Shown here: piece by piece, positions 1 through 64,000 of the stretch
Position numbering within the stretch: position 1 is the stretch's first letter
Layout of the letters: the number at the start of each line of letters is the position of its first letter
Assembly: GCF_038500265.1 (NCBI RefSeq)
Contig: NZ_CP150637.1
Location: 129,001-193,000 of the forward strand
Reading direction: 5' to 3'
DNA length: 64,000 nucleotides
From: Ignatzschineria larvae DSM 13226
Lineage (GTDB): Bacteria > Pseudomonadota > Gammaproteobacteria > Cardiobacteriales > Wohlfahrtiimonadaceae
Made by a program: the position numbers and the translations under genes
The notes under the pieces: model-generated
Seen by the model: only the letters and a program-made list of their open reading frames with translations
Databases searched by the model: none
Told to the model about the DNA's origin: nothing

Positions 1-291
1 TCCTTGCCCCCAATATTGCCAGATGATTTTTTCTGTCCCTAAATCTTTTTTAGCTTTAACATTAAAATAATTTAAATTTCCTAGAAAGTATTGGTTGATC
101 ATATAGCGCCAATTTTTAGCGGTTCTTAATGCTAAGTTTTGATTCGCTTCCAAGCTCATAGCCTCTCGTTTTTCTTTAGGAAAGAGCATTTTGTAAATAG
201 CTCTTTTAAATTTGTTTTCTTTAAAAGGCTTGGGCGAGTTTTCACTGTCAGAGAATAGATCTGGAGAAATAGAGGATATCTTTTGGTGCAT
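1..291 (-). CDS. Capsular polysaccharide synthesis-type glycosyltransferase, N-terminal part
   Basis: The reading frame starts at an ATG (complement of 289-291) and runs off the left edge, giving 97 N-terminal residues. The fragment ends in IIWQYWGQG, which resembles the start of the Caps_synth / GT32-like domain (typically 'WQYWGQG'). Members transfer sugars onto capsule or LPS. About 85 residues of basic leader precede the domain. The start lies 4 bases downstream of the stop of the HtrL/YibB gene on the same strand, so the two are probably co-transcribed. Most of the catalytic domain is outside the window, so the donor and acceptor cannot be judged. Family assignment rests on this one motif plus context. 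Confidence 0.7.
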   Translation of the reverse strand, partial: MHQKISSISPDLFSDSENSPKPFKENKFKRAIYKMLFPKEKREAMSLEANQNLALRTAKNWRYMINQYFLGNLNYFNVKAKKDLGTEKIIWQYWGQG

Positions 292-295
292 AGTA

Positions 296-1138
296 TTAAA
301 TCTTAAAGAGTGATTTGAATTTATAAAAGATGTTTCTGTAAGTTGATCCATTATTAAATTGTTTGAAGCCGGAGAACCAACTTTTTTTCAAGTAATGGAT
401 TTTGAATAAATTAGGGTATTCACAAACCATCATTAACATTGTTCCTTGATCATCATCTGTAATATTCCGTTTTAAATAATAGTTTTGAATTACAACAATT
501 TTAGGATAGATAGCGCGCCATAATTCTTTTGATCCAACTAGCATTCCACCTGCAATGTATACTTCATTGTTCAATGCATTATGTAACATTGTTGTTTTAT
601 CTTCTAAGATAAAAGGATTTTTTAGCGTAAATAGATGTATGTAATTAGGATCAAAATTATGTCGCCAATCTTTTATCCCATTTACGGTTGAGGTTTTACG
701 ACAAAATCCAAAGTCAATCCAAGCAAAAAGATCGGTGTTTTGATGATTATTACAAATATCGGTAGCATATTTGATGAAATAAAATTTAAGATTAGTCACA
801 ACGACATATTCTGCTACATTATATTCAGGATTATTGCGAAGATCTTCAGGAATTAGCGATCTATATGTATCACTATCTAAAATAGCTTGTACCTTCTCTA
901 TAAGATTCTTATATTGTTTTTTGAAGTCAATTTCAATGATATGGGTAGGAAGATTTTTTCTATATTTTTTAATTATTGGAATAAATTCTTTTGAGCTGAA
1001 AATAACCATTTCATTTTTTAGTACAGCTAAATTTTTAAAATAAGTTAAGTAATCTTTCGTTGTTCTTGTGAAATTATATTGCCAATTATCTCGGCCAATA
1101 TCGAAGAAAGCAGTGACTATAGTAATTGATGTATGCAT
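296..1138 (-). CDS. HtrL/YibB family protein (LPS-locus, putative glycosyltransferase)
   Basis: This 280-residue protein begins with TSITIVTAFFDIGRDNW, characteristic of the HtrL/YibB family (E. coli YibB lies in the LPS core region; WlaTC-type homologues are annotated as glycosyltransferases). A second family-like segment is LFAWIDFGFCRK near residues 138-149, which may hold a DxG-type nucleotide-sugar contact. There is no signal peptide or TM segment, so the protein is presumably cytoplasmic. It lies in a minus-strand series with a capsular-type transferase downstream and LPS-modifying genes upstream, supporting a role in surface glycan assembly. The exact reaction is unknown for the family. 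Confidence 0.75.
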   Translation of the reverse strand: MHTSITIVTAFFDIGRDNWQYNFTRTTKDYLTYFKNLAVLKNEMVIFSSKEFIPIIKKYRKNLPTHIIEIDFKKQYKNLIEKVQAILDSDTYRSLIPEDLRNNPEYNVAEYVVVTNLKFYFIKYATDICNNHQNTDLFAWIDFGFCRKTSTVNGIKDWRHNFDPNYIHLFTLKNPFILEDKTTMLHNALNNEVYIAGGMLVGSKELWRAIYPKIVVIQNYYLKRNITDDDQGTMLMMVCEYPNLFKIHYLKKSWFSGFKQFNNGSTYRNIFYKFKSLFKI

Positions 1139-1214
1139 TGACTTTTGCCTCTAGATAATGGTATGTCGGAAAATTAAATTTTAATATCATTGGTTAACAT
1201 GATACATTCACAAG

Positions 1215-2741
1215 CTATTTCCCATCTAAATTGATTAAATCATTTTTTTCTGACCCATCTAGTTTTTTCGACAAACCATAATCATCGGGATCATTTTGGC
1301 AATTGAAGAGGGAATATTGATCATCTAGTAATGGATTTTGAATCCCCATCCAATTAGCAAGGCCATTGGTGAAGTTGATGCCGGATTTAAAGCTTTCACA
1401 CTCTGTACGTTTGTCAATATCTGAAGCGGTCATAAAGAGCGGAATCTCATATTGATTATAGCCACCGCGATTACCTAGGAGATATTGCCCATCGCTTTCA
1501 TAGAGCGTTTGTCCATGGTCGGAGAAGTAGAGCAGGGAATAGCTGGATGCTTCTTTTTGACTAATCTGGTTCATAAAATCGTTGATTTCTCTTAAGAGCG
1601 TATCTGTTTTATGGAGAGAGGTAATATAACAGTTAATATAATCATAACGAGAATCCTTCACTTCGTGAATTAAGGCATAATCCTCGATACGCTGACAAGC
1701 ATTAGCATGAGATCCGTAGAGGTGAACGACAATCAATTTCTTCTCATGTGGGGCGTTTTCTACAATCTCTTCGAGATATTTTAAGAGCTCAAAATCACTG
1801 GTATTTGCTGTACCATAATCTCCAAATTTTAAAAACTTCTTCTCATCGCTACTGGTGGCAAGGGCTGAGATCGGCGTATCGAATGTCCCAAAGTAACCTT
1901 GATTCGAGAGCCAATAGGTTTTAATGCCGGCAGATTGAGCAAGCCCTACGATCGTCTTGGTGTAATCCGCATCCCAAGTGGTTTTATCCGAGAGCGTTAA
2001 CATCGCTTTGAGAGATGGAACTGTCGAAGTGCCACCAGCCATTAGCCCATCGATCAGGAATCCATTAGCGGAACTCATAAAAGGCGTTGTATTAATCGGG
2101 TAACCATAGGCGTGATGATATCCCTTCTGCGCACTCTCTCCTACTACTAAAATATAGGTATCATATTGAGAATCTACTAATAGGCTTTCTCCCCATTCAT
2201 TCGCTTCTACTAGATTGTTGAGTGCTTGCTGCTCTTTATAGTAAGTGGTAGAACCTTCTCTAATTTGCTGCAAAAAGATCATCGGCGATTGGCCGATAGT
2301 AATAATGAGTAATGAGATAAAGAGGAAAGTTTTATTGCGATAATAATAGATTTGATAGCGCCGTACGATCTTCCAGAAGAGAAAGAACAGGATGAGAATC
2401 AGAACGGGAAGAAAGAAGTTGCGTAGGGGAATTAGTTGAACAAACTCTTTAATTTCGATCATATCGGTGGAGATCCCGGCGATAAAAAAATCGTAAGAGA
2501 GCTTGCCATAGGTGAAGCCAATGGGCGCGTAGAGCGCATAGATCAGCGTAAAAGGGAAGAGGAAAAACCAGAAGACTTTTCTTGAACCACTACAGAGCGC
2601 ATAGAGAAGTGCTAAGGGCATTGTATAGAAAAAGGCATAACGAAGCCCTGCGCCTTTAAGCATCAAATACCCCATTCCATAAGCGATAACAAGAGCGAAA
2701 ATCGCCGGGAGAATGAGGTGTTTTAAACGATTATTGGTCAT
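1215..2741 (-). CDS. Phosphoethanolamine transferase, EptA/CptA-like sulfatase-fold membrane enzyme
   Basis: 508 residues: about five N-terminal TM helices (residues 8-155), then a periplasmic alkaline-phosphatase/sulfatase-fold domain. The metal-site motif VVGES is at 199-203, and GGTSTVPS (236-243) matches the segment carrying the nucleophilic Thr in EptA/MCR enzymes. A second metal motif SDHGQ lies near residue 420; relatives usually have DHGE, so the Gln is a variation. The family moves phosphoethanolamine from phosphatidylethanolamine to lipid A, core sugars or glucans, lowering negative charge. Location next to an O-antigen ligase points to an LPS acceptor. Lipid A versus core cannot be decided, so no symbol is given. 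It is separated from the ligase gene upstream by about 80 bases. Confidence 0.85.
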   Translation of the reverse strand: MTNNRLKHLILPAIFALVIAYGMGYLMLKGAGLRYAFFYTMPLALLYALCSGSRKVFWFFLFPFTLIYALYAPIGFTYGKLSYDFFIAGISTDMIEIKEFVQLIPLRNFFLPVLILILFFLFWKIVRRYQIYYYRNKTFLFISLLIITIGQSPMIFLQQIREGSTTYYKEQQALNNLVEANEWGESLLVDSQYDTYILVVGESAQKGYHHAYGYPINTTPFMSSANGFLIDGLMAGGTSTVPSLKAMLTLSDKTTWDADYTKTIVGLAQSAGIKTYWLSNQGYFGTFDTPISALATSSDEKKFLKFGDYGTANTSDFELLKYLEEIVENAPHEKKLIVVHLYGSHANACQRIEDYALIHEVKDSRYDYINCYITSLHKTDTLLREINDFMNQISQKEASSYSLLYFSDHGQTLYESDGQYLLGNRGGYNQYEIPLFMTASDIDKRTECESFKSGINFTNGLANWMGIQNPLLDDQYSLFNCQNDPDDYGLSKKLDGSEKNDLINLDGK

Positions 2742-2824
2742 TATTATTGAATTACTGTATGTTTTAGTAGTATGAAGGAAGTCTTTTTCAACAGGTCTGA
2801 TCTACAACATAAATTGTTATGTTA

Positions 2825-4069
2825 TCAATTTGTGTTTTCATTATTTGATTTTTCTGTTTGATAAGCAATGGTTAGCCCTAACATTATCGGTATCCAGATC
2901 AAGGGCATCCAAAAGCTTTCGTAGAGGCCGACATGGCTATTGATTGGCATCATTGCAATAAATCCCATCATCAACCATTCATTACCTGCTTTTGCATTAA
3001 ACATTCTGTATAGCAGATAGCCTAAAACTAATAGATAAGGTATAAAACCTATAATCCCCGTTTCAATTAAAACTTCAAGGCCGTGAAGATGCGGTTGCCA
3101 TACATAGGGGAAAATTTTGTACTCTTCGGGATATGTTTGATAGAGATTATTAAAACCCCTTGGACCTACTCCATTAACCCAATAATTGGGGATTTCTTTA
3201 AATCCTACATACCAAATATTGGTTCTCGATGAAGTGAACCGTTGTAGGAACTGATCACTTCCTATTGCAGAAGTCGTACTGTAAAATCGATCCTGTACAA
3301 TCTCAGATTGACTAGCAATTCCAATGCCCACAGCAACAATAATGATCATTCCTAACAAAATCTTAAATTTATGCTTAATATTAACGGTATAGAAAAGATA
3401 GATGATAAATAGTAGAAATGAAATAGCAAGCGACACCATACCAGCTCGTGCACCGCCTATAATAACAGCTGTAATAAGCAACAAGATCGAAACGATAGCC
3501 CCGAATAATCTAAAGTGTGAGTAATGATTTTTTAGTTGTTGGTAAAGATAAAAAAAGATAATAGGTGCAAATGTACCTAAAAAGTAGCTTAAGTGGTGGC
3601 CTTGGAAAATTCCCTTAACTCTATTGCCTTCAACAGGATCATAACCATAAATATGGTAATCTGTTAGCCACTGAACAATGGCATCAAAGCATATAAACAT
3701 TAGTATGTAGAATGTAGTTATAATAAGATATTGATAATTATTCTTGTTTTTCACTAAAATAATAACGAGAACTGAAATTAATGCATATCGAAATATTCTA
3801 AAAAATACAGATATAGATTTTTCTAAATAGAGTGAATCAATTAATGATACAGCTACTGGTACAAGGAATGCTAAGCAAATGTAAAGATATCTATTAGCTT
3901 TTAACTCTCTCAGATAATAATTCCAATGTGTTAGAAGTAGGTACAGACTAATAACAGCACCAGTGGTGAGAAAAAAATCTAAAGTTTTTCTCCCTAAGAA
4001 AATAGAGAACAGTAGTATAAAAAAATAGAGAAAAAGATTTCTCTGACAAAATTGTTTGATAGCAGTCAT
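2825..4069 (-). CDS. O-antigen ligase family protein (WaaL-like)
   Basis: 414 residues with roughly ten to twelve hydrophobic segments and a large periplasmic loop around residues 255-320 holding the Wzy_C/O-antigen-ligase signature region (TSSRTNIWYVGFKEIPNYWVNGVGPRGF, split here across residues 270-298) and the later HLHGLEVLIETGIIG segment with the conserved His. The family joins undecaprenyl-linked O-chains to lipid A-core at the periplasmic face of the inner membrane. A separate polymerase (Wzy-like) lies at 15983-17188, which makes ligase the better reading here. It is read away from wzz and toward the phosphoethanolamine transferase. Wzy and WaaL are hard to separate by sequence alone. 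Confidence 0.75.
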   Translation of the reverse strand: MTAIKQFCQRNLFLYFFILLFSIFLGRKTLDFFLTTGAVISLYLLLTHWNYYLRELKANRYLYICLAFLVPVAVSLIDSLYLEKSISVFFRIFRYALISVLVIILVKNKNNYQYLIITTFYILMFICFDAIVQWLTDYHIYGYDPVEGNRVKGIFQGHHLSYFLGTFAPIIFFYLYQQLKNHYSHFRLFGAIVSILLLITAVIIGGARAGMVSLAISFLLFIIYLFYTVNIKHKFKILLGMIIIVAVGIGIASQSEIVQDRFYSTTSAIGSDQFLQRFTSSRTNIWYVGFKEIPNYWVNGVGPRGFNNLYQTYPEEYKIFPYVWQPHLHGLEVLIETGIIGFIPYLLVLGYLLYRMFNAKAGNEWLMMGFIAMMPINSHVGLYESFWMPLIWIPIMLGLTIAYQTEKSNNENTN

Positions 4070-4123
4070 AAAATACTCAATGAAATAGTGTGTAATTTTA
4101 AATCTAAATAGTGCTTCATGTCA

Positions 4124-4393
4124 TTATCCCTTCGTCAATAAACGCCGGAAGACACCTTGAGATTGTGCATGCTCGGTTTGCAACCAGCGAGGAAGCGGTA
4201 GGGCAAAGTAGTTTGCATGCTTCTGAATAAAGCCTTGATACTTAGGCGCACGAAATGCATAAAGATAGACCTCAGCTGCATCTGCAGAGAGCCCTTCGAT
4301 CATCTGTTGAAGAACCCTCTCTAACCCGCCGGGGCCATCGTGCCGGTTTCTTAGGAGGATTCCTATCCGTAAAGGTTTGGAGTGCATAGACAT
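4124..4393 (-). pseudogene. N-terminal remnant of a GT4-type glycosyltransferase
   Basis: The 89-residue frame starts LRIGILLRNRHDGPGGLERV, a typical glycosyltransferase family 4/GT-B N-terminus with the Gly-rich donor-side loop, but stops where a full enzyme would continue for about 270 more residues. No continuation is found in any frame in the 54 bases before the ligase gene. It is therefore the 5' stub of a gene whose rest was lost, probably when the O-antigen cluster was exchanged at this junction. A short functional product is unlikely. It lies at the divergent boundary with wzz. Confidence 0.7.
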
Positions 4394-4774
4394 CTATCAT
4401 TCATTGTAAAGAGATCGCTCTTATTCATATTATATAAGCCATCGTTATCGCGTGAAATCATCAGCAATGAGACCACTTTTGGGCAAAATATCATTGCAAT
4501 AGACGCAACATTATACCCAATCCTGCTTCTACGATATACAATAAATATACATAAAACGAATAATTATTGAATTAAAATCCTATAAATCAAACAAAATTTG
4601 AATAAAATTGAATAATTCATTGTCGACCTTCCCGGCTTAATATAGAATGTTGCCATATTTTTCAATATTAATATTTTAAATGTTTACATAACCTATTAAT
4701 AATTAAGATTAACTTGTTGTTATTTGGCTTTTATTGGGTTGTTTTTTAAATTTTAAAAGGATCATTATTCGATT
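4394..4774. promoter_or_regulatory. Divergent intergenic region upstream of wzz
   Basis: About 380 bases between the minus-strand LPS block and the plus-strand O-antigen operon. It is strongly AT-rich, with no convincing gene; the 62-codon plus-strand frame inside it lacks a ribosome site and family features. The wzz promoter must lie here. A weak candidate pair is TTGTCG at 4620 and TATAGA at 4641, with only 15 bases between them. No JUMPstart/ops element was recognised. Confidence 0.45.
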
Positions 4775-6073
4775 ATGGCTGTTGATCAAACTAAGATGTC
4801 CCCTCCGCAAGTGGTAGATAATGATGAGATCGATCTCTTTGAATTAGCCAGTAATCTCTGGAAGGAGAAGAAGATTATTGCGATTGTTACGGGTGTTGTG
4901 ACGATCGTGGCGCTTCTTTATGCACTCTTTGCTTCGCCGGTCTATCAGGCTCGGACCGTCCTTAAGCCTGTGACGACTAAGAATCTTGATGCGCTTAATG
5001 TCTCCGGCATTTATAGCCTTACGCCTAAGGCTGCATTAGCCCAGGTGGGGGAGCAACTTGCTTCTTATAATCTTCGTTATCAGTTTTTCCTTGATCATCT
5101 TGAGCTCTTTGGCGTTAAAGATCCGGAGAAGGAAGATCTTGAGCAAGTGTTCCGCCAATTTGATAATCAGAATGTGAAACTTGAGGTACCTAAGGATAAA
5201 GAAGATCTTGCCTTAGCCAATAGCCTTATTCTACAGATCAATTATCCAAAGACGATGAATGGTGTTGCGATTATTAATGGTTTAGTCAATGCTGCAACAC
5301 AAGCAGAGCGGGAGAATATCAAAGAGACAATGTCGGTCGTCATTGATAATCAGATTCAAAAACTGAGCGATGATATCGAAGTTGCGCGCGCTGGGTATTT
5401 TGCAAATAAAGAGTCAAAAATTGCGCAACTAGAAGAGAAAACGATTCTAGATAGACAGGTTCTCCTTGATGAGTTAGCCGCACTCAAAGAGACATTGAAG
5501 AAGCAGCGCCTTAATCGAATCGAACAACTCAATGAAGCGATTAAGATCGCAAGTGACTTAGGTATTGTAAAACCTACAAAGAGCACCGCCTTTGGTGGCA
5601 GTGGTGATATTAGTATTGATGGCAATATCATCCGGACTGAAGTGAGTAACAATCACGATCCACTCTACTTTATGGGGACAGAAGTGCTCACTGCCGAGCG
5701 GGATCAGCTTCTTGCGCGTAAGAGCGATGACTTCACGAGTGGCCGTATCCTTGAGATCGAACAACAACTCAAGCTCCTAGAGCATAACCGCCAAGCAGAA
5801 ATCCTCGCGATGCGCAAAAACGATGATCTATTCCTCGCAGAGCTCGCCGAAAACCGCAAAAAAGTGGCCCAGCTCAAAGGGATCCGCGTCAACTTCGACA
5901 GAGTGAAAATTGTCGATGTAGATGAGCCGGCGATTAAGCCTCTAAAACCTATCAAACCGAAGAAATCTTTGATTGTGGTTATAGGGTTCCTTCTTGGTGG
6001 AATGATTGGGGTAGGCGTTGCGCTGGTGCGTATTGTGGTTAGAAATCGCCGTGAAAGTAGTCATCAAGCATAA
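4775..6073 (+). CDS. wzz: Wzz/chain-length determinant protein
   Basis: 432 residues with the polysaccharide co-polymerase layout: a short cytoplasmic N-terminus (DEIDLFELASNLWKEKK at 17-33), TM1 about 34-54, a long periplasmic coiled-coil-rich domain (about 55-398), then a Pro/Lys-rich stretch LKPIKPKKS before TM2 (about 406-426). Wzz proteins set the modal length of Wzy-made O-antigen in the inner membrane. It is longer than classical WzzB (~325 residues), nearer the FepE/long-chain class. It is the first gene of the plus-strand O-antigen operon, with AAAAGG upstream of the ATG. wbpA follows after 27 bases. There is no Wzc kinase domain, so this is a Wzz and not a capsule co-polymerase. Confidence 0.9.
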   Translation: MAVDQTKMSPPQVVDNDEIDLFELASNLWKEKKIIAIVTGVVTIVALLYALFASPVYQARTVLKPVTTKNLDALNVSGIYSLTPKAALAQVGEQLASYNLRYQFFLDHLELFGVKDPEKEDLEQVFRQFDNQNVKLEVPKDKEDLALANSLILQINYPKTMNGVAIINGLVNAATQAERENIKETMSVVIDNQIQKLSDDIEVARAGYFANKESKIAQLEEKTILDRQVLLDELAALKETLKKQRLNRIEQLNEAIKIASDLGIVKPTKSTAFGGSGDISIDGNIIRTEVSNNHDPLYFMGTEVLTAERDQLLARKSDDFTSGRILEIEQQLKLLEHNRQAEILAMRKNDDLFLAELAENRKKVAQLKGIRVNFDRVKIVDVDEPAIKPLKPIKPKKSLIVVIGFLLGGMIGVGVALVRIVVRNRRESSHQA

Positions 6074-6100
6074 ATGGTAAGACAGGAAGTAAAGGAATAG

Positions 6101-8375
<2,275 letters not shown>

Positions 8376-8382
8376 GTGAAAT

Positions 8383-8964
8383 ATGAGTTTTTATCAACAT
8401 GAAACTGCGGTCATTGATGAAGGCGCACAAATCGGTGAAGGTTCACGAGTTTGGCACTTTGCTCATGTTTGTGGTGGAGCGAAGATCGGTAAAGGGGTTT
8501 CTCTTGGCCAGAATGTTTTTGTAGGCAATAAGGTGACCATTGGTGACCGCTGCAAGATTCAAAATAATGTCTCTGTCTACGATAATGTCCATCTTGAAGA
8601 GGGCGTATTTTGTGGCCCGAGCATGGTGTTTACTAATGTCTATAATCCTCGCTCCCTCATTGAACGTAAAGATCAATATCGCGATACTATTGTCAAGAAA
8701 GGCGCAACATTAGGCGCAAACTGCACTATCGTCTGTGGCGTTACCATTGGGGAATTTGCCTTTGTCGGTGCCGGCGCTGTTATTAATAAAGATGTCCCCG
8801 CTTATGCCTTGATGGTGGGAGTACCGGCAAAGCAGATCGGTTGGATGAGCGAGTTTGGTGAACAGTTAGATCTTCCGTTTGAGGGCGAAGGTAGAACTGT
8901 TTGCACGCATACCGGTGCGGTCTATATTTTAGATGGGCAAACGGTTACCAAAGTCGAACAATAG
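8383..8964 (+). CDS. wbpD: UDP-3-amino-GlcNAcA N-acetyltransferase (WbpD)
   Basis: 193 residues of left-handed beta-helix hexapeptide repeats (e.g. [43 protein letters not shown]), the fold of WbpD/WlbB acetyltransferases. It adds acetyl from acetyl-CoA to the 3-amino group, giving UDP-GlcNAc(3NAc)A; these enzymes act as trimers. The ending [14 protein letters not shown] is like the usual family C-terminus. The ribosome site GGTG lies just before the ATG, and the gene sits 7 bases after wbpB. Assignment is supported jointly by fold and operon order. Confidence 0.92.
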
Positions 8965-9031
8965 TTCGAAGCAACATCCGCATTTCTAATGGTTATCAAT
9001 ATTCATTATTAAAAATAGGGCAGGGTTTACA

Positions 9032-10114
9032 ATGCAATTTATTGACCTCGGCGCACAGCAACAACGTATCAAGTCACTTATTGACGCAAAGATTGCGGCA
9101 GTGTTAGCACATGGGCACTATATCCTCGGGCCAGAAGTCACTGAGCTTGAGGAATTATTGGCGGAATATACCGGCGCTAAATATTGCATTACCTGCGCTA
9201 ATGGTACAGATGCTCTACAGATTGCCCAAATGGCATTAGGTATCGGTCCTGGTGATGAAGTGATTACCCCCGGCTTTACCTACATTGCCACTGCGGAGAC
9301 AGTAGCACTTTTAGGGGCAAAACCTGTTTATGTAGATATTGATCCCATAACCTATAACCTCGATTCGGCAAAGCTTGAAGCAGCGATTACCGATAAAACT
9401 AAAGCGATTATCCCCGTCTCTCTCTATGGCCAATGTGCTGACTTTGACGCGATTAACGCGATCGCTGACAAATATGGCATTCCCGTTATTGAAGATGCAG
9501 CCCAAAGCTTTGGGGCAACGTATAAAGGGAAAAAATCTTGTAATCTTTCTACAATTGCGTGCACCAGCTTCTTCCCCAGTAAACCGCTTGGTTGCTATGG
9601 TGATGGGGGGGCGATCTTCACGAATGATGATGATCTAGCCGTTCTTATCCGCCAAATCGCTCGGCATGGGCAAGATCGCCGGTATCATCATATCCGAGTG
9701 GGAGTGAATAGCCGTTTAGATACGATTCAAGCAGCGATTTTATTAGCGAAAATGTCGATCTTTGAAGAGGAGATGCTACTTCGCCAAGAAGTTGCGGGGC
9801 GCTATAACTCTCTTTTAAGCAATGCCGGGATTACACCGCCACCGATTTTATCGCATAATCGTTCTGCCTTTGCGCAATATACCATTCAAGTAGAAAACCG
9901 TACCAAGCTACAAGAAGCGTTGAAAGTGCAAGGTATTCCAACAGCAGTGCATTACCCGATCCCTCTTAATAAACAGCCGGCAGTTGCGGATAGCAATATC
10001 GATCTTCCAATCGGCGATAGAGTGGCAGAAAAAGTGATGAGCTTGCCGATGCATCCTTATTTAGAGGAAGCGGATCAGGTGAAGATTGTGAATATTTTGC
10101 AAAAGAGCCTTTAA
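9032..10114 (+). CDS. wbpE: PLP aminotransferase of the diacetamido-uronate pathway (WbpE)
   Basis: 360-residue DegT/DnrJ/EryC1/StrS aminotransferase. MQFIDLGAQQQRI is the typical WbpE/WlbC N-terminus; the cofactor lysine is in TSFFPSKPLGCYGDGGA near residue 184, and EDAAQSFGATYKG near 155 supplies the PLP-ring Asp. It transfers the glutamate amino group to the 3-oxo sugar made by WbpB. The start has a weak ribosome site but gives the family N-terminus; 67 bases separate it from wbpD. A run of seven G (9605-9611) lies inside the gene. No WbpI epimerase gene is present in the window, so the product may stay in the gluco form. Confidence 0.9.
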   Translation: MQFIDLGAQQQRIKSLIDAKIAAVLAHGHYILGPEVTELEELLAEYTGAKYCITCANGTDALQIAQMALGIGPGDEVITPGFTYIATAETVALLGAKPVYVDIDPITYNLDSAKLEAAITDKTKAIIPVSLYGQCADFDAINAIADKYGIPVIEDAAQSFGATYKGKKSCNLSTIACTSFFPSKPLGCYGDGGAIFTNDDDLAVLIRQIARHGQDRRYHHIRVGVNSRLDTIQAAILLAKMSIFEEEMLLRQEVAGRYNSLLSNAGITPPPILSHNRSAFAQYTIQVENRTKLQEALKVQGIPTAVHYPIPLNKQPAVADSNIDLPIGDRVAEKVMSLPMHPYLEEADQVKIVNILQKSL

Positions 10115-10126
10115 AGTTTAAACAGT

Positions 10127-11575
10127 ATGCTCAACATAATTAAAAAGAAAATATTACAATTTTTGCCAAAAAATCATATTACTAGAGGAATTAGTATATT
10201 AGTTGGCGGCACTTTTAGCGCACAGTTATTAATGATAATAGCTATGCCGATTTTAACCAGATTATACACTCCTGAAGATTTTGGGTTACTAGCTATTTAT
10301 GCAAGCCTCTTGGGTATCTTAGTAGTAATTGCTGGATTAAGTTATGATTCAGCCATTCCGATTCCAGAAAGTGATAAAGAAGCCGCACATCTAACCATAC
10401 TTAGTTTGTTTTCAGTCGCAGCTTGGACAGCTATTACATTTTTATTAGTAATTCTTTTTCGTAAAAATATTGCAATATATTTTGGAAATTTAAATTTAGA
10501 AATTTATTTATGGCTACTTCCTTTCGGGGTATTTTTAGGAGCAAGTTACTATGTATATCATTTTTGGGCAATTAGATCTCGCAATTTTACAAATATAGCA
10601 ACAACTCAAGTACAACAAAAACTAGTTACCCTTATTATTCAGTTGATTGGTTTTAAATTTGGGACTTTTAGCCTAATATTCGGACAAACTCTAGGGCAAG
10701 GTTCTGGGATTATCAAATTAGCTAAACCAACATTTACTGATCCAAATTTCAAAGATTGGAAGTTCACAGACCTTAAAAAGATTGCAATTAAATATAAAAA
10801 ATACCCTATTTTTGTCACAACTGAAGGTTTAGCTAATACCGCTAGTGGTCAGTTGCCACCGCTTTTATTGGCAATCTTTTTTTCACCAGTAATTGCAGGA
10901 TTTTATGCTTTATCTCATAGAGTTTTAGTTTTACCCATTACTTTAATTAGCAATGCAGTAAAAAATGTTTTTCTATCTAATGCGGCAACCTCTTATAGAG
11001 AAGGAACGCTAGACCAATCATTCAGTAAAGTAATAGATATTCTGTCAGCAATTATGATACCTATGATGGGCATCATATTTATAGGAGGGCCGCAACTATT
11101 TAGTTTTGTTTTTGGAGATCAGTGGATAATTGCCGGGGAGTATTCTAGATGGATGACTTTTTGGTTAGGAATGGTATTTATAGCATCTCCCTTGAATAAT
11201 CTTTTTCTAGTTTTAAACAAACAACAAGAGGGATTATATTTTCAGTTAATCATGCTCGCGTTGAGAACACTATCATTATTAATAGGTTACTTTTTTGAAA
11301 GTAATTTATTAGCGATTATATTATTTTCTTTCTCAAGTGGGCTTTGTTGGGTATTTGTTATTTTAAGGCTGAGTTTTTTAATTAATATAAACTTTGCAGT
11401 TTTACAATTAAATTTATTGAAAAGATTTTTACATTCAATACTGTTACTGCTACCTTTCACAATAGGTAGCCTTGTTAATAACAATATTTTCTTTTGGGTG
11501 TCTCTCATTATTAGCCTTGTTATTATTTTTATTTATTATTTTTACAATTTTAGAAGAGAGTTTTATGCCTGTTAA
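10127..11575 (+). CDS. wzx: O-antigen flippase (Wzx-like)
   Basis: 482 residues with about 12-14 hydrophobic helices. The N-terminal part ILVGGTFSAQLLMIIAMPIL and TRLYTPEDFGLLAIYASLLG is typical of the polysaccharide transport (PST/MOP) flippase family. It would move undecaprenyl-diphosphate-linked repeat units across the inner membrane. It is the only flippase candidate in the locus, and a Wzy and Wzz are both present. Base composition becomes clearly AT-richer from here than in wbpA-wbpE. It overlaps the following gene by 11 bases, indicating coupled translation. Confidence 0.85.
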   Translation: MLNIIKKKILQFLPKNHITRGISILVGGTFSAQLLMIIAMPILTRLYTPEDFGLLAIYASLLGILVVIAGLSYDSAIPIPESDKEAAHLTILSLFSVAAWTAITFLLVILFRKNIAIYFGNLNLEIYLWLLPFGVFLGASYYVYHFWAIRSRNFTNIATTQVQQKLVTLIIQLIGFKFGTFSLIFGQTLGQGSGIIKLAKPTFTDPNFKDWKFTDLKKIAIKYKKYPIFVTTEGLANTASGQLPPLLLAIFFSPVIAGFYALSHRVLVLPITLISNAVKNVFLSNAATSYREGTLDQSFSKVIDILSAIMIPMMGIIFIGGPQLFSFVFGDQWIIAGEYSRWMTFWLGMVFIASPLNNLFLVLNKQQEGLYFQLIMLALRTLSLLIGYFFESNLLAIILFSFSSGLCWVFVILRLSFLININFAVLQLNLLKRFLHSILLLLPFTIGSLVNNNIFFWVSLIISLVIIFIYYFYNFRREFYAC

Positions 11576-13127
11576 TATTCACTTAACCAAAAATTATACG
11601 GATCAATATAACTGTAAAATTTCCGGCTCCATAGTCCATCAAGAAGCTTTTATAGAAGAATTAACAAAAGACTCTACTGATGCATATATTGATTTAATTT
11701 CCAAATTAAATGGTTTTTACTACATTATTTATCAAGCGGATAACTTATTATATGCTTCCGTTGATCATATTCGTTCAAATCCTCTCTTTTATGCATTAAT
11801 AGATGATACTTTATATTTAAGTGATTCGGCTGAATGGATCAGAAAAGAGCTGAAAATTGAAGAGATGGATTCATTATTTAAGCAAGAGTTTTTACATACA
11901 GGATTCGTAACTGGTAGCGATACACTTTATGCTGAAATTAAGCAATTACGGGCTGGAGAATCCTTAAAGTTTGAGAATGGAAAATTAGAATTAATTCGAC
12001 ATTACGAATATGTGCACCATGAACCACAAGTTTACAGTGAAGAGCTATTATCAAAAGAACTATACAATGCGCTTAAGAAAAGCTTCAATAATCTGGTCAA
12101 TTATGCAAATGGCAGACAAATTGTAATTCCACTAAGTGGCGGATATGATTCACGTCTAGTGGCAATAATGCTTAAAGAGATTGGTTATGAGAATATAGTC
12201 ACTTTTACGTATGGCATTAAAGATAATAAAGAAGCGCAATATAGCAAAATTGTTGCCGATGCTTTGGGACTTGATTGGTTCTTTGTTGAATATACACCAG
12301 AGCTTTGGCAGAAAGCTTGGGCATCTTCAGTGCGATATGAATATCAAGTAATGGCCTCTAATGGTGTCAGTCTACCTCATGTTCAAGATTGGTTAGCAGT
12401 TAAGCTCATTAGAGAACAAAAATTAGTTGATGATGCGATCTTTGTTCCTGGCCATGGGGGAGATTTTTTAGCGGGATGTGATATTCCTACGTTTGTTGTT
12501 GAAAAAGAAATCACTTATACCAAGAACGAATTACTCAATGAAATATTGGCTTACTATTATACTCTTTCCCCAATAGAAAATAATACTGATCGCAATCATT
12601 TTACCCAAAGAATAGCGAATATGGGCCCTATTAATCTGGAAAGGCTATCAGCGATAGATTATGCTGATCAGTATGAAAAATGGGTATGGCAAGAACAAGA
12701 ATCAAAATTTATCTGTAATTCTGTCAGAGTTTATGAGTTTTTTAATTATGATTGGTGGATGCCTTTATGTGATAAAGAACTATTTAATTATTTTTCTACG
12801 TTACCATTGAATCTTAGAAATCATAGGTGGTACCAAGATTATGTCTCAAATTTATTTTCTAAATATTATAAAAATTCGCTTACAAATGCTTCAGATATGG
12901 GCAGTATCTTAAATAAATTAAGAGCTTTTGCTTTGAAAGATACTTGGTGTGCTAATCAATTAAAAAAAATATACAGAACATTATTCAAAAAGGGAAATCT
13001 TGCCACATCATCTCGCTATCCACAAGTAGAGTATCAACAGCTAATCAATAAAGGCTATAGTCGCAACGGCATCGCGGCTTACTTTTTTATCCAAGATATG
13101 GAGCGTAAATCTTCATGCGAAAAATAA
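11565..13127 (+). CDS. Asparagine-synthetase-like amidotransferase of the O-antigen locus
   Basis: 520 residues from the ATG at 11565, which follows AGAGAG and overlaps the wzx end; the longer in-frame start at 11472 would lie entirely within wzx. The C-terminal part is an AsnB-type synthetase domain with the PPi loop LSGGYDSR (about 192-199) and further ATP-site segments. The N-terminal ~180 residues look like a degenerate class II glutaminase domain (VDHIRSNPLFYA matches the usual 'D..G.RPLYY' region) but begin MPVNIHLTKN, without the nucleophilic Cys2. Related genes in other O-antigen loci are proposed to turn uronic acids into uronamides. With WbpABDE making a diacetamido uronic acid, amidation of that sugar is a plausible but untested role. 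Confidence 0.75.
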   Translation: MPVNIHLTKNYTDQYNCKISGSIVHQEAFIEELTKDSTDAYIDLISKLNGFYYIIYQADNLLYASVDHIRSNPLFYALIDDTLYLSDSAEWIRKELKIEEMDSLFKQEFLHTGFVTGSDTLYAEIKQLRAGESLKFENGKLELIRHYEYVHHEPQVYSEELLSKELYNALKKSFNNLVNYANGRQIVIPLSGGYDSRLVAIMLKEIGYENIVTFTYGIKDNKEAQYSKIVADALGLDWFFVEYTPELWQKAWASSVRYEYQVMASNGVSLPHVQDWLAVKLIREQKLVDDAIFVPGHGGDFLAGCDIPTFVVEKEITYTKNELLNEILAYYYTLSPIENNTDRNHFTQRIANMGPINLERLSAIDYADQYEKWVWQEQESKFICNSVRVYEFFNYDWWMPLCDKELFNYFSTLPLNLRNHRWYQDYVSNLFSKYYKNSLTNASDMGSILNKLRAFALKDTWCANQLKKIYRTLFKKGNLATSSRYPQVEYQQLINKGYSRNGIAAYFFIQDMERKSSCEK

Positions 13128-13690
13128 AAGGCTTATTATCCCAACTATATTGGCTATTCCAAAACTTATGGAGAGTAAGAGCAATCAGAGTTATCGAAAC
13201 CTATCAAGATCCTCAAACAGGATTCCGATATCAAGGATTAACAACAGAATACTTTCAGGATTTTGAGCGACTCAAAAAAGAGCTTAGCCAAAATCGAGAA
13301 CTATCTCGAGTGCAAAAGCTTTTATATCAATATGCAAGCAATAAACTTGTATTAGTTGTTATAGACCCACAACAAAATCAACTTATTGGTTTAAATATGT
13401 TTTATTTTAACAAAAGGGATTTATTAGAAAACAGCGTTCATGCGGGATTTATTGGAGTGAATTCCCAGTATCAAGGACAAAAAATAGCAAGTACGATGCG
13501 TGAAAGAATTAAGCATCACTTTATGCAAAATGGTTTAAAAGGGATCTCTTCTAGAATATCTCTCAATAATGAAGGCTCTTTACGCTCCGCCTTAAAGGTT
13601 GGATTTAAACCCGTTGAAAAATATTATGATAATGCTTTAGGTGAAGAACGTTATTATTTAGTTTGTGATTTGGAGAATGAAATTGACTAA
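13115..13690 (+). CDS. GNAT-family N-acetyltransferase
   Basis: 191 residues. After a ~50-residue basic/aromatic start comes a GNAT-like core: LIGLNMFYFNKRD (beta4 region), GFIGVNSQYQGQKIASTM (acetyl-CoA loop with Q-x-x-G-x-A) and SRISLNNEGSLRSALKVGFK (the 'N..s...y.k.GF' motif). It would acylate an amino group on a sugar precursor or O-antigen component. It overlaps the preceding gene by 13 bases and the following one by 14. It could serve as the N-acyltransferase for the 4-amino sugar implied by the aminotransferase at 21765 (no PglD is present), but that is only inference. Confidence 0.7.
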   Translation: MRKIKGLLSQLYWLFQNLWRVRAIRVIETYQDPQTGFRYQGLTTEYFQDFERLKKELSQNRELSRVQKLLYQYASNKLVLVVIDPQQNQLIGLNMFYFNKRDLLENSVHAGFIGVNSQYQGQKIASTMRERIKHHFMQNGLKGISSRISLNNEGSLRSALKVGFKPVEKYYDNALGEERYYLVCDLENEID

Positions 13691-14636
13691 TAAAGAAAAA
13701 TATACACTTCTTTGTCAAGAAGAAAAAAGTATTCCTATATACCAACAATATTGGTGGTTAGATGCTGTAGCCACAAATAGCTGGGATGTTGTATTAATTG
13801 AAAAATCAGGAGTAATACAAGCAGCACTACCTTATGTACTTAAGAAAAAATATGGTTTAACGATAATAACCCAACCACAGTTAACCCAGTTTTTAGGTCC
13901 TTGGGTTAGACATCAAGAGTCTAAGGTTTCAACTTTATTGTCTCGGGAAAAAGAATTATTGCAAGAACTTTTTAACTTATTGCCTAATTTTGATCTGTAT
14001 AGACAAAATTGGTCGCCAGAACGAACAAATTGGCTTCCTCTTTATTGGAGAGACTATCGACAAACGACAAGATATACATACCAATTTAATCAACCTTTGG
14101 AAGTGGATGATATTTGGAAAAAGTTAGATAGTAATACAAGGCGGCATTTAAGAAAAGCTGAAGAAGAATTAGAAATTATTAGGGACTTACCAATAGACAA
14201 TTTTATTGAGCTAAATAAAAAAGTATTTGCGAAACAGAACTTGTCTTTACCTTTTTCGGAAGAGTTGATTAAACAAATTAATGAAGCATGCCTCAGACAT
14301 AATAGTGGCACTTGTTTTTATGCAGTGGATAAAAATCAAAAAATACATGCTGCATTGTATTTAATATGGGATGAATTATCTACTCACTGTATTATGAGCG
14401 GAAGTGATCCAGAAATCAGGAATAGTAGCGCTGTTAGCCTATGTCAATGGAATGGCATTAAGTTTGCAGCAGAAATAGGTAAATCTTTTGATTTTTGTGG
14501 ATCAATGATGGAGGCAGTAGAAAGGCTCTTTCGCGGATTTGGAGCAACCCAAATCCCCTATTTTTCAATTTCAAAAGTGAATTCACGATTATTAAAAAGC
14601 TACTTTGCTATTAAAGATATTTTTGGAAAAAAATAA
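13677..14636 (+). CDS. FemAB-like acyltransferase (GNAT superfamily, BioF2-like)
   Basis: 319 residues. The pattern W..Y.Q..WLDAV near the start, TRRHLRKAEEELE near the middle and FDFCGSMMEAVERLFRGFGA near the C-terminus is that of FemAB-related acetyltransferase_6 proteins found in many polysaccharide clusters. These modify amino sugars or exported glycans using acyl-CoA or aminoacyl donors. ATG 13677 is chosen over an upstream in-frame GTG at 13665; neither has a strong ribosome site, and both overlap the GNAT gene, so coupling is likely. It is followed 5 bases later by a polysaccharide-deacetylase gene, a pairing seen in other O-antigen loci. Confidence 0.7.
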   Translation: MKLTNKEKYTLLCQEEKSIPIYQQYWWLDAVATNSWDVVLIEKSGVIQAALPYVLKKKYGLTIITQPQLTQFLGPWVRHQESKVSTLLSREKELLQELFNLLPNFDLYRQNWSPERTNWLPLYWRDYRQTTRYTYQFNQPLEVDDIWKKLDSNTRRHLRKAEEELEIIRDLPIDNFIELNKKVFAKQNLSLPFSEELIKQINEACLRHNSGTCFYAVDKNQKIHAALYLIWDELSTHCIMSGSDPEIRNSSAVSLCQWNGIKFAAEIGKSFDFCGSMMEAVERLFRGFGATQIPYFSISKVNSRLLKSYFAIKDIFGKK

Positions 14637-14641
14637 ATTAT

Positions 14642-15979
14642 ATGAATCACGACATTATCCTGTGGCTCCAGATTATCCTTAAAGAGCGTTTTGGACACTC
14701 ATTTGCCATTCATTTAACTCATAGTGGTTATGAACTACGTCTAGTAGACAGTAAAGAGGGGAAAATTATATTCCCTAATATTAATCCCCTATTTCTAGAA
14801 TCACATTCTAACGGTCCTTGTACACACTGGGATGCAGAGAGTGAAGGATGGAGCTCTGTATTGGGTTCCCCTTTGCATGCTCCTAATGCTCAAGGTCTAC
14901 CGAAGAGGGTTGTTGAGCATAGTGCCGATGGCTATGTAATCCATTACGATATCTTGGGACTCACTTATTGGATGCTTAATCGTATCGAGGAAATTGGGCG
15001 TGCAGATCTCGATAATCATCAACGCTTCCCGGCAACCTCATCGCATGCCTATCAACACGGATATTTAGAACGCCCTATCGTTGATGAGTGGCTCCATATC
15101 TTAGGACAAGTGATACAGAAAACTTGGCCAACGATAGAATTAAAAAAGCATCAATTTAGTATGAAGGTTTCTCATGATGTGGATCGCCCAAGTAGATATA
15201 GCTTTAGGGATTTTAAAGGATTAGTCAGAGCTATAGGGGGCGATATCATCAATCAACACCAAATCACTTCGTTATGGAAAGCACCTTGGATTAAATTGAA
15301 TACTAAAAGGCAGTTACATTCTCAGGATCCTTATAATACTTTTGATTGGATCATGACTCACAGTGAGAAAGTTAATTTGAAGAGTGCCTTCTACTTTATT
15401 TGCGGGGGAATACATCAGAATGATGCTGATTATGATATTTCACATCCCGTAATAAGATCCTTATTACGAGAAGTACATGCAAGAGGACATGAAATAGGAC
15501 TGCATCCTAGCTACGATACTTATTTAAACTCTTTAAAACTCAAAGAAGAATTTCATTACTTAAAAAAAATCTGTAATGAAGAAGGTATTCAACAAAAAAA
15601 TTGGGGTGGACGAATGCACTATCTCCGTTGGGAACATCCAACAACTCTACAAGCATGGGAAGATGCTGGGCTAAATTATGATACGACTTTAAGTTATGCC
15701 GATCGTCCAGGCTTTCGCTGTGGGACATGCTTTGAATATCCTGCATTCAATCCTCTCACACAAGAAATATTAAACATTAGAATTCGTCCTTTAATTGTTA
15801 TGGAAGCCTCGATCCTATCGCCACAATATCTTGGATTAATCGGTAAAAATGGAGCGGTTTCTAAAATTTTAGAACTAAAAAGTAAATGTCAACTTGTGGA
15901 AGGAAGTTTTACTATACTGTGGCATAATTCTGAATTTAATAAACAAAATAAAGCTATTTATAAAAAAGTGATTAGTTAG
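14642..15979 (+). CDS. Polysaccharide deacetylase-family protein
   Basis: 445 residues. An N-terminal ~170-residue domain of unknown function precedes a NodB-type TIM-barrel-like domain starting at KVSHDVDRPSRYSF (the DD/DVD metal motif, about 177-190) and containing GHEIGLHPSYDTY (the H-x3-H-like zinc motif, about 283-295). A final LWHNSEF is the family's C-terminal His motif. Such proteins act on N-acetyl groups or as formyl/carbohydrate hydrolases in O-antigen modification. There is no signal peptide, so it presumably acts in the cytoplasm on an activated sugar or lipid-linked intermediate. A run of A bases (15595-15601) is inside the gene. Confidence 0.78.
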   Translation: MNHDIILWLQIILKERFGHSFAIHLTHSGYELRLVDSKEGKIIFPNINPLFLESHSNGPCTHWDAESEGWSSVLGSPLHAPNAQGLPKRVVEHSADGYVIHYDILGLTYWMLNRIEEIGRADLDNHQRFPATSSHAYQHGYLERPIVDEWLHILGQVIQKTWPTIELKKHQFSMKVSHDVDRPSRYSFRDFKGLVRAIGGDIINQHQITSLWKAPWIKLNTKRQLHSQDPYNTFDWIMTHSEKVNLKSAFYFICGGIHQNDADYDISHPVIRSLLREVHARGHEIGLHPSYDTYLNSLKLKEEFHYLKKICNEEGIQQKNWGGRMHYLRWEHPTTLQAWEDAGLNYDTTLSYADRPGFRCGTCFEYPAFNPLTQEILNIRIRPLIVMEASILSPQYLGLIGKNGAVSKILELKSKCQLVEGSFTILWHNSEFNKQNKAIYKKVIS

Positions 15980-15982
15980 AAA

Positions 15983-17188
15983 ATGACAATAAATATCAAT
16001 AAATATTTAAAAAAAACAACAATAATTGGTTTTTTTACGCTTTATCCTGGATTTGCTCTCTATAACACCCTTGTAGCATATAATTTATTCCCCCCTCTTT
16101 TGGGAGGTTTTTTCGGAATGTTTAGCATAATATATCTATTTTTTTTATTACCTGGTCTTATTTTAACAAATAAAAAAATTTCATATAACCAGACACCTTA
16201 TGTTGTTTTAATCATTTCATTTTTTTTATTAACATTATTAATTGTTGTTACAAATATTTTATTATCATTTTCCCAAGAAGTTTTGCTAGGGAGCAAACAA
16301 ACAATAGAAAGCTTAATACTTCTTTTTACTGCTTTATTAATGGGCTACTATATAGAAATCAGCAAAAAAACATATAGGATATTAGTTTGTATTATATTGG
16401 CGACATTTCTCTTATTAATACTTTTTATTATTACCAATAATTCTCTATTCTTTTATGCTAAAAAAATTGCTGATGATAATGTATCCTGGGCTGTTTCAAC
16501 ATATCAAGGCTATGCTCGGAGTGCAATGATGGTATCAATTATGGCAATAAGTGTGCCTAAAAAAATAAAAAGTTATTTACTGATAACAATAATGAGTTTA
16601 TTTATACTCTTTATTTTAGGCTCTCGCACAGAGTTAGTAGGCTTCTTTTTTGCAAGTTTCTTACTGTTATTTATTAAATTTAAAAAGAAAGGGCTAAAGT
16701 TATTTTTGTTTTCTTTTGTATTATTGTTGCCTATATTATTAGTGCTATATGAACTAATAATATCATATGGCATTAATAGTCGCATTTTTGAGCTTTTCAA
16801 CTTATCCAATTCTACTTCATGGTTGGCTCGACAAAAATTACAAGAAATCGGTATTGCACAAATTATAGAGTCTCCTATAACGGGAGAGTTTGCTGGACAT
16901 ATAATCACAACAGGTACCGCTGGTGGCTATATACATAATATATTATCTGCATGGGCAGGATTTGGAGTATTCGTATTTACAATATATGCTCTCAGCATAA
17001 TCATACCTTTGTTAACATGTTTAAAGTTAATAATAAAAGGGAATAGTTCAAATAAAGTCAACTTATGCTTTGCATATAGTTCCATGATACTTTTATTTTC
17101 CCTATTTTCAGACCCTATATATTCTTTTCTCCCCGGGTTCTCTTGGGGTATGTATCTATCGATATTAAAAGGAAATAATGAAAAATAA
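15983..17188 (+). CDS. wzy: O-antigen polymerase (Wzy-like)
   Basis: 401 residues with about eleven hydrophobic segments and very AT-rich coding DNA. A periplasmic loop around residues 265-315 ([18 protein letters not shown] then a Gly-rich [20 protein letters not shown]) resembles the Wzy/O-antigen-ligase loop with its conserved His. The protein would polymerise repeat units on the periplasmic side, with chain length controlled by Wzz. It is the only unassigned polytopic protein in the plus-strand cluster after Wzx, which supports the call. The end overlaps the next gene by 11 bases. Confidence 0.78.
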
Positions 17189-18311
17189 AATAGCCCACCT
17201 TACCTCAGTCCATCCCCGTTTTGATACTCGTATTTTTATCAAAATGTGTTCTTCTTTAGCATCTAATGGTTACGATGTATCTTTAGTTGTTGCTGATGAT
17301 CTTGGTAACGAACAAAAAAATAACGTCAATATAATCGATGTTGGCACTTCACATGGGCGTTTAAACCGAATATTCAAAACAACTGATAGAGTCTATAAAC
17401 AAGCCTTAGAATTAGATGCCGATCTTTATCACTTGCACGATCCTGAATTAATCCCTATCGGTCTTAAGTTAAAGAAAAAGGGGAAAAAGGTTATATTTGA
17501 CGCTCATGAAGATCTGCCTAAACAACTATTAGGCAAACCATATCTAAAACCTTTTACTCGCAAAATACTTTCTAAAACCGCTCAAATTTATGAAAACTGG
17601 GCATGTAAAAAATTTGATGCGATTATTACCGCAACTCCTTATATTCGCGACAAATTTTTGAAGATTAATTCTAATAGTGTGGATATTAATAACTATCCTA
17701 TTTTAGGGGAGTTGATTTCTTCCAATACGAACTGGGATAGTAAAGAAAATGCTGTTTGTTATGTAGGAGCATTATCAAAAATTAGAGGCATACTAGAAAT
17801 AGTACAGTCAATGGAGTTTATAAAATCTCAAACAATCTTACAATTAGGCGGAAGATTTGATTCTAATTCATTTGAAAATCAAGTTCAAAGTGAAGCGGGT
17901 TGGAAAAAAGTTAACGCGTTAGGTTGGCTAAATCGAGAGAAAATAACACAAGTTTATTCAGAGTCTTTGGTTGGGTTGGTTACATTACACCCTACTATAA
18001 ACTATTTAGATGCCCTCCCCGTCAAAATGTTTGAGTATATGAGCGCCGGAATACCTGTAATAGCATCCGATTTTCCCTTATGGAAAGAAATTATAGAAGG
18101 GAATAATTGTGGTATTTGCGTAGACCCTCTAAATCCAAAAGCCATCGCACAAGTAATTGATTATTTAATCCTAAATCCTACCGAAGCTGAATCCTTAGGT
18201 AAAAATGGACAAAAAGCTGTTGAAGAGAAATATAATTGGAATATTGAAGAGAAAAAACTATTGAACTTATATAAAAAAATCATACCAGTAGAGAAATATT
18301 TAGGAAATTAA
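17178..18311 (+). CDS. Glycosyltransferase family 4
   Basis: 377 residues, GT-B fold. The N-terminal domain starts [20 protein letters not shown] and contains [20 protein letters not shown] (about 76-95) and [11 protein letters not shown], a combination seen in WbpH/WlbH-type O-antigen transferases. The C-terminal nucleotide-sugar domain has [20 protein letters not shown] (about 279-298, the E-x7-E-like motif). It is a retaining, cytoplasmic transferase adding one sugar of the repeat unit; donor unknown. It overlaps wzy by 11 bases and is 3 bases from the GT2 gene, so it sits in the same operon. Confidence 0.85.
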
Positions 18312-18314
18312 AAA

Positions 18315-19055
18315 ATGAAAGTTTCAATCATTACGCCTTGTCATAATTCAAATCAAGAATTAATCGATACAATCAAAAGTGTACAAGCGCAATCTTTTAA
18401 AAACTATGAACATATAATCATCGATGACTGCTCGAATAAACCTTTTTCTCAAGAACTATTAGAGATTATTGATAATGATCCTAAAATAGTATTTATTAAA
18501 CGCTCTTGGAATGCCGGTCCCGCTGTAACCCGAAACCGTGGGATTAGTGAAGCAAAAGGAAAGTATGTTGCTTTTTTAGACGCAGATGATACTTGGCTTC
18601 CTGATAAATTGGAGAAGCAAGTCGCTTTTATGGAAGAGACTCAATGCCCTCTATCATATACTAATTATGATGTTGTAGATGAGGATGGAAAATACTGTGG
18701 AACAAGAAAAGCTCCTACAGAATTACCATATAATGAGCTTATTCGAGTCAATCGTATCGGCTGTTTAACTGCGATGTATAATACTGAAATTTGCGGCAAA
18801 CAATATATGCCTAATATCTTAAAACGTCAGGATTATGGGCTATGGCTTCAAATTACTAAAAAAATTGGGCCTGCAAAAGGAATTGATGAGGTACTTGCTA
18901 AATATCGATCATCTAAAAACTCTTTGTCTGGCAACAAGCTTAAAGTATTAAAATATCAATGGCGTCTTTATCGTGAAATTGAAAACCTTAGTTTAGCAAA
19001 ATCTCTCTATTGTCTCGTTAACCATGCTTGGAATGGTATTAGTAGAAAGGCTTAG
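18315..19055 (+). CDS. Glycosyltransferase family 2
   Basis: 246 residues, GT-A fold: KVSIITPCHNS at the N-terminus, HIIIDDCSN, then FLDADDTWLPDKLEKQV (about 92-108), where the DAD is the metal/nucleotide motif. This is an inverting transferase using a nucleotide sugar, attached loosely to the inner membrane. Together with the GT4 gene and the PglC-like initiating enzyme it makes three sugar-adding enzymes, compatible with a short (about three-sugar) repeat unit unless other transferases lie elsewhere. It is 10 bases from ugd. Confidence 0.87.
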   Translation: MKVSIITPCHNSNQELIDTIKSVQAQSFKNYEHIIIDDCSNKPFSQELLEIIDNDPKIVFIKRSWNAGPAVTRNRGISEAKGKYVAFLDADDTWLPDKLEKQVAFMEETQCPLSYTNYDVVDEDGKYCGTRKAPTELPYNELIRVNRIGCLTAMYNTEICGKQYMPNILKRQDYGLWLQITKKIGPAKGIDEVLAKYRSSKNSLSGNKLKVLKYQWRLYREIENLSLAKSLYCLVNHAWNGISRKA

Positions 19056-19065
19056 GAAATAAAAT

Positions 19066-20229
19066 ATGAATATTACAATTGTGGGAACAGGATATGTTGG
19101 ATTGTCTAATGCGATGCTCTTTTCAAAACAGCATAATATTATTGCTTTAGATATTGATGAGAAAAAGATAGAAAAACTCAATCAAAAAATTTCTCCTATC
19201 CATGATACTTTGATTCAAGAATACCTTTCATCGGCACCTAGATTTAAAGCAACGTTATCAAACGAAGAAGCGTTCCAACAAGCGGATATTGTTATTATTG
19301 CAACTCCTACCAACTATGATGAAGAGAGAAACTTCTTTGACACTTCTTCTATCGAACAAGTACTAAATGAGCTGACTCTACAAAAAAACAGATCTATCAT
19401 CATTATCAAATCTACTGTTCCTGTTGGATATACAGAAAAAATTAAACAGCAGTTTCCTGACCTTAATATTATTTTTTCACCGGAATTCTTAAGAGAAGGA
19501 CAAGCATTATATGATAATTTATATCCTTCGAGAATCGTGATTGGTGACAAATCCAGCACTGGGGAGATGATTGGTAAGCTTTTCAAAGATGCATGCTTAA
19601 AAGCGGATGTTGAAGTGTTACTTCTTGACTCAACAGAAGCAGAGGCTGTAAAGCTTTTTTCCAATACCTATCTTGCTATGCGAGTAGCCTATTTTAATGA
19701 ACTTGATAGTTATTGTGAAAGTCGCTCATTAAACACAAAAGATATTATTAATGCTGTTTGCCTAGATCCTAGAATTGGGGATCATTACAACAATCCATCC
19801 TTTGGTTATGGAGGATATTGCCTACCCAAAGATACAAAGCAATTGCTCGCGAACTATCAAGATATTCCCCAAAACCTCATTGAAGCGATTATCAATTCTA
19901 ATAGAACACGAAAAGATTTTATTACTACACAAATTATTAAACAACAGCCAAAAACTGTAGGTATCTATCGCTTAGTGATGAAGCAAGGTTCTGATAATTT
20001 TAGAAAGTCAGCAATACAAGGGATTATGAAACGCTTATTAGCCCATAATATAGAGTTGATTATTTATGAACCTAATATTCAAGGCGATTCATTTTATGAC
20101 TTGGATGTGATTTCAGATTTATCAGAGTTTAAGGATAAAAGTGATATTATCATTACTAATAGAATGACTGATGATTTGTTAGATGTTAGAGAAAAGGTCT
20201 ATACAAGGGATCTTTTTGGGGATAATTAA
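19066..20229 (+). CDS. ugd: UDP-glucose 6-dehydrogenase
   Basis: 387 residues with the NAD motif GTGYVG (7-12), IKSTVPVGYTEKI (about 115-127), PEFLREGQAL (about 142-151) and the catalytic Cys in GYGGYCLPKDTKQL (about 247-260). It is the shorter, Ugd-type dehydrogenase and distinct from WbpA at 6101. It converts UDP-glucose to UDP-glucuronic acid with two NAD+. This implies GlcA or a derivative in the surface glycan in addition to the diacetamido uronic acid. It ends the continuous O-antigen gene run; 121 bases without a gene follow. Confidence 0.93.
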   Translation: MNITIVGTGYVGLSNAMLFSKQHNIIALDIDEKKIEKLNQKISPIHDTLIQEYLSSAPRFKATLSNEEAFQQADIVIIATPTNYDEERNFFDTSSIEQVLNELTLQKNRSIIIIKSTVPVGYTEKIKQQFPDLNIIFSPEFLREGQALYDNLYPSRIVIGDKSSTGEMIGKLFKDACLKADVEVLLLDSTEAEAVKLFSNTYLAMRVAYFNELDSYCESRSLNTKDIINAVCLDPRIGDHYNNPSFGYGGYCLPKDTKQLLANYQDIPQNLIEAIINSNRTRKDFITTQIIKQQPKTVGIYRLVMKQGSDNFRKSAIQGIMKRLLAHNIELIIYEPNIQGDSFYDLDVISDLSEFKDKSDIIITNRMTDDLLDVREKVYTRDLFGDN

Positions 20230-20350
20230 AAGATGGTCGAATTTCTAAGTTATTTAGGATGTTTTTATAACAGTTATCTTAATCGGCTTGTATCCGTTAG
20301 TTAATCGAACTTATTATCAAATAAACTAAAATATAAAAGTAAATATATTC

Positions 20351-21073
20351 ATGGAAAAAAATAGTAATTTAACTAGACAAGAAAATTATCCTATTTTTAA
20401 TGTCTGTGGATTAGCTACGATAGCTCTTATTGGTGGAGTGATAGGCGTATTTTGTACAGCACTTTATTTGGGTAAGGTTTCTGTAACCACAGCTCTTAAC
20501 CTAGAGTTAGGGGTAATTATTAATGCTTTAATCATTGGTTTTTTTGCCTATCAAGGTGCAAAATTAGCATTAAAAGGTGTGCAACAGCAGAATCAATTTA
20601 AAATAAATGTAGAAGTCATCTCTAAGAATCGGCAAGATTGGATCAATGATCTTAGAACAAAGATGGCTGAATATTTAAATTTATTTAATTCCCCAGATCG
20701 TAATGCGAGTGGAAATATACATAATATTGATAGTTTGATAGTTATGAGTCAGAAAAAGGAAAAATTTCTGCAACTTTATTACTACATCATTTTATTAGTC
20801 TCTTATGAAGCTCGTACTGAAAAAAATGATCAAGTGACAGAATACTTTATAAAAACATTAGATTTATCTAAAAATCTTTTTCTAGTGAATGATAGCGAGT
20901 TCAAAAAATCTTATTCTGAGAAAATAAAGAAAATTCTAGAATTTAATGAAAAGTCTGAGTTTGAAGATTATCTATCAATAGAGATAGCCGCTAACGTAAT
21001 AGAGGAACAATTAATAATTTGCACTCAAAAATTACTTAAGCAAGAATGGGAAAGGGTTAAAAAGGGAGAGTAA
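20351..21073 (+). CDS. Membrane protein of unknown function, two N-terminal TM helices
   Basis: 240 residues. Two hydrophobic helices (about 20-42 and 52-70) are followed by a charged, mostly helical cytoplasmic region of about 170 residues. The segment ISKNRQDWINDLRTKMAEYL (about 90-109) resembles a motif seen in many small uncharacterised bacterial membrane proteins. No enzymatic motif is seen. It has its own upstream gap with ATG at 20351 and is followed by 78 AT-rich bases. It is not an obvious glycan gene although it sits between ugd and the sugar transferase; accessory cargo is possible. Confidence 0.65.
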   Translation: MEKNSNLTRQENYPIFNVCGLATIALIGGVIGVFCTALYLGKVSVTTALNLELGVIINALIIGFFAYQGAKLALKGVQQQNQFKINVEVISKNRQDWINDLRTKMAEYLNLFNSPDRNASGNIHNIDSLIVMSQKKEKFLQLYYYIILLVSYEARTEKNDQVTEYFIKTLDLSKNLFLVNDSEFKKSYSEKIKKILEFNEKSEFEDYLSIEIAANVIEEQLIICTQKLLKQEWERVKKGE

Positions 21074-21151
21074 TATTTTAATATTTCTATATAGTAATCA
21101 CTTTTTTTAAAATTAAAGTCATAATCTTTCCTCAACTCAATAATTAAATAG

Positions 21152-21742
21152 ATGATAAATATGCCTTACAAACGCCTTTTTGATTTCATTCTTAGTTTTA
21201 TTGGTCTCGGCCTAACTTGGTGGTTGATTCTATTAGCTTGGATTATCGCCTCTATAGACACCAAGTCTAATGGTTTTTTCTTGCAAAAGCGTGTTGGTAA
21301 AGATGGCAAGCTCTTTACTGTGATTAAGATTAAGACAATGCGTCCTGTCAGTGGGGTAGATACCACTATTACTCAAGACAGAGATCCACGAATTACCAAA
21401 TGGGGACGTTTTTTCCGTAAAACTAAAATTGATGAGTTACCGCAACTTATTAATGTATTGTTTGGACAGATGAGTTTTGTTGGTCCTCGTCCTGATGTTC
21501 CTGGATATGCAGATCAGTTACAAGGTGATGAGAAGAGAATCCTCTCTATAAGACCTGGAATTACTGGGCCAGCAACATTGGCATATCGGAATGAGGAAGA
21601 GATCTTAGCGCAACAAGAAGATCCTCAAAAGTATAATGATGAAGTGATATATCCCGATAAGGTTCGAATCAATTTAGAGTATATAGACAATTGGTCATTG
21701 CAGAAAGATATATATTATATCTATAAAACTATTGTGAAATAA
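21152..21742 (+). CDS. Initiating sugar transferase, PglC-like phosphoglycosyl transferase
   Basis: 196 residues, monotopic PGT family. A hydrophobic re-entrant helix (about 12-35) is followed by [19 protein letters not shown] and the catalytic Asp-Glu pair in KIDELPQL (about 92-99), then [13 protein letters not shown]. It transfers a phospho-sugar from UDP-sugar to undecaprenyl phosphate, starting each repeat unit. The small size (no extra N-terminal TM domain) is like PglC, which uses UDP-bacillosamine-type sugars. The neighbouring aminotransferase and WbpM/PglF dehydratase would make such a sugar. An ATG at 21161, which would give MPYKRLFDF, is an alternative start. Confidence 0.88.
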
Positions 21743-21764
21743 TTAAATAAATACAGGTATTCAA

Positions 21765-22952
21765 ATGTTAAACACCCCATTTTCCCCATGGCCCTCTTTT
21801 GCAGAAGAGGAAGGTAATGCCGTTAAGAATGTTCTACTCTCTAATAAGGTAAATTATTGGACTGGGACAGAGTGCCGAGATTTTGAGAGAGAATTTGCTA
21901 AGTGGTCGGAGAGTCATTATGCAATTGCATTGGCCAATGGTACAGTTGCTCTAGATCTAGCGCTCAATGCATTAGAGATTGGTGCCGGTGATGAGGTGAT
22001 TGTTACTCCACGGACTTTCTTGGCTTCCGCTTCTAGTATCGTAAATGCTGGTGCGAAGCCTGTCTTTGCAGAAGTGGATGCAGACTCGCAAAATATCACG
22101 GCAGAGACGATCGAGAAGGTGATTACTCCTCGAACCAAAGCGGTCATCTGTGTTCATCTTGCCGGTTGGCCATGTGATATGGATCCTATTATGGCATTAG
22201 CAGAGAAGCATCATTTCTATGTAATTGAAGATTGTGCGCAAGCGCATGGGGCGATGTATAAAGGGCGCTCTGTTGGTTCTATTGGTCATATTGGCGCTTG
22301 GTCTTTCTGTCAGGATAAGATTATGACTACCGGCGGGGAAGGCGGCATGGTAACCACTAATGATGAACAGCTCTGGAAGAAGATGTGGGCATTTAAGGAT
22401 CATGGTAAGAGCTATGATGCGGTCTATCACAAGGAGCATGCACCGGGATTCCGTTGGCTACATGAAACTTTCGGAACCAATTGGCGCATGACAGAGATGC
22501 AAGCGGTAATTGGACGGATTCAATTACAGAGAATGCCGGAATGGCATCAGGCACGTCTCAAAAATGCCACTCAGATTTGGGAAACGGCTCGTCAATTACC
22601 GGCACTGCGTGTACCAGAGTTACCGACAGAGATTACCCATGCGGCCTACAAATGTTATTGCTTTGTCCGTCCGGAACAACTCAAAGAAGGGTGGTCTCGG
22701 GATCGTATTATCGAGGCAATGATTGCCAAAGGTGTTCCCACCTTCTCAGGCTCTTGTTCTGAAGTCTATTTAGAAAAGGCCTTTGATAACACAGATTATC
22801 GACCAGAATCACGTTTACCGGTAGCTCAAGAATTAGGGGAGACAAGTCTGATGTTTATGGTTCATCCTACTTTGACCGCCGAAGAGATCGAGAAGACCTG
22901 TCAGGTGTTGGTGGAGGTGATGGCTGAGGCGGGGCGGGTTGTTGCTCATTAA
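21765..22952 (+). CDS. DegT/DnrJ/EryC1/StrS aminotransferase, PglE-like
   Basis: 395 residues, sugar aminotransferase fold. TVALDLALNALEIGAGDEVI (about 65-84) is the PLP-phosphate region, EDCAQAHGAMYKG (about 154-166) the PLP-ring Asp, and SFCQDKIMTTGGEGGM (about 179-194) contains the Schiff-base lysine. It would aminate the C4 keto group made by the 4,6-dehydratase at 27056, giving UDP-4-amino-6-deoxy-GlcNAc, with the PglC-like gene just upstream using the product. Its codon use and G+C are closer to wbpA/wbpM than to the AT-rich middle of the locus. Substrate position is inference. Confidence 0.85.
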   Translation: MLNTPFSPWPSFAEEEGNAVKNVLLSNKVNYWTGTECRDFEREFAKWSESHYAIALANGTVALDLALNALEIGAGDEVIVTPRTFLASASSIVNAGAKPVFAEVDADSQNITAETIEKVITPRTKAVICVHLAGWPCDMDPIMALAEKHHFYVIEDCAQAHGAMYKGRSVGSIGHIGAWSFCQDKIMTTGGEGGMVTTNDEQLWKKMWAFKDHGKSYDAVYHKEHAPGFRWLHETFGTNWRMTEMQAVIGRIQLQRMPEWHQARLKNATQIWETARQLPALRVPELPTEITHAAYKCYCFVRPEQLKEGWSRDRIIEAMIAKGVPTFSGSCSEVYLEKAFDNTDYRPESRLPVAQELGETSLMFMVHPTLTAEEIEKTCQVLVEVMAEAGRVVAH

Positions 22953-23070
22953 TGATGTAAATATTAAGGGCAATATTTTAAACTGATTTAGCATAGGTTC
23001 AGCTTGAAATGGCTGTTAAGTATTAGTACACTGCGAGAATGAAGAATAAGATAAGAAAGCGAGGGGTATT

Positions 23071-23877
23071 ATGGTAGCTCCGAAAGAAGAAGTTGTAGAA
23101 ATATTAGATTTCTTGTATCAGAAAATGGTTGAAGAAAGTTTATTTTCTGAGTTCGAAAAACACAAATATGCTAGAAAAATGCAATTTGTTGGAAAAAAAA
23201 CAGTAAGAGATAATCTAGCATGGGCTTACTTTGAAGCATGTTCTAATAACGAGCAGGATGCACTTTTTTATTTTAAAAAATCATTAAAATATAACGATGC
23301 TATATTTTTAGAAAATTATTTTACCTATTTAATTAGGAATGGAAGAATTGAAAATCTTATAGCGGCTATCGAAAATGCTAACTCAAAAGAAAGTTTTGCT
23401 GGAGTAGCAAGAGTAAAATACGAATTGTTTTTTACAAGTATCTTACAAGGAAATATAGATGCTGCAAATCTAGCACTAGATTCATTAATAAATTTGAAAA
23501 AAAATTTTTTTGAAGCCAATGAAATTAATATTAGCATGAGAGATAAGTTGAGAAATTTTATAGAGTATGCTGGATTGAGTGATTCAGAGTTGAAGGTTCT
23601 AGGATCTATTTTTATTACACTCATAGAAAAATATAATCTTTTTCTTCGAGGAAGAATTGATTTTAAAACATATGAAGAGTTTGATGTTAACCATATCTCG
23701 CTCATTATTGATAATAGGCATAAGAGTATCTTGGGCAAGTTAAATCTTGAATTAGCAATGAATATGGCATCTCAACGATTTTTCGATAATAAGAAATTTT
23801 CAGCTTCTATAGATATGATGGGGCAAGATAAGATCATGGCAAATAAGGATATTGCACTGCCGAAATGGGTGGAATAA
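23071..23877 (+). CDS. Unknown protein, TPR-like helical, partner of the HEPN-like gene
   Basis: 268 residues with a good ribosome site (GAGGG at 23061). The sequence is mostly helical and looks like weak tetratricopeptide-type repeats: DNLAWAYFEACSNNEQDALF, then YFTYLIRNGRIENLIAAIEN and a similar third unit. No catalytic motif, signal peptide or TM segment is recognised. It ends 3 bases before the ATG of the HEPN-like gene, so the two are almost certainly one operon. It may be the regulatory or sensing half of the pair; function unknown. It is AT-rich compared with the aminotransferase gene upstream. Confidence 0.6.
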   Translation: MVAPKEEVVEILDFLYQKMVEESLFSEFEKHKYARKMQFVGKKTVRDNLAWAYFEACSNNEQDALFYFKKSLKYNDAIFLENYFTYLIRNGRIENLIAAIENANSKESFAGVARVKYELFFTSILQGNIDAANLALDSLINLKKNFFEANEINISMRDKLRNFIEYAGLSDSELKVLGSIFITLIEKYNLFLRGRIDFKTYEEFDVNHISLIIDNRHKSILGKLNLELAMNMASQRFFDNKKFSASIDMMGQDKIMANKDIALPKWVE

Positions 23878-23880
23878 GTC

Positions 23881-24273
23881 ATGGCTGTATCGAGTAACGA
23901 TTTCTTAGCTCTCTCGGAACAATTACTTGCAATGTCGGATAGCGAGATAGCGTATCGAAATGTCATATCTAGATTATATTACTGTTTAATTCATAGTGTT
24001 GCAGCAGAGTTATCAGCTGATGCCCCTACCCAGTATCATACAAAAATGGAACGTTATCTCAAGGATAGCGCTAGGCATTCGGAAAAAGAAATAATTGCGA
24101 GTGAAAAGTTAGTCCGTTTAGGGCATATGTTAGCTGCTAGAAGAGCTAAAAGAGTGATTGCTGATTATAAATTAACAGAAACTGTGACGGAAGAGGATGC
24201 TGAAGGGGAAATGGTAATCACTCAAGATATTTTAAGTTACTTGCATAGTGATGAACTAGATGAGTCTGATTAA
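23881..24273 (+). CDS. Small HEPN-like protein
   Basis: 130 residues. The N-terminal half has YRNVISRLYYCLIHSV (25-40), the 'yR.a.sR.YY...H' signature of HEPN-like helical proteins; R31 and H38 are spaced as Rx6H, within the Rx4-6H range seen in HEPN ribonucleases. The remainder is charged and helical with an acidic C-terminus (EEDAEGEM, DELDESD). It is translated directly after the TPR-like gene (3-base gap). HEPN proteins are common in toxin-antitoxin and phage-defence modules, so an RNase or tRNA-targeting role is conceivable, but the motif alone does not prove activity. Confidence 0.6.
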   Translation: MAVSSNDFLALSEQLLAMSDSEIAYRNVISRLYYCLIHSVAAELSADAPTQYHTKMERYLKDSARHSEKEIIASEKLVRLGHMLAARRAKRVIADYKLTETVTEEDAEGEMVITQDILSYLHSDELDESD

Positions 24274-24591
24274 AACTTGTGTCGGGATTTTCTGAGGTTA
24301 GATGGTAAGCTTACAAGCGTAACAACACGACAGTGCAAAACGCTCTGATGAGAGAAATGCGCGAATTAAGCAACAAGCGGATCTTAGAAGTGAAGACCCT
24401 CTTTAGAATCTTATGACCCCAAATAGGACGGTCGGGAATCCTTATTTTAAAGTTGATTCAATACGACGCTACAGTTATAAATAGTGATAGAGTGTAATTT
24501 ACCATTACTGAATTTTATCAGCTATCATTATTGTATGATGCTTTAGGCCGAAGTGGCCGGAGTACAGATTTTAATCATTAGGGTAGAGACA
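24274..24591. other. Gene-free stretch between HEPN-like and AAA operons
   Basis: About 318 bases with no supported gene. A few short frames exist but none has a ribosome site plus family features. A small palindrome, GGCCGAAGTGGCC, lies at 24547-24559 shortly before the ATPase. The AAA operon promoter is presumably here; no clear -35/-10 pair was identified. Confidence 0.4.
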
Positions 24592-26097
24592 ATGCAGTTT
24601 ACAGTTAAAAAGGTTGGGAAAATAGATCAAGCGAGTTTTGATCTTAAACCATTGACAATATTGATAGGACAAAATAATAGCGGGAAGACATATGCCGCTA
24701 GTGCTTTATGGGCTGCTATCAATAGTATCAAAAAGAGAACTATTCTTGGTGATTCCGTAAAAACTAAACTGATCCATTTAATTCATCAATTAACAGCTAA
24801 AGCATTACAAGAAAAAAGCCCTCAACAGCAAGATGTGCCTGAATCACTTTCTAATAAGATTAAAGCAGAAGTCTCCTGTTATCTTGAGCAAAACTCTAGA
24901 ATGATTCTAAGACAGTGCTTTAAATTTGATGGATTTGATGAGGAATCAAAGCTTCTTTTTAACAATGAACCGAACCTTATATTGTCGATCAATGTTCAGG
25001 TGACACCCATATTGGTGTCAGAGGAAATAAGCGCGAAAGAGGAAAAAGAGTTCACGGCTTGCTTTACCTTCAAATGGCGCGGTCGTAAAGAGAGTCACCA
25101 TAATGAGGTGTTGGAATATAAAATCAGAGCAGCCCCCCTTTCAGAAGCGCTTTTAACAGAGCATGAGAGTGAGCTCTATATTGCCTTACTTGAGCGAACT
25201 GAAAAGGAGATTATTGGGCATACTTATTTTGGGGAGATGTGGGATAAGTTTGAAAATCTACTCTACATTCCGGCAGCAAGAACGGGTATTTTATTAACAT
25301 CCGATTTCTTTATACAAGGCACTATCGCACGGTGGAAAGAAGCAACAGAGGTCTTAGAAAAGGAGAACGATCCCTTTTTATTAACCGAAAGCTCTGAAGA
25401 GAGGCATTCTTTTGTAGAGAGATTCAAGGGTAATTTAACAGAACCCTTAATTGCCTTTACGGAAGAGATTAATCGGAGAAGCTCTGTGAGAAATCAAAAA
25501 GCGAAGGGGAGTACAACGCCTTTGAATAATATTAAACGATTATTATCAGGGGATATTCGCTCAAACTCACCTAATGTCGATCGGCCAACTTTTGAATATC
25601 AACCCGAGGGTCTTGAACATGCTATTCCGCTCTCTGCAAGTTCCTCACTGGTGACTGAAGTGGCCGCATTATCAATATTAAATCCGGTTTTAGCGGATTC
25701 TTTTATTATTTTTGAAGAGCCTGAAGCGCATCTTCATCTTGCTGCACAAAGAGAGATGGCGAAGATTATTATCCAATTGGTCAATAGCGGTTGTTATCTA
25801 CTCATCACAACACATAGTGATACATTTTTACAGCAATTAAATAACTTGCTGTTACTCAATAATCATCCACAAAAAGCGCGATTATTAAAAAAATTTGGTT
25901 TAACCGATGATGACATACTTGCCCCTAATCAAGTATCTGCTTACGACTTTGATTGCGATGGTGATCATAGAACAACAGTTCATCCAGTAGCATTTGGTGA
26001 ATATGGTTTTGTTGCTGAGTCTTTAAATAAGGTTTTGATCAGTTTAGCAGAGCAATCGCATGAAATAATTACAACGCTAGAAAGGGAAGGAGATTAG
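24592..26097 (+). CDS. AAA15/OLD-like ATPase, first gene of a two-gene module
   Basis: 501 residues from ATG 24592 (AGAGA just upstream; an in-frame GTG at 24553 lacks one). Walker A is GQNNSGKT (26-33), directly after the first beta strand as in RecF/SMC-like ATPases. The ABC-type Walker B is FIIFEEPEAHLH (about 372-383), with an H-loop LLITTHSDTFLQQL (about 403-416). Residues ~45-330 are the variable insert typical of AAA15/AAA21 proteins. There is no TOPRIM domain at the C-terminus, unlike full OLD nucleases. Such ATPases act as sensors in defence modules with a separate effector (for example PARIS, Septu). The next gene starts 4 bases after the stop. Confidence 0.8.
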   Translation: MQFTVKKVGKIDQASFDLKPLTILIGQNNSGKTYAASALWAAINSIKKRTILGDSVKTKLIHLIHQLTAKALQEKSPQQQDVPESLSNKIKAEVSCYLEQNSRMILRQCFKFDGFDEESKLLFNNEPNLILSINVQVTPILVSEEISAKEEKEFTACFTFKWRGRKESHHNEVLEYKIRAAPLSEALLTEHESELYIALLERTEKEIIGHTYFGEMWDKFENLLYIPAARTGILLTSDFFIQGTIARWKEATEVLEKENDPFLLTESSEERHSFVERFKGNLTEPLIAFTEEINRRSSVRNQKAKGSTTPLNNIKRLLSGDIRSNSPNVDRPTFEYQPEGLEHAIPLSASSSLVTEVAALSILNPVLADSFIIFEEPEAHLHLAAQREMAKIIIQLVNSGCYLLITTHSDTFLQQLNNLLLLNNHPQKARLLKKFGLTDDDILAPNQVSAYDFDCDGDHRTTVHPVAFGEYGFVAESLNKVLISLAEQSHEIITTLEREGD

Positions 26098-26101
26098 GGC
26101 A

Positions 26102-26683
26102 ATGATAAAGAATCCTTTTTTAAGTCTCTTAAAAAACGATTTATGTTATGTCATCGAAAAAAAAGAACCTATAACCATTAGAGAGAAAAAACAAGGTGGA
26201 GCGGGATGTTGCACTTTTAGATCCCAATATGATGTACTGATGATTAAGGCTAAAGACCAAGGAACTGCCTTATGGGCTTTAGTGAATCAGAAATGCTCGG
26301 AAGGTGCCTTTTTAGAGATCAAAGAAGATGGAAAGAAGGTATTACATATTGTAGAGATGAAGAGTAAATGTAGGCTATCTGATTTTATGAAAGTCTGTGA
26401 TCAGCTAGAGGGCATGTATTACGCCTCATTGGCAGTGATGGCTATTTTGAAACTAGGGATTCCTGATCAAGTGATCTCGTATGTCGCTTATAAATCAACG
26501 GATCTTGAGCATCCATCTCGGTTACCTCTTTATCAGAATAAACAGCTTGTAGGTGTAAATACAGATGGGGTTCGTATATTAAACTTTTGGAAAAATGATG
26601 AGATACAATTCAAACATTGCTTCTCGTCATTGATTAAAGGCAAGCGTGACCAAGATGGAAATTATGATTTTGGCACTGTTTAA
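26102..26683 (+). CDS. Small partner protein of the AAA ATPase, unknown
   Basis: 193 residues, cytoplasmic, no TM helix. It follows the ATPase after 4 bases, so they form one operon. The region LEIKEDGKKVLHIVEMKSK (71-89) contains E85-M-K87 after a beta strand, reminiscent of the E-x-K of PD-(D/E)xK nucleases, with D76 a possible earlier acid, but the complete fold is not evident. A Gly-Cys pair (GGAGCC, 32-37) and Arg/Lys-rich ends are also visible. By analogy with other two-gene ATPase systems it may be the effector. I do not recognise the family. Confidence 0.6.
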   Translation: MIKNPFLSLLKNDLCYVIEKKEPITIREKKQGGAGCCTFRSQYDVLMIKAKDQGTALWALVNQKCSEGAFLEIKEDGKKVLHIVEMKSKCRLSDFMKVCDQLEGMYYASLAVMAILKLGIPDQVISYVAYKSTDLEHPSRLPLYQNKQLVGVNTDGVRILNFWKNDEIQFKHCFSSLIKGKRDQDGNYDFGTV

Positions 26684-26957
26684 GTTATTTTAGGCATTGA
26701 TATCTTGACGATAAGAATTAAGCGATGATTTCAAAAAATCTCTGAAAATTACAGCACTATTTTATTCATAACAGTGTTAACTGATTAAATCATGATTGAT
26801 CTCGCTGAGAGCATTGAAGATCAAGTTTAACACTCTTTATAACACGCAAAAAACATTTAAATTTTTGTGTTTTTTTAGTATACAATATGTAAATAAATTA
26901 TTGTTAATATTTTATTAAGTTATTTATTTTAAAAGAATATATTGGATACTAACATCG
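26684..26957. promoter_or_regulatory. AT-rich upstream region of the wbpM homologue
   Basis: No gene is seen. The stretch becomes very AT-rich near 26850-26950 (a T-run followed by AGTATACAATATG at 26878), which is the likely promoter zone for the 4,6-dehydratase gene. This suggests wbpM has its own promoter and is not read only from the O-antigen operon. Confidence 0.4.
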
Positions 26958-27056
26958 ATGAGTAACAAATTTATACTGCCTTTTCTATGTCATATGGCCG
27001 TAATGGTGTTTGGCGTTAGGTTGTGCATGATCAGCGTATTAGTAGGTGTAAGATAA
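26958..27056 (+). CDS. Possible 32-codon leader peptide overlapping wbpM start
   Basis: A short frame (starts MSNKFILPFLCHMAV) runs 32 codons and ends in a TAA whose last A is the first base of the wbpM ATG (TAATG). That arrangement is typical of translational coupling. The peptide is hydrophobic. Its own ribosome site is weak, and chance cannot be excluded. No homologue is recognised. Confidence 0.3.
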   Translation: MSNKFILPFLCHMAVMVFGVRLCMISVLVGVR

Positions 27057-29080
27057 TGCTAAAACAACGACTTCTTAGCTGGTCACGCCGTAGAAAGCGC
27101 TTGGTACAGGTAGTGACTGATATTCTGCTGATTTGGCTCTCATTAGCGTTGGCTTTTATTGTGCGCATTGGTTGGGATGACACTTGGGAAGTTTGGGAGC
27201 AGTTTATCTGGCTCTATATGATTGCGCCGTTGATTTCGATCCCGATCTATATCCGGATGGGGATGTATCGTGCGGTGATTCGTTATGCTGGGAAGGAGTT
27301 ACTAGTCACGATTGCGAGGGCGGTGACGGTATCGGCGCTCTTTTTAGCGTTAGTCATCTATTGGTATCGTGATGCGCCGATGGAGGCTCCTCGTTCATTG
27401 GTAATCAATTATTGGTGGATTAGTTTATTAATCTTAGGTGGATTGCGGTTATTGATGCGCTACTACTTCCTAGGGGATTGGTGGGATTTTCTCAATGCCT
27501 CTTTTAATAGCCATTTCCATGATAAGGCGCCAAAGGTGGCAATTTATGGGGCGGGTTCTGCCGGTAACCAATTAGCGGCGGCACTGAAAATGGGGCGCGC
27601 GATGCGGCCGGTGGCATTTATTGATGATGATCCGCATATTGTGAAGCGAACGATTGCAGGGATACGGGTTTATTCGCCGAGAGATCTAGAGAAGATGCTC
27701 AAGGAGACAGGCGCAACACAGATTCTCTTGGCGATGCCCTCTGCAAGTCGAGCGCGGCGGCGAGAGATTCTCAATCAGCTTGAGCGCTACTCCCTTAAAG
27801 TTCTGAGTATTCCTGGATTTATGGATTTAGCGAAGGGAACGGTGAAGGTTCAAGATCTACAAGAGGTGGATATTGCTGACCTATTAGGGCGAGATTGTGT
27901 GAAGCCTGATCAGAAGTTATTTGAGCGCTGCATCTATCAAAAGGTGGTGTTAGTCACAGGAGCAGGAGGGTCGATAGGTTCGGAGCTCTGCCGACAGATT
28001 GTGGATAGTGGTGCGGTGAAGCTGATACTTTTTGATCATAGTGAGTATAATCTCTATCGAGTGATGATTGAGTTAGAACAGCGAGTGAAGCGGGAGGCTT
28101 TGCAAATTGAGATTATCCCTGTTTTAGGCTCAGTGACGAACTTTGAACAGATTTTTAGGGTGATGCAGGCCTGGCAAGTGGAGACAGTTTATCATGCTGC
28201 TGCATATAAACATGTGCCGATTGTCGAGATGAATACCGTGGTCGGATTATATAATAATCTTTTTGGAACGCTCTATACAGCGCAAGCGGCGATTAAGGCG
28301 CAGGTAGAAAATTTTGTATTGATTTCAACGGATAAAGCGGTACGCCCTACGAATGTGATGGGTGCTACGAAGCGATTGGCGGAGATGACGCTTCAAGCCT
28401 TAAGCCATGAGCCATATCTGACCTTTTTTACGGGGGTTGGAGCGGAAGAAGGAGAAGCGGGTCGGGAATATGAGAATCAGACACGTTTTACTATGGTGCG
28501 CTTTGGAAATGTTCTAGGTTCTTCTGGATCTGTCATTCCGCTTTTTAGGGAGCAGATCAAAAGAGGGGGGCCTGTGACGGTCACACATCCGAATATTACC
28601 CGTTATTTCATGACAATTCCGGAGGCGGCGCAGTTAGTGATTCAAGCGGGTTCAATGGGTGTTGGTGGAGATGTCTTTGTCCTTGATATGGGTAAGCCGG
28701 TGAAGATTGCCGAGCTAGCTGAGAAGATGATCAGCTTAACCGGGCTCTCTATCCGTAGTGAGAAGAATCCCACGGGGGATATCGCGATTGAATTTACAGG
28801 TCTTCGCCCCGGAGAGAAGCTCTATGAAGAGCTATTGATTGGAGATAATGTCTCCGAGACCATCCACCCGATGATCATGCGCGCTAATGAAACAATGCTT
28901 CTGTGGTCGAGCTTCAAAGAACTATTAGCCCAGCTTTATAAGGCGATGGAACAAGAGGATTGTGTAGAGATCCGTAAATTACTTAGAGAATATGTCGATG
29001 GCTATGCTCCACAAGGGCAGATTGTGGATAAACTCTATTTACAGGAGAAGGGGTCTGGAGACTATAATTCACTAGAATGA
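27056..29080 (+). CDS. wbpM: UDP-N-acetylglucosamine 4,6-dehydratase, WbpM/PglF type
   Basis: 674 residues: four N-terminal TM helices (about 15-125), a first Rossmann-like domain (AIYGAGSAGNQLAAAL from about 162), then the catalytic SDR domain (VTGAGGSIGSELCRQI from about 299). The catalytic segment STDKAVRPTNVMGATKR (about 423-439) has Met where most extended SDRs have Tyr, which is normal for WbpM/PglF. It converts UDP-GlcNAc to the 4-keto-6-deoxy sugar at the inner membrane. ATG 27056 follows AGGTG; the longer GTG start at 27023 is less likely. With the DegT aminotransferase and PglC-like transferase it forms an initiating-sugar pathway. A terminator follows. Confidence 0.93.
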   Translation: MLKQRLLSWSRRRKRLVQVVTDILLIWLSLALAFIVRIGWDDTWEVWEQFIWLYMIAPLISIPIYIRMGMYRAVIRYAGKELLVTIARAVTVSALFLALVIYWYRDAPMEAPRSLVINYWWISLLILGGLRLLMRYYFLGDWWDFLNASFNSHFHDKAPKVAIYGAGSAGNQLAAALKMGRAMRPVAFIDDDPHIVKRTIAGIRVYSPRDLEKMLKETGATQILLAMPSASRARRREILNQLERYSLKVLSIPGFMDLAKGTVKVQDLQEVDIADLLGRDCVKPDQKLFERCIYQKVVLVTGAGGSIGSELCRQIVDSGAVKLILFDHSEYNLYRVMIELEQRVKREALQIEIIPVLGSVTNFEQIFRVMQAWQVETVYHAAAYKHVPIVEMNTVVGLYNNLFGTLYTAQAAIKAQVENFVLISTDKAVRPTNVMGATKRLAEMTLQALSHEPYLTFFTGVGAEEGEAGREYENQTRFTMVRFGNVLGSSGSVIPLFREQIKRGGPVTVTHPNITRYFMTIPEAAQLVIQAGSMGVGGDVFVLDMGKPVKIAELAEKMISLTGLSIRSEKNPTGDIAIEFTGLRPGEKLYEELLIGDNVSETIHPMIMRANETMLLWSSFKELLAQLYKAMEQEDCVEIRKLLREYVDGYAPQGQIVDKLYLQEKGSGDYNSLE

Positions 29081-29101
29081 CACATCAATTATTAATTAAT
29101 C

Positions 29102-29125
29102 AAAAGCGAGTTTAGGCTCGCTTTT
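29102..29125 (+). terminator. Rho-independent terminator after wbpM
   Basis: Perfect 9-bp stem AAAAGCGAG / CTCGCTTTT with a 6-base loop, 22 bases after the wbpM stop; the descending arm ends in T's. It marks the end of the polysaccharide locus. Confidence 0.85.
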
Positions 29126-29640
29126 AATATGGATTACCCCAAAGATAAAAAGACGCCGACTGACATTAGAGATGACCAGCCGGCGTAATTATATTGATAA
29201 TACAAAGAGTCGAGAAAAGGGTTTGATTAGGGAGGCAAAATCCCATCCCGATCTCTAAGTATTATAAGGATAGTAGCCTAGTAATAAATGTGGGAAAAAT
29301 TTTTGAAATAATTTTAATTGTAGGAAGAATCGTAAATTTTTCCGGCAATATGTTGATGGCGATATCCCTTCAAAGGGACATTGTGTGTATTTACAATGGA
29401 AACGATTAGGATAAAAGAGAAGCACCTAGGCGCTCTTTTGGGGAGTGATTATAGGCTTAAACTTTAATCGTTCAGTGAGTATCTTATTATGGTCAAAGAT
29501 CATAATTCGCTCTCCGCCATTTCTATGTGCTAAGTGCAAAGGATATTCTTTACCTGTAAAGCCAATCCTATTAACAATAGTAATTGTAGTTGATTGTGGT
29601 TATAATCCCTTTATAACTTCCAACTTTAGGAATATAGAAT
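29126..29640. other. Gene-free stretch between wbpM and a lone AAA ATPase
   Basis: About 515 bases without a supported gene. It holds an imperfect inverted repeat ACGCCG...CGGCGT spanning about 29152-29187, possibly a second hairpin. The 94-codon frame that begins at 29445 and runs into the ATPase gene has no ribosome site and is treated as chance. The ATPase promoter must lie in the AT-rich end. Confidence 0.4.
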
Positions 29641-30858
29641 ATGATATTTACAAGAGTAAAGGTGAAAAACTTATACTGCTTCGAAGAGACAGAGCTAGAT
29701 TTAACCTATCCAAGAAGAATTACAGATAGCGTGATCGAGCATGAATATTTAGATGAACGAGCTTCTAATTTTAGATTCAAACGGTTATGCATTATCTCTG
29801 GTGCCAATGCTTCTGGGAAAAGCTCATTTGGAAAAGTGATGTTAGATATTATCAATATCATATCGAGAGGCCGGGAATGGGCAGAGAAACATAGTTATCA
29901 TTTAACGGTAGAAGATCAGCCCGGAGAGATAGAGGTTGAGTTTGTCTATCCTACTGCATCACAATTAAAGTTCAGAACGCTTTTTCTACAAATACATTCA
30001 GGGATTTTTAAGTTTAGATACGCAGAATGCCCTATCTCAAAATATGATAGTGTTGAGCGTTGTAGAGAGAAAATAGCGGGTATCTTGGAGAATAAAAGAG
30101 CGCATGGATCTAGTATCTATTTAGATAACCTTGATGGGGATAGCTATCACTCAAAATGGGATGCGTTAGAAAAACAACTCTCTGAAGAGCCACTTTCTAA
30201 AAGCTGGGCGTTTATTATTTCGAACATCAATAACTCATCGGATGCTCATTATATTGATAAAGAGAATAAAAACTATAAGTCCATATTATTGAAAATATTG
30301 AAAACATTTGATCCTTCAATTGAGAGAATTGCGGATATTTTTGAAGAAGATAGCGAAGGCAATCGATATATAACGGGCTATCGTATCTATTTTTCTAATG
30401 GAAAACATTGTGCAATGAATGAGAAAGGTGAACTTGATCGGGAATATGCGCACCTGTTTTCACAAGGAACTTATCAAGGCATTGCAGTTGCTGGATTTAC
30501 GCATAATCTAATAAGAGAGATGTCTCACCCGAAAGTATCGGGGACTTTCTTTTTAGATGAAAAGATGTCCAATAGTCATACGGAAATAGAGCGGGAGATC
30601 GTGAATTTATTGGCGCAAAAGACCAATAGATACTCTCAGTTTTTTTATACGACCCATAATTACGATATATTGGAAATGGGCTTTCCGATGCACTCTTTTG
30701 TGTTTATAAAGAGAGAGAGAGGCGGGAATCCTCAGTTTATATGGGCTGATCAAGCTTGTAATAAAAACGATAGGAATATTTTAAGTTATGTAAAAAATAA
30801 TTTTTTTAATACCATTCCTGATGTAAGTTTATTGGATGAAATCTTATGGGCAGAATAA
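29641..30858 (+). CDS. Stand-alone AAA15-type ATPase (RloA/AbiL-like)
   Basis: 405 residues. It begins MIFTRVKVKNLYCFEE, the usual N-terminal strand of AAA15 proteins; Walker A is SGANASGKSS (53-62). An ABC-like signature SQGTYQGI is near 279-286, a Walker B-like TFFLDEKM near 301-308, and an H-loop FYTTHNYDIL near 335-344. The second acidic position is present (DE), but the context after it is unusual (KMSN instead of PENSLH). No TM or nuclease domain is seen. Proteins of this shape occur in restriction/abortive-infection islands. There is no obvious partner gene: the next gene is convergent and unrelated. Function unknown. Confidence 0.75.
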   Translation: MIFTRVKVKNLYCFEETELDLTYPRRITDSVIEHEYLDERASNFRFKRLCIISGANASGKSSFGKVMLDIINIISRGREWAEKHSYHLTVEDQPGEIEVEFVYPTASQLKFRTLFLQIHSGIFKFRYAECPISKYDSVERCREKIAGILENKRAHGSSIYLDNLDGDSYHSKWDALEKQLSEEPLSKSWAFIISNINNSSDAHYIDKENKNYKSILLKILKTFDPSIERIADIFEEDSEGNRYITGYRIYFSNGKHCAMNEKGELDREYAHLFSQGTYQGIAVAGFTHNLIREMSHPKVSGTFFLDEKMSNSHTEIEREIVNLLAQKTNRYSQFFYTTHNYDILEMGFPMHSFVFIKRERGGNPQFIWADQACNKNDRNILSYVKNNFFNTIPDVSLLDEILWAE

Positions 30859-30882
30859 AGAATCAAACAAATACATATATCT

Positions 30883-31548
30883 CTAAAACAGACTCGCCGA
30901 GATATTAATACATAATCCCAAGATCGTCATATTAAAGAGAAATGAGATAATTGATTGCAGTAAAACCGCCCGGCGCATGGGGGTTGAGCTGATGGAGACA
31001 TCGGCGGTTTGGGAGGCGACGGCGATGGTGAAGGAGAAGTACATAAAGTCCGAATAGGTGGGCGTTGTGATCTTATCGGGGAAGAGAAGCCAAGGTTTAT
31101 CTGGATTGGGATTACCGTAATAGAGATGGGCATAGTGCATTGTGTAGCCCATTGGGAGCAGAAGCCAAGAAGAGAGCAGGGTGGAAGCGGTTAAGATATA
31201 TTGCAAGATCTTATCCCGGCCAGTCAAACCATCATGACCGCCAAGCCCAAAGAAGAGGGCAAGTAGGCTTGCACAGCAGCCAAGGAGCAGAAAGAAGAAG
31301 ACCATTTTTGCGCTCTCATCCTCTTCGCGCGTGATATCGCGGATATTTTGGTGATGATGAAAGAGGATTTTCTGCATCAGAAAGAGTAGATAGATCCAAG
31401 AGAAGGCATTCCAGCTGACGATAAAGGCGGTGAAAATCGTGTGGCCTTGAATCAGAATGATAAACACCACTATCGCCACCAGCAATGAGAAGATAAAACG
31501 TAATCGAGTGTGCCAAGCGTGAGAGATCACGTGAAATAACCAATGCAT
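30883..31548 (-). CDS. DUF1345 family inner-membrane protein
   Basis: 221 residues with five to six TM helices. FMYFSFTIAVASQTADVSIS (about 170-189) is the conserved DUF1345 segment, with a channel-pore-like look, and SSTPMRRAVLLQSIISFLFN follows it at the C-terminus. The family is of unknown function; ion-channel kinship has been suggested from the pore-like loop. It is convergent with the AAA ATPase, 24 bases apart; a short inverted repeat ATATCTC/GAGATAT straddles the junction and may terminate both. Confidence 0.8.
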   Translation of the reverse strand: MHWLFHVISHAWHTRLRFIFSLLVAIVVFIILIQGHTIFTAFIVSWNAFSWIYLLFLMQKILFHHHQNIRDITREEDESAKMVFFFLLLGCCASLLALFFGLGGHDGLTGRDKILQYILTASTLLSSWLLLPMGYTMHYAHLYYGNPNPDKPWLLFPDKITTPTYSDFMYFSFTIAVASQTADVSISSTPMRRAVLLQSIISFLFNMTILGLCINISASLF

Positions 31549-31578
31549 AAACGCTCCAAAATAGGGTTAATACTTTTA

Positions 31579-31750
31579 TAGTAAGATTGGTGCAAAATAC
31601 GCATGGCTTAAATGTCGGCGCAGCGATTGATCGAGGCAAGGAAGCCATTCTATCCGGTATCTTGCAAGCGCTATTTAGTAAGGCTTGATGTGCTTGTTAA
31701 AATCCCATGCTCGCTGCTTAAAAACCACTTTGCTTAAACCCAAATTACTA
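31579..31750 (+). mobile_element. MITE-like element, copy 1 (172 bp)
   Basis: The element starts TAGTAAGATTGG and ends AAATTACTA, giving 6-bp inverted ends TAGTAA/TTACTA, and is flanked on both sides by TA. Its internal sequence matches copies at 41337-41463 (same orientation) and 53746-54768 (opposite orientation, split by an IS). It has no coding capacity. TA flanks suggest mobilisation by an IS630/Tc1-type transposase, which is not in this window. Confidence 0.75.
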
Positions 31751-31848
31751 TAATGATTGTAATATTCATGATTGTAATATTATATTAAACATTTAAGCGA
31801 ATTATTTTACCGATTATTTGTGATGATTGGCGGTGTAAAAACAGTCAT

Positions 31849-32649
31849 CTAATAGAACAGCTCTGCAAAGTAGCGGTAATAGAAGATATGGGCGAGCTCG
31901 ATGGTGATGAAGATATGAATGAGCATCAAGGGCGCGAGGAGAACCGCACCGACAATAGGGCCTCTACGAGGAGGGGGACCATATTGGTTGATCGCGCCGC
32001 TGCCGGGGATAAAGAGAAATACGATAAAGATGAGAAGGGCGGCAAACTGAAGAAAGATCAGAAGGAGAAGCGTAGTGCCGGTCACAATGAGGGCGAGTGT
32101 CCGATCAATATCGCAATCTTTGAGGCGCAGGTAGAAGATACGCAGTAGAAAGCAACTCATTAAAGCAAGACTAATAATCGTAAACCAGCCATTAGTCGAG
32201 AGAAAATCCATATCTCGGCGGATGAGATAGAGATTGGCAATGCCAATGATGCAGATGATCAAGAAATTAATCGCTAAGGCGTTCGCAAAATTAAGACGGC
32301 CTAAACGACCTTGACCGCTAAAACCGATCGCATCCGGAGGCGCATAGAACATGGGCGCAGGCTCAGCGGCAGGGGGAACATAAGCCGGTGCAGGGATATA
32401 AACCGGAGTCGGAGCACCGTAGGTATAGCTTGTAGGATAAGGCGCTACAGGATAGGGTGCAGGATAAGAGGCGGCATTAGGATGATCCACAGCCGTTTTA
32501 AGCTGATTGATATCCTGATCTAAAGATTGCAACTTTTCGAGCTGCTTCTTCTTAGCTTCAAGGGCCCCGAACTCGCTATTGAGTTCTTTTTCTAGCGCTG
32601 AGATCTCACTCGTCAATTTTTGAATCGATTTCTTATGGGATGCAGCCAT
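31849..32649 (-). CDS. DUF805 membrane protein with coiled-coil and Pro/Tyr-rich N-terminus
   Basis: 266 residues. Residues 8-55 form a charged coiled coil (SALEKELNSEFGALEAKKKQ), 58-112 a Pro/Ala/Tyr-rich linker with repeated YPAP/PAP units, and about 113-250 a DUF805-type domain: GRLGRLNFANALAIN, RLKDCDIDR and FIPGSGAINQYGPPP are its usual landmarks with four TM helices. DUF805 proteins are inner-membrane proteins of unknown role. The N-terminal extension is unusual for the family, which is normally little more than the membrane domain. A ribosome site is weak; the next gene upstream on the same strand is another small membrane protein. Confidence 0.78.
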   Translation of the reverse strand: MAASHKKSIQKLTSEISALEKELNSEFGALEAKKKQLEKLQSLDQDINQLKTAVDHPNAASYPAPYPVAPYPTSYTYGAPTPVYIPAPAYVPPAAEPAPMFYAPPDAIGFSGQGRLGRLNFANALAINFLIICIIGIANLYLIRRDMDFLSTNGWFTIISLALMSCFLLRIFYLRLKDCDIDRTLALIVTGTTLLLLIFLQFAALLIFIVFLFIPGSGAINQYGPPPRRGPIVGAVLLAPLMLIHIFITIELAHIFYYRYFAELFY

Positions 32650-32761
32650 AAAATAGTCAACCTGTAGTCTGTTGGTGGGTAAAATGTCTTGTCTTATTTC
32701 GATCGATATTGTGTTACAACGTTATGATTACAAAGCGATGAATTAAGCGATTATGACAATG

Positions 32762-33223
32762 CTACTTTAGAGTAGCGCGTGCAGGGGGGATTAGACCTAA
32801 GATAAAGATCAGCACAAGGCTTATTGTAATGATATAGAGATAATTGATCCCAAAGATCCCCTGTTCAAAGGCTTCTATCTTGTAATTAATATAGCGTGCG
32901 GCAAATGCTTCATTGTAGAGATTACTGCTAAAAATTGTCTTAAAACTAGCTATAAAATCAGGAATATAAACGAGAAAAGAGGGTAGATAAAAGAGTAAAA
33001 AGGTCTCCCGATGAGGTGAAAAATCACGAACACGACCAAAGATAATATAAGTAATGAAGGCAAAGGCGATAACCGCAAAGGGGATAATCGTAATATCGGC
33101 AATCATCAAACCTAATTGAGGAATATGCTCTATCAGAGCGATGATCAGCACGGTGGTAACAAATATTAGTACGATATAAATCAGTAGGCAAAGCCAATAA
33201 TCTTTTTGTGATATTCTAGCCAT
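32762..33223 (-). CDS. Small polytopic membrane protein, unknown
   Basis: 153 residues, four predicted TM helices (about 11-32, 40-62, 75-95, 128-147). The opening RISQKDYWLCLLIYIVL and central FGRVRDFSPHRETF loosely recall DUF805-like proteins, in keeping with the neighbouring DUF805 gene, but the typical motifs are missing. It has no assigned function. It may be co-transcribed with the gene at 31849, 112 bases downstream. Confidence 0.6.
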   Translation of the reverse strand: MARISQKDYWLCLLIYIVLIFVTTVLIIALIEHIPQLGLMIADITIIPFAVIAFAFITYIIFGRVRDFSPHRETFLLFYLPSFLVYIPDFIASFKTIFSSNLYNEAFAARYINYKIEAFEQGIFGINYLYIITISLVLIFILGLIPPARATLK

Positions 33224-33396
33224 AAATTGTAATCTCTCACATCCTGTAGTCGATTTCGCTTGTATTTTATAAAATCAACACTTTTAAATCAATTTGATAA
33301 CAATAACGCAAATTATGTCAAGATTAGTGATGTTCGTTCATTATTGGGCTTTAACGGTGTAATATGTTCAATCTAAAGGATCTTTATCTTGACCTT

Positions 33397-33422
33397 AAAA
33401 CAAAGACCCACAAGGGGCCTTT
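33397..33422 (-). terminator. Likely terminator for the outer-membrane beta-barrel gene
   Basis: Read on the minus strand: AAAGGCCC / GGGTCTTT pairing with one G-U and a short loop, followed by TGTTTT. It lies about 100 bases beyond the gene's stop. Confidence 0.5.
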
Positions 33423-33525
33423 GAGGATGCATCACGATGGTAACCATTATAGTTATAATAACTATCAATAAGTTATGAATGGTGGTTAATCAAGTATCCT
33501 TTTAAAATTCTTGGAAAGAATCAAC

Positions 33526-34248
33526 TTAATAGAAGCGATAGCGAACGCCGAGATAGATTTCTTGTGATTCGATTTTTGCTTTCATCTGCTCATCTTGTAG
33601 GCCGCGCGCGTTAGAGAAGGCATTCCAGCCGCTCTCTGTTTTACCTGAGTCGGTATAGCGATAGCCAAGATCAATATTAAAATTTTCTATAGGGCTATAA
33701 CTTGCACCAACGCCGAGAGAGTAAGCGATATTGCGATCGCTGTTGCTATTATATTGGCGAGATTCATTACCTTGCCAACCTTGTGATTTGAGCTCTGCAA
33801 TCCCTAAGCCGGCATTGATATAGAGGGCGATCTCATCGTTGATATAGAAATCTTTATAGACATTGAGCATTAATCTTTGAGATCTAATTTTATGGTGGTT
33901 AAGGCTTGTGGGGAAAGCCGTGGACCCACTTGTAAATTCATTCTCTTTTGGGAAGACATATTCCCCTTCCACCCGCCAAGCAGAGGCAAACTGATAGCCA
34001 ATGGCTAAAGAACCAGAGGTATATTTCTTGCTCTCATCACCTTTGACAAAGCTGCCAATCCCCGGGCGCGCACTCGTATCCATATTTTTGGCTTTCTGAT
34101 CTGTATAGATCACTCTGCCTGCAGCATAGTAGCCTTCCATGGGGTTATAACTGTCATCACTATAAATGCTATCTTCGCTATAAGCAAAAGCGATACCGAC
34201 TGTCGAAAGGCTCACTAGCGTTGCACCGACTAAAATCCGTTTTTTCAT
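33526..34248 (-). CDS. Outer-membrane beta-barrel protein
   Basis: 240 residues. A clear Sec signal peptide (MKKRILVGATLVSLSTVGIA, cut after AFA at about 22) precedes amphipathic strands with alternating pattern: SLAIGYQFASAWRVEGEYVF, QRLMLNVYKDFYI, LYINAGLGIAEL, NIAYSLGVGASYSPIENFNI, DLGYRYTDSG and IYLGVRYRFY. The last residue is aromatic after the final strand, as the Bam system prefers. This is the OmpX/Ail/'OMP_b-brl' eight-stranded type. Specific function (adhesion, serum resistance, porin) cannot be told. The ribosome site is good (AGGATATTTCAAG before the ATG). Confidence 0.85.
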   Translation of the reverse strand: MKKRILVGATLVSLSTVGIAFAYSEDSIYSDDSYNPMEGYYAAGRVIYTDQKAKNMDTSARPGIGSFVKGDESKKYTSGSLAIGYQFASAWRVEGEYVFPKENEFTSGSTAFPTSLNHHKIRSQRLMLNVYKDFYINDEIALYINAGLGIAELKSQGWQGNESRQYNSNSDRNIAYSLGVGASYSPIENFNIDLGYRYTDSGKTESGWNAFSNARGLQDEQMKAKIESQEIYLGVRYRFY

Positions 34249-34944
34249 CTTGAAATATCCTATAAATGAATAATTACCACATTGGTTGCAAGAGCTCTAT
34301 TTTATCTAGCTGAGGTCTTTGTGGATATTGACTTGAATAAACCGAGTAAATATCAGCGGCAAACATGACCGTCTTCTCCATATAGGTCGATTATGTGACC
34401 TACTGATCAGTAATGGTGAGAAATAGTGTTAAACGGTGGGTAGGCTCAAAAATGAGGTTTAATCAGGGTCAAGAATATACACAAAACCTGTCTCGATACG
34501 AGAATGTCTTGCAACTTCACAAAAAATCATATAGTTAAAAAGATAATGAGTCAACTAACTTGGACAGATTATGGTGTAACTGATTTGAGAAATTGTACTT
34601 TGCGTATGATGTCACTGCGGATAGTGATTTTTTGGATCGGGCAATAGGGTTGGAAAGACAGGTTTAAAAGCTGTTTAATGCCTGTTTAAAATATGTTTAA
34701 ACGTCATTTAAGATAGAGAGCTTGAATTGCTTAAATTATACTCAAAATAAGATAGATGAATAATTTCCCTTCTCTTCTTGATAATAGATCTGTTATATGT
34801 AGAGATCGTTAAGGTTATATTTCCAATCGCTTTTTAAAAACCCAAAATCAAAATATATAATAAAAACAGATAGAAATAAGATGAAAAAGCGATAGGAAAA
34901 CCGATAAAAATAGTTATAAAAAAATAATAACAAAGGAGTCAGGA
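34249..34944. other. Long gene-free region between divergent OMP and CitMHS genes
   Basis: Nearly 700 bases with no credible gene. It is AT-rich with several direct TGTTTAAA-type motifs (34670-34705). Both promoters must lie here. No palindromic GC-rich repeats of the kind seen further right occur in it. Confidence 0.45.
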
Positions 34945-36243
34945 GTGTTAAGTTTAATAGGATTTGCCACAATTATCACGATTGTGACGTTATTAATTCG
35001 GGGTCAGGTGATCCCGATTGTTGCTTTGACCTTGATCCCCATTTTAGGGGCGCTGATCGCTGGATTTGGTATGGCGGAGATCGGGGAGTTTTTCAAGTCG
35101 GGATTAGGCTCGGTGATGAATGTGGTGGTGATGTTTATCTTTGCCATTATCTTCTTTGGAATCTTGCAAGATGGTGGGCTTTTTGATCCGTTGATCAATA
35201 AGATGATTCAATTAACCCGCGGTAATATTATTACGATCTGTATAGGAAGTGTGGTGATTGCGGCCATTGCACAGTTAGATGGCTCTGGGGCTTCGACTTT
35301 TCTGATCACGATTCCGGCGTTATTACCGCTTTATAAGCGAATGCGTATTAGCCCCTATCTCTTAGTGCTTCTGATTGGGGGGAGTGCGAGTATTATGAAT
35401 ATGATTCCTTGGGGCGGGCCGCTTGGTCGAACCGCGAGTGTAATCAATGTGGATGTGACGGATTTATGGCGGCCATTAATTCCGGTCCAAGTGGTGGGGA
35501 TGATCTTGATGGTGGGGCTAGCGACGCTCTTAGGCATTCGTGAAAAGCGGCGTATTGCAGCGCTTCCCCCGTTGACAGCAGCGCAACTTGAGGAAGATAC
35601 TTCAGATGCCGCGCCAATAGAGATTAATAAGCGGCTCTATCTCTTTAATTTGCTTCTTTCGATAGCGATTATTGCAATTCTTGTAACAGGAATTATTCCG
35701 GCGGGATTTGCATTTATGATTGGTGTTGCGATTGCTTTACCGGTGAATTTTCGATCGATCAAATTACAAAATGAGTGTATTAAACGCCATGCGCCTAATG
35801 CATTATCAATGGCTTCTATCATTCTTGCGGCCGGTGTATTCTTAGGTGTGCTCAATGGTACGGGGATGTTGACGGCGATTGCGGAGAATCTCATCAGTAT
35901 TATGCCTGACTTTATGGGGCGCTATATTCATCTGATTATTGGTTTCTTTGGTCTGCCTTTTGATCTCTTATTGAGTACAGATGCGTACTATTTTGCGTTG
36001 CTACCGGTAGTGAATCAGATAGCTGCAACATATGATATTCCCGCAACTTCCACTGCATACTCGATGATTGTGGGCAACATTGTCGGCACTTTTGTCAGCC
36101 CATTCTCTCCGGCGTTATGGTTAGCATTAGGGCTTGCGAATATCGAGATGGGGCGTTATATCCGTTACGCTTTCTTCTGGATGTGGGGAATCGGGATCTT
36201 ACTCCTCATTGCCGCAGTGATGATGGGTATCATTACCGTATAA
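34945..36243 (+). CDS. CitMHS family citrate/divalent-cation:proton symporter
   Basis: 432 residues, about 12 TM helices. LDGSGASTFLITIPALLPLY (about 112-131) and MNMIPWGGPLGRTASVI (about 152-168) are hallmarks of the CitMHS (citrate-Mg2+/Ca2+:H+) group; a second half repeats the pattern (STDAYYFALLPVVNQ). It imports metal-bound citrate through the inner membrane. The start is a GTG at 34945 preceded by AAAGGAG at 34933; no ATG gives a similar N-terminus. It stands alone and is followed by the 270-bp repeat array. Which metal is carried cannot be read from sequence. Confidence 0.88.
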   Translation: MLSLIGFATIITIVTLLIRGQVIPIVALTLIPILGALIAGFGMAEIGEFFKSGLGSVMNVVVMFIFAIIFFGILQDGGLFDPLINKMIQLTRGNIITICIGSVVIAAIAQLDGSGASTFLITIPALLPLYKRMRISPYLLVLLIGGSASIMNMIPWGGPLGRTASVINVDVTDLWRPLIPVQVVGMILMVGLATLLGIREKRRIAALPPLTAAQLEEDTSDAAPIEINKRLYLFNLLLSIAIIAILVTGIIPAGFAFMIGVAIALPVNFRSIKLQNECIKRHAPNALSMASIILAAGVFLGVLNGTGMLTAIAENLISIMPDFMGRYIHLIIGFFGLPFDLLLSTDAYYFALLPVVNQIAATYDIPATSTAYSMIVGNIVGTFVSPFSPALWLALGLANIEMGRYIRYAFFWMWGIGILLLIAAVMMGIITV

Positions 36244-36250
36244 GCATTCA

Positions 36251-37150
36251 AAGCTGATTCCCGGCGGGAGGGAATGCCAAATCTGCCGGCGCGCGATCGT
36301 TGAAAGAGCGGGATATTTCCCCCCGGCGATGAGATAACTTATCTTATACCAATAAAGATAGTTCTAACTTTTCAGATGTGGGGAAAACTTTTGAAATATT
36401 TTATTTTTATTCAAATCTGATTCCCGGCGGGAGGGAATGATCGTGATTCTAGAGGGATCCCGCGCCCGCGGGTGAGGGATTATCAATCTCTCGGCAATGC
36501 CCGGCAAAGATGAATGATCTATTTATGATCTCGGCATTGAAAGATGCCAAATCTGCCGGCGCGCGATCGTTGAAAGAACGGGATATTTCGCCCCGGCGAT
36601 GAGATAACTTATCTTATACCAATAAAGATAGTTCTAACTTTTCAGATGTGGGGAAAACTTTTGAAATATTTTATTTTTATTCAAATCTGATTCCCGGCGG
36701 GAGGGAATGATCGTGATTCTAGAGGGATCCCGCGCCCGCGGGTGAGGGATTATCAATCTCTCGGCAATGCCCGGCAAAGATGAATGATCTATTTATGATC
36801 TCGGCATTGAAAGATGCCAAATCTGCCGGCGCGCGATCGTTGAAAGAACGGGATATTTCGCCCCGGCGATGAGATAACTTATCTTATACCAATAAAGATA
36901 GTTCTAACTTTTCAGATGTGGGAAAAACTTTTGAAATATTTTATTTTTATTCAAATCTGACTCACGGCGGGAGGGAATGATCGTGATTCCAGAGGGATCC
37001 GGCGCCCGCGGGTGAGGGATTCTCAATCTCTCGGCAATGCCCGGCAAAGATGAATGATCTATTTATGATCTCGGCATTGAAAGATGCCAAATCTGCCGGC
37101 GCGTGATTGTTGAAAGAACGGGATCATTCGTTCCGGCGATGCGGTGAATT
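36251..37150. repeat. 270-bp-period tandem array of GC-rich modular repeat
   Basis: A unit beginning TCTGATTCCCGGCGGGAGGG recurs at 36416, 36686 and 36956, exactly 270 bases apart. A first, shortened copy (about 36251-36415) lacks about 105 bases of the middle, and the last is cut at the queG end. Copies 2 and 3 are almost identical and copy 4 carries scattered changes. Each unit contains several GC-rich palindromes (CCCGCGCCCGCGGG, GCCGGCGCGCG, GCCCCGGCG) in AT-rich spacers. The same modules occur elsewhere in this window. Confidence 0.9.
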
Positions 37151-37153
37151 GTC

Positions 37154-38233
37154 TTATGAAACAGATGCTGATTGTTTAGCGCTCTGCTCATTGAGTGCCC
37201 ATTGAATATGTTCTTGTACCATCTCATCGGTGGTAGCTAATCGCTGTTGTAAGGCAATGATATTAGACTCGCTATAAGGGCTGTTGCCAATACCGATGGC
37301 GATATTGCGAAGCCAGCGCTGGTAACCGAGCCGGCGAATGGGGGAGCCCTCTGTTTTGCGTAGGAATTCCGCTTCACTCCAAGCAAATAGTTCAAGTAGG
37401 GTGGAAGCATCCAGTTGATGCCGAGGCAAGAAATCTTCGGTATTGAGAGTCACTGCAAAGCGATTCCAAGGGCAGACAATCTGGCAATCATCGCAACCAA
37501 AGATCCGATTCCCCATCGCTTGGCGATACTCCACCGGAATGGCACCAAAATGTTCAATCGTTAGATAAGAGATACATTTACCGGCATCAATTTGAAAGGG
37601 TGCGACAATGGCATCAGTTGGGCAGGCTTTAATACAGCGAGTACACTGGCCACAATGATTGGTAATGGGTTCACTTGGGATCTCAATACGCCGGGAGAGT
37701 AGCAGTTCCCCGAGGAAGAAGAAGGAACCTCGTTTCGGGTGAATAATCATCGTATTTTTACCAAAAAAACCAAGCCCAGATTTTTGACTAAAGGCGCGTT
37801 CAAGCACCGGCGCACTATCCACAAAGGCCCGAAATTCTAACCCGGGGATCTCCTCTTGGAGCCATTTCCCAAGCTTAGTGAGCATATTGCGCAGTACTTT
37901 ATGATAATCCCTGCCGAGAGCATATTCTGCAACATAGGCATGATTCGGGTCTTCAAGCCGCGCTTTAGCATCAATTTCCGGATTAAAGTAATGAAGCTGT
38001 GCGGTCAGCAGCGAAACGGTGCCGGGCACAAGCTGATCCGGGTGGTAGCGTTTTTCGCCATGCTTTTCCATATAATCAAGATCGGCGTGATAGCCCTTAC
38101 CGAGCCATTCGATAAAGTAATCCCGGTTAAGGCCGGGATCGATATCACTACTGGAGAGTTCACTAATGCCGAGTGCTTGAGCTTTTGCTAGAAGCCGCGA
38201 AATAAATTCCGGCGATTGAATAGAGTCATTCAT
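37154..38233 (-). CDS. queG: Epoxyqueuosine reductase QueG
   Basis: 359 residues. The N-terminal cobalamin-binding part includes YGLGRDYH-like EYALGRDYHKVLR (about 107-119) and FVDSAPVLERAF (about 141-152). Two 4Fe-4S clusters are bound by CGQCTRCIKACP (about 193-204) and CDDCQIVCPWN (about 247-257). It reduces epoxyqueuosine to queuosine in tRNA anticodon wobble positions. The start ATG is 8 bases after the coaD stop on the same strand, so coaD-queG form an operon. Its stop directly abuts the 270-bp repeat array. Confidence 0.95.
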   Translation of the reverse strand: MNDSIQSPEFISRLLAKAQALGISELSSSDIDPGLNRDYFIEWLGKGYHADLDYMEKHGEKRYHPDQLVPGTVSLLTAQLHYFNPEIDAKARLEDPNHAYVAEYALGRDYHKVLRNMLTKLGKWLQEEIPGLEFRAFVDSAPVLERAFSQKSGLGFFGKNTMIIHPKRGSFFFLGELLLSRRIEIPSEPITNHCGQCTRCIKACPTDAIVAPFQIDAGKCISYLTIEHFGAIPVEYRQAMGNRIFGCDDCQIVCPWNRFAVTLNTEDFLPRHQLDASTLLELFAWSEAEFLRKTEGSPIRRLGYQRWLRNIAIGIGNSPYSESNIIALQQRLATTDEMVQEHIQWALNEQSAKQSASVS

Positions 38234-38241
38234 TCGGGGGA

Positions 38242-38751
38242 TTAAGATTCCGCAAGGAGGCGCTCTTGATATTTTCGCTCAAGGGCATCTTTAACATAAG
38301 GATGGACAATGGCACTAATATCGCCGCCGAGCATCGAAGCTTCCCGTACCATGGTGGAGGAGACGAAAGAGTATTTTTCACTAGGGGTGAGAAAAATCGT
38401 TTCGATATTGGCATTGAGGTGACGATTGAGGCTTGCCATCTGAAACTCATATTCAAAATCAGAAACCGCACGAAGACCTCGCACTAAAACACGACTATTA
38501 ATCGTATCCATAAAGCGCACGAGAAGATTATCAAATCCGACAACTTCAATATTGTCATACTCTTTGAAGATCTCTTGGGCCATATCGATACGCTCTTCAA
38601 AGGTGAAGAGTGGCTTTTTCTTAGGGCCACTGATTTTAGCGACTGCAACGATGAGCTTAGGAAATATGCGTGCCGCACGAACAATAATATCCGAATGCCC
38701 ATTTGTAATAGGATCAAAAGTACCGGGATAAACAGCAGTATATTCGCTCAT
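38242..38751 (-). CDS. coaD: Phosphopantetheine adenylyltransferase
   Basis: 169 residues, full family length. PGTFDPITNGH (9-19) carries the HxGH-like nucleotidyl-transferase site, and SFVSSTMVREASMLGGDI (the ISSTxxRE motif) is near residue 130. It makes dephospho-CoA from ATP and 4'-phosphopantetheine. The ATG at 38751 is chosen because AAGAGG precedes it by 7 bases and it yields the family N-terminus MSEYTAVYPGTFDP; a 39-codon upstream extension is not coding-like. Confidence 0.96.
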   Translation of the reverse strand: MSEYTAVYPGTFDPITNGHSDIIVRAARIFPKLIVAVAKISGPKKKPLFTFEERIDMAQEIFKEYDNIEVVGFDNLLVRFMDTINSRVLVRGLRAVSDFEYEFQMASLNRHLNANIETIFLTPSEKYSFVSSTMVREASMLGGDISAIVHPYVKDALERKYQERLLAES

Positions 38752-39002
38752 GTTGCAACCTCTTACTGACATAGGATTGACTGTATAGTACAGATAAATA
38801 GATTGAGCCCATATTACCTGATTTATGTTGGGATTTCGAGGGGGAGTGATGAAGATCGAGTTTATCAATGTTACTCAGTCAGATGATTATACTATCTCAG
38901 GAATGAAAGTATATCCTGTATGAAAATCCCTTATTTTTATGATGTCTCCTATATTTTTTGTAATTGAGTCGGATTTAATTATTTTTTTGATAGGAGTAAA
39001 TG

Positions 39003-39515
39003 ATGGGGATTTTAAAAAAATTGACTTTAAATTTGCTGGACACAACAAAAGAGGGCTGGAGTAAGGATATTTCCGAAGAGTTATTTATCTCTAAATACGA
39101 AGATCTGTTTAGATCTATTAGTACAGAGATATTTATCAATAGGTCAGATATTAATTCTGATCATAGAGCAGATTACTATGGATATTTTGAAAGTGAGGAG
39201 GGGAATGTAGCGTCTGCCATTTTATCTATTACCAAAACTAAAGTGAGAAAACTCACAAAAGTTTTGAATATTCATATCTCGCCTGTAATTAGTGAAAATT
39301 TTCAAGAAGAAGATATTATGACTATTGCAGGGATCTATAAGTCTTTAATCAGTCAGTTTTTTGCATTGTCTCATCAAAATGAGGGGGAAGTGAAAGTTTA
39401 TGCTCGAAGTGAGTTTGAATTAAAAACATTTAAACGAGTAACCGAAATTCTTAGAAATGCTGGAAATGACATTGTGGCTATAGAAGGACATTGGATGATC
39501 ATCAATTTATCCTAA
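39003..39515 (+). CDS. Unknown cytoplasmic protein
   Basis: 170 residues; ribosome site TAGGAG at 38991 sits 6 bases from the ATG at 39003 (an ATG one codon earlier is also possible). There is no TM or signal peptide; mixed alpha/beta with a Lys-rich segment TKTKVRKLTKVLNIHI near 74-89. No family recognised. It stands alone, upstream of the tiny gene at 39730. Confidence 0.55.
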   Translation: MGILKKLTLNLLDTTKEGWSKDISEELFISKYEDLFRSISTEIFINRSDINSDHRADYYGYFESEEGNVASAILSITKTKVRKLTKVLNIHISPVISENFQEEDIMTIAGIYKSLISQFFALSHQNEGEVKVYARSEFELKTFKRVTEILRNAGNDIVAIEGHWMIINLS

Positions 39516-39729
39516 AACTAAACCGGTTGTGAGGATGGTAATTACAGCTGTTGTATGATAATTTTAATAAAATGGATTATGAGAAAACTCGTTTCTGTAA
39601 GGATAAAGTTTAACTAGTAAGTATTGACCATAACAATAATGATCAATATATAATGATTTAATTATATTTAATTATATTTAATTTTATCAGTAAATAATTG
39701 AATCAATTTTTAGAGTAAAAGAGGGAAAA

Positions 39730-39891
39730 ATGGCAAAATATAATATTCTTGAAATGACTAACCTAATCAATCAAGCGGTCAATGAGGTTTTTGCTACGGC
39801 AGAAAAGAACGAGATTCAAGAGATGTTAGAAGCGGGTTATCAAGGCGCATTAGAATTGGCAGGCTTGCAAGCTTCAAAAGTTGCAGCTTAG
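39730..39891 (+). CDS. Small 53-residue helical protein, unknown
   Basis: ATG at 39730 preceded by AGAGGG (39720) and ending in TAG, with a strong terminator 31 bases later. The peptide (MAKYNILEMTNLINQAVNEV at the start) looks wholly alpha-helical, with a Glu-rich middle and an Ala-rich end (ELAGLQASKVAA). No family is recognised. Own ribosome site, upstream AT-rich promoter-like region and dedicated terminator argue for a genuinely expressed short gene. Confidence 0.65.
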   Translation: MAKYNILEMTNLINQAVNEVFATAEKNEIQEMLEAGYQGALELAGLQASKVAA

Positions 39892-39922
39892 AATATTTGT
39901 CATCTAGGATAGATGAGAATAG

Positions 39923-39950
39923 AAACCTCCATTTCGGAGGTTTTCCTTTT
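39923..39950 (+). terminator. Terminator after the 53-residue gene
   Basis: Perfect 8-bp stem AAACCTCC / GGAGGTTT with loop ATTTC, followed by a T-rich tract TCCTTTTT. Confidence 0.88.
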
Positions 39951-39954
39951 TAAG

Positions 39955-40345
39955 CGCTTATCTATATTCTCGAAGCAATCCCGAGAAATTAGAAAATCCC
40001 TCACTAGCGGGCGCGGGATCTCTCTGGAGTTGCAAACATTCCCTCCCGCCGGGAATCGGCTTTTAATAAGAATGAAAAAATTTCAGAAAGTTTTCCCACA
40101 TTTGAAAAGAGGGTGCTATTCTTATAATTATAGTTGTTTCATAAGATAAGTTATCTCATCGCCGGGGCGAAATATCCCGCTCTTCCAACAATCGAGCGCC
40201 GGCAAATTAGGCATCTCTTAATGCGGGATAATAAATAGATCGTTCACCTGTACCGGGCAATGCCGAGAGATTGATAATCCCTCATCCGCGGGCGCGGGAT
40301 CTCTCTGGAGTTGCAAGTATTCCCTCCCGCCGGGAGTCAGATTTG
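39955..40345. repeat. GC-rich modular repeat, inverted orientation
   Basis: About 1.4 units of the same repeat as at 36251, but in reverse complement. It contains ATTCCCTCCCGCCGGGAATC (40038), GCCGGGGCGAAATATCCCGC (40161), a GCCGGCAAATT module, TGCCGAGAGATTGATAATCC (40260) and CCGCGGGCGCGGGAT, then ATTCCCTCCCGCCGGGAGTC again (40319). It fills most of the 568 bases between the small gene and the BioC-like gene. Confidence 0.85.
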
Positions 40346-40459
40346 ATTTATTTAAGAATAATCTTTCAATCTCCCGTTGAGTTTGAAGCGTGCTAGAATA
40401 CGAGGCTTATATTACTTATTTTAAATTCGTATTCTAACTGATTAGCAAGAGATGGCCAT

Positions 40460-41227
40460 ATGACAACTTTCACCAATCCATTGCCCCAATATCGCCCTTG
40501 TACTATAGAGGATTATACCAAGCGTGCATTTGTCCATCATGAGATTGCCCGTAGAATGGTGGAGTATCTTGAGGCGGATCTAGCGCCTCAATCCATTTGG
40601 GTGGATGGCGCGCGTGATCATTATTTGACGGAATTACTGCAAGCGCGTTTTCCTGAGGCGGTGATTTATGAAAATATCTACGATAATGGCATGGCGGATC
40701 CGCAATTATTGCGCGTGGATATGGTGATCAGCAATCTCTATTTGCAAGATCTATGGGAATTAGAAGATCGAATCCGAGCCTATCAATTAGCGCTCAATGC
40801 CGGCGGAAAACTCTTTTTTACCACAATCGGTGTTGGGAGTTTTCAAGATTTGAGTCATGCCGAAGGGCCTGCGATCAATCAATTTCCGGATATTGAAGAT
40901 ATTGGGGATTTTCTACACGCGCTTGGCTTTAAAAATGCGGTGCTCTTTATTGAAAAGATCAATCTAACCTATGAGCGCTTATCAACGCTTCTATTAGATG
41001 CCAAAGCGGTTGCCGGCAAGCCTTTTACGCCGACCCAAGGATTACGTACGCGCCATTGGATTGCAAAATGGTATCGTTATTGTGATCAATTCCGTAAAGA
41101 AGATGGGATTTATGAAATCGGTTTAGATGTAATTTATGCCGAGGGTTCGCTCTCTGATATTAAAAATATCCAAGGGCAGAGCAACGAAGTCTATGTCGAT
41201 ATTAACAATCTCAAGAAGCCAGAATAG
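40460..41227 (+). CDS. BioC-like methyltransferase with degenerate SAM site
   Basis: 255 residues, the length of BioC malonyl-ACP methyltransferases, with matching late landmarks: VDMVISNLYLQDLWELEDRI (motif IV region, about 92-111), FFTTIGVGSFQDL (about 117-129), IEDIGDFLHALGFKNAVLFI and LTYERLSTLLLDAKAV. The SAM-binding motif I, normally DLGCGTG, is replaced by VDGARDH (about 48-54), and the usual acidic ribose-binding position is unclear. It may be an inactive or repurposed relative. No other biotin gene is nearby. It sits between two blocks of GC-rich repeats. Confidence 0.7.
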   Translation: MTTFTNPLPQYRPCTIEDYTKRAFVHHEIARRMVEYLEADLAPQSIWVDGARDHYLTELLQARFPEAVIYENIYDNGMADPQLLRVDMVISNLYLQDLWELEDRIRAYQLALNAGGKLFFTTIGVGSFQDLSHAEGPAINQFPDIEDIGDFLHALGFKNAVLFIEKINLTYERLSTLLLDAKAVAGKPFTPTQGLRTRHWIAKWYRYCDQFRKEDGIYEIGLDVIYAEGSLSDIKNIQGQSNEVYVDINNLKKPE

Positions 41228-41235
41228 AACTATCT

Positions 41236-42145
41236 TTATTGATATAAGAGAAGTTATCTCATCGCCGGGGAGAAATATCCCATTCTTCTATAAATCGTGC
41301 GCCGGCAGTTGTGGCATCTTTCAATGCAGGATAATATAGTAAGATCGGTTCAAAATAAGCTCATTCAAATGCCGGCGCATCGATTGTAATAAGTAAGGAA
41401 GCGGTTCTATCCGGCATCTTGCAAGTGTTGTTTAAAACCATTTTTCTTAAACCAAATTTACTATAAATAGATCGTTCACCTGTACCGGGCATTGCCGAGA
41501 GATTGATAATCCCTCATCCGCGGGCGCGGGATTTGTATAGGGTTAGGAGGCTTTGAGTGCCTTACTCGCGGGCGCGGGATTTCTCTGGAGTTGCAAGCAT
41601 TCCCTCCCGCCGGGAGACAGCTTTTAATAAAAAAATTCAAAATTTTTTCCACATCTTAAAAGCGGGTACTACTCTTATAATTATAGTTGTTTCATAAGAC
41701 AATTCACCGCACCGCCGGGGCGGAATATCCCGCTCTTCCAACGATCAAGCGCCGGCAGATTTGGCATTGTCTCATACCGAAGCGTCTTAGAAACTATGTG
41801 CCGGCAGGTTTGGCATTTCTCAATGCAGGATAATAAATCGACCGTTCACCTGTACCGGGCATTGCCGAGAGATTGATAATCGCTCATTCGCGGGCGCGGG
41901 ATTTGTATAGGGTTAGGAGGCTTTGAGTGCCTTACTCGCGGGCGCGGGATTTCTCTGGAGTTGCAAGCATTCCCTCCCGCCGGGAGACAGCTTCTGTTTA
42001 ACACAACTAAGAATATGTATCTCAGCGCCGGGGGGAATGATCCCGTTCTTTTATGAATCGCGCGCCGGCAAATTTGGCATTGTCTCATACCGAAGCGTCT
42101 TAGAAACTATGTGCCGGCAGTTGTGGCATCTTTCAATGCCGAGAG
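41236..42145. repeat. Large composite block of GC-rich modular repeats
   Basis: The 900-base gap is nearly all repeat. A roughly 370-base pattern occurs twice: CGGGCGCGGGATTTGTATAG is found at 41521 and 41891, each followed by the same ~100 bases ending in CCTCCCGCCGGGAGACAGCTT. A further module, CTCATACCGAAGCGTCTTAG, occurs at 41772 and 42085. Orientation is as at 39955. A MITE-like element is inserted at 41337-41463. Confidence 0.87.
41337..41463 (+). mobile_element. MITE-like element, copy 2 (127 bp, internally deleted)
   Basis: Starts TAGTAAGATCGG and ends AAATTTACTA, flanked by TA on each side (41335-41336 and 41464-41465). The interrupted repeat reads GGATAA-TA-[element]-TA-AATAG, whereas the uninterrupted repeat at 40225 reads GGATAATAAATAG; so this is an insertion with a 2-bp TA duplication. 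Relative to copy 1 it lacks about 45 internal bases. Confidence 0.85.
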
Positions 42146-42161
42146 AAAACTCTTAGAGTAT

Positions 42162-42404
42162 TTAATTTTCCAGGCCAAGTTCTTTTCTCACTTCATCGCT
42201 ACTGTAAGTCGGTTCGTCACCTTGATTAATACGATCAATCAATTGATGAGCCGCATAATACTCTTCCATTTCTTCAAGATGTTGCAAAATGGCTTCTTGA
42301 ACATACTCTTCTTTGCTTTTGCCCATTTTTTGAGCCATAGATGTTAATCGAGTAGAAATATCATCAGGTAATTGTATTGCTAACATATTGCGCCTCTTCA
42401 TCAT
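42162..42404 (-). CDS. RHH antitoxin (RelB/DinJ-like), apparently orphan
   Basis: 80 residues. MLAIQLPDDISTRLTSMAQK (7-26) is the ribbon-helix-helix DNA-binding start of RelB-type antitoxins, followed by MGKSKEEYVQEAILQHLEEM; the acidic C-terminal part (HQLIDRINQGDEPTYSSDEV) would bind a toxin. AAGGAG lies 6 bases before the ATG at 42404. Downstream on the minus strand, where a RelE-like toxin normally overlaps, there is only repeat DNA. The protein may regulate itself or a distant toxin. Confidence 0.82.
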   Translation of the reverse strand: MMKRRNMLAIQLPDDISTRLTSMAQKMGKSKEEYVQEAILQHLEEMEEYYAAHQLIDRINQGDEPTYSSDEVRKELGLEN

Positions 42405-42489
42405 AATATCTCCTTACAGTATAGTTAATCTTATTCTATTGTGGGAATTAGCTCAATTGGTAGGAATATTATTTGATTAACTAAGAAAA

Positions 42490-42640
42490 TTTATTGCACC
42501 GCCGGGGCGGAATATTCCGCTCTTCCAACGATCAAGCGCCGGCAGATTTGGCATTGTCTCATGCCGAAGCGTCTTAGAAACTATGTGCATCGCCGAGGGA
42601 ATGATCCTATTTTTTATAAATCTCGTGCTGGCAGATTGCG
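42490..42640. repeat. Short GC-rich modular repeat upstream of the IscA-like gene
   Basis: Contains CACCGCCGGGGCGGAATATT, CAAGCGCCGGCAGATTTGGC and the module TGTCTCATGCCGAAGCGTCTTAG, matching 41707-41810. The remainder up to 42791 is AT-rich and presumably holds the promoter of the IscA-like gene. Confidence 0.8.
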
Positions 42641-42791
42641 CCTATTATTAAATAATGATCTGTTGAAAGAGAGAAGTGATATCCATTTCTTGCTATTTAC
42701 GGTAAAATAGCACTAATTTAGTTCTATATTGTTATTGAATATTTCATTGCACAATGATGCCAAGTCAAACGCATGATTGAAGGGAGAAAAG

Positions 42792-43109
42792 ATGTTTACA
42801 GTAACGGATGCGGCAAAAACACAATTAGTCAAAAATTTAGAGGGAAGCAGTGCCGAAGCGATTCGAATAGCGCTCCAAAAATCAGGCTGTTCTGGCTATA
42901 AATACTATATTGATTTCTGTGATCAAGTGGATGATCGCGTTGAAATCTTATTAGAAAGCCCCATTATGGTAGTTGCTGATAAGGACATTTTACCTTATCT
43001 CGAGAATGTGACACTTGATTATATTCAAGATGGTATTAATCGGATGTTTAAGTTTAGCAATCCCGCTGCAAAAGCAGAATGTGGTTGTGGTGAGAGTTTT
43101 ATGCTTTAA
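42792..43109 (+). CDS. IscA/HesB-family iron-sulfur assembly protein
   Basis: 105 residues, typical length. The first conserved Cys is in KSGCSGYKYYIDF (about 31-43) and the C-terminal pair in ECGCGESF (about 97-104). A-type carriers deliver Fe-S clusters to target enzymes. ATG 42792 follows AAGGGAGAAAAG. It is isolated from other isc/suf genes, so IscA, ErpA and SufA-like roles cannot be separated. The asparagine synthetase gene follows 58 bases later. Confidence 0.88.
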   Translation: MFTVTDAAKTQLVKNLEGSSAEAIRIALQKSGCSGYKYYIDFCDQVDDRVEILLESPIMVVADKDILPYLENVTLDYIQDGINRMFKFSNPAAKAECGCGESFML

Positions 43110-43167
43110 TATTAATACCTTAGATAGAATAGCATAGATGATAAAGAGCAACTAAAAGGAATGGAAC

Positions 43168-44946
43168 ATGAGTGGAATCGCTGGAGTATTAAAGTTAAAT
43201 CAGACTGCCGTAGATGAATCACTATTACAGAAAATGGCAGAGCCGATTGTCAAACGCGGGCCTGATGGTACGAATATCTTTCGCCGGAAAATGGTGGGAT
43301 TAGTCCATACACGTTTGCAAGCGGTGAGTAATGGGATGGAACCTTTCTTTGATGAGGCGCTCGGCATTGCTGTGGCGACCAATGGAACGGTTTACAATCA
43401 GGCAGAAATTCGAGAAGAGCTTCGGGAAGTGGGTTATCAATTTTATACCGAATCTCAAGCGGAAGTCTTAACGAAAGCGTATCACTGCTGGGGCAATCTC
43501 TTTGTGGAGAAACTCGATGGGGCTTATGCCATTGCCCTTTGGAATGATGCGCAAGAGACACTACTTTTAGTCCGTGACCGCTTTGGTAAAAAACCACTCT
43601 ACTACGGCTTTGGTCAATCAGGTGAGGCGTTCTATTTCGGTTCTAATACCCAGAGTATTATGCAGAGTCAAGATGTGGATACTTCGATCGATCCTGAAGC
43701 ACTGCACTTTATGTACTCTCTGCACGCAGTGGTGCCGGCGCCGCTGACGATCCTTAAAGGGATTCGTAAAATCGCCCCGGGAAGCTACATGGTGATACAA
43801 CATAATGGAATGGCCACAGAAACCGGTTATTGGGATTTGACGGCGAAACGTGATTATCCTGAATATGATCACGAAACCTGGAAAGAGGTCATTGAGAGCG
43901 CATTAACTTCGGCGGTTGTCAAAGAGATGGGCTCGGCGAATGAACCGGTGGGTGTATTGCTCTCGGGCGGCTTAGATTCCACATTGATTACGGCACTAGC
44001 GCTTGAATCGGGGGTTAAAGGGATTCAAACTTTCTCTGTGGGCTTTGAAGATCAGCCTGAAGAGAAGGGCTCGGAGTTCTTCTATTCAGATCAATTTGTC
44101 GATAAGTATCAAACAGATCACTATAAATTTGAGATTCCGAATAGCGAGGTTTTACTCAGGCTCCCTGAAGCGGTGCGGAATATGAGTGAACCGCTCTTTG
44201 GGCAGGATGCCATTGGCTTCTATCTACTCTCTGAAAAGGTGAAAACGAAAGCCTCAGTAGTACAGAGTGGACAGGGTGCAGATGAGCTCTTTGCGGGTTA
44301 TTTCTGGTATCCTCAGATGGTAGAGAGTGGTGAATTTGACCCGTATGAGCGTTTTGCCCAATATTATCTTGACCGACCACATTCAGAAACATTGGATCTG
44401 TTCACAAAACCGTATCAGGTAGGCGATATCGCCGGCGATTTTATCCGTGATCATTTAACACGAGATGGCGCAGAAACGTTCTTAGATAAAGTATTACGCT
44501 TCGATGTGACTCGCTTAGCGGTAGATGATCCTATTAAACGGGTGGATAATATGACCATGGCACATGGTTTAGAAGCGCGTATGCCTTTCTTAGATCAGCG
44601 TTTAGTGGAATTAACGATGGCAATGCCGCCGGAATATAAATTGATGCATAACGGTAAAGGGATCTTAAAAGAGATCGCCAGAGGTCGTGTACCCGATGAT
44701 ATTATCGATCGTAAAAAAGCGTACTTCCCAATGCCGGCGCTTAAATATGTACGTGGAGAATTCTTAGAGATGATGACCGATTTAGTGACAAGCGAGAAAG
44801 CGAAATCGCGGGGCATCTTCAATCAAGCGTATATCGCAGATCTCATCAAAAATCCAGAAGCTCCATCAAGCTTTACCAATATTCAAGGCTCGAAATTGTG
44901 GCAAGCAGCGCTGCTTGAGATGTGGTTAGAGTCGATGGGACTGTAG
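43168..44946 (+). CDS. asnB: Asparagine synthetase B-type protein lacking the catalytic Cys
   Basis: 592 residues. The N-terminal ~200 residues are a class II glutaminase domain and 210-560 the synthetase domain with LLSGGLDSTLI (about 263-273) and MPFLDQRLVEL. The start codon is followed by AGT, so the protein begins MSGIAGV where active enzymes have MCGIAGV: the N-terminal nucleophile Cys is Ser. In addition NGEIYN is NGTVYN and the usual D-T-E is Q-A-E, so residues that hold glutamine are also changed; Arg and RGPDG remain. It may use free ammonia. The start is fixed because no other frame gives the GIAGV sequence. A strong terminator follows. Confidence 0.88.
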   Translation: MSGIAGVLKLNQTAVDESLLQKMAEPIVKRGPDGTNIFRRKMVGLVHTRLQAVSNGMEPFFDEALGIAVATNGTVYNQAEIREELREVGYQFYTESQAEVLTKAYHCWGNLFVEKLDGAYAIALWNDAQETLLLVRDRFGKKPLYYGFGQSGEAFYFGSNTQSIMQSQDVDTSIDPEALHFMYSLHAVVPAPLTILKGIRKIAPGSYMVIQHNGMATETGYWDLTAKRDYPEYDHETWKEVIESALTSAVVKEMGSANEPVGVLLSGGLDSTLITALALESGVKGIQTFSVGFEDQPEEKGSEFFYSDQFVDKYQTDHYKFEIPNSEVLLRLPEAVRNMSEPLFGQDAIGFYLLSEKVKTKASVVQSGQGADELFAGYFWYPQMVESGEFDPYERFAQYYLDRPHSETLDLFTKPYQVGDIAGDFIRDHLTRDGAETFLDKVLRFDVTRLAVDDPIKRVDNMTMAHGLEARMPFLDQRLVELTMAMPPEYKLMHNGKGILKEIARGRVPDDIIDRKKAYFPMPALKYVRGEFLEMMTDLVTSEKAKSRGIFNQAYIADLIKNPEAPSSFTNIQGSKLWQAALLEMWLESMGL

Positions 44947-45020
44947 TTGGGGAATGATGAGGTGAGATAGATCACTTAGATTATTCTTATAGAAAGTCTA
45001 TAAAACAGAGAAGAAGAGAG

Positions 45021-45046
45021 AAAAGGCCAACATTGATTGGCCTTTT
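45021..45046 (+). terminator. Terminator after asnB
   Basis: Perfect 10-bp stem AAAAGGCCAA / TTGGCCTTTT with loop CATTGA and a run of T's. Confidence 0.92.
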
Positions 45047-45238
45047 TTATTGAGATTGGTGTTATTCAAATATCAAACTTTTCCCCACAAATTTTGGAGT
45101 CAAGGTATAATCCTTGCCTTAGTTCAGCTTTGAACTTTTATGATGCTTTGAGTTTAAACAAAAGCAATATTTCCCACAAAGATAGTGCTTGAGCACTAGC
45201 AGGCAATGCCTGTTTTCCCCTGTAAGGAACTTTATAAT

Positions 45239-46687
45239 ATGAAACAACGTTCAGTGGAACTTCTCGCACCGGCGGGGACGTTCAAAAATTTACAATATGC
45301 CTATGCTTATGGTGCTGATGCTGTATATGCCGGCTTACCCCGTTATAGTCTGCGGGTACGGAATAATGATTTCCGTAATACCGAGCGGGTTAAGATGGGG
45401 ATTGATTATGCCCATGAGTTAGGGAAGAAATTCTTCCTAGCGGTGAATACGATGCCCCATGGCGGTAAACTCAAGACTTTCGTAGATGATATGTCGCCGG
45501 TATTAGAGCTCAAACCTGATGCACTGATTATGTCAGATCCAGGGCTTATTATGATGGTGCGTGAGCGCTTCCCGGATCAAGATATTCATCTCTCGGTACA
45601 GGCGAATGCGGTGAATAGCGCTACAGTGCAATTTTGGCAGAAACAAGGATTGACGCGGGTGATCCTCTCTCGGGAATTATCCCTGAATGAGATTGAGGAG
45701 ATTCGTAATGAGTGTCCGGATATGGAGTTAGAGGTCTTTGTGCATGGTGCGCTCTGTATCGCTTATTCGGGTCGCTGCTTGCTATCGGGTTACTTCAATC
45801 ATCGAGATGCGAATCAAGGGACCTGTACCAATGCTTGCCGTTGGAATTATGGCCTAACGGATGGCATAGAAACACCGGAAGGGGAACTAGTGCCGGCGGG
45901 AACAGATATGCAGAAGATCTACCGCGAAGAGAGTCAACATCCGAATATCGGGGTGAATCCTGTGACCTTTATCCAGGATGCGATGAATGAGGTGGCTTAT
46001 ACGGATCTCTCTACAGGGAAAGCCTATACACCGCACCCTGAAGCGGTTAAACCTTATCTCATTCAAGAGAATGGTCAGCGTAAAGGCGAATGGATGGAGA
46101 TCAGTGAAGATGAGCATGGGACTTATATCATGAACTCTCGAGATCTACGGGCGATCCAACATGTACAAAAACTCATTGAGATCGGTGTGGACTCTCTGAA
46201 AATCGAAGGTCGTACCAAATCCCCTTACTATGTCGCACGAACCACGCAACTCTATCGTCAAGCGATTGATGATGCTTTAGCGGGCCGAGAGTTCAATCCT
46301 GAGCTCTATGGGAAGCTCGATGGTTTGGCGAATCGCGGTTATACCGAAGGCTTCTTACAGCGTCATGCCCCCCATGCTTATCAGAATTACCTAACCGGCA
46401 ATTCTATTCACTCTCGTCAACAATATGTGGCAGAAGTATTGGAATATGATGCCGAAACAGGTCTATCGAAACTACAGGCTAAAAATCGTTTCTCAACTGG
46501 CGATCGGTTAGAAGTGATTCATCAACATGGCAATCGCGATATTGTGATTGGGCAAATGACGACGGAAAAAGGGGAAGTGATCGATTCTGCGAAAGGTTCA
46601 GCCTACGTTGTCTGGGCAGATATTGGCCCCTCCGATGAGATGACGATGCTAGCCCGTTATCTCGATAATGATGAGAATGTGGATTAA
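45239..46687 (+). CDS. trhP: U32 peptidase-like tRNA hydroxylation protein TrhP (YegQ)
   Basis: 482 residues. VELLAPAGTFKNLQYAYAYG (6-25) is the U32 N-terminus; EVFVHGALCIAYSGRCLLSG (about 172-191) is the PROSITE U32 signature, and CTNACRWNYG (about 202-211) gives further Cys ligands. LKIEGRTKSPYYVA follows. TrhP takes part in prephenate-dependent formation of 5-hydroxyuridine at tRNA position 34. ATG 45239 is chosen because it gives the family start MKQRSVELLAPAG with AAGGAA upstream; the earlier in-frame ATG at 45206 is unlikely. Confidence 0.9.
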   Translation: MKQRSVELLAPAGTFKNLQYAYAYGADAVYAGLPRYSLRVRNNDFRNTERVKMGIDYAHELGKKFFLAVNTMPHGGKLKTFVDDMSPVLELKPDALIMSDPGLIMMVRERFPDQDIHLSVQANAVNSATVQFWQKQGLTRVILSRELSLNEIEEIRNECPDMELEVFVHGALCIAYSGRCLLSGYFNHRDANQGTCTNACRWNYGLTDGIETPEGELVPAGTDMQKIYREESQHPNIGVNPVTFIQDAMNEVAYTDLSTGKAYTPHPEAVKPYLIQENGQRKGEWMEISEDEHGTYIMNSRDLRAIQHVQKLIEIGVDSLKIEGRTKSPYYVARTTQLYRQAIDDALAGREFNPELYGKLDGLANRGYTEGFLQRHAPHAYQNYLTGNSIHSRQQYVAEVLEYDAETGLSKLQAKNRFSTGDRLEVIHQHGNRDIVIGQMTTEKGEVIDSAKGSAYVVWADIGPSDEMTMLARYLDNDENVD

Positions 46688-46769
46688 GTAACATTCTATT
46701 AATATTGGGTGTTATTAGGTAACTGATCTTTCTGAACTTAGAAAGCTAAGCAATATGATTATTCATTTT

Positions 46770-46799
46770 AACCTCTGTCGATTGACAGAGGTTTTTTAT
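46770..46799 (+). terminator. Terminator after trhP
   Basis: Perfect 10-bp stem AACCTCTGTC / GACAGAGGTT, 4-base loop GATT, then TTTTTA. Confidence 0.92.
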
Positions 46800-47103
46800 C
46801 GGATATTAAATATTATTTCTAGACCATAGCACCTATTTTTTAATGTATCCGCTTGTCTAATAATGGTTATGTTTATTTAATGTATATATCAAATAATGAT
46901 TGAGATTAAACTATGTAGTCTATTATTCGCATGTTTATCTTTATTTATATGTATTTTAGTAAAATTCTGTAATAAAATTAATAGAAATATAAAAATTTTT
47001 AATTCAAACATCACCATTATTTTTAACAAAATATGAGCAATATAAAAATTATTTTAGTTGTTGATATAAATAAAGCGTGATAATGATTTTATGGAGAAAG
47101 TTA
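46800..47103. promoter_or_regulatory. AT-rich upstream region of the autotransporter gene
   Basis: About 300 bases of very AT-rich DNA without genes. It presumably carries the autotransporter promoter; the ribosome site GGAGAAAG (47093-47100) precedes the chosen ATG by 3 bases. Confidence 0.45.
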
Positions 47104-50100
47104 ATGAATAATGTATTTAAAGTACTATGGAGTCAATTGCTTGGTCGTTGGATAGTAACTTCTGAGTTGGGCAAGTCAAATAAGAAACTATCTCGTTCTA
47201 AAAGTCGTACATTAACATTGATAATAATGGGTATCTCTACTCTCGCAGGAACAGTTCAAGCAGATGAGATACCGGAAGGGCTGACTCCATTTCCTGGAGA
47301 TAAGTCTAAGTATGATTCAGGCAGTTATTACATAACTGCGCCCGAGTTATCTCAATATTATTCTACTAGTAAATCCTTTAAGCTAGTTGAGGATACTTAT
47401 CTTGAAGTTGAAGGGTGTGAGCGTGAGCGTGAGTGTAAAGTATTGGACGGTAACAATAAAGCAGTTAGCCTTGAATATAATGTTTCTCAAGGAAGTCCTG
47501 TAACGGAGTTATATCTAAAAGATCTTACGTTACAGAATATTGAGTTAAAGGAAACTTCTAGTAACGGCGCGGGTACTTTATCACTCGTATTAGATAACGT
47601 TACATTTGGAAAGAACTCTAAATATACTAGAGGAGATCTTAGGTCCGCACCAGGTGGCCTTGAACGTAATGAAGAGATAAAATTCTTAAATGTGCAAGGT
47701 GATATTGAAATTCAAGCTAGAGAAGATAGTGATAAAGGAGATCATATTGTATTTACCTTAGGGAATGGAACAAAAATTAACTCCGCTAATTTTGGGAGTG
47801 AGGATGGGACTGCGGGGTCTGTAGAGATTGAGTTCCAAAATGGGATCGCTAATAAATTTACGGGTGATAATAAGAGCGAAGTAGCTAAAGTAGAAAGTAC
47901 CGGCGGTATTGCTGAGATGACTCTGCGTTTTAGTGGGAATGAATCTATTACGAGAGATTTAGATACAGGAAAGTTATCCGTCTCAACCTATGCGAAACAG
48001 GATTATGTGTTAACTGATGATGATGTCACTGTTTTAAAGGGGAAAGATAATAATTCTATTTTACAGCAGTTAAAGGCATCGGATGAGTTAAAGACACCTG
48101 ATGATAAGGATATACAGGGCGGTAAAATCATTGTGGGGAGAAATGCCACTATTCGTGATGGTGTGCTTTTAACGAAAGAGCTGTTCGATGAAGGTGATTA
48201 TAAGGATCATCGATTTAATTTACTCATTGAAGCTGATGATCAATATGGTACAGGCACTTACATCTATACGGCAGCGGATAATGCCTTTGTCCATAATGTT
48301 GAAGTGGAAAAAGGGGCAACCTTCGGCGTAGATATTGCTGAGAGTGAAGATTTTACATTTGGCGTTCGTATTGATGGAGAAAGGGGAGGCTTAAATTTCC
48401 ATGATAATTCAAATTTTGTAGTCTATTCGGGCCGTGTTGCTACAGCAGAGGCGAATAAGACCTCTACTGATCAGGCTAGTGCTCATTTTATAGTAAAAGA
48501 GCAAGGAACCGTTGTCCACAAGGCTGACGAAGAGGGAAGATTGGATAATCTCACCTTAGAGGGTGGGGCAATTCAGTTGACAGGCACAACAGGTAATGAT
48601 GAGAATTGGGGCGTTAATCAGCTCAAGATTGATGGCGAAAAAGGATTAACCATCAACAAAGGCGAGAGCAATAAAATCATCTGGGATGAGATGCCAGCGG
48701 GTGGTGCAAACTATGATACCACTAAAAATATTCTCGATCAGCAGGAGGTGACTTCCGCTATTTTGGTGGAGGTAGCTGAAGGGAATCCTTTGAAGGTGGA
48801 AAAAGATGCGAAAATGACACTCAGCTCTTCCAAAGAGAGTCAAGAGAGTCAAGAGATCAATGTCGATATGTCGCAAAAATATGACTCGACAGAAGCGTTT
48901 CTCGATAAAGACGATATTCCTCTTAATAAAATCGGTGATTATAAACAAGGTAATGACGTAATTGGTCAAGTATGGGGCAGGACCGCAGCCTCCGTCAATA
49001 AGCAGAATATTGGTGTTGCTAGTGGTATCGCTGCACTTGAGTCCTATGAGGGTAAACAGCAGATTATCTTAAAGCCGAGTGATAATAATAATGAAGTGAA
49101 AATCAAGCTCACAGGTAAGGGAGGCTTTGATTTAAACGGTGGTGATGATAATAATCCGCTTATTTTGAATAATTCGAGTAATGACTTCACCGGCGAAAGT
49201 CAAATTTCAAGTGGTATTGTCCAACTAGGGAAGGATGAAGCCTTAGGTAATGCCTCAGATCTAATCATCAAGGAGGGAGCAACGCTTGACCTTAATAATA
49301 ACAAGCAACATATCAATAATCTGACTGCAGATAAAAGTTCAACCCTTAATACTGGAGATGGGGATAACAAAGGGCAGTTAATCCTAAATGATGGAAAAAT
49401 ACTTACATTAAATAATAATGGCATTACAGGTAAAGGCAGTACAACCATCGGGAAAGAAAGTCACCTTAAAGCACCGGGTGATACCACTATCGAGGGGAGT
49501 TTAGTCAATAATGGTAATATCTATATCGGCACGCAGGTGAAAGAGGCAGAAGAGGGCGGAAATTATGGGGTCTTGACGGTCGGCGGCGGGTATACCGGGA
49601 ATGAGGATTCTAAGATCCATTTTGGTACCGAATTAAATGGTGATAGATCGGAGAGCGATAAACTTGTTATCAAGGGTAAACTTGAAGGAAGTGGCTCTTC
49701 TGTGATTGTGAAGAACATTGATGGAAAAGGCGCTAAAACAGAAAACGGTATTCAATTAATTGAGGCACCTAATTCTGATAATCCTAATGATAAATTCTTC
49801 TACCTTAATGAAAAGGAAGATGGTGTATTGACCGCTGGGGCATACACCTATGAGCTTAAAAAAAACAAGGGTAGCTGGTATTTAGTCTCTGATGAAACGA
49901 AGCCAGAAGAACCAGGAGACGATAAACCCGGTGGTGGCGATAACCCGAACGGTGGCGATAATCCGAACGGTGGCGATAATCCGAACGGTGGCGATAATCC
50001 GAACGGTGGCGATAATCCGAACGGTGGCGATAACCCGAACGGTGGCGATAATCCGAACGGAGGCGATAACCCGAACGGTGGCGATACTCCTGGAGGCGAT

Positions 50101-51054
50101 AACCCATCAGAGCCTAATCCATCGAGAGTGCCGGCACATTATGGTAGCTATTTAGCGAACCACGTTGCAGCGAATACACTCTTCAATCACAAGTTGCATG
50201 ATCGTCAATTCTTTAATGAAGAGAAGACGCTGTGGGGGCGTATCGATGGGGATTTTGGTCGCTTCAAAGATAGTGTCGGCAATAGTAAAACCCGTATTGA
50301 TAACTATGTTATGCAAATAGGGGGAGATATCTATCGTAATGATGATCAAGATCATCCCTTTAAATTAGGGCTGATGGCGGCTTATGGTTATAGCAAGAGT
50401 AAGACCACAAACCATTTAGCGAAGAATAATAATATTCGCACCTCAAAAGGTTCAGCAAATGGTTATGCCTTAGGTATTTATGGGACTTATGGTGATATTG
50501 AAGGGTTCTATACAGATGCGTGGTTGCAATATGTCAATATGCGCTCAAAGGTGAAGTCAAAAGCCTATCTCTATGAAAAAGAGCAGAGTTACCGTAATAA
50601 AGGTTGGGTCGCATCGCTTGAGATGGGGTATACCTTCTATCCTCAAGATGACGAAGATTTCATGGTTCAACCACAAGCGCAGGCTATCTGGATGAATGTG
50701 AAACAAGATAACCATGTTGCCACTGATGGGACAAAGATGAGTGCAGATAAGAGTAATATGCAGTTGCGTTTAGGGGTTCGCTTACAGAATCGTTATCAGA
50801 GAACTGCAGGATTCCAGCCTTATGGGGAGCTTAATTATATTCACAATACCCGTAATTTTAGAGTGGATTCTTTCCATAATACGACAGGGGATTATAGTGT
50901 CAGTGCATTAGGTCGTAATTTGGGTCAGATTAAAGTCGGAGCACATCGGCACTTAAATCGTGATTCCTCAGTATGGGGTGAACTCTCTTATACCTTCGGT
51001 TCTCATAGCTACCATAGTGCAAAGGTCTCGCTGGGTTATAAAAAAGAGCTCTAA
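47104..51054 (+). CDS. Type Va autotransporter with ESPR and (NPNGGD)n linker
   Basis: 1316 residues from ATG 47104. MNNVFKVLWSQLLGRWIVTS (1-20) is an extended signal peptide region (ESPR), followed by a basic stretch and a hydrophobic core cut after VQA (about 53). The passenger (about 54-935) is a low-complexity, Asn/Gly/Asp-rich repetitive region expected to form a beta-helix, with two Cys near 105-112. A Pro/Gly/Asn/Asp linker follows, then eight NPNGGD repeats (947-994), and a C-terminal beta-barrel (about 1009-1316) starting HYGSYLANHVAANTLFNHKL. The last residues are GYKKEL; most barrels end in Phe or Trp. Adhesin or biofilm role is the usual one for this class. The GTG-start extension from 47077 is rejected. 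Confidence 0.88.
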   Translation: MNNVFKVLWSQLLGRWIVTSELGKSNKKLSRSKSRTLTLIIMGISTLAGTVQADEIPEGLTPFPGDKSKYDSGSYYITAPELSQYYSTSKSFKLVEDTYLEVEGCERERECKVLDGNNKAVSLEYNVSQGSPVTELYLKDLTLQNIELKETSSNGAGTLSLVLDNVTFGKNSKYTRGDLRSAPGGLERNEEIKFLNVQGDIEIQAREDSDKGDHIVFTLGNGTKINSANFGSEDGTAGSVEIEFQNGIANKFTGDNKSEVAKVESTGGIAEMTLRFSGNESITRDLDTGKLSVSTYAKQDYVLTDDDVTVLKGKDNNSILQQLKASDELKTPDDKDIQGGKIIVGRNATIRDGVLLTKELFDEGDYKDHRFNLLIEADDQYGTGTYIYTAADNAFVHNVEVEKGATFGVDIAESEDFTFGVRIDGERGGLNFHDNSNFVVYSGRVATAEANKTSTDQASAHFIVKEQGTVVHKADEEGRLDNLTLEGGAIQLTGTTGNDENWGVNQLKIDGEKGLTINKGESNKIIWDEMPAGGANYDTTKNILDQQEVTSAILVEVAEGNPLKVEKDAKMTLSSSKESQESQEINVDMSQKYDSTEAFLDKDDIPLNKIGDYKQGNDVIGQVWGRTAASVNKQNIGVASGIAALESYEGKQQIILKPSDNNNEVKIKLTGKGGFDLNGGDDNNPLILNNSSNDFTGESQISSGIVQLGKDEALGNASDLIIKEGATLDLNNNKQHINNLTADKSSTLNTGDGDNKGQLILNDGKILTLNNNGITGKGSTTIGKESHLKAPGDTTIEGSLVNNGNIYIGTQVKEAEEGGNYGVLTVGGGYTGNEDSKIHFGTELNGDRSESDKLVIKGKLEGSGSSVIVKNIDGKGAKTENGIQLIEAPNSDNPNDKFFYLNEKEDGVLTAGAYTYELKKNKGSWYLVSDETKPEEPGDDKPGGGDNPNGGDNPNGGDNPNGGDNPNGGDNPNGGDNPNGGDNPNGGDNPNGGDTPGGDNPSEPNPSRVPAHYGSYLANHVAANTLFNHKLHDRQFFNEEKTLWGRIDGDFGRFKDSVGNSKTRIDNYVMQIGGDIYRNDDQDHPFKLGLMAAYGYSKSKTTNHLAKNNNIRTSKGSANGYALGIYGTYGDIEGFYTDAWLQYVNMRSKVKSKAYLYEKEQSYRNKGWVASLEMGYTFYPQDDEDFMVQPQAQAIWMNVKQDNHVATDGTKMSADKSNMQLRLGVRLQNRYQRTAGFQPYGELNYIHNTRNFRVDSFHNTTGDYSVSALGRNLGQIKVGAHRHLNRDSSVWGELSYTFGSHSYHSAKVSLGYKKEL
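49942..50085 (+). repeat. Eight 18-bp tandem repeats encoding NPNGGD
   Basis: The unit AAYCCGAACGGTGGCGAT is repeated eight times with only third-position changes (and one GGA for GGT). Being a multiple of three, gain or loss of units by slippage would change linker length without breaking the frame. Confidence 0.95.
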
Positions 51055-51121
51055 TGACCGATATTCAATAAGATCGATGCAATATAGATCTCATACAGCA
51101 ATTCAGAGCAAGGAGTAAAAG

Positions 51122-51553
51122 ATGATTCGTTGTGTGCGTATGTGGACAGGTGAGGATGGTAATTCTCATTTTGAAGAGGGTTCTTTGATGATGAAGCCGG
51201 GGGAGCGAGAAGATGAGATTGGTGCGCCGATTCCGATGATGAGTCTCTCTTTTCGAGAAACAGAAGAGGGCGGGGCTTTTGCTTGGCATACCGATCCTGT
51301 GCCCCGTTTTGTCATTACGCTTTCAGGAACTTTAGAGTTTACTGTCGCGAGTGGCGACTCTTTTATTATTCGTCCTGGTGATATTTTGCTGGCAGAGGAT
51401 AATCTAGGTTCAGGTCATCGCTGGCGCTTAATTGATCAATCTCCTTGGCGCCGGGCTTATGTGGTCTTTGACCCCGGTGCTGATCTCACTTTTAGAGCGC
51501 AATCAGGTGCGCATAAATCGATCCCACTTTCTCACAATGCCAAGGAGGTTTAA
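51122..51553 (+). CDS. Cupin-fold protein
   Basis: 143 residues, single small cupin domain. FAWHTDPVPRFVITLSGTLE (about 52-71) holds the HxH-like first cupin motif, and IIRPGDILLAEDNLGSGHRW (about 82-101) the second with its His. No partner domain. The ATG at 51122 follows AAGGAG. It ends 1 base before the mqo ATG spacing region and is co-transcribed with mqo (ATG 51555). Substrate unknown; it may be a small metal-dependent enzyme or sugar/acid-binding protein. Confidence 0.8.
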   Translation: MIRCVRMWTGEDGNSHFEEGSLMMKPGEREDEIGAPIPMMSLSFRETEEGGAFAWHTDPVPRFVITLSGTLEFTVASGDSFIIRPGDILLAEDNLGSGHRWRLIDQSPWRRAYVVFDPGADLTFRAQSGAHKSIPLSHNAKEV

Positions 51554-51554
51554 G

Positions 51555-53042
51555 ATGTCTCTACCAGTTCAAGAACGAGTGGATGTTGTTTTAATTGGTG
51601 CCGGTATTATGAGCACGACTCTAGGGACTTTCCTCAGTCAATTAGATCCGAGTTTAAAAATTGCCCTCTTTGAGCGACTCAATAATTGTGCCGAGGAGAG
51701 CTCAGCTTCTTGGAATAATGCCGGAACGGGACACGCGGCAAACTGTGAGATGAACTATACGCCTCCCTTGCCGGATGGCACTGTAGATCTAGCGGAAGCT
51801 TTGAAGGTCAATACAGAATTTGATCTCTCTCGGCAATTTTGGAGTTATCTGGTCACTCAGGGGGTGATTCCGCAGCCACAAGATTTTATTCACGCTTGCC
51901 CACATATGAGCTTTGTTCAAGGGAAAGAGAATGTCGCCTATCTCAAACAACGTTATCGGCAGATGTCGGCACATCACTGTTATGAAGGGATGGAATATAG
52001 CGAAGATGGGCATCAAATTGCCGAGTGGACACCATTAATGACCGCCGGTCGTGATCCTAATGAAGCGATTGCAATGACGAGAATGAATACGGGAACTGAT
52101 GTGGATTATGGCGCATTGACCCATCTTTTGATGGCGAATTTAACTAAATCTACAAATGTTGCAACTCATTATGAAGTGGAGGTGATCGATCTGAAGCGAG
52201 AGGCAAAAGGTTGGCGCGTGACACTACAAGATATGGTGACACGTGAAACGACGGCAATATGGGCAAAATTTGTCTTTATTGGTGCTGGCGGCCGGGCGAT
52301 AGAGTTACTTCAAAAATCGGGTATTCCGGAAGGAAAGGGTTATGGGGGATTCCCCGTCAGTGGGATTTGGCTTCGCTGTGATGATCCTGAGATTGTCGAG
52401 GCGCATCAAGCGAAAGTGTATGGCAAGGCGGCAACGGGATCTCCGCCGATGTCTGTTCCTCATTTAGATCATCGAGTGATTGGAGGAAAATCATCGCTAC
52501 TGTTTGGGCCTTATGCCGGGTTTTCCACAAAGTTCTTAAAGAAAGGCTCTTATGGTGATCTCTTTGAATCGATTAAACCGGGGAATATTTTACCGATCTT
52601 AGCGGTCGCCAAGGATAATTGGAACTTAGCGGAATATCTTGTAGGGCAGGTTCTACAGACATCGCATCATCAATTTGCCGCCTTACAAGCTTTCTATCCT
52701 CAGGCAGATAAGAAGCTTTGGCGTGAAGTAGTCGCCGGACAACGAGTACAGATTATTAAACCCGATAGTGAAAAAGAGGGGGTTTTAGAGTTCGGTACCG
52801 AGTTGGTGATGAGCCAAGATCACTCATTAGTGGCGCTACTTGGAGCCTCGCCCGGCGCTTCAACGGCAGTGGCTATTACCCTTAATCTATTAAAAACCGC
52901 TTTTAGCGATGAAATTGCTAATGGTTGGCGCGGGCAATTAGAGAAGATGATTCCGACTTTTGGCATTGATCTTATTCAAGATGCCGATGCGTGCCGAACA
53001 ATTCGCGCTACAACGGCGGAGGTATTGCAAATTCAAGCCTAA
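51555..53042 (+). CDS. mqo: Malate:quinone oxidoreductase
   Basis: 495 residues. FAD-binding GAGIMS (15-20) and ESSASWNNAGTGHAANCEMN (about 46-65) are landmark Mqo segments, and FIGAGGRAIELLQKSGI follows in the middle. The peripheral membrane flavoenzyme oxidises malate to oxaloacetate, passing electrons to quinone. ATG 51555 follows AAGGAGG at 51542 and gives the expected N-terminus; a 41-codon extension from 51432 lies wholly within the cupin gene. The final VLQIQA is the usual end. Confidence 0.95.
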   Translation: MSLPVQERVDVVLIGAGIMSTTLGTFLSQLDPSLKIALFERLNNCAEESSASWNNAGTGHAANCEMNYTPPLPDGTVDLAEALKVNTEFDLSRQFWSYLVTQGVIPQPQDFIHACPHMSFVQGKENVAYLKQRYRQMSAHHCYEGMEYSEDGHQIAEWTPLMTAGRDPNEAIAMTRMNTGTDVDYGALTHLLMANLTKSTNVATHYEVEVIDLKREAKGWRVTLQDMVTRETTAIWAKFVFIGAGGRAIELLQKSGIPEGKGYGGFPVSGIWLRCDDPEIVEAHQAKVYGKAATGSPPMSVPHLDHRVIGGKSSLLFGPYAGFSTKFLKKGSYGDLFESIKPGNILPILAVAKDNWNLAEYLVGQVLQTSHHQFAALQAFYPQADKKLWREVVAGQRVQIIKPDSEKEGVLEFGTELVMSQDHSLVALLGASPGASTAVAITLNLLKTAFSDEIANGWRGQLEKMIPTFGIDLIQDADACRTIRATTAEVLQIQA

Positions 53043-53245
53043 AGAAACTCTGATAGGATATCTTTATGATCTTATAGGATTGACCATAGGGGAGGTTATT
53101 TTGTAAGAAATTAATTATGTGATTTGCAATGTTTTTGATTTGAAATTTGATTATTAAAAAAATTATTTTATTTATCGATATTTATTGTTAGAATTATTTG
53201 CCTATTAATTTGATGGTTATATAAAGTCTATATTGGATAATAAAA

Positions 53246-53647
53246 ATGAATAATGAAATTTCAGAAAAATGGCAACAACGATTTAATTTTTTCAATACTT
53301 ACGGGGCACCTGATTCTTCAGAATTTAAAGCGGCGATTAAAGCTCAGCCGATGCGTGTTCGCCTGCTCTATTTGATCAACTTCTGGGCTTTTTTCTTTGG
53401 TCCTATTTATTTTGTTATTTTAGGGTTATGGAAAAAAGGTTTGATACTGTTAGCGATCTCTATAGGTGTCAGTATTGTTCTTAACCTACTTGGAGGGATT
53501 TTACCACCTTTTGTATTTACAGCAGTTGGATTGATGATTTCTTTGATGTGGGGGATGACAGCGAATTATGCTTATTACCTTAAGAAAGTAAAAGGCATTG
53601 ACAATTGGAATCCCTTTGCCAAAATTAGTCCTGTATGGAAAAAATAG
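53246..53647 (+). CDS. DUF2628 family membrane protein
   Basis: 133 residues with three TM segments in the C-terminal two thirds. NFWAFFFGPIYFVILGLWKK (about 46-65) is the DUF2628 hallmark (F-G-P-x-Y/W). The N-terminus is soluble and charged. Function is unknown for the family. It has its own AT-rich promoter region (53043-53245) and a strong terminator, so it is a single-gene unit. Confidence 0.85.
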   Translation: MNNEISEKWQQRFNFFNTYGAPDSSEFKAAIKAQPMRVRLLYLINFWAFFFGPIYFVILGLWKKGLILLAISIGVSIVLNLLGGILPPFVFTAVGLMISLMWGMTANYAYYLKKVKGIDNWNPFAKISPVWKK

Positions 53648-53673
53648 TTGTATTTTAGATAGAAATAGAAGGT

Positions 53674-53722
53674 AAAAGCGTAGAATCATCTATCTATTTG
53701 TTGGTAGATTCTACGCTTTTTT
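53674..53722 (+). terminator. Terminator after the DUF2628 gene
   Basis: 14-bp perfect stem AAAAGCGTAGAATC / GATTCTACGCTTTT with a 19-base loop (extended by a further partial stem) and T's after it. Confidence 0.88.
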
Positions 53723-53781
53723 GATATTTTGTTATAAGATATTTATAATAAATATGGTTTAAGAAAAATGGTTTTTAAGTA

Positions 53782-54631
53782 GGGGCTGTTGAACATTGCA
53801 GTTCAAAATAAAAAAAGCGAGCGGTAGAATATTATCGTCAAAAAAAACCTACCTCTCGCTATGTCTCGAACCATGCTTACAGATAAACTATGGCTGAAAC
53901 TGAAGCCTATTCTCCTAGATTTGAATATCTATGACAAACCAAATTTAAGAAATATCGTTGAGGGTATTCTATTTAGAATGAGAACAGGTGTTCCTTGGAG
54001 GGATATTCCTGAGCAATTTGGGCGACCTAATACTATTTTTAAAACTTTTAGTCGTTGGTCTAAAAATAACAAGCTCTTGAAATTATTTAAAAAACTATCA
54101 CAAGATGTTGACTATGAATGGCTGTTTATAGATGCAACTCACATTAGAGCTCACCAGCATAGCACAGGAGCAACCGCAGATAATCCTCAAGCAATATCTA
54201 AAAGTGTTGGTGGAAATAGTTCAAAAATTCATATGATCGTAGATGCTTGCGGTAATCCCTGTGAATTTATCGTAACAGATGGAACGACCCACGATATCAA
54301 GGTCGCTCCAGAGCTACTTAGCAGGGTTCATTTAAATACGACAGATTACGTTAGTGCAGATAAAGGTTATGATTCTGAGAGTTTTAGAGAAGATATTATA
54401 AATCAAGGAGCTAAAGCTATTATTCCTAAAAAGAGGAATACTCTTACGAATAATAATCATATGGACTGGCATATTTATAAAACTCGGCATTTAGTGGAGA
54501 ATGCATTTGCAAGGCTGAAACATTTTAGAAGTATAGCAACAAGATATGACAAGCTAAAACAACATTATGAAAACAACGTTGCTTTAGCTTGTGCCTATAT
54601 TTGGCTGAAGTTATGAATGTTCAACAGCCCC
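53782..54631 (+). mobile_element. Complete IS5-family insertion sequence (850 bp)
   Basis: Perfect 16-bp terminal inverted repeats GGGGCTGTTGAACATT (53782-53797) and its complement (54616-54631) surround a single transposase gene. The TA dinucleotide on both sides (53780-53781 and 54632-54633) is the target duplication, as in the IS427-like group of IS5. The transposase is unbroken, so the element may still move. Confidence 0.92.
53861..54616 (+). CDS. IS5-family DDE transposase
   Basis: 251 residues. The N-terminal DUF4096-type domain (RNIVEGILFRMRTGVPWRDI, about 29-48) precedes the DDE core: LFIDATHIRAH (first Asp, about 89), VSADKGYDSESFRE (second Asp, about 167) and RHLVENAFARLKHFR (Glu, about 218). 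All three catalytic acids are present and the frame is intact. The stop codon overlaps the right inverted repeat. It catalyses transposition of its own element. Confidence 0.95.
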   Translation: MSRTMLTDKLWLKLKPILLDLNIYDKPNLRNIVEGILFRMRTGVPWRDIPEQFGRPNTIFKTFSRWSKNNKLLKLFKKLSQDVDYEWLFIDATHIRAHQHSTGATADNPQAISKSVGGNSSKIHMIVDACGNPCEFIVTDGTTHDIKVAPELLSRVHLNTTDYVSADKGYDSESFREDIINQGAKAIIPKKRNTLTNNNHMDWHIYKTRHLVENAFARLKHFRSIATRYDKLKQHYENNVALACAYIWLKL

Positions 54632-54834
54632 TAGTTTCTATGAAATTTTAAAAAGAATATAAAACCTTACTAAATGACATTTACAAGATGTCGGGTAGAA
54701 CAGCATTCTTGTTTCTTACAACCGATTCGTCGGCATTTAAATAAGCTTATTTTGAACCGACAGTACTATATATAATTTTGACAGTAAATTGTGAATCTCT
54801 CAGATTAATAGAGTCTATAGAAAGGATTTGAATC

Positions 54835-56664
54835 GTGGTACAACATTCCAAAGAAACTGAACTCTGTACTGCCGGCGTTGATCTTGAAGGATTGATGCAG
54901 GTTTTAAGTAAACATCTCTACTCAACGCCGATGGTGGCATTGCGAGAGTTAGTGCAAAATGGCCACGATTCAATCATTCGTCGGCAGTTAGAAACCCATA
55001 ACAGCGATTTTGATCGACGAATTACAGTGTTAGGCTTTCCAGAGAAGCAGCAACTTAAAATTATCGATACCGGTGCAGGTTTAACCCACGATGAGATCCA
55101 CGCTTTTTTAGCGACGGTAGGCGTCGGTTATACGCGCACACTTCGGCAAGAAGATGATGAAACGGGGCTGATTGGAATGTTTGGCTTAGGGTTTCTTTCG
55201 GCATTTGTATTAGCCGATGAGGTAGAATTTGCCACAACCTCTTATCAAACGCCGGAGCAAGGTTGGGTGTATCGTTCTAAAAATGCGGAGCACTATTTTG
55301 TAGAAGCCATAGCCCCTCGTGCGATTGGGAGTGAAATTACCCTCTATCTCAAAGATGAATATGCTTTTTTAGCACAAGCGGAAATTCTCAATAATATTTT
55401 AGGTCGTTACTGCATTTTATTGAAAGAGCCGATCTTTATTAATCAGAGTCGAACAGCGATTAATGAGAAGCGTCCCCCTTGGGAGCGTGATCCGGCGATT
55501 GTGTTACATCCTGCACAGAAATTACGGCAAGATTTAGAGTTTGCCAAACGCTTTGAACCGGTTTTTGAACCGATTGCCACAATGCCAGTGACACCTGATG
55601 GCAAGAGCGATGCAATAGGATTACTGTGGGTTCAAGATGGGGCAACGTATGGTACGAGTGATAATCGGCATCTCTCGATCTTTCTTCGGGGGATGTTACT
55701 CGATGATGATGCCCGAGATCTTCTGCCAACGTGGGCAGGATTTATCGGCGGTGTGATTGAATCGCAAAAATTAGTGCCGACAGCCAGCCGAGAAGATCTG
55801 CAAAAGGATGCGCATTATGATGCAATTCGCTATGCTTTAAGTGAGGCGATTATCGCCGGATTAGCGGAGATTGCTGAGAAACAACCGGAAGCGTGGCGCC
55901 GGATTTTAACGCGGCATAATGAAGCGCTATTAGGGGCATCCCTTTGTGATGAACGATTATTCTCAATTTTGAAAGATCACCTGCGGATACCTACTTCCCA
56001 AGGGGAATTACTACTCAAAGATCTCAAAGTCGATGGCACCCTTTATGTGATGCTCGGCAGTAATGGTGGATTTGAAGATACTCTTTTTCGTGCGCTTAAA
56101 GTGCCGGTTGCTTTTGGGGATCGTTATGCGGTAGTGCCATTTTTGCGCCGAGCAGTGCAAGTGGGTCGAGGTCGACTAATTGAGATCGGGACGGATAAAG
56201 GGAATGAACAGCTCTTTACCACAGCGAAATTAACAGCAGAAGTGCAAACGTGGTTATCAGAGCACATTGGTGATGATGAGCAGATTATTGCCGCGCGTTT
56301 TATGCCTGAAGAGTTGCCCCTTGTTGTGGTGATAGATCGTGAAATGGAATTGAAGAAGCGATTAGAAGCAGATGAAGCGGATAAGAAGATGTCGCAAGCG
56401 GCGCTTCGTCTTGCAAGGCTGTTTACGCAACGTATTGAGAGCGGTAGTGATCAGAAATTGTATCTTAATCTCAATAATTCTGCCGTTAAGCAATTACTTG
56501 AAGCAATTGAATCTAACCCCGTGCAGGCAGAGAGAGCCGCACCGCTATTAAAAGCACTCAAAGTGTTAATGTCCGGGAGAGATCAATCGCAATCGCTCAA
56601 TTTAAATGAAGCTTTAAATGTTTATACTCAAACGCTCAATCAGTTATTAACCAGTAAAAGTTGA
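54835..56664 (+). CDS. Hsp90-family (HtpG-like) ATPase
   Basis: 609 residues. The N-terminal GHKL ATPase has ALRELVQNGHDSIIRR (36-51), the N-box with Asn; IIDTGAGLTHDEI (about 76-88); and GMFGLGFLSAFVLADEVEFA (about 115-134), equivalent to HtpG's GVGFYSAF. The middle part has LRGMLLDDDARDLLP and PTASREDLQKD, the Arg-containing S-R-E segment of Hsp90 middle domains. The C-terminal third is divergent from classical HtpG. The start is GTG 54835, with AAAGGA 9 bases before. It is followed by a large TPR-like gene, so it may be a specialised chaperone acting with that partner. Confidence 0.85.
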   Translation: MVQHSKETELCTAGVDLEGLMQVLSKHLYSTPMVALRELVQNGHDSIIRRQLETHNSDFDRRITVLGFPEKQQLKIIDTGAGLTHDEIHAFLATVGVGYTRTLRQEDDETGLIGMFGLGFLSAFVLADEVEFATTSYQTPEQGWVYRSKNAEHYFVEAIAPRAIGSEITLYLKDEYAFLAQAEILNNILGRYCILLKEPIFINQSRTAINEKRPPWERDPAIVLHPAQKLRQDLEFAKRFEPVFEPIATMPVTPDGKSDAIGLLWVQDGATYGTSDNRHLSIFLRGMLLDDDARDLLPTWAGFIGGVIESQKLVPTASREDLQKDAHYDAIRYALSEAIIAGLAEIAEKQPEAWRRILTRHNEALLGASLCDERLFSILKDHLRIPTSQGELLLKDLKVDGTLYVMLGSNGGFEDTLFRALKVPVAFGDRYAVVPFLRRAVQVGRGRLIEIGTDKGNEQLFTTAKLTAEVQTWLSEHIGDDEQIIAARFMPEELPLVVVIDREMELKKRLEADEADKKMSQAALRLARLFTQRIESGSDQKLYLNLNNSAVKQLLEAIESNPVQAERAAPLLKALKVLMSGRDQSQSLNLNEALNVYTQTLNQLLTSKS

Positions 56665-56667
56665 TGC

Positions 56668-56835
56668 AAGGCGGGAGGGAATATTTGCACATCCAGATAG
56701 ATCGAGCGCCCGCAGGTGAGAAGCTTAAAGCGTCTCAAATTTGATCAATCTTGAGCATTGAGAAATGCCAGACTTGCCGGCGCGGGATTGATAAAAGAAC
56801 AAGATCATTTGCCCCGGCGATGAGATGGATTGTCG
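56668..56835. repeat. GC-rich modular repeat between Hsp90-like and TPR-like genes
   Basis: Modules GGCGGGAGGGAATATTTG, GAGCGCCCGCAGGTGAGAAG, TTGAGCATTGAGAAATGCC, TGCCGGCGCGGGATTGAT and CCCCGGCGATGAGAT appear in the same order as in the 36-kb array, but with diverged spacers. Confidence 0.8.
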
Positions 56836-56914
56836 TAGTTGTACAAAATAGTAGTAACAGTCGTTATTAGATTATGAATACCCTCTCATTATCGAGAGAA
56901 TAGAAGGATATTAT

Positions 56915-59209
56915 ATGGCAGAAAATATTATTTGGGATTGGATCATTCGATTGGATGAGGAATTACAAGAAGCAGGGCAAGGTCAGGCAGCAAAACTCAT
57001 TGACCAATTTAGCACAGAGGTATGTGAACTCAATATGGAGAAGGTAGATGCCATGTTGCCAGAGGCGATTGCGTTAAGTCGGAGTCTGAATAATCCTTGG
57101 CTTGAAGTCTTCTTTCGTCATTGGGAGATGCGTAATCGTGTGGGGAATCGTGTGGAAGGGGAAGTGGCACTTGCGGATGCGGTGAAATATTTTGAGATGG
57201 CGCATCGGGAAGAGACTTATGAATGCCCGCAATCGGTCTGTTTAACACAGGATTTGACAGATTGTTATGCGAATATAGATGGTCCTGGCTGGGTGGAAGA
57301 GCGTAAAGCGGTAGTTGAAGAGATGATGGAACGTATTACACCACAATGGAACTGTTTTCGCTGTTTAAGCGTGGAGTATGTCGAAGCTCTCGCCGATGAA
57401 AAAAAGTATGAGGAAGCACTAGCCTATATTGCGTTACAAGAAGCTAAGTTACAGGAAGCAGGTGTAAAAGATGATCTTCAGGATAGTAAAATAGATATTT
57501 ACATCAAACAAGAGAGATATAGTGAAGCTTATGAGCTCCTTCAAGCCAAAAAATTGGCCAAAGCGAATGAGTATCAGTGGGAAAAGTGGCGTCAGCTTGA
57601 ACAGGTAGATGAAGCCTATCTATTAGCGATGTTGGGAAATGAAGCGGAAGCACGGGAAAAATTAGTACCTTGGGGGCAATTAGCCCCTTTAGGATATCGA
57701 CGTTGGATTCGTACGATTGAGCAATTAGTAACGCTTGATGCAGGGTATAATAATTGGCAAGTCGCAGGTTTAATTCAATCTGCGATTGATCATTTTGAAA
57801 AAGTGGGCAGCTATCGTCACTTGATTGAGATGGCGGAGATTCAGATTCGACTTGCTTTAAAACGAGGTTCCACTTGGTATGCAAGTCGGGCGCTGACACA
57901 GATAAAATCTGCTATACCACAACTTCGGAAACAAGATGGAATGGATGCCTTATTTGCCGAGTTAGAGAAAGCGATTGCAGTCCAGAAAGCCACGGTGAAT
58001 CTACCTGTTGAAGCCGATGGATTAGTTGAATGGCTCAATACTCGTGGAGAAGCGGGAGAAGGGCGCAATCCAGAGATGGAGATCGAATGGTTACTCGAAG
58101 CTGTTACACAATTGCCGGATAATGAAGCTTTAGTGGGGAATGCTGCAAGTGCGTTGTTTGCTTTAGAAGCGAAAGAGGAAGCGGAGCGATTACTGTGGAA
58201 TTATGTACGGAAACATCGTGCAGATGATTCTATTACAGCAATGCTTTCAAGTCGGTTAATGGATGAAGGACGCTTCAATGAAGTGGAAGAGATCGAGCAA
58301 TTTTTTGATCCCGAAAGTGATCTTCACCTTTGGGCGAAAGCACGTAGATTAAGAGGCTTACGAGATTATGATGCGGCGCAAGCGGTTGCGCTTAAAATGC
58401 ATGAAAAGTTCCCGGACTATATTGGGCCAATCTCTATGATGGTAGCGGAAGGTATTCGCTTACAGCAGTTCCCTATGGCGGTTGAGTGGCTTCTAAAACA
58501 AGAAGCGTTGATGGAAGATCCTAAAAATACCCAATGGGATATTTTAACTTATGCCAGTGCCGCACAGAATTGGGAATTGGCTCGGGAATATGCTGAGAAA
58601 TTGGGAATTAAACTTGAGAGTACTAAAGGGCCTATTGAAGAAGAGTGGGGAATGGTCTCTATTCGTTACTATGAAGAGGGAGATATTGTCACAGAGCGCT
58701 ATGCACAATGCACGGGACCTGTTACAGCGAGAATCATTCAGCCAACAAGTAGTGGCCAAGCACAAAAAATGGGCGATTGGGTTGTCTTTGATGCAGAGCA
58801 TTTAGTGGAACGTCCAGAAGATCCTGAAGAGCACTTTATCCCTTGCTTTAGAGCAGTTCATACGTTGGAAAAAGGCGGTTATCATGATTCATGGTTTGCC
58901 GATGGGGCTTATCCTGGGCAAGCCGCTTTTGACCTATTCCGAGATACGTTGCGGGAAGAAGGGTATCAAATTTGGGTCTTTAGCCCAGATGATTATCAAG
59001 TGCGTCATCCAGATGATGAAGATCGACCATTAGAAGGTGTCTATTTCAATCTGACCGCCCCCTTAAGCATGTCGCCGAAAGCGGTATATCAGCGTTTAAC
59101 CGAGCTCACTAAAGAATGGGAACATCCCCTTGCTTGGTATGGTTTGGCTAAAGATGCTGGCATGCCAGTAGAACCTCATCAAAATATCATTGAGCGTTAC
59201 GGCTTATAG
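56915..59209 (+). CDS. Large TPR-like helical protein, possible partner of the Hsp90-like gene
   Basis: 764 residues, soluble. Residues ~1-560 are helical repeats resembling TPRs, e.g. EYVEALADEKKYEEALAYIA, DIYIKQERYSEAYELLQAKK and ASAAQNWELAREYAEKLGIK. The last ~190 residues form a different, beta-rich domain (MVSIRYYEEGDIVTERYAQC, then WVVFDAEHLVERP and GVYFNLTAPLSM). Two early Cys clusters are seen (YECPQSVCL, NCFRCLSVEY). It lacks catalytic motifs I can name. The Hsp90-like gene lies 250 bases upstream on the same strand, and Hsp90 with TPR co-chaperones is a known theme in eukaryotes, which makes a functional link attractive but unproven. Confidence 0.65.
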   Translation: MAENIIWDWIIRLDEELQEAGQGQAAKLIDQFSTEVCELNMEKVDAMLPEAIALSRSLNNPWLEVFFRHWEMRNRVGNRVEGEVALADAVKYFEMAHREETYECPQSVCLTQDLTDCYANIDGPGWVEERKAVVEEMMERITPQWNCFRCLSVEYVEALADEKKYEEALAYIALQEAKLQEAGVKDDLQDSKIDIYIKQERYSEAYELLQAKKLAKANEYQWEKWRQLEQVDEAYLLAMLGNEAEAREKLVPWGQLAPLGYRRWIRTIEQLVTLDAGYNNWQVAGLIQSAIDHFEKVGSYRHLIEMAEIQIRLALKRGSTWYASRALTQIKSAIPQLRKQDGMDALFAELEKAIAVQKATVNLPVEADGLVEWLNTRGEAGEGRNPEMEIEWLLEAVTQLPDNEALVGNAASALFALEAKEEAERLLWNYVRKHRADDSITAMLSSRLMDEGRFNEVEEIEQFFDPESDLHLWAKARRLRGLRDYDAAQAVALKMHEKFPDYIGPISMMVAEGIRLQQFPMAVEWLLKQEALMEDPKNTQWDILTYASAAQNWELAREYAEKLGIKLESTKGPIEEEWGMVSIRYYEEGDIVTERYAQCTGPVTARIIQPTSSGQAQKMGDWVVFDAEHLVERPEDPEEHFIPCFRAVHTLEKGGYHDSWFADGAYPGQAAFDLFRDTLREEGYQIWVFSPDDYQVRHPDDEDRPLEGVYFNLTAPLSMSPKAVYQRLTELTKEWEHPLAWYGLAKDAGMPVEPHQNIIERYGL

Positions 59210-59237
59210 TGGTCGCTTAAATAAGGGGAATAATGTA

Positions 59238-59272
59238 AAAGCCTAGAGAGCTATTTTTCTCTAGGCTTTCTT
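59238..59272 (+). terminator. Terminator after the TPR-like gene
   Basis: 12-bp perfect stem AAAGCCTAGAGA / TCTCTAGGCTTT with an 8-base loop, then CTT. Confidence 0.88.
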
Positions 59273-59299
59273 GATTGTCTTCTCTGAGTTTTTAAGTTG

Positions 59300-59700
59300 A
59301 AATTCCTCAAACTGCCGGCGCGGGATGTTATAAGCGCAAGATCATTCTCCCCGGCGATGGGATGAATCTTCTAAGTTGTTGCAAATAGAAGTTCACTTAA
59401 AGCGGGAGGGAATGCTTGCAAGTCCAGACAAAATACGCGCCCGCAGGTGAGCAGCTCAAAGCTTCTCAAATTTGATAAATCCTATTGATTACCGAGGTCG
59501 CAGTTGAAGGATTATCAATTTTAAGGAATGAATCCTCGGCATCAGGAAATGCCCCAACTGCCGGCGCGCGATTGTTATAAGCACAAGATCATTCTCCCCG
59601 GCGATGGGATGAATCTTCTAAGTTGTTGCAAATAGAAGTTCACTCAAAGCGGGAGGAATGCTTGCAAGTTCAGATAAACCGAGCGCCCGCAGATGCGTGA
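59300..59700. repeat. Two diverged copies of the GC-rich modular repeat
   Basis: The block CTGCCGGCGCG...CTCCCCGGCGATGGGATGAA...AAAGCGGGAGG...GCGCCCGCAG appears at about 59312-59460 and again at 59558-59695, about 250 bases apart. Between them lies TACCGAGGTCGCAGTTGAAG. The second copy ends just past the hugZ stop. Confidence 0.85.
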
Positions 59701-59709
59701 TTCGACTAC

Positions 59710-60492
59710 TTACGCAGCTTTTGTACGAATTTTCTGCACCATTTCTACGAGGAATTTACGGACATCCATTGCGGAAGTTGCTTCTTGCTCGAAGGTAAAA
59801 CGGAAGAAAGCCTCATCGTGCGCTACGGTAAAGCCATATTGATCCACTTGAACCATGCGTACTTTCTCGGGTTTAGTGACCGTAGTTTGTGTGTTGAGAT
59901 AGAGCACAAGCGCATCGTGATGATCAGCATTCATATGGTCAAGCATCTCTGATTCCGACTTTTCATCAAAAATGGTCGGTGCTAAAATAGTACTGTAATC
60001 CACCCAATGAATTTCCCCAAAGCCATTGATGTAACGAGCTTTTTTAGGTTTTGGTAGATAAAAGGCAAAGTTATGAACTTTATAATAGAGCGTACTTTCA
60101 GGATAGAAACGCTCATAACGACGAGCAAGGAAGGAAATCTCTTCTTCTGTTGCAGGCTCTACATCACCTAGAATCGTTAATCTCCAACCTTTTTGGATAT
60201 TGTCTTGATCATCATTGTGAAGGGTCAATGATGCTTTACCATTCTCTTTCACATTCTTAGTATGCTGGGCAATATCGGCAATTAAGAGGACAATTTCATT
60301 GCGCTCATTGAGGCAAAATGGCACCACAGAACCGAGCGGGTAGCCACCAATATCAAGAGTATCCCGCATAATTGTGGCTAATACACCATTGAAGTTAGAG
60401 AGTAATTGTTTTTGGGAATCTTTTGCTGCATCTTGTTTGCTATAAGATTGAGTAAGATTATTTTTAGTCACTTGATCATGTGGATGGGACAT
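59710..60492 (-). CDS. hugZ: HugZ/HutZ family haem utilisation protein
   Basis: 260 residues, pyridoxamine-phosphate-oxidase-like split beta-barrel. The central PLGSVVPFCLNERNEIVLLI (about 51-70) and HTKNVKENGKASLTLH (about 76-91) are typical, and the C-terminal DHMNADHHDALVLYL (about 185-199) is the DUF2470-like domain with the haem-linked His. The family binds or degrades haem in the cytoplasm to release iron. AAGGAG precedes the ATG at 60492. It is the last gene of the haem-uptake group read from the right; 143 bases with a heptamer repeat separate it from hmuV. Confidence 0.9.
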   Translation of the reverse strand: MSHPHDQVTKNNLTQSYSKQDAAKDSQKQLLSNFNGVLATIMRDTLDIGGYPLGSVVPFCLNERNEIVLLIADIAQHTKNVKENGKASLTLHNDDQDNIQKGWRLTILGDVEPATEEEISFLARRYERFYPESTLYYKVHNFAFYLPKPKKARYINGFGEIHWVDYSTILAPTIFDEKSESEMLDHMNADHHDALVLYLNTQTTVTKPEKVRMVQVDQYGFTVAHDEAFFRFTFEQEATSAMDVRKFLVEMVQKIRTKAA

Positions 60493-60560
60493 TGTCGATC
60501 TCCTTAAATGTCGATAATTTTGTAGTGATTTCCCTCAAATGAGGGCAGTTAAAATGGTCT

Positions 60561-60623
60561 TTAAAACTTAAAACTTAAAACTTAAAACTTAAAACTTGAA
60601 ACTTAAAACTTGAAACTTGAAAG
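60561..60623. repeat. Nine tandem 7-bp repeats (TTAAAAC)
   Basis: Nine contiguous heptamers, TTAAAAC x5, then TTGAAAC, TTAAAAC, TTGAAAC and TTGAAAG, in the gap between hmuV and hugZ. Unit length is not a multiple of three, and the tract is upstream of hugZ, so copy-number change could alter hugZ promoter spacing. Confidence 0.93.
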
Positions 60624-60635
60624 TAAAATCTTGCT

Positions 60636-61433
60636 TTAAACCTTAAAAGCAAGGGTGGAAAAATCAGGGTTTTCGGGATGTTGTAACGTGACAAAATCCA
60701 CTTTAAAGAGCTGTGAGAGAATTTTTGAATGCCAAAGTTCTGCCGGCGTATAGGTTCCTTGAATCACCCCATTTTGCAGTAGGATAATTTGATCTGCGAT
60801 CTGTAGTGCATGATTGATGTCGTGCATGACACAGATAATGGTTAATCCCGCTTCCGTTAATTGCTTGAAATAGCGTAATAACTGTTTCTGATGATAGAGA
60901 TCAAGATGGTTAAAGGGTTCATCAAGGAGCATAATCCGCTCCTGCAGATTCGGCGATTCCTCTAATGAAAAGAGTGCTTGTAATAGTACTCTTGCAATTT
61001 GTACACGATGTTGTTCACCACCGGAAAGGTGTTGATATGGGCGGTTGATAATTGAATCGAGCTCTAATTGTTGGGAGAGTTGCGTTAATAGGGCCTCTGC
61101 TTTCGGGTGATGTGGACTAACACCAAAAGGCATAATTCCCATTAGAATGACCGCTTTTGCTTTGATCGCAAAGGGAATATGTTCTGTTTGTGGAAGGACG
61201 GATCTTCGGGTTGCAAGCTCCATGACAGAGTATTGAGCAAGGGGCTTCTCCTGAAAAGAGATTCTCCCCGTTGTCGGTGATAGATCGCCGGCAAGAAGAT
61301 TCAGAAGCGTCGTTTTCCCAGCGCCATTTGGGCCAATCAGCGCGGTAAAAGCCCCTTCTTGTATCGATAGTTGTGGAATATCGAGTAATGTTTTTTGATG
61401 ATAGGTCAGTATCACATTCTCAAGTGTAAACAT
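60636..61433 (-). CDS. hmuV: Haem ABC transporter ATP-binding protein
   Basis: 265 residues. Walker A GPNGAGKTT (34-42), Q-loop PQTEHIPF, ABC signature LSGGEQ (136-141), Walker B IMLLDEPFNHLD, then the H-loop CVMHDINHAL. It energises haem import with HmuU. Its ATG overlaps the hmuU stop by one base (TAATG), so translation is coupled. The haem specificity follows from the neighbouring hmuT/hugZ and TonB receptor. Confidence 0.92.
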   Translation of the reverse strand: MFTLENVILTYHQKTLLDIPQLSIQEGAFTALIGPNGAGKTTLLNLLAGDLSPTTGRISFQEKPLAQYSVMELATRRSVLPQTEHIPFAIKAKAVILMGIMPFGVSPHHPKAEALLTQLSQQLELDSIINRPYQHLSGGEQHRVQIARVLLQALFSLEESPNLQERIMLLDEPFNHLDLYHQKQLLRYFKQLTEAGLTIICVMHDINHALQIADQIILLQNGVIQGTYTPAELWHSKILSQLFKVDFVTLQHPENPDFSTLAFKV

Positions 61434-62446
61434 TAGCTTCTTCCTTGTTTATAGACTAAGTAGGCTAAGAAGGGCGCGCCGATAAAGGCGGTTAAAATCC
61501 CGATTGGAATTTCACTCGGTGCCGCTAAAGTACGGGAGAAGAGATCTGCAACGATCAGTAATATCCCACCAAAAAGGTAAGAGAGCGGTAACACAAAGCG
61601 ATTATCAGAACCAAAGAGCATACGAATGAGGTGAGGAATGAGTAAACCGATAAAACCAATGCCGCCGGCAAATGCCACAGCACTCCCTGTGATAATGGCA
61701 ACTCCCCAAATTTGCATTCGTTTGAGTTTTTCTACTTCAATTCCAAGATGTTTCGCTTCTCGTTCTCCAAGGAGCATCGCATTCATTGCGCGTGCTTTGA
61801 AGCAGAGAAGGGGAATAAAGATCAGTTGTACGACAGCGATAATGGCGATTTTTTCATAGTTAAAGCTACTTAAACTTCCCATGGTCCAAAAGGTCAGGGA
61901 GCGAAGTTCTGTCTCATCGGCAATAAAGGTCAATAATCCAATCAGCGCGCCGGTAAAAGCATTAATGGCAATACCGATGAGCAACATTGAGCTAATACTG
62001 ATCCCCCGTTTATTACGTGAGAAGAGATAGAGAATCGAAGTGACAACCCAGCCACCGAGGCAAGCGGCAAGGGGGAGGGCATAATCTCCTAATATGGCAA
62101 AGAGCGAAGGAAGAAATTGTACGCCGAGAACGATTGCTAATGCGGCAAATAGCCCCGCGCCACTTGAAACACCGATAATACCGGGTTCCACTAAGGGATT
62201 ACGGAATAATCCTTGCATGATCGCACCGGAGATCGCAAGCCCACCACCTACTAGAAGTGCTGCAAGTGTGCGAGGAATACGAATCTGCCAGATGATGTAA
62301 TACTCAATAGACTCACTATCGAAGAGATTCTCCCAACGAATCTCCATAGCGCCTTGCCAGGTAGCAGTGAGTAAAATGATCACCAAGCCACAAAGGATCG
62401 AGAGAATAATAGGCTTTTGATATTGCTCAAAGAAGGCACTATTCAC
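61433..62446 (-). CDS. hmuU: Haem ABC transporter permease
   Basis: 337 residues, FecCD family, about ten TM helices. LAALLVGGGLAISGAIMQGL, NPLVEPGIIGVSSGAGL and FIGLLIPHLIRMLFGSDNRF are the standard family segments. It forms the inner-membrane channel for haem passing from HmuT. It is 3 bases after hmuT and overlaps hmuV by one base, so it is in the middle of the operon. Confidence 0.93.
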   Translation of the reverse strand: MNSAFFEQYQKPIILSILCGLVIILLTATWQGAMEIRWENLFDSESIEYYIIWQIRIPRTLAALLVGGGLAISGAIMQGLFRNPLVEPGIIGVSSGAGLFAALAIVLGVQFLPSLFAILGDYALPLAACLGGWVVTSILYLFSRNKRGISISSMLLIGIAINAFTGALIGLLTFIADETELRSLTFWTMGSLSSFNYEKIAIIAVVQLIFIPLLCFKARAMNAMLLGEREAKHLGIEVEKLKRMQIWGVAIITGSAVAFAGGIGFIGLLIPHLIRMLFGSDNRFVLPLSYLFGGILLIVADLFSRTLAAPSEIPIGILTAFIGAPFLAYLVYKQGRS

Positions 62447-62449
62447 GTC

Positions 62450-63361
62450 TTATTGCTCCGCCATACAGTGTTGAATTGCATCGAGTAGTTGCGTGCTTTC
62501 GGCATAGATATGAATACCGAAGACAAGGTAATTACTCATATTGACATCGAACACACATTTTGGTTGAAGGGCCGCTGGCCAATCTGCGAGCCCCTCTGTT
62601 CGGCGGGTAAAGGGGGCTAGTTCCGCTTGCGGCGTGGTCATATTGTGATCGAAGCTCGCTCTTTTCCCTATGAGTACGATATCTGCACGCTTCTGTAATT
62701 GGCTCTCAAGGGAAACGGCACGATAGTGATCAAAGTCTTCATCAAAAGCATTATTGATATTGAGCAGCTCTAATAATTTATCGGCAGAGGTTTTATCCCC
62801 AGATACTTGCGGGCTTCCTGCTTGGGCTTCTTGCATAATAAAGAAGCCGGTCATCGGTGGATTTTGAGCGGTCATTGCCTCTAATTGTGCCGATTCTTCT
62901 GTAATTTTCTGATTCAGTAATGCACCCTCTTCAGCTCGATTTAATGATGCCGAGATGGTGGTCACTGCTTGCTGAATATCGGATAATTCCTTTAATTCAG
63001 GAAGCTGCATCACAGTTACTTGAGAATGTTGTAACTGCTCTAATACATTGATGGGCCCTGAATCGTGAGCAAGCAGAATGAGGTCGGGTTTGAGCGATAA
63101 AATCCCCTCTGAAGAGAGCATGGTACGGTAGCCAATATCAGGAATATTCTGTAGAGAGGGTTTGGTATGGCTGGTGCGGTCAATGCCGACTAAACGATCT
63201 TCGGCATTGAGTGCCGAGATGATTTGGGTAATCGGGTTAGAAGCAGACACAATGCGTGTCGCCTGAATAGTGGCTTGGGTATTTTGTGTCGTAGCATCAT
63301 CCGCATTGGCCATAAAAGGAAGTGCGGAGAGTAAGCTAAGGGTGATCAATTTCCGTAACAT
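62450..63361 (-). CDS. hmuT: Periplasmic haem-binding protein
   Basis: 303 residues from ATG 63361: a signal peptide MLRKLITLSLLSALPFMANA (1-20), then the TroA-like fold: RIVSASNPITQIISALNAED, IDRTSHTKPSLQNIPDIGYR and LSSEGILSLKPDLILLAHDS. It carries haem from the outer-membrane receptor to HmuUV. A longer TTG start at 63400 would put 13 residues ahead of the signal and is unlikely. No clear Fur box was identified in the 230 bases upstream, but AT-rich dyads are there. Confidence 0.9.
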   Translation of the reverse strand: MLRKLITLSLLSALPFMANADDATTQNTQATIQATRIVSASNPITQIISALNAEDRLVGIDRTSHTKPSLQNIPDIGYRTMLSSEGILSLKPDLILLAHDSGPINVLEQLQHSQVTVMQLPELKELSDIQQAVTTISASLNRAEEGALLNQKITEESAQLEAMTAQNPPMTGFFIMQEAQAGSPQVSGDKTSADKLLELLNINNAFDEDFDHYRAVSLESQLQKRADIVLIGKRASFDHNMTTPQAELAPFTRRTEGLADWPAALQPKCVFDVNMSNYLVFGIHIYAESTQLLDAIQHCMAEQ

Positions 63362-63593
63362 TGTAAGAGTACCTGTTCTGCTAAGATAGAGAGTTATCAA
63401 TATGTTTGTTCTAATTTTGAATTTAAACTATTTGAATTATTTGAATTATTGGAGTTATTTTAAATGTCTATTTTTATTGATAATTCAAGATGTTGATTTT
63501 TATATAAGTGGGTTAATGGTTTTGCTTTGAAGTGCGATAAAGCCATAGCCGAGATGCGCTATAGCTCTATTGCAAATAGGATTAATTAATCCC

Positions 63594-64000
63594 CTAAAAC
63601 TCGTATTTCACCGAGAATGCCGCATTAAATCCTGGGTTTGAGGCGCGTCTAAGATCATTCGCTTCTCGTGCGAGTAAGCGATCACTCCAAGACCAATACT
63701 CTTTATCGAGGATATTGTAGAGTCCTGCATTGATTGTGATATCCCGCGATGGGCGATACTCAGCAATGAGATCGACAGTGGCATAACCAGGCGCCGGATT
63801 AATAGGCAGTTGTGGAATGCCGCTTTTACTTCCCTCATTACTATTGATATTACGAGCTTTTTTGGCTTGTACCGCTTTGACACGTGCACTAAGGTAGAGT
63901 TGATCAAGATAGCGATAATCGATACCAATCACAGCGGTCAGGGGTTCTACACTATTGATCGGATTATTGGTGCCTTTCTCTTTGCCTTTAGCATAAGCAA
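63594..64000 (-). CDS. TonB-dependent haem/haemoglobin receptor, C-terminal end
   Basis: The frame enters from the right edge and ends at 63594. The visible ~135 residues are outer-membrane barrel strands: PLTAVIGIDYRYLDQLYLSA, YATVDLIAEYRPSRDITINA, GLYNILDKEYWSWSDRL and the end FNAAFSVKYEF, with terminal Phe. This is the TonB receptor C-terminus ('N.fdk.Y' motif as NILDKEY). Being first in the haem operon, it is the probable haem receptor (HmuR/HemR-like). The plug and most of the barrel are outside the window. Confidence 0.88.
   Translation of the reverse strand, partial: AYAKGKEKGTNNPINSVEPLTAVIGIDYRYLDQLYLSARVKAVQAKKARNINSNEGSKSGIPQLPINPAPGYATVDLIAEYRPSRDITINAGLYNILDKEYWSWSDRLLAREANDLRRASNPGFNAAFSVKYEF

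Follow-up and report, generated by a model that had tools for sequence, protein, structure and literature searches.

We found that the asparagine synthetase-like gene of Ignatzschineria larvae DSM 13226, a fly-associated bacterium, encodes a two-domain amidotransferase in which serine takes the place of the catalytic cysteine. Its closest homologues form an AsnO-like orphan clade with members in many families of Gammaproteobacteria. Our results suggest that this clade is the glutathione amide synthetase and that the Ignatzschineria enzyme, having lost Cys2, is driven by free ammonia, a reading to which we assign a probability of roughly 0.6. Glutathione as the acceptor, its amide as the product and ammonia as the donor are what we infer from sequence comparisons. 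Judged by its residues, the glutaminase site is dead, the change is fixed and the synthetase domain is kept.

Coordinates refer to the window, that is, the whole stretch of 64,000 nucleotides that was analysed (contig NZ_CP150637.1, positions 129,001 to 193,000), and are collected in Table 1. The gene starts with ATG AGT GGA ATC GCT at 43168, preceded by a Shine-Dalgarno-like stretch with GGA, and stays open up to a TAG at 44944-44946. It codes for 592 amino acids, comprising a class II GATase and an Asn_synthase domain, and the protein shares 99% identity with its I. ureiclastica counterpart. With AGT as codon 2, the N-terminal Cys of class II enzymes is absent, just as the first-pass annotation of this DNA had read it. 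A second Asn_synthase (PF00733) protein of the window, at 11472-13127, has no recognised GATase domain and sits in a polysaccharide gene cluster with a flippase, a DegT aminotransferase and a GNAT acetyltransferase.

Table 1. Positions in the window of the amidotransferase gene, its parts and its conserved neighbours.
Feature	Position	Strand	Basis
BioC-like methyltransferase, below family cut-off; conserved neighbour in Ignatzschineria, Wohlfahrtiimonas and the sister genus	40460..41227	+	
A-type Fe-S carrier (TIGR00049), immediate upstream neighbour	42777..43109	+	
Amidotransferase ORF, TIGR03104 (AsnO-like) orphan clade; proposed ammonia-dependent glutathione amide synthetase	43168..44946	+	sequence, profile, tree, model
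GATase (Ntn) domain, residues about 1-190; predicted folded, constrained within the genus, glutamine-site residues changed	43168..43737	+	
AGT, Ser2, replacing the N-terminal nucleophile Cys of class II glutamine amidotransferases	43171..43173	+	
Arg49 (human ASNS Arg48, glutamine contact); Arg here, Lys/Thr/Gln/His in other Ser2 species	43312..43314	+	
Asn72-Gly73 (human ASNS Asn74-Gly75), kept in all Ser2 members	43381..43386	+	
Gln97, replacing the glutamine-binding Asp (human ASNS Asp96)	43456..43458	+	
Synthetase domain PF00733, intact, with SGGLDS and SGQGADE motifs	43891..44931	+	

Comparison with 57 related genomes revealed that the serine is not peculiar to this assembly. AGT occupies codon 2 in all eight Ignatzschineria genomes, representing eight species, with an intact 5' end (a ninth homologue is cut by a contig end) and in both genomes, from two species, of the sister genus. 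Carriers of Ser2 include I. ureiclastica, I. cameli, Ca. I. merdigallinarum and Ignatzschineria sp. F8392. The five sequences of Wohlfahrtiimonas, the nearest relatives, all have Cys2, as does every other gammaproteobacterial homologue checked; among 79 homologues from genome contigs, 73 have Cys2 and the other six belong to the Ser2 lineages of Ignatzschineria and the sister genus. In the tree, the Ser2 proteins form a single clade (support 100) beside Wohlfahrtiimonas, and therefore the change from Cys2 to Ser2 occurred once. Hence the alignment of homologues that the first-pass annotation had put forward as a check finds Ser2 fixed in both genera, and its argument against a sequencing error is borne out, such an error being ruled out by the same codon in independent genomes. 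A decaying pseudogene is likewise ruled out, as the reading frame is intact throughout and dN is low in both domains.

The loss extends well into the glutamine pocket. At least some Ser2 proteins are altered at 14 of the 52 GATase positions that are invariant in Cys2 homologues, and at 12 of the 143 such positions in the rest of the protein. The GATase positions lost include Cys2, His47, Arg49, Gln58, Phe71, Asp97 and an Asp within a three-residue deletion; His47, Arg49, Gln58, Phe71 and the deletion had escaped the first-pass annotation. In human ASNS, glutamine is bound by a network of Arg48, Val52, Asn74, Gly75, Glu76 and Asp96 (PMC6748925). Of the glutamine-contacting Arg and Asp of class II enzymes, the I. 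larvae protein keeps Arg49, which is lost in most Ser2 relatives, and has Gln in place of Asp97. The earlier reading of Q-A-E for D-T-E as a genuine change is confirmed by this last replacement, which falls on an Asp invariant in Cys2 homologues. By contrast, NGTVYN for NGEIYN had been mistaken for a lost function: Thr, Ala or Cys is usual at the Glu76 equivalent of the functional Cys2 family, whose norm is NG[TCA]IYN. Position 97 is Gln in Ignatzschineria and still Asp in the sister genus, which suggests that Ser2 preceded the erosion of the glutamine pocket.

On the other hand, the GATase domain has not been discarded. The Asn-Gly motif is retained (N72-G73) and the structure model is confident (mean pLDDT 89.5), predicting an Ntn fold, with TsnB9, E. 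coli AsnB (1ct9) and human ASNS (6gq3) as the nearest folds. N- to C-domain dN ratios are 1.0-2.0 within Ignatzschineria and thus no higher than the 1.6-3.0 of Cys2 Wohlfahrtiimonas, so that the domain is constrained within the genus. Between genera, its divergence is unusually fast; in one example, N-domain identity is 0.49, compared with 0.69-0.76 in Cys2 pairs of equal C-domain identity. Such constraint on a domain with a dead site means that a structural or tunnel role is needed, and this counts against our explanation. Serine-type Ntn hydrolases exist, and purifying selection on the domain would also be expected if Ser2 itself were the N-terminal nucleophile and glutamine were still used. 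However, other glutamine contacts have been lost as well (Arg49, Asp97) and the class II relatives examined have Cys, and we regard a Ser2 nucleophile as highly improbable.

With respect to family, the protein scores 748.4 bits against TIGR03104 (N-acetylglutaminylglutamine amidotransferase; curated cut-off, 570.1) and 375 bits against TIGR01536 (asparagine synthase; cut-off, 267). Going by the first score, the NCBI model would name it an amidotransferase of the osmolyte N-acetylglutaminylglutamine amide (NAGGN). It also shares domain order and length with AsnO of Sinorhizobium and Pseudomonas (PA3459), and AsnO, like the enzyme proposed here, acts on the C-terminal carboxylate of a peptide. 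Nevertheless, the best match to the partner enzyme Ngg (TIGR03103) in this genome reaches 21 bits against a cut-off of 569, and no member of the genome's family has a match over the cut-off. NAGGN synthesis is ruled out by this absence. Unlike AsnO, the Ignatzschineria gene has neither Ngg nor M42 peptidase genes beside it and carries Ser2, and its clade, which lacks a NAGGN partner, shows H379->F and other clade-specific changes in the synthetase domain and is split from the AsnO of the NAGGN trio at 99% local support. One genome (G045) even has both genes, the orphan and a trio copy, each at its own locus. Altogether, a function in NAGGN synthesis is extremely improbable.

The first-pass annotation had taken the protein for an asparagine synthetase, possibly ammonia-dependent, and had proposed asparagine prototrophy as a test. 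An enzyme that amidates free aspartate with ammonia and so supplies asparagine would fit the fold and the superfamily, including the TIGR01536 score, and the protein is the sole full-length member of the AsnB family that we found in the genome, where AsnA was not found. Against this, the TIGR03104 score is twice as high. Moreover, AsnRS was not found in this genome either, GatB was, and the same pattern (no AsnRS, no AsnA, GatB present) recurs throughout Ignatzschineria, Wohlfahrtiimonas and the sister genus. Protein asparagine is therefore made on the tRNA and free asparagine is unneeded for protein synthesis, which rules out an asparagine synthetase for protein asparagine and renders prototrophy uninformative about this gene. 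Most other families of the order have neither the orphan gene nor AsnRS nor AsnA, and they manage without it. In addition, an asparagine synthetase would not predict the changes in glutathione reductase and GrxD described below. The protein has the Ntn GATase and ATP-PPase folds in common with AsnB and human ASNS, of which 1ct9 and 6gq3 are close matches, but identity is about 20%, no asparagine role is expected, and the glutamine-site Cys and Asp, and in most Ser2 species the Arg, are lost. By family and genome context, then, this is no ordinary asparagine synthetase, and an ammonia-dependent version of one is quite unlikely. In the same family, one genome of low completeness (G010) encodes AsnRS and lacks the orphan gene; no glutathione reductase or glutathione synthetase match was obtained in it.

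The evidence for a different acceptor comes from glutathione-binding proteins. AsnO acts on a dipeptide, which it amidates at the C-terminal carboxylate (PMC8070244, PMC13060819). In glutathione amide, the C-terminal glycine carboxylate of glutathione, a redox buffer of the cell, is amidated; a proposed proxy for this thiol is a glutathione reductase with Glu in place of Arg at position 21 (PMC8877833). We therefore tested whether the orphan gene and Glu21 occur together. Position 21 was read in 143 sequences (three rows by eye), after setting aside seven from genomes with a weaker or trio-type homologue only. Glu21 was found in 60 of the 66 sequences from gene-carrying genomes, the rest being five Gln and one Asn, and in 4 of the 77 from gene-less genomes, which have mostly Arg or Asn. 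Tallied by hand at the family level, the figures are 33/38 with the gene and 3/41 without it. The Fisher p value is about 1e-27 by sequence and 1e-13 by family, neither being corrected on the species tree. The correlation is imperfect, and both the non-Glu carriers and the Glu non-carriers weigh against our explanation; all four of the latter are fragmented assemblies. The reductase of G056, a genome whose only homologue is trio AsnO, has Arg21. Arg21 is also the residue of Halorhodospira.

The same association holds closer to Ignatzschineria. Within the order, the reductases of Ignatzschineria, including that of this genome, the sister genus and Wohlfahrtiimonas have Glu21, and those of gene-less families have Arg or Lys. 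Among named carrier genomes, 17 of 18 glutathione reductases have Glu21 (Thiorhodospira, Hydrogenovibrio, Leucothrix and Thioalkalivibrio among them), the exception being Granulosicoccaceae, with Asn. A glutathione synthetase scores over its cut-off in the Ignatzschineria genome, and glutathione is thus predicted to be made in the cell. The first description of glutathione amide, from purple sulfur bacteria, reportedly dates from 1996; a reductase and a peroxidase for it are known. In Marichromatium gracile, whose system comprises a glutathione amide reductase and a glutathione-amide peroxidase, the reductase structure (2r9z) has Glu at the same place as the reductases of gene carriers. The literature that we searched, a part of the whole, gave no name for the enzyme that makes the amide, and the orphan clade is a candidate for it. 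One metabolomics study, in which glutathione amide was not detected in Allochromatium vinosum (PMC4213376), speaks against our explanation.

A second signature lies in GrxD, whose gene adjoins the orphan gene in many Cys2 genomes. The position equivalent to Arg97 of human GLRX5, which we take to be Arg59 in E. coli Grx4, is Arg in the aligned E. coli, plant and human sequences, E. coli being the only gammaproteobacterial control. The 63 Cys2-carrier genomes that encode GrxD near the orphan gene all have Phe, Met, Leu or Tyr at this position. The Arg of monothiol glutaredoxins can make contact with the carboxyl group of glutathione's glycine (PMC7138851). Thus, a positive charge facing that carboxylate has been lost or reversed in two unrelated glutathione-binding proteins of gene carriers, and the simplest cause would be that the carboxylate is amidated by the product of the orphan gene. 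For Ignatzschineria, a search of 864 kb of this 2.56 Mb genome yielded no GrxD.

In the mechanism that we propose, a gammaproteobacterial clade of two-domain, AsnB-fold enzymes, distinct from the true NAGGN amidotransferase AsnO, would form glutathione amide by amidating glutathione at its glycine carboxylate. Ordinary members would use Cys2 to hydrolyse glutamine, and the ammonia would travel along an internal tunnel to the synthetase site, at which ATP would adenylate the acceptor carboxylate. The change of Cys2 to Ser would date from the ancestor that Ignatzschineria shares with the sister genus; the glutamine pocket would then have eroded, leaving an enzyme that takes free ammonia directly. 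As the reductase has the same Glu in Ignatzschineria and in Cys2 Wohlfahrtiimonas, the product probably stayed the same when Ser2 arose, and it is the nitrogen source that probably changed. The first-pass annotation had offered ammonia dependence or a newly acquired acceptor. Ammonia is the most economical reading and an acceptor other than aspartate is most likely, but that acceptor already differed in the Cys2 relatives and so did not come with Ser2. The claim of an intact synthetase domain holds, PF00733 being matched with both the SGGLDS and SGQGADE motifs.

Beta-lactam synthetase and carbapenam synthetase (CarA) are AsnB-fold enzymes that no longer use glutamine, and loss of the glutaminase is typical of AsnB relatives with other nucleophiles. 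Since the fold matches, the enzyme could by analogy with these Cys-less lactam synthetases join glutathione or another peptide to a larger amine, such as a polyamine or an amino acid, and Glu21 would also suit a glutathionyl-amine disulfide. This is unlikely, however: the ammonia used by the Cys2 sister enzymes must come from glutamine, the reductases of Ser2 and Cys2 genera alike have Glu21, suggesting an unchanged product, and Asn72-Gly73 and the synthetase residues are retained. Whereas the lactam synthetases close a ring with an internal amine, in Ignatzschineria the product is probably unchanged and only the nitrogen source altered.

Ammonia is a plausible donor. This genome has a urease operon, with ureC (L370:513-2231) and ureE, ureF, ureG and ureD-like ORFs, so free ammonia should be plentiful. 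Ammonia is the physiological donor of single-domain NAD synthetase (PMC3376133), and the related nitrile synthetase PesC, like canonical asparagine synthetases, takes ammonia in place of glutamine (PMC13060819). Unlike single-domain NAD synthetase, in which the glutaminase domain is absent, the Ignatzschineria enzyme retains this domain with a dead active site. Conservation of the degenerate domain might reflect docking of a separate glutaminase that supplies the ammonia, but no candidate partner occurs in the conserved neighbourhood and urease is a simpler source, which makes a docked glutaminase very unlikely.

The A-type Fe-S carrier gene upstream is conserved in most Ignatzschineria, Wohlfahrtiimonas and the sister genus. 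An ORF of 600-700 amino acids (cluster 7) follows the amidotransferase gene in Wohlfahrtiimonas (L046, L051, L123, L124) and lies nearby in most Ignatzschineria (downstream flanks of L040, L041, L043, L119, L120); this window lacks it, and a U32 peptidase comes after the amidotransferase in its stead. Elsewhere in the window we noted a possible defence gene for an AAA_21 (AbiEii/OLD-like) ATPase (29641-30858), a 1325-aa protein with an (NPNGGD)n repeat array and then a C-terminal autotransporter-like barrel (47077-51054), an IS5-type transposase ORF near a malate:quinone oxidoreductase gene (53861-54616), and a 609-aa divergent HSP90-like protein with only partial HSP90 and GHKL-ATPase matches (54835-56664).

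A specific gene family is now proposed for glutathione amide synthesis, backed by two independent signatures in glutathione-binding proteins. If this is true, the annotation as N-acetylglutaminylglutamine amidotransferase or asparagine synthase is wrong for many genes. Glutathione amide would then replace glutathione in a large share of Gammaproteobacteria, beyond the purple sulfur bacteria, and the main thiol of many of these organisms would have been mis-assigned. Ignatzschineria, for its part, would have a class II amidotransferase that switched naturally to ammonia, giving up glutamine while retaining a dead glutaminase domain.
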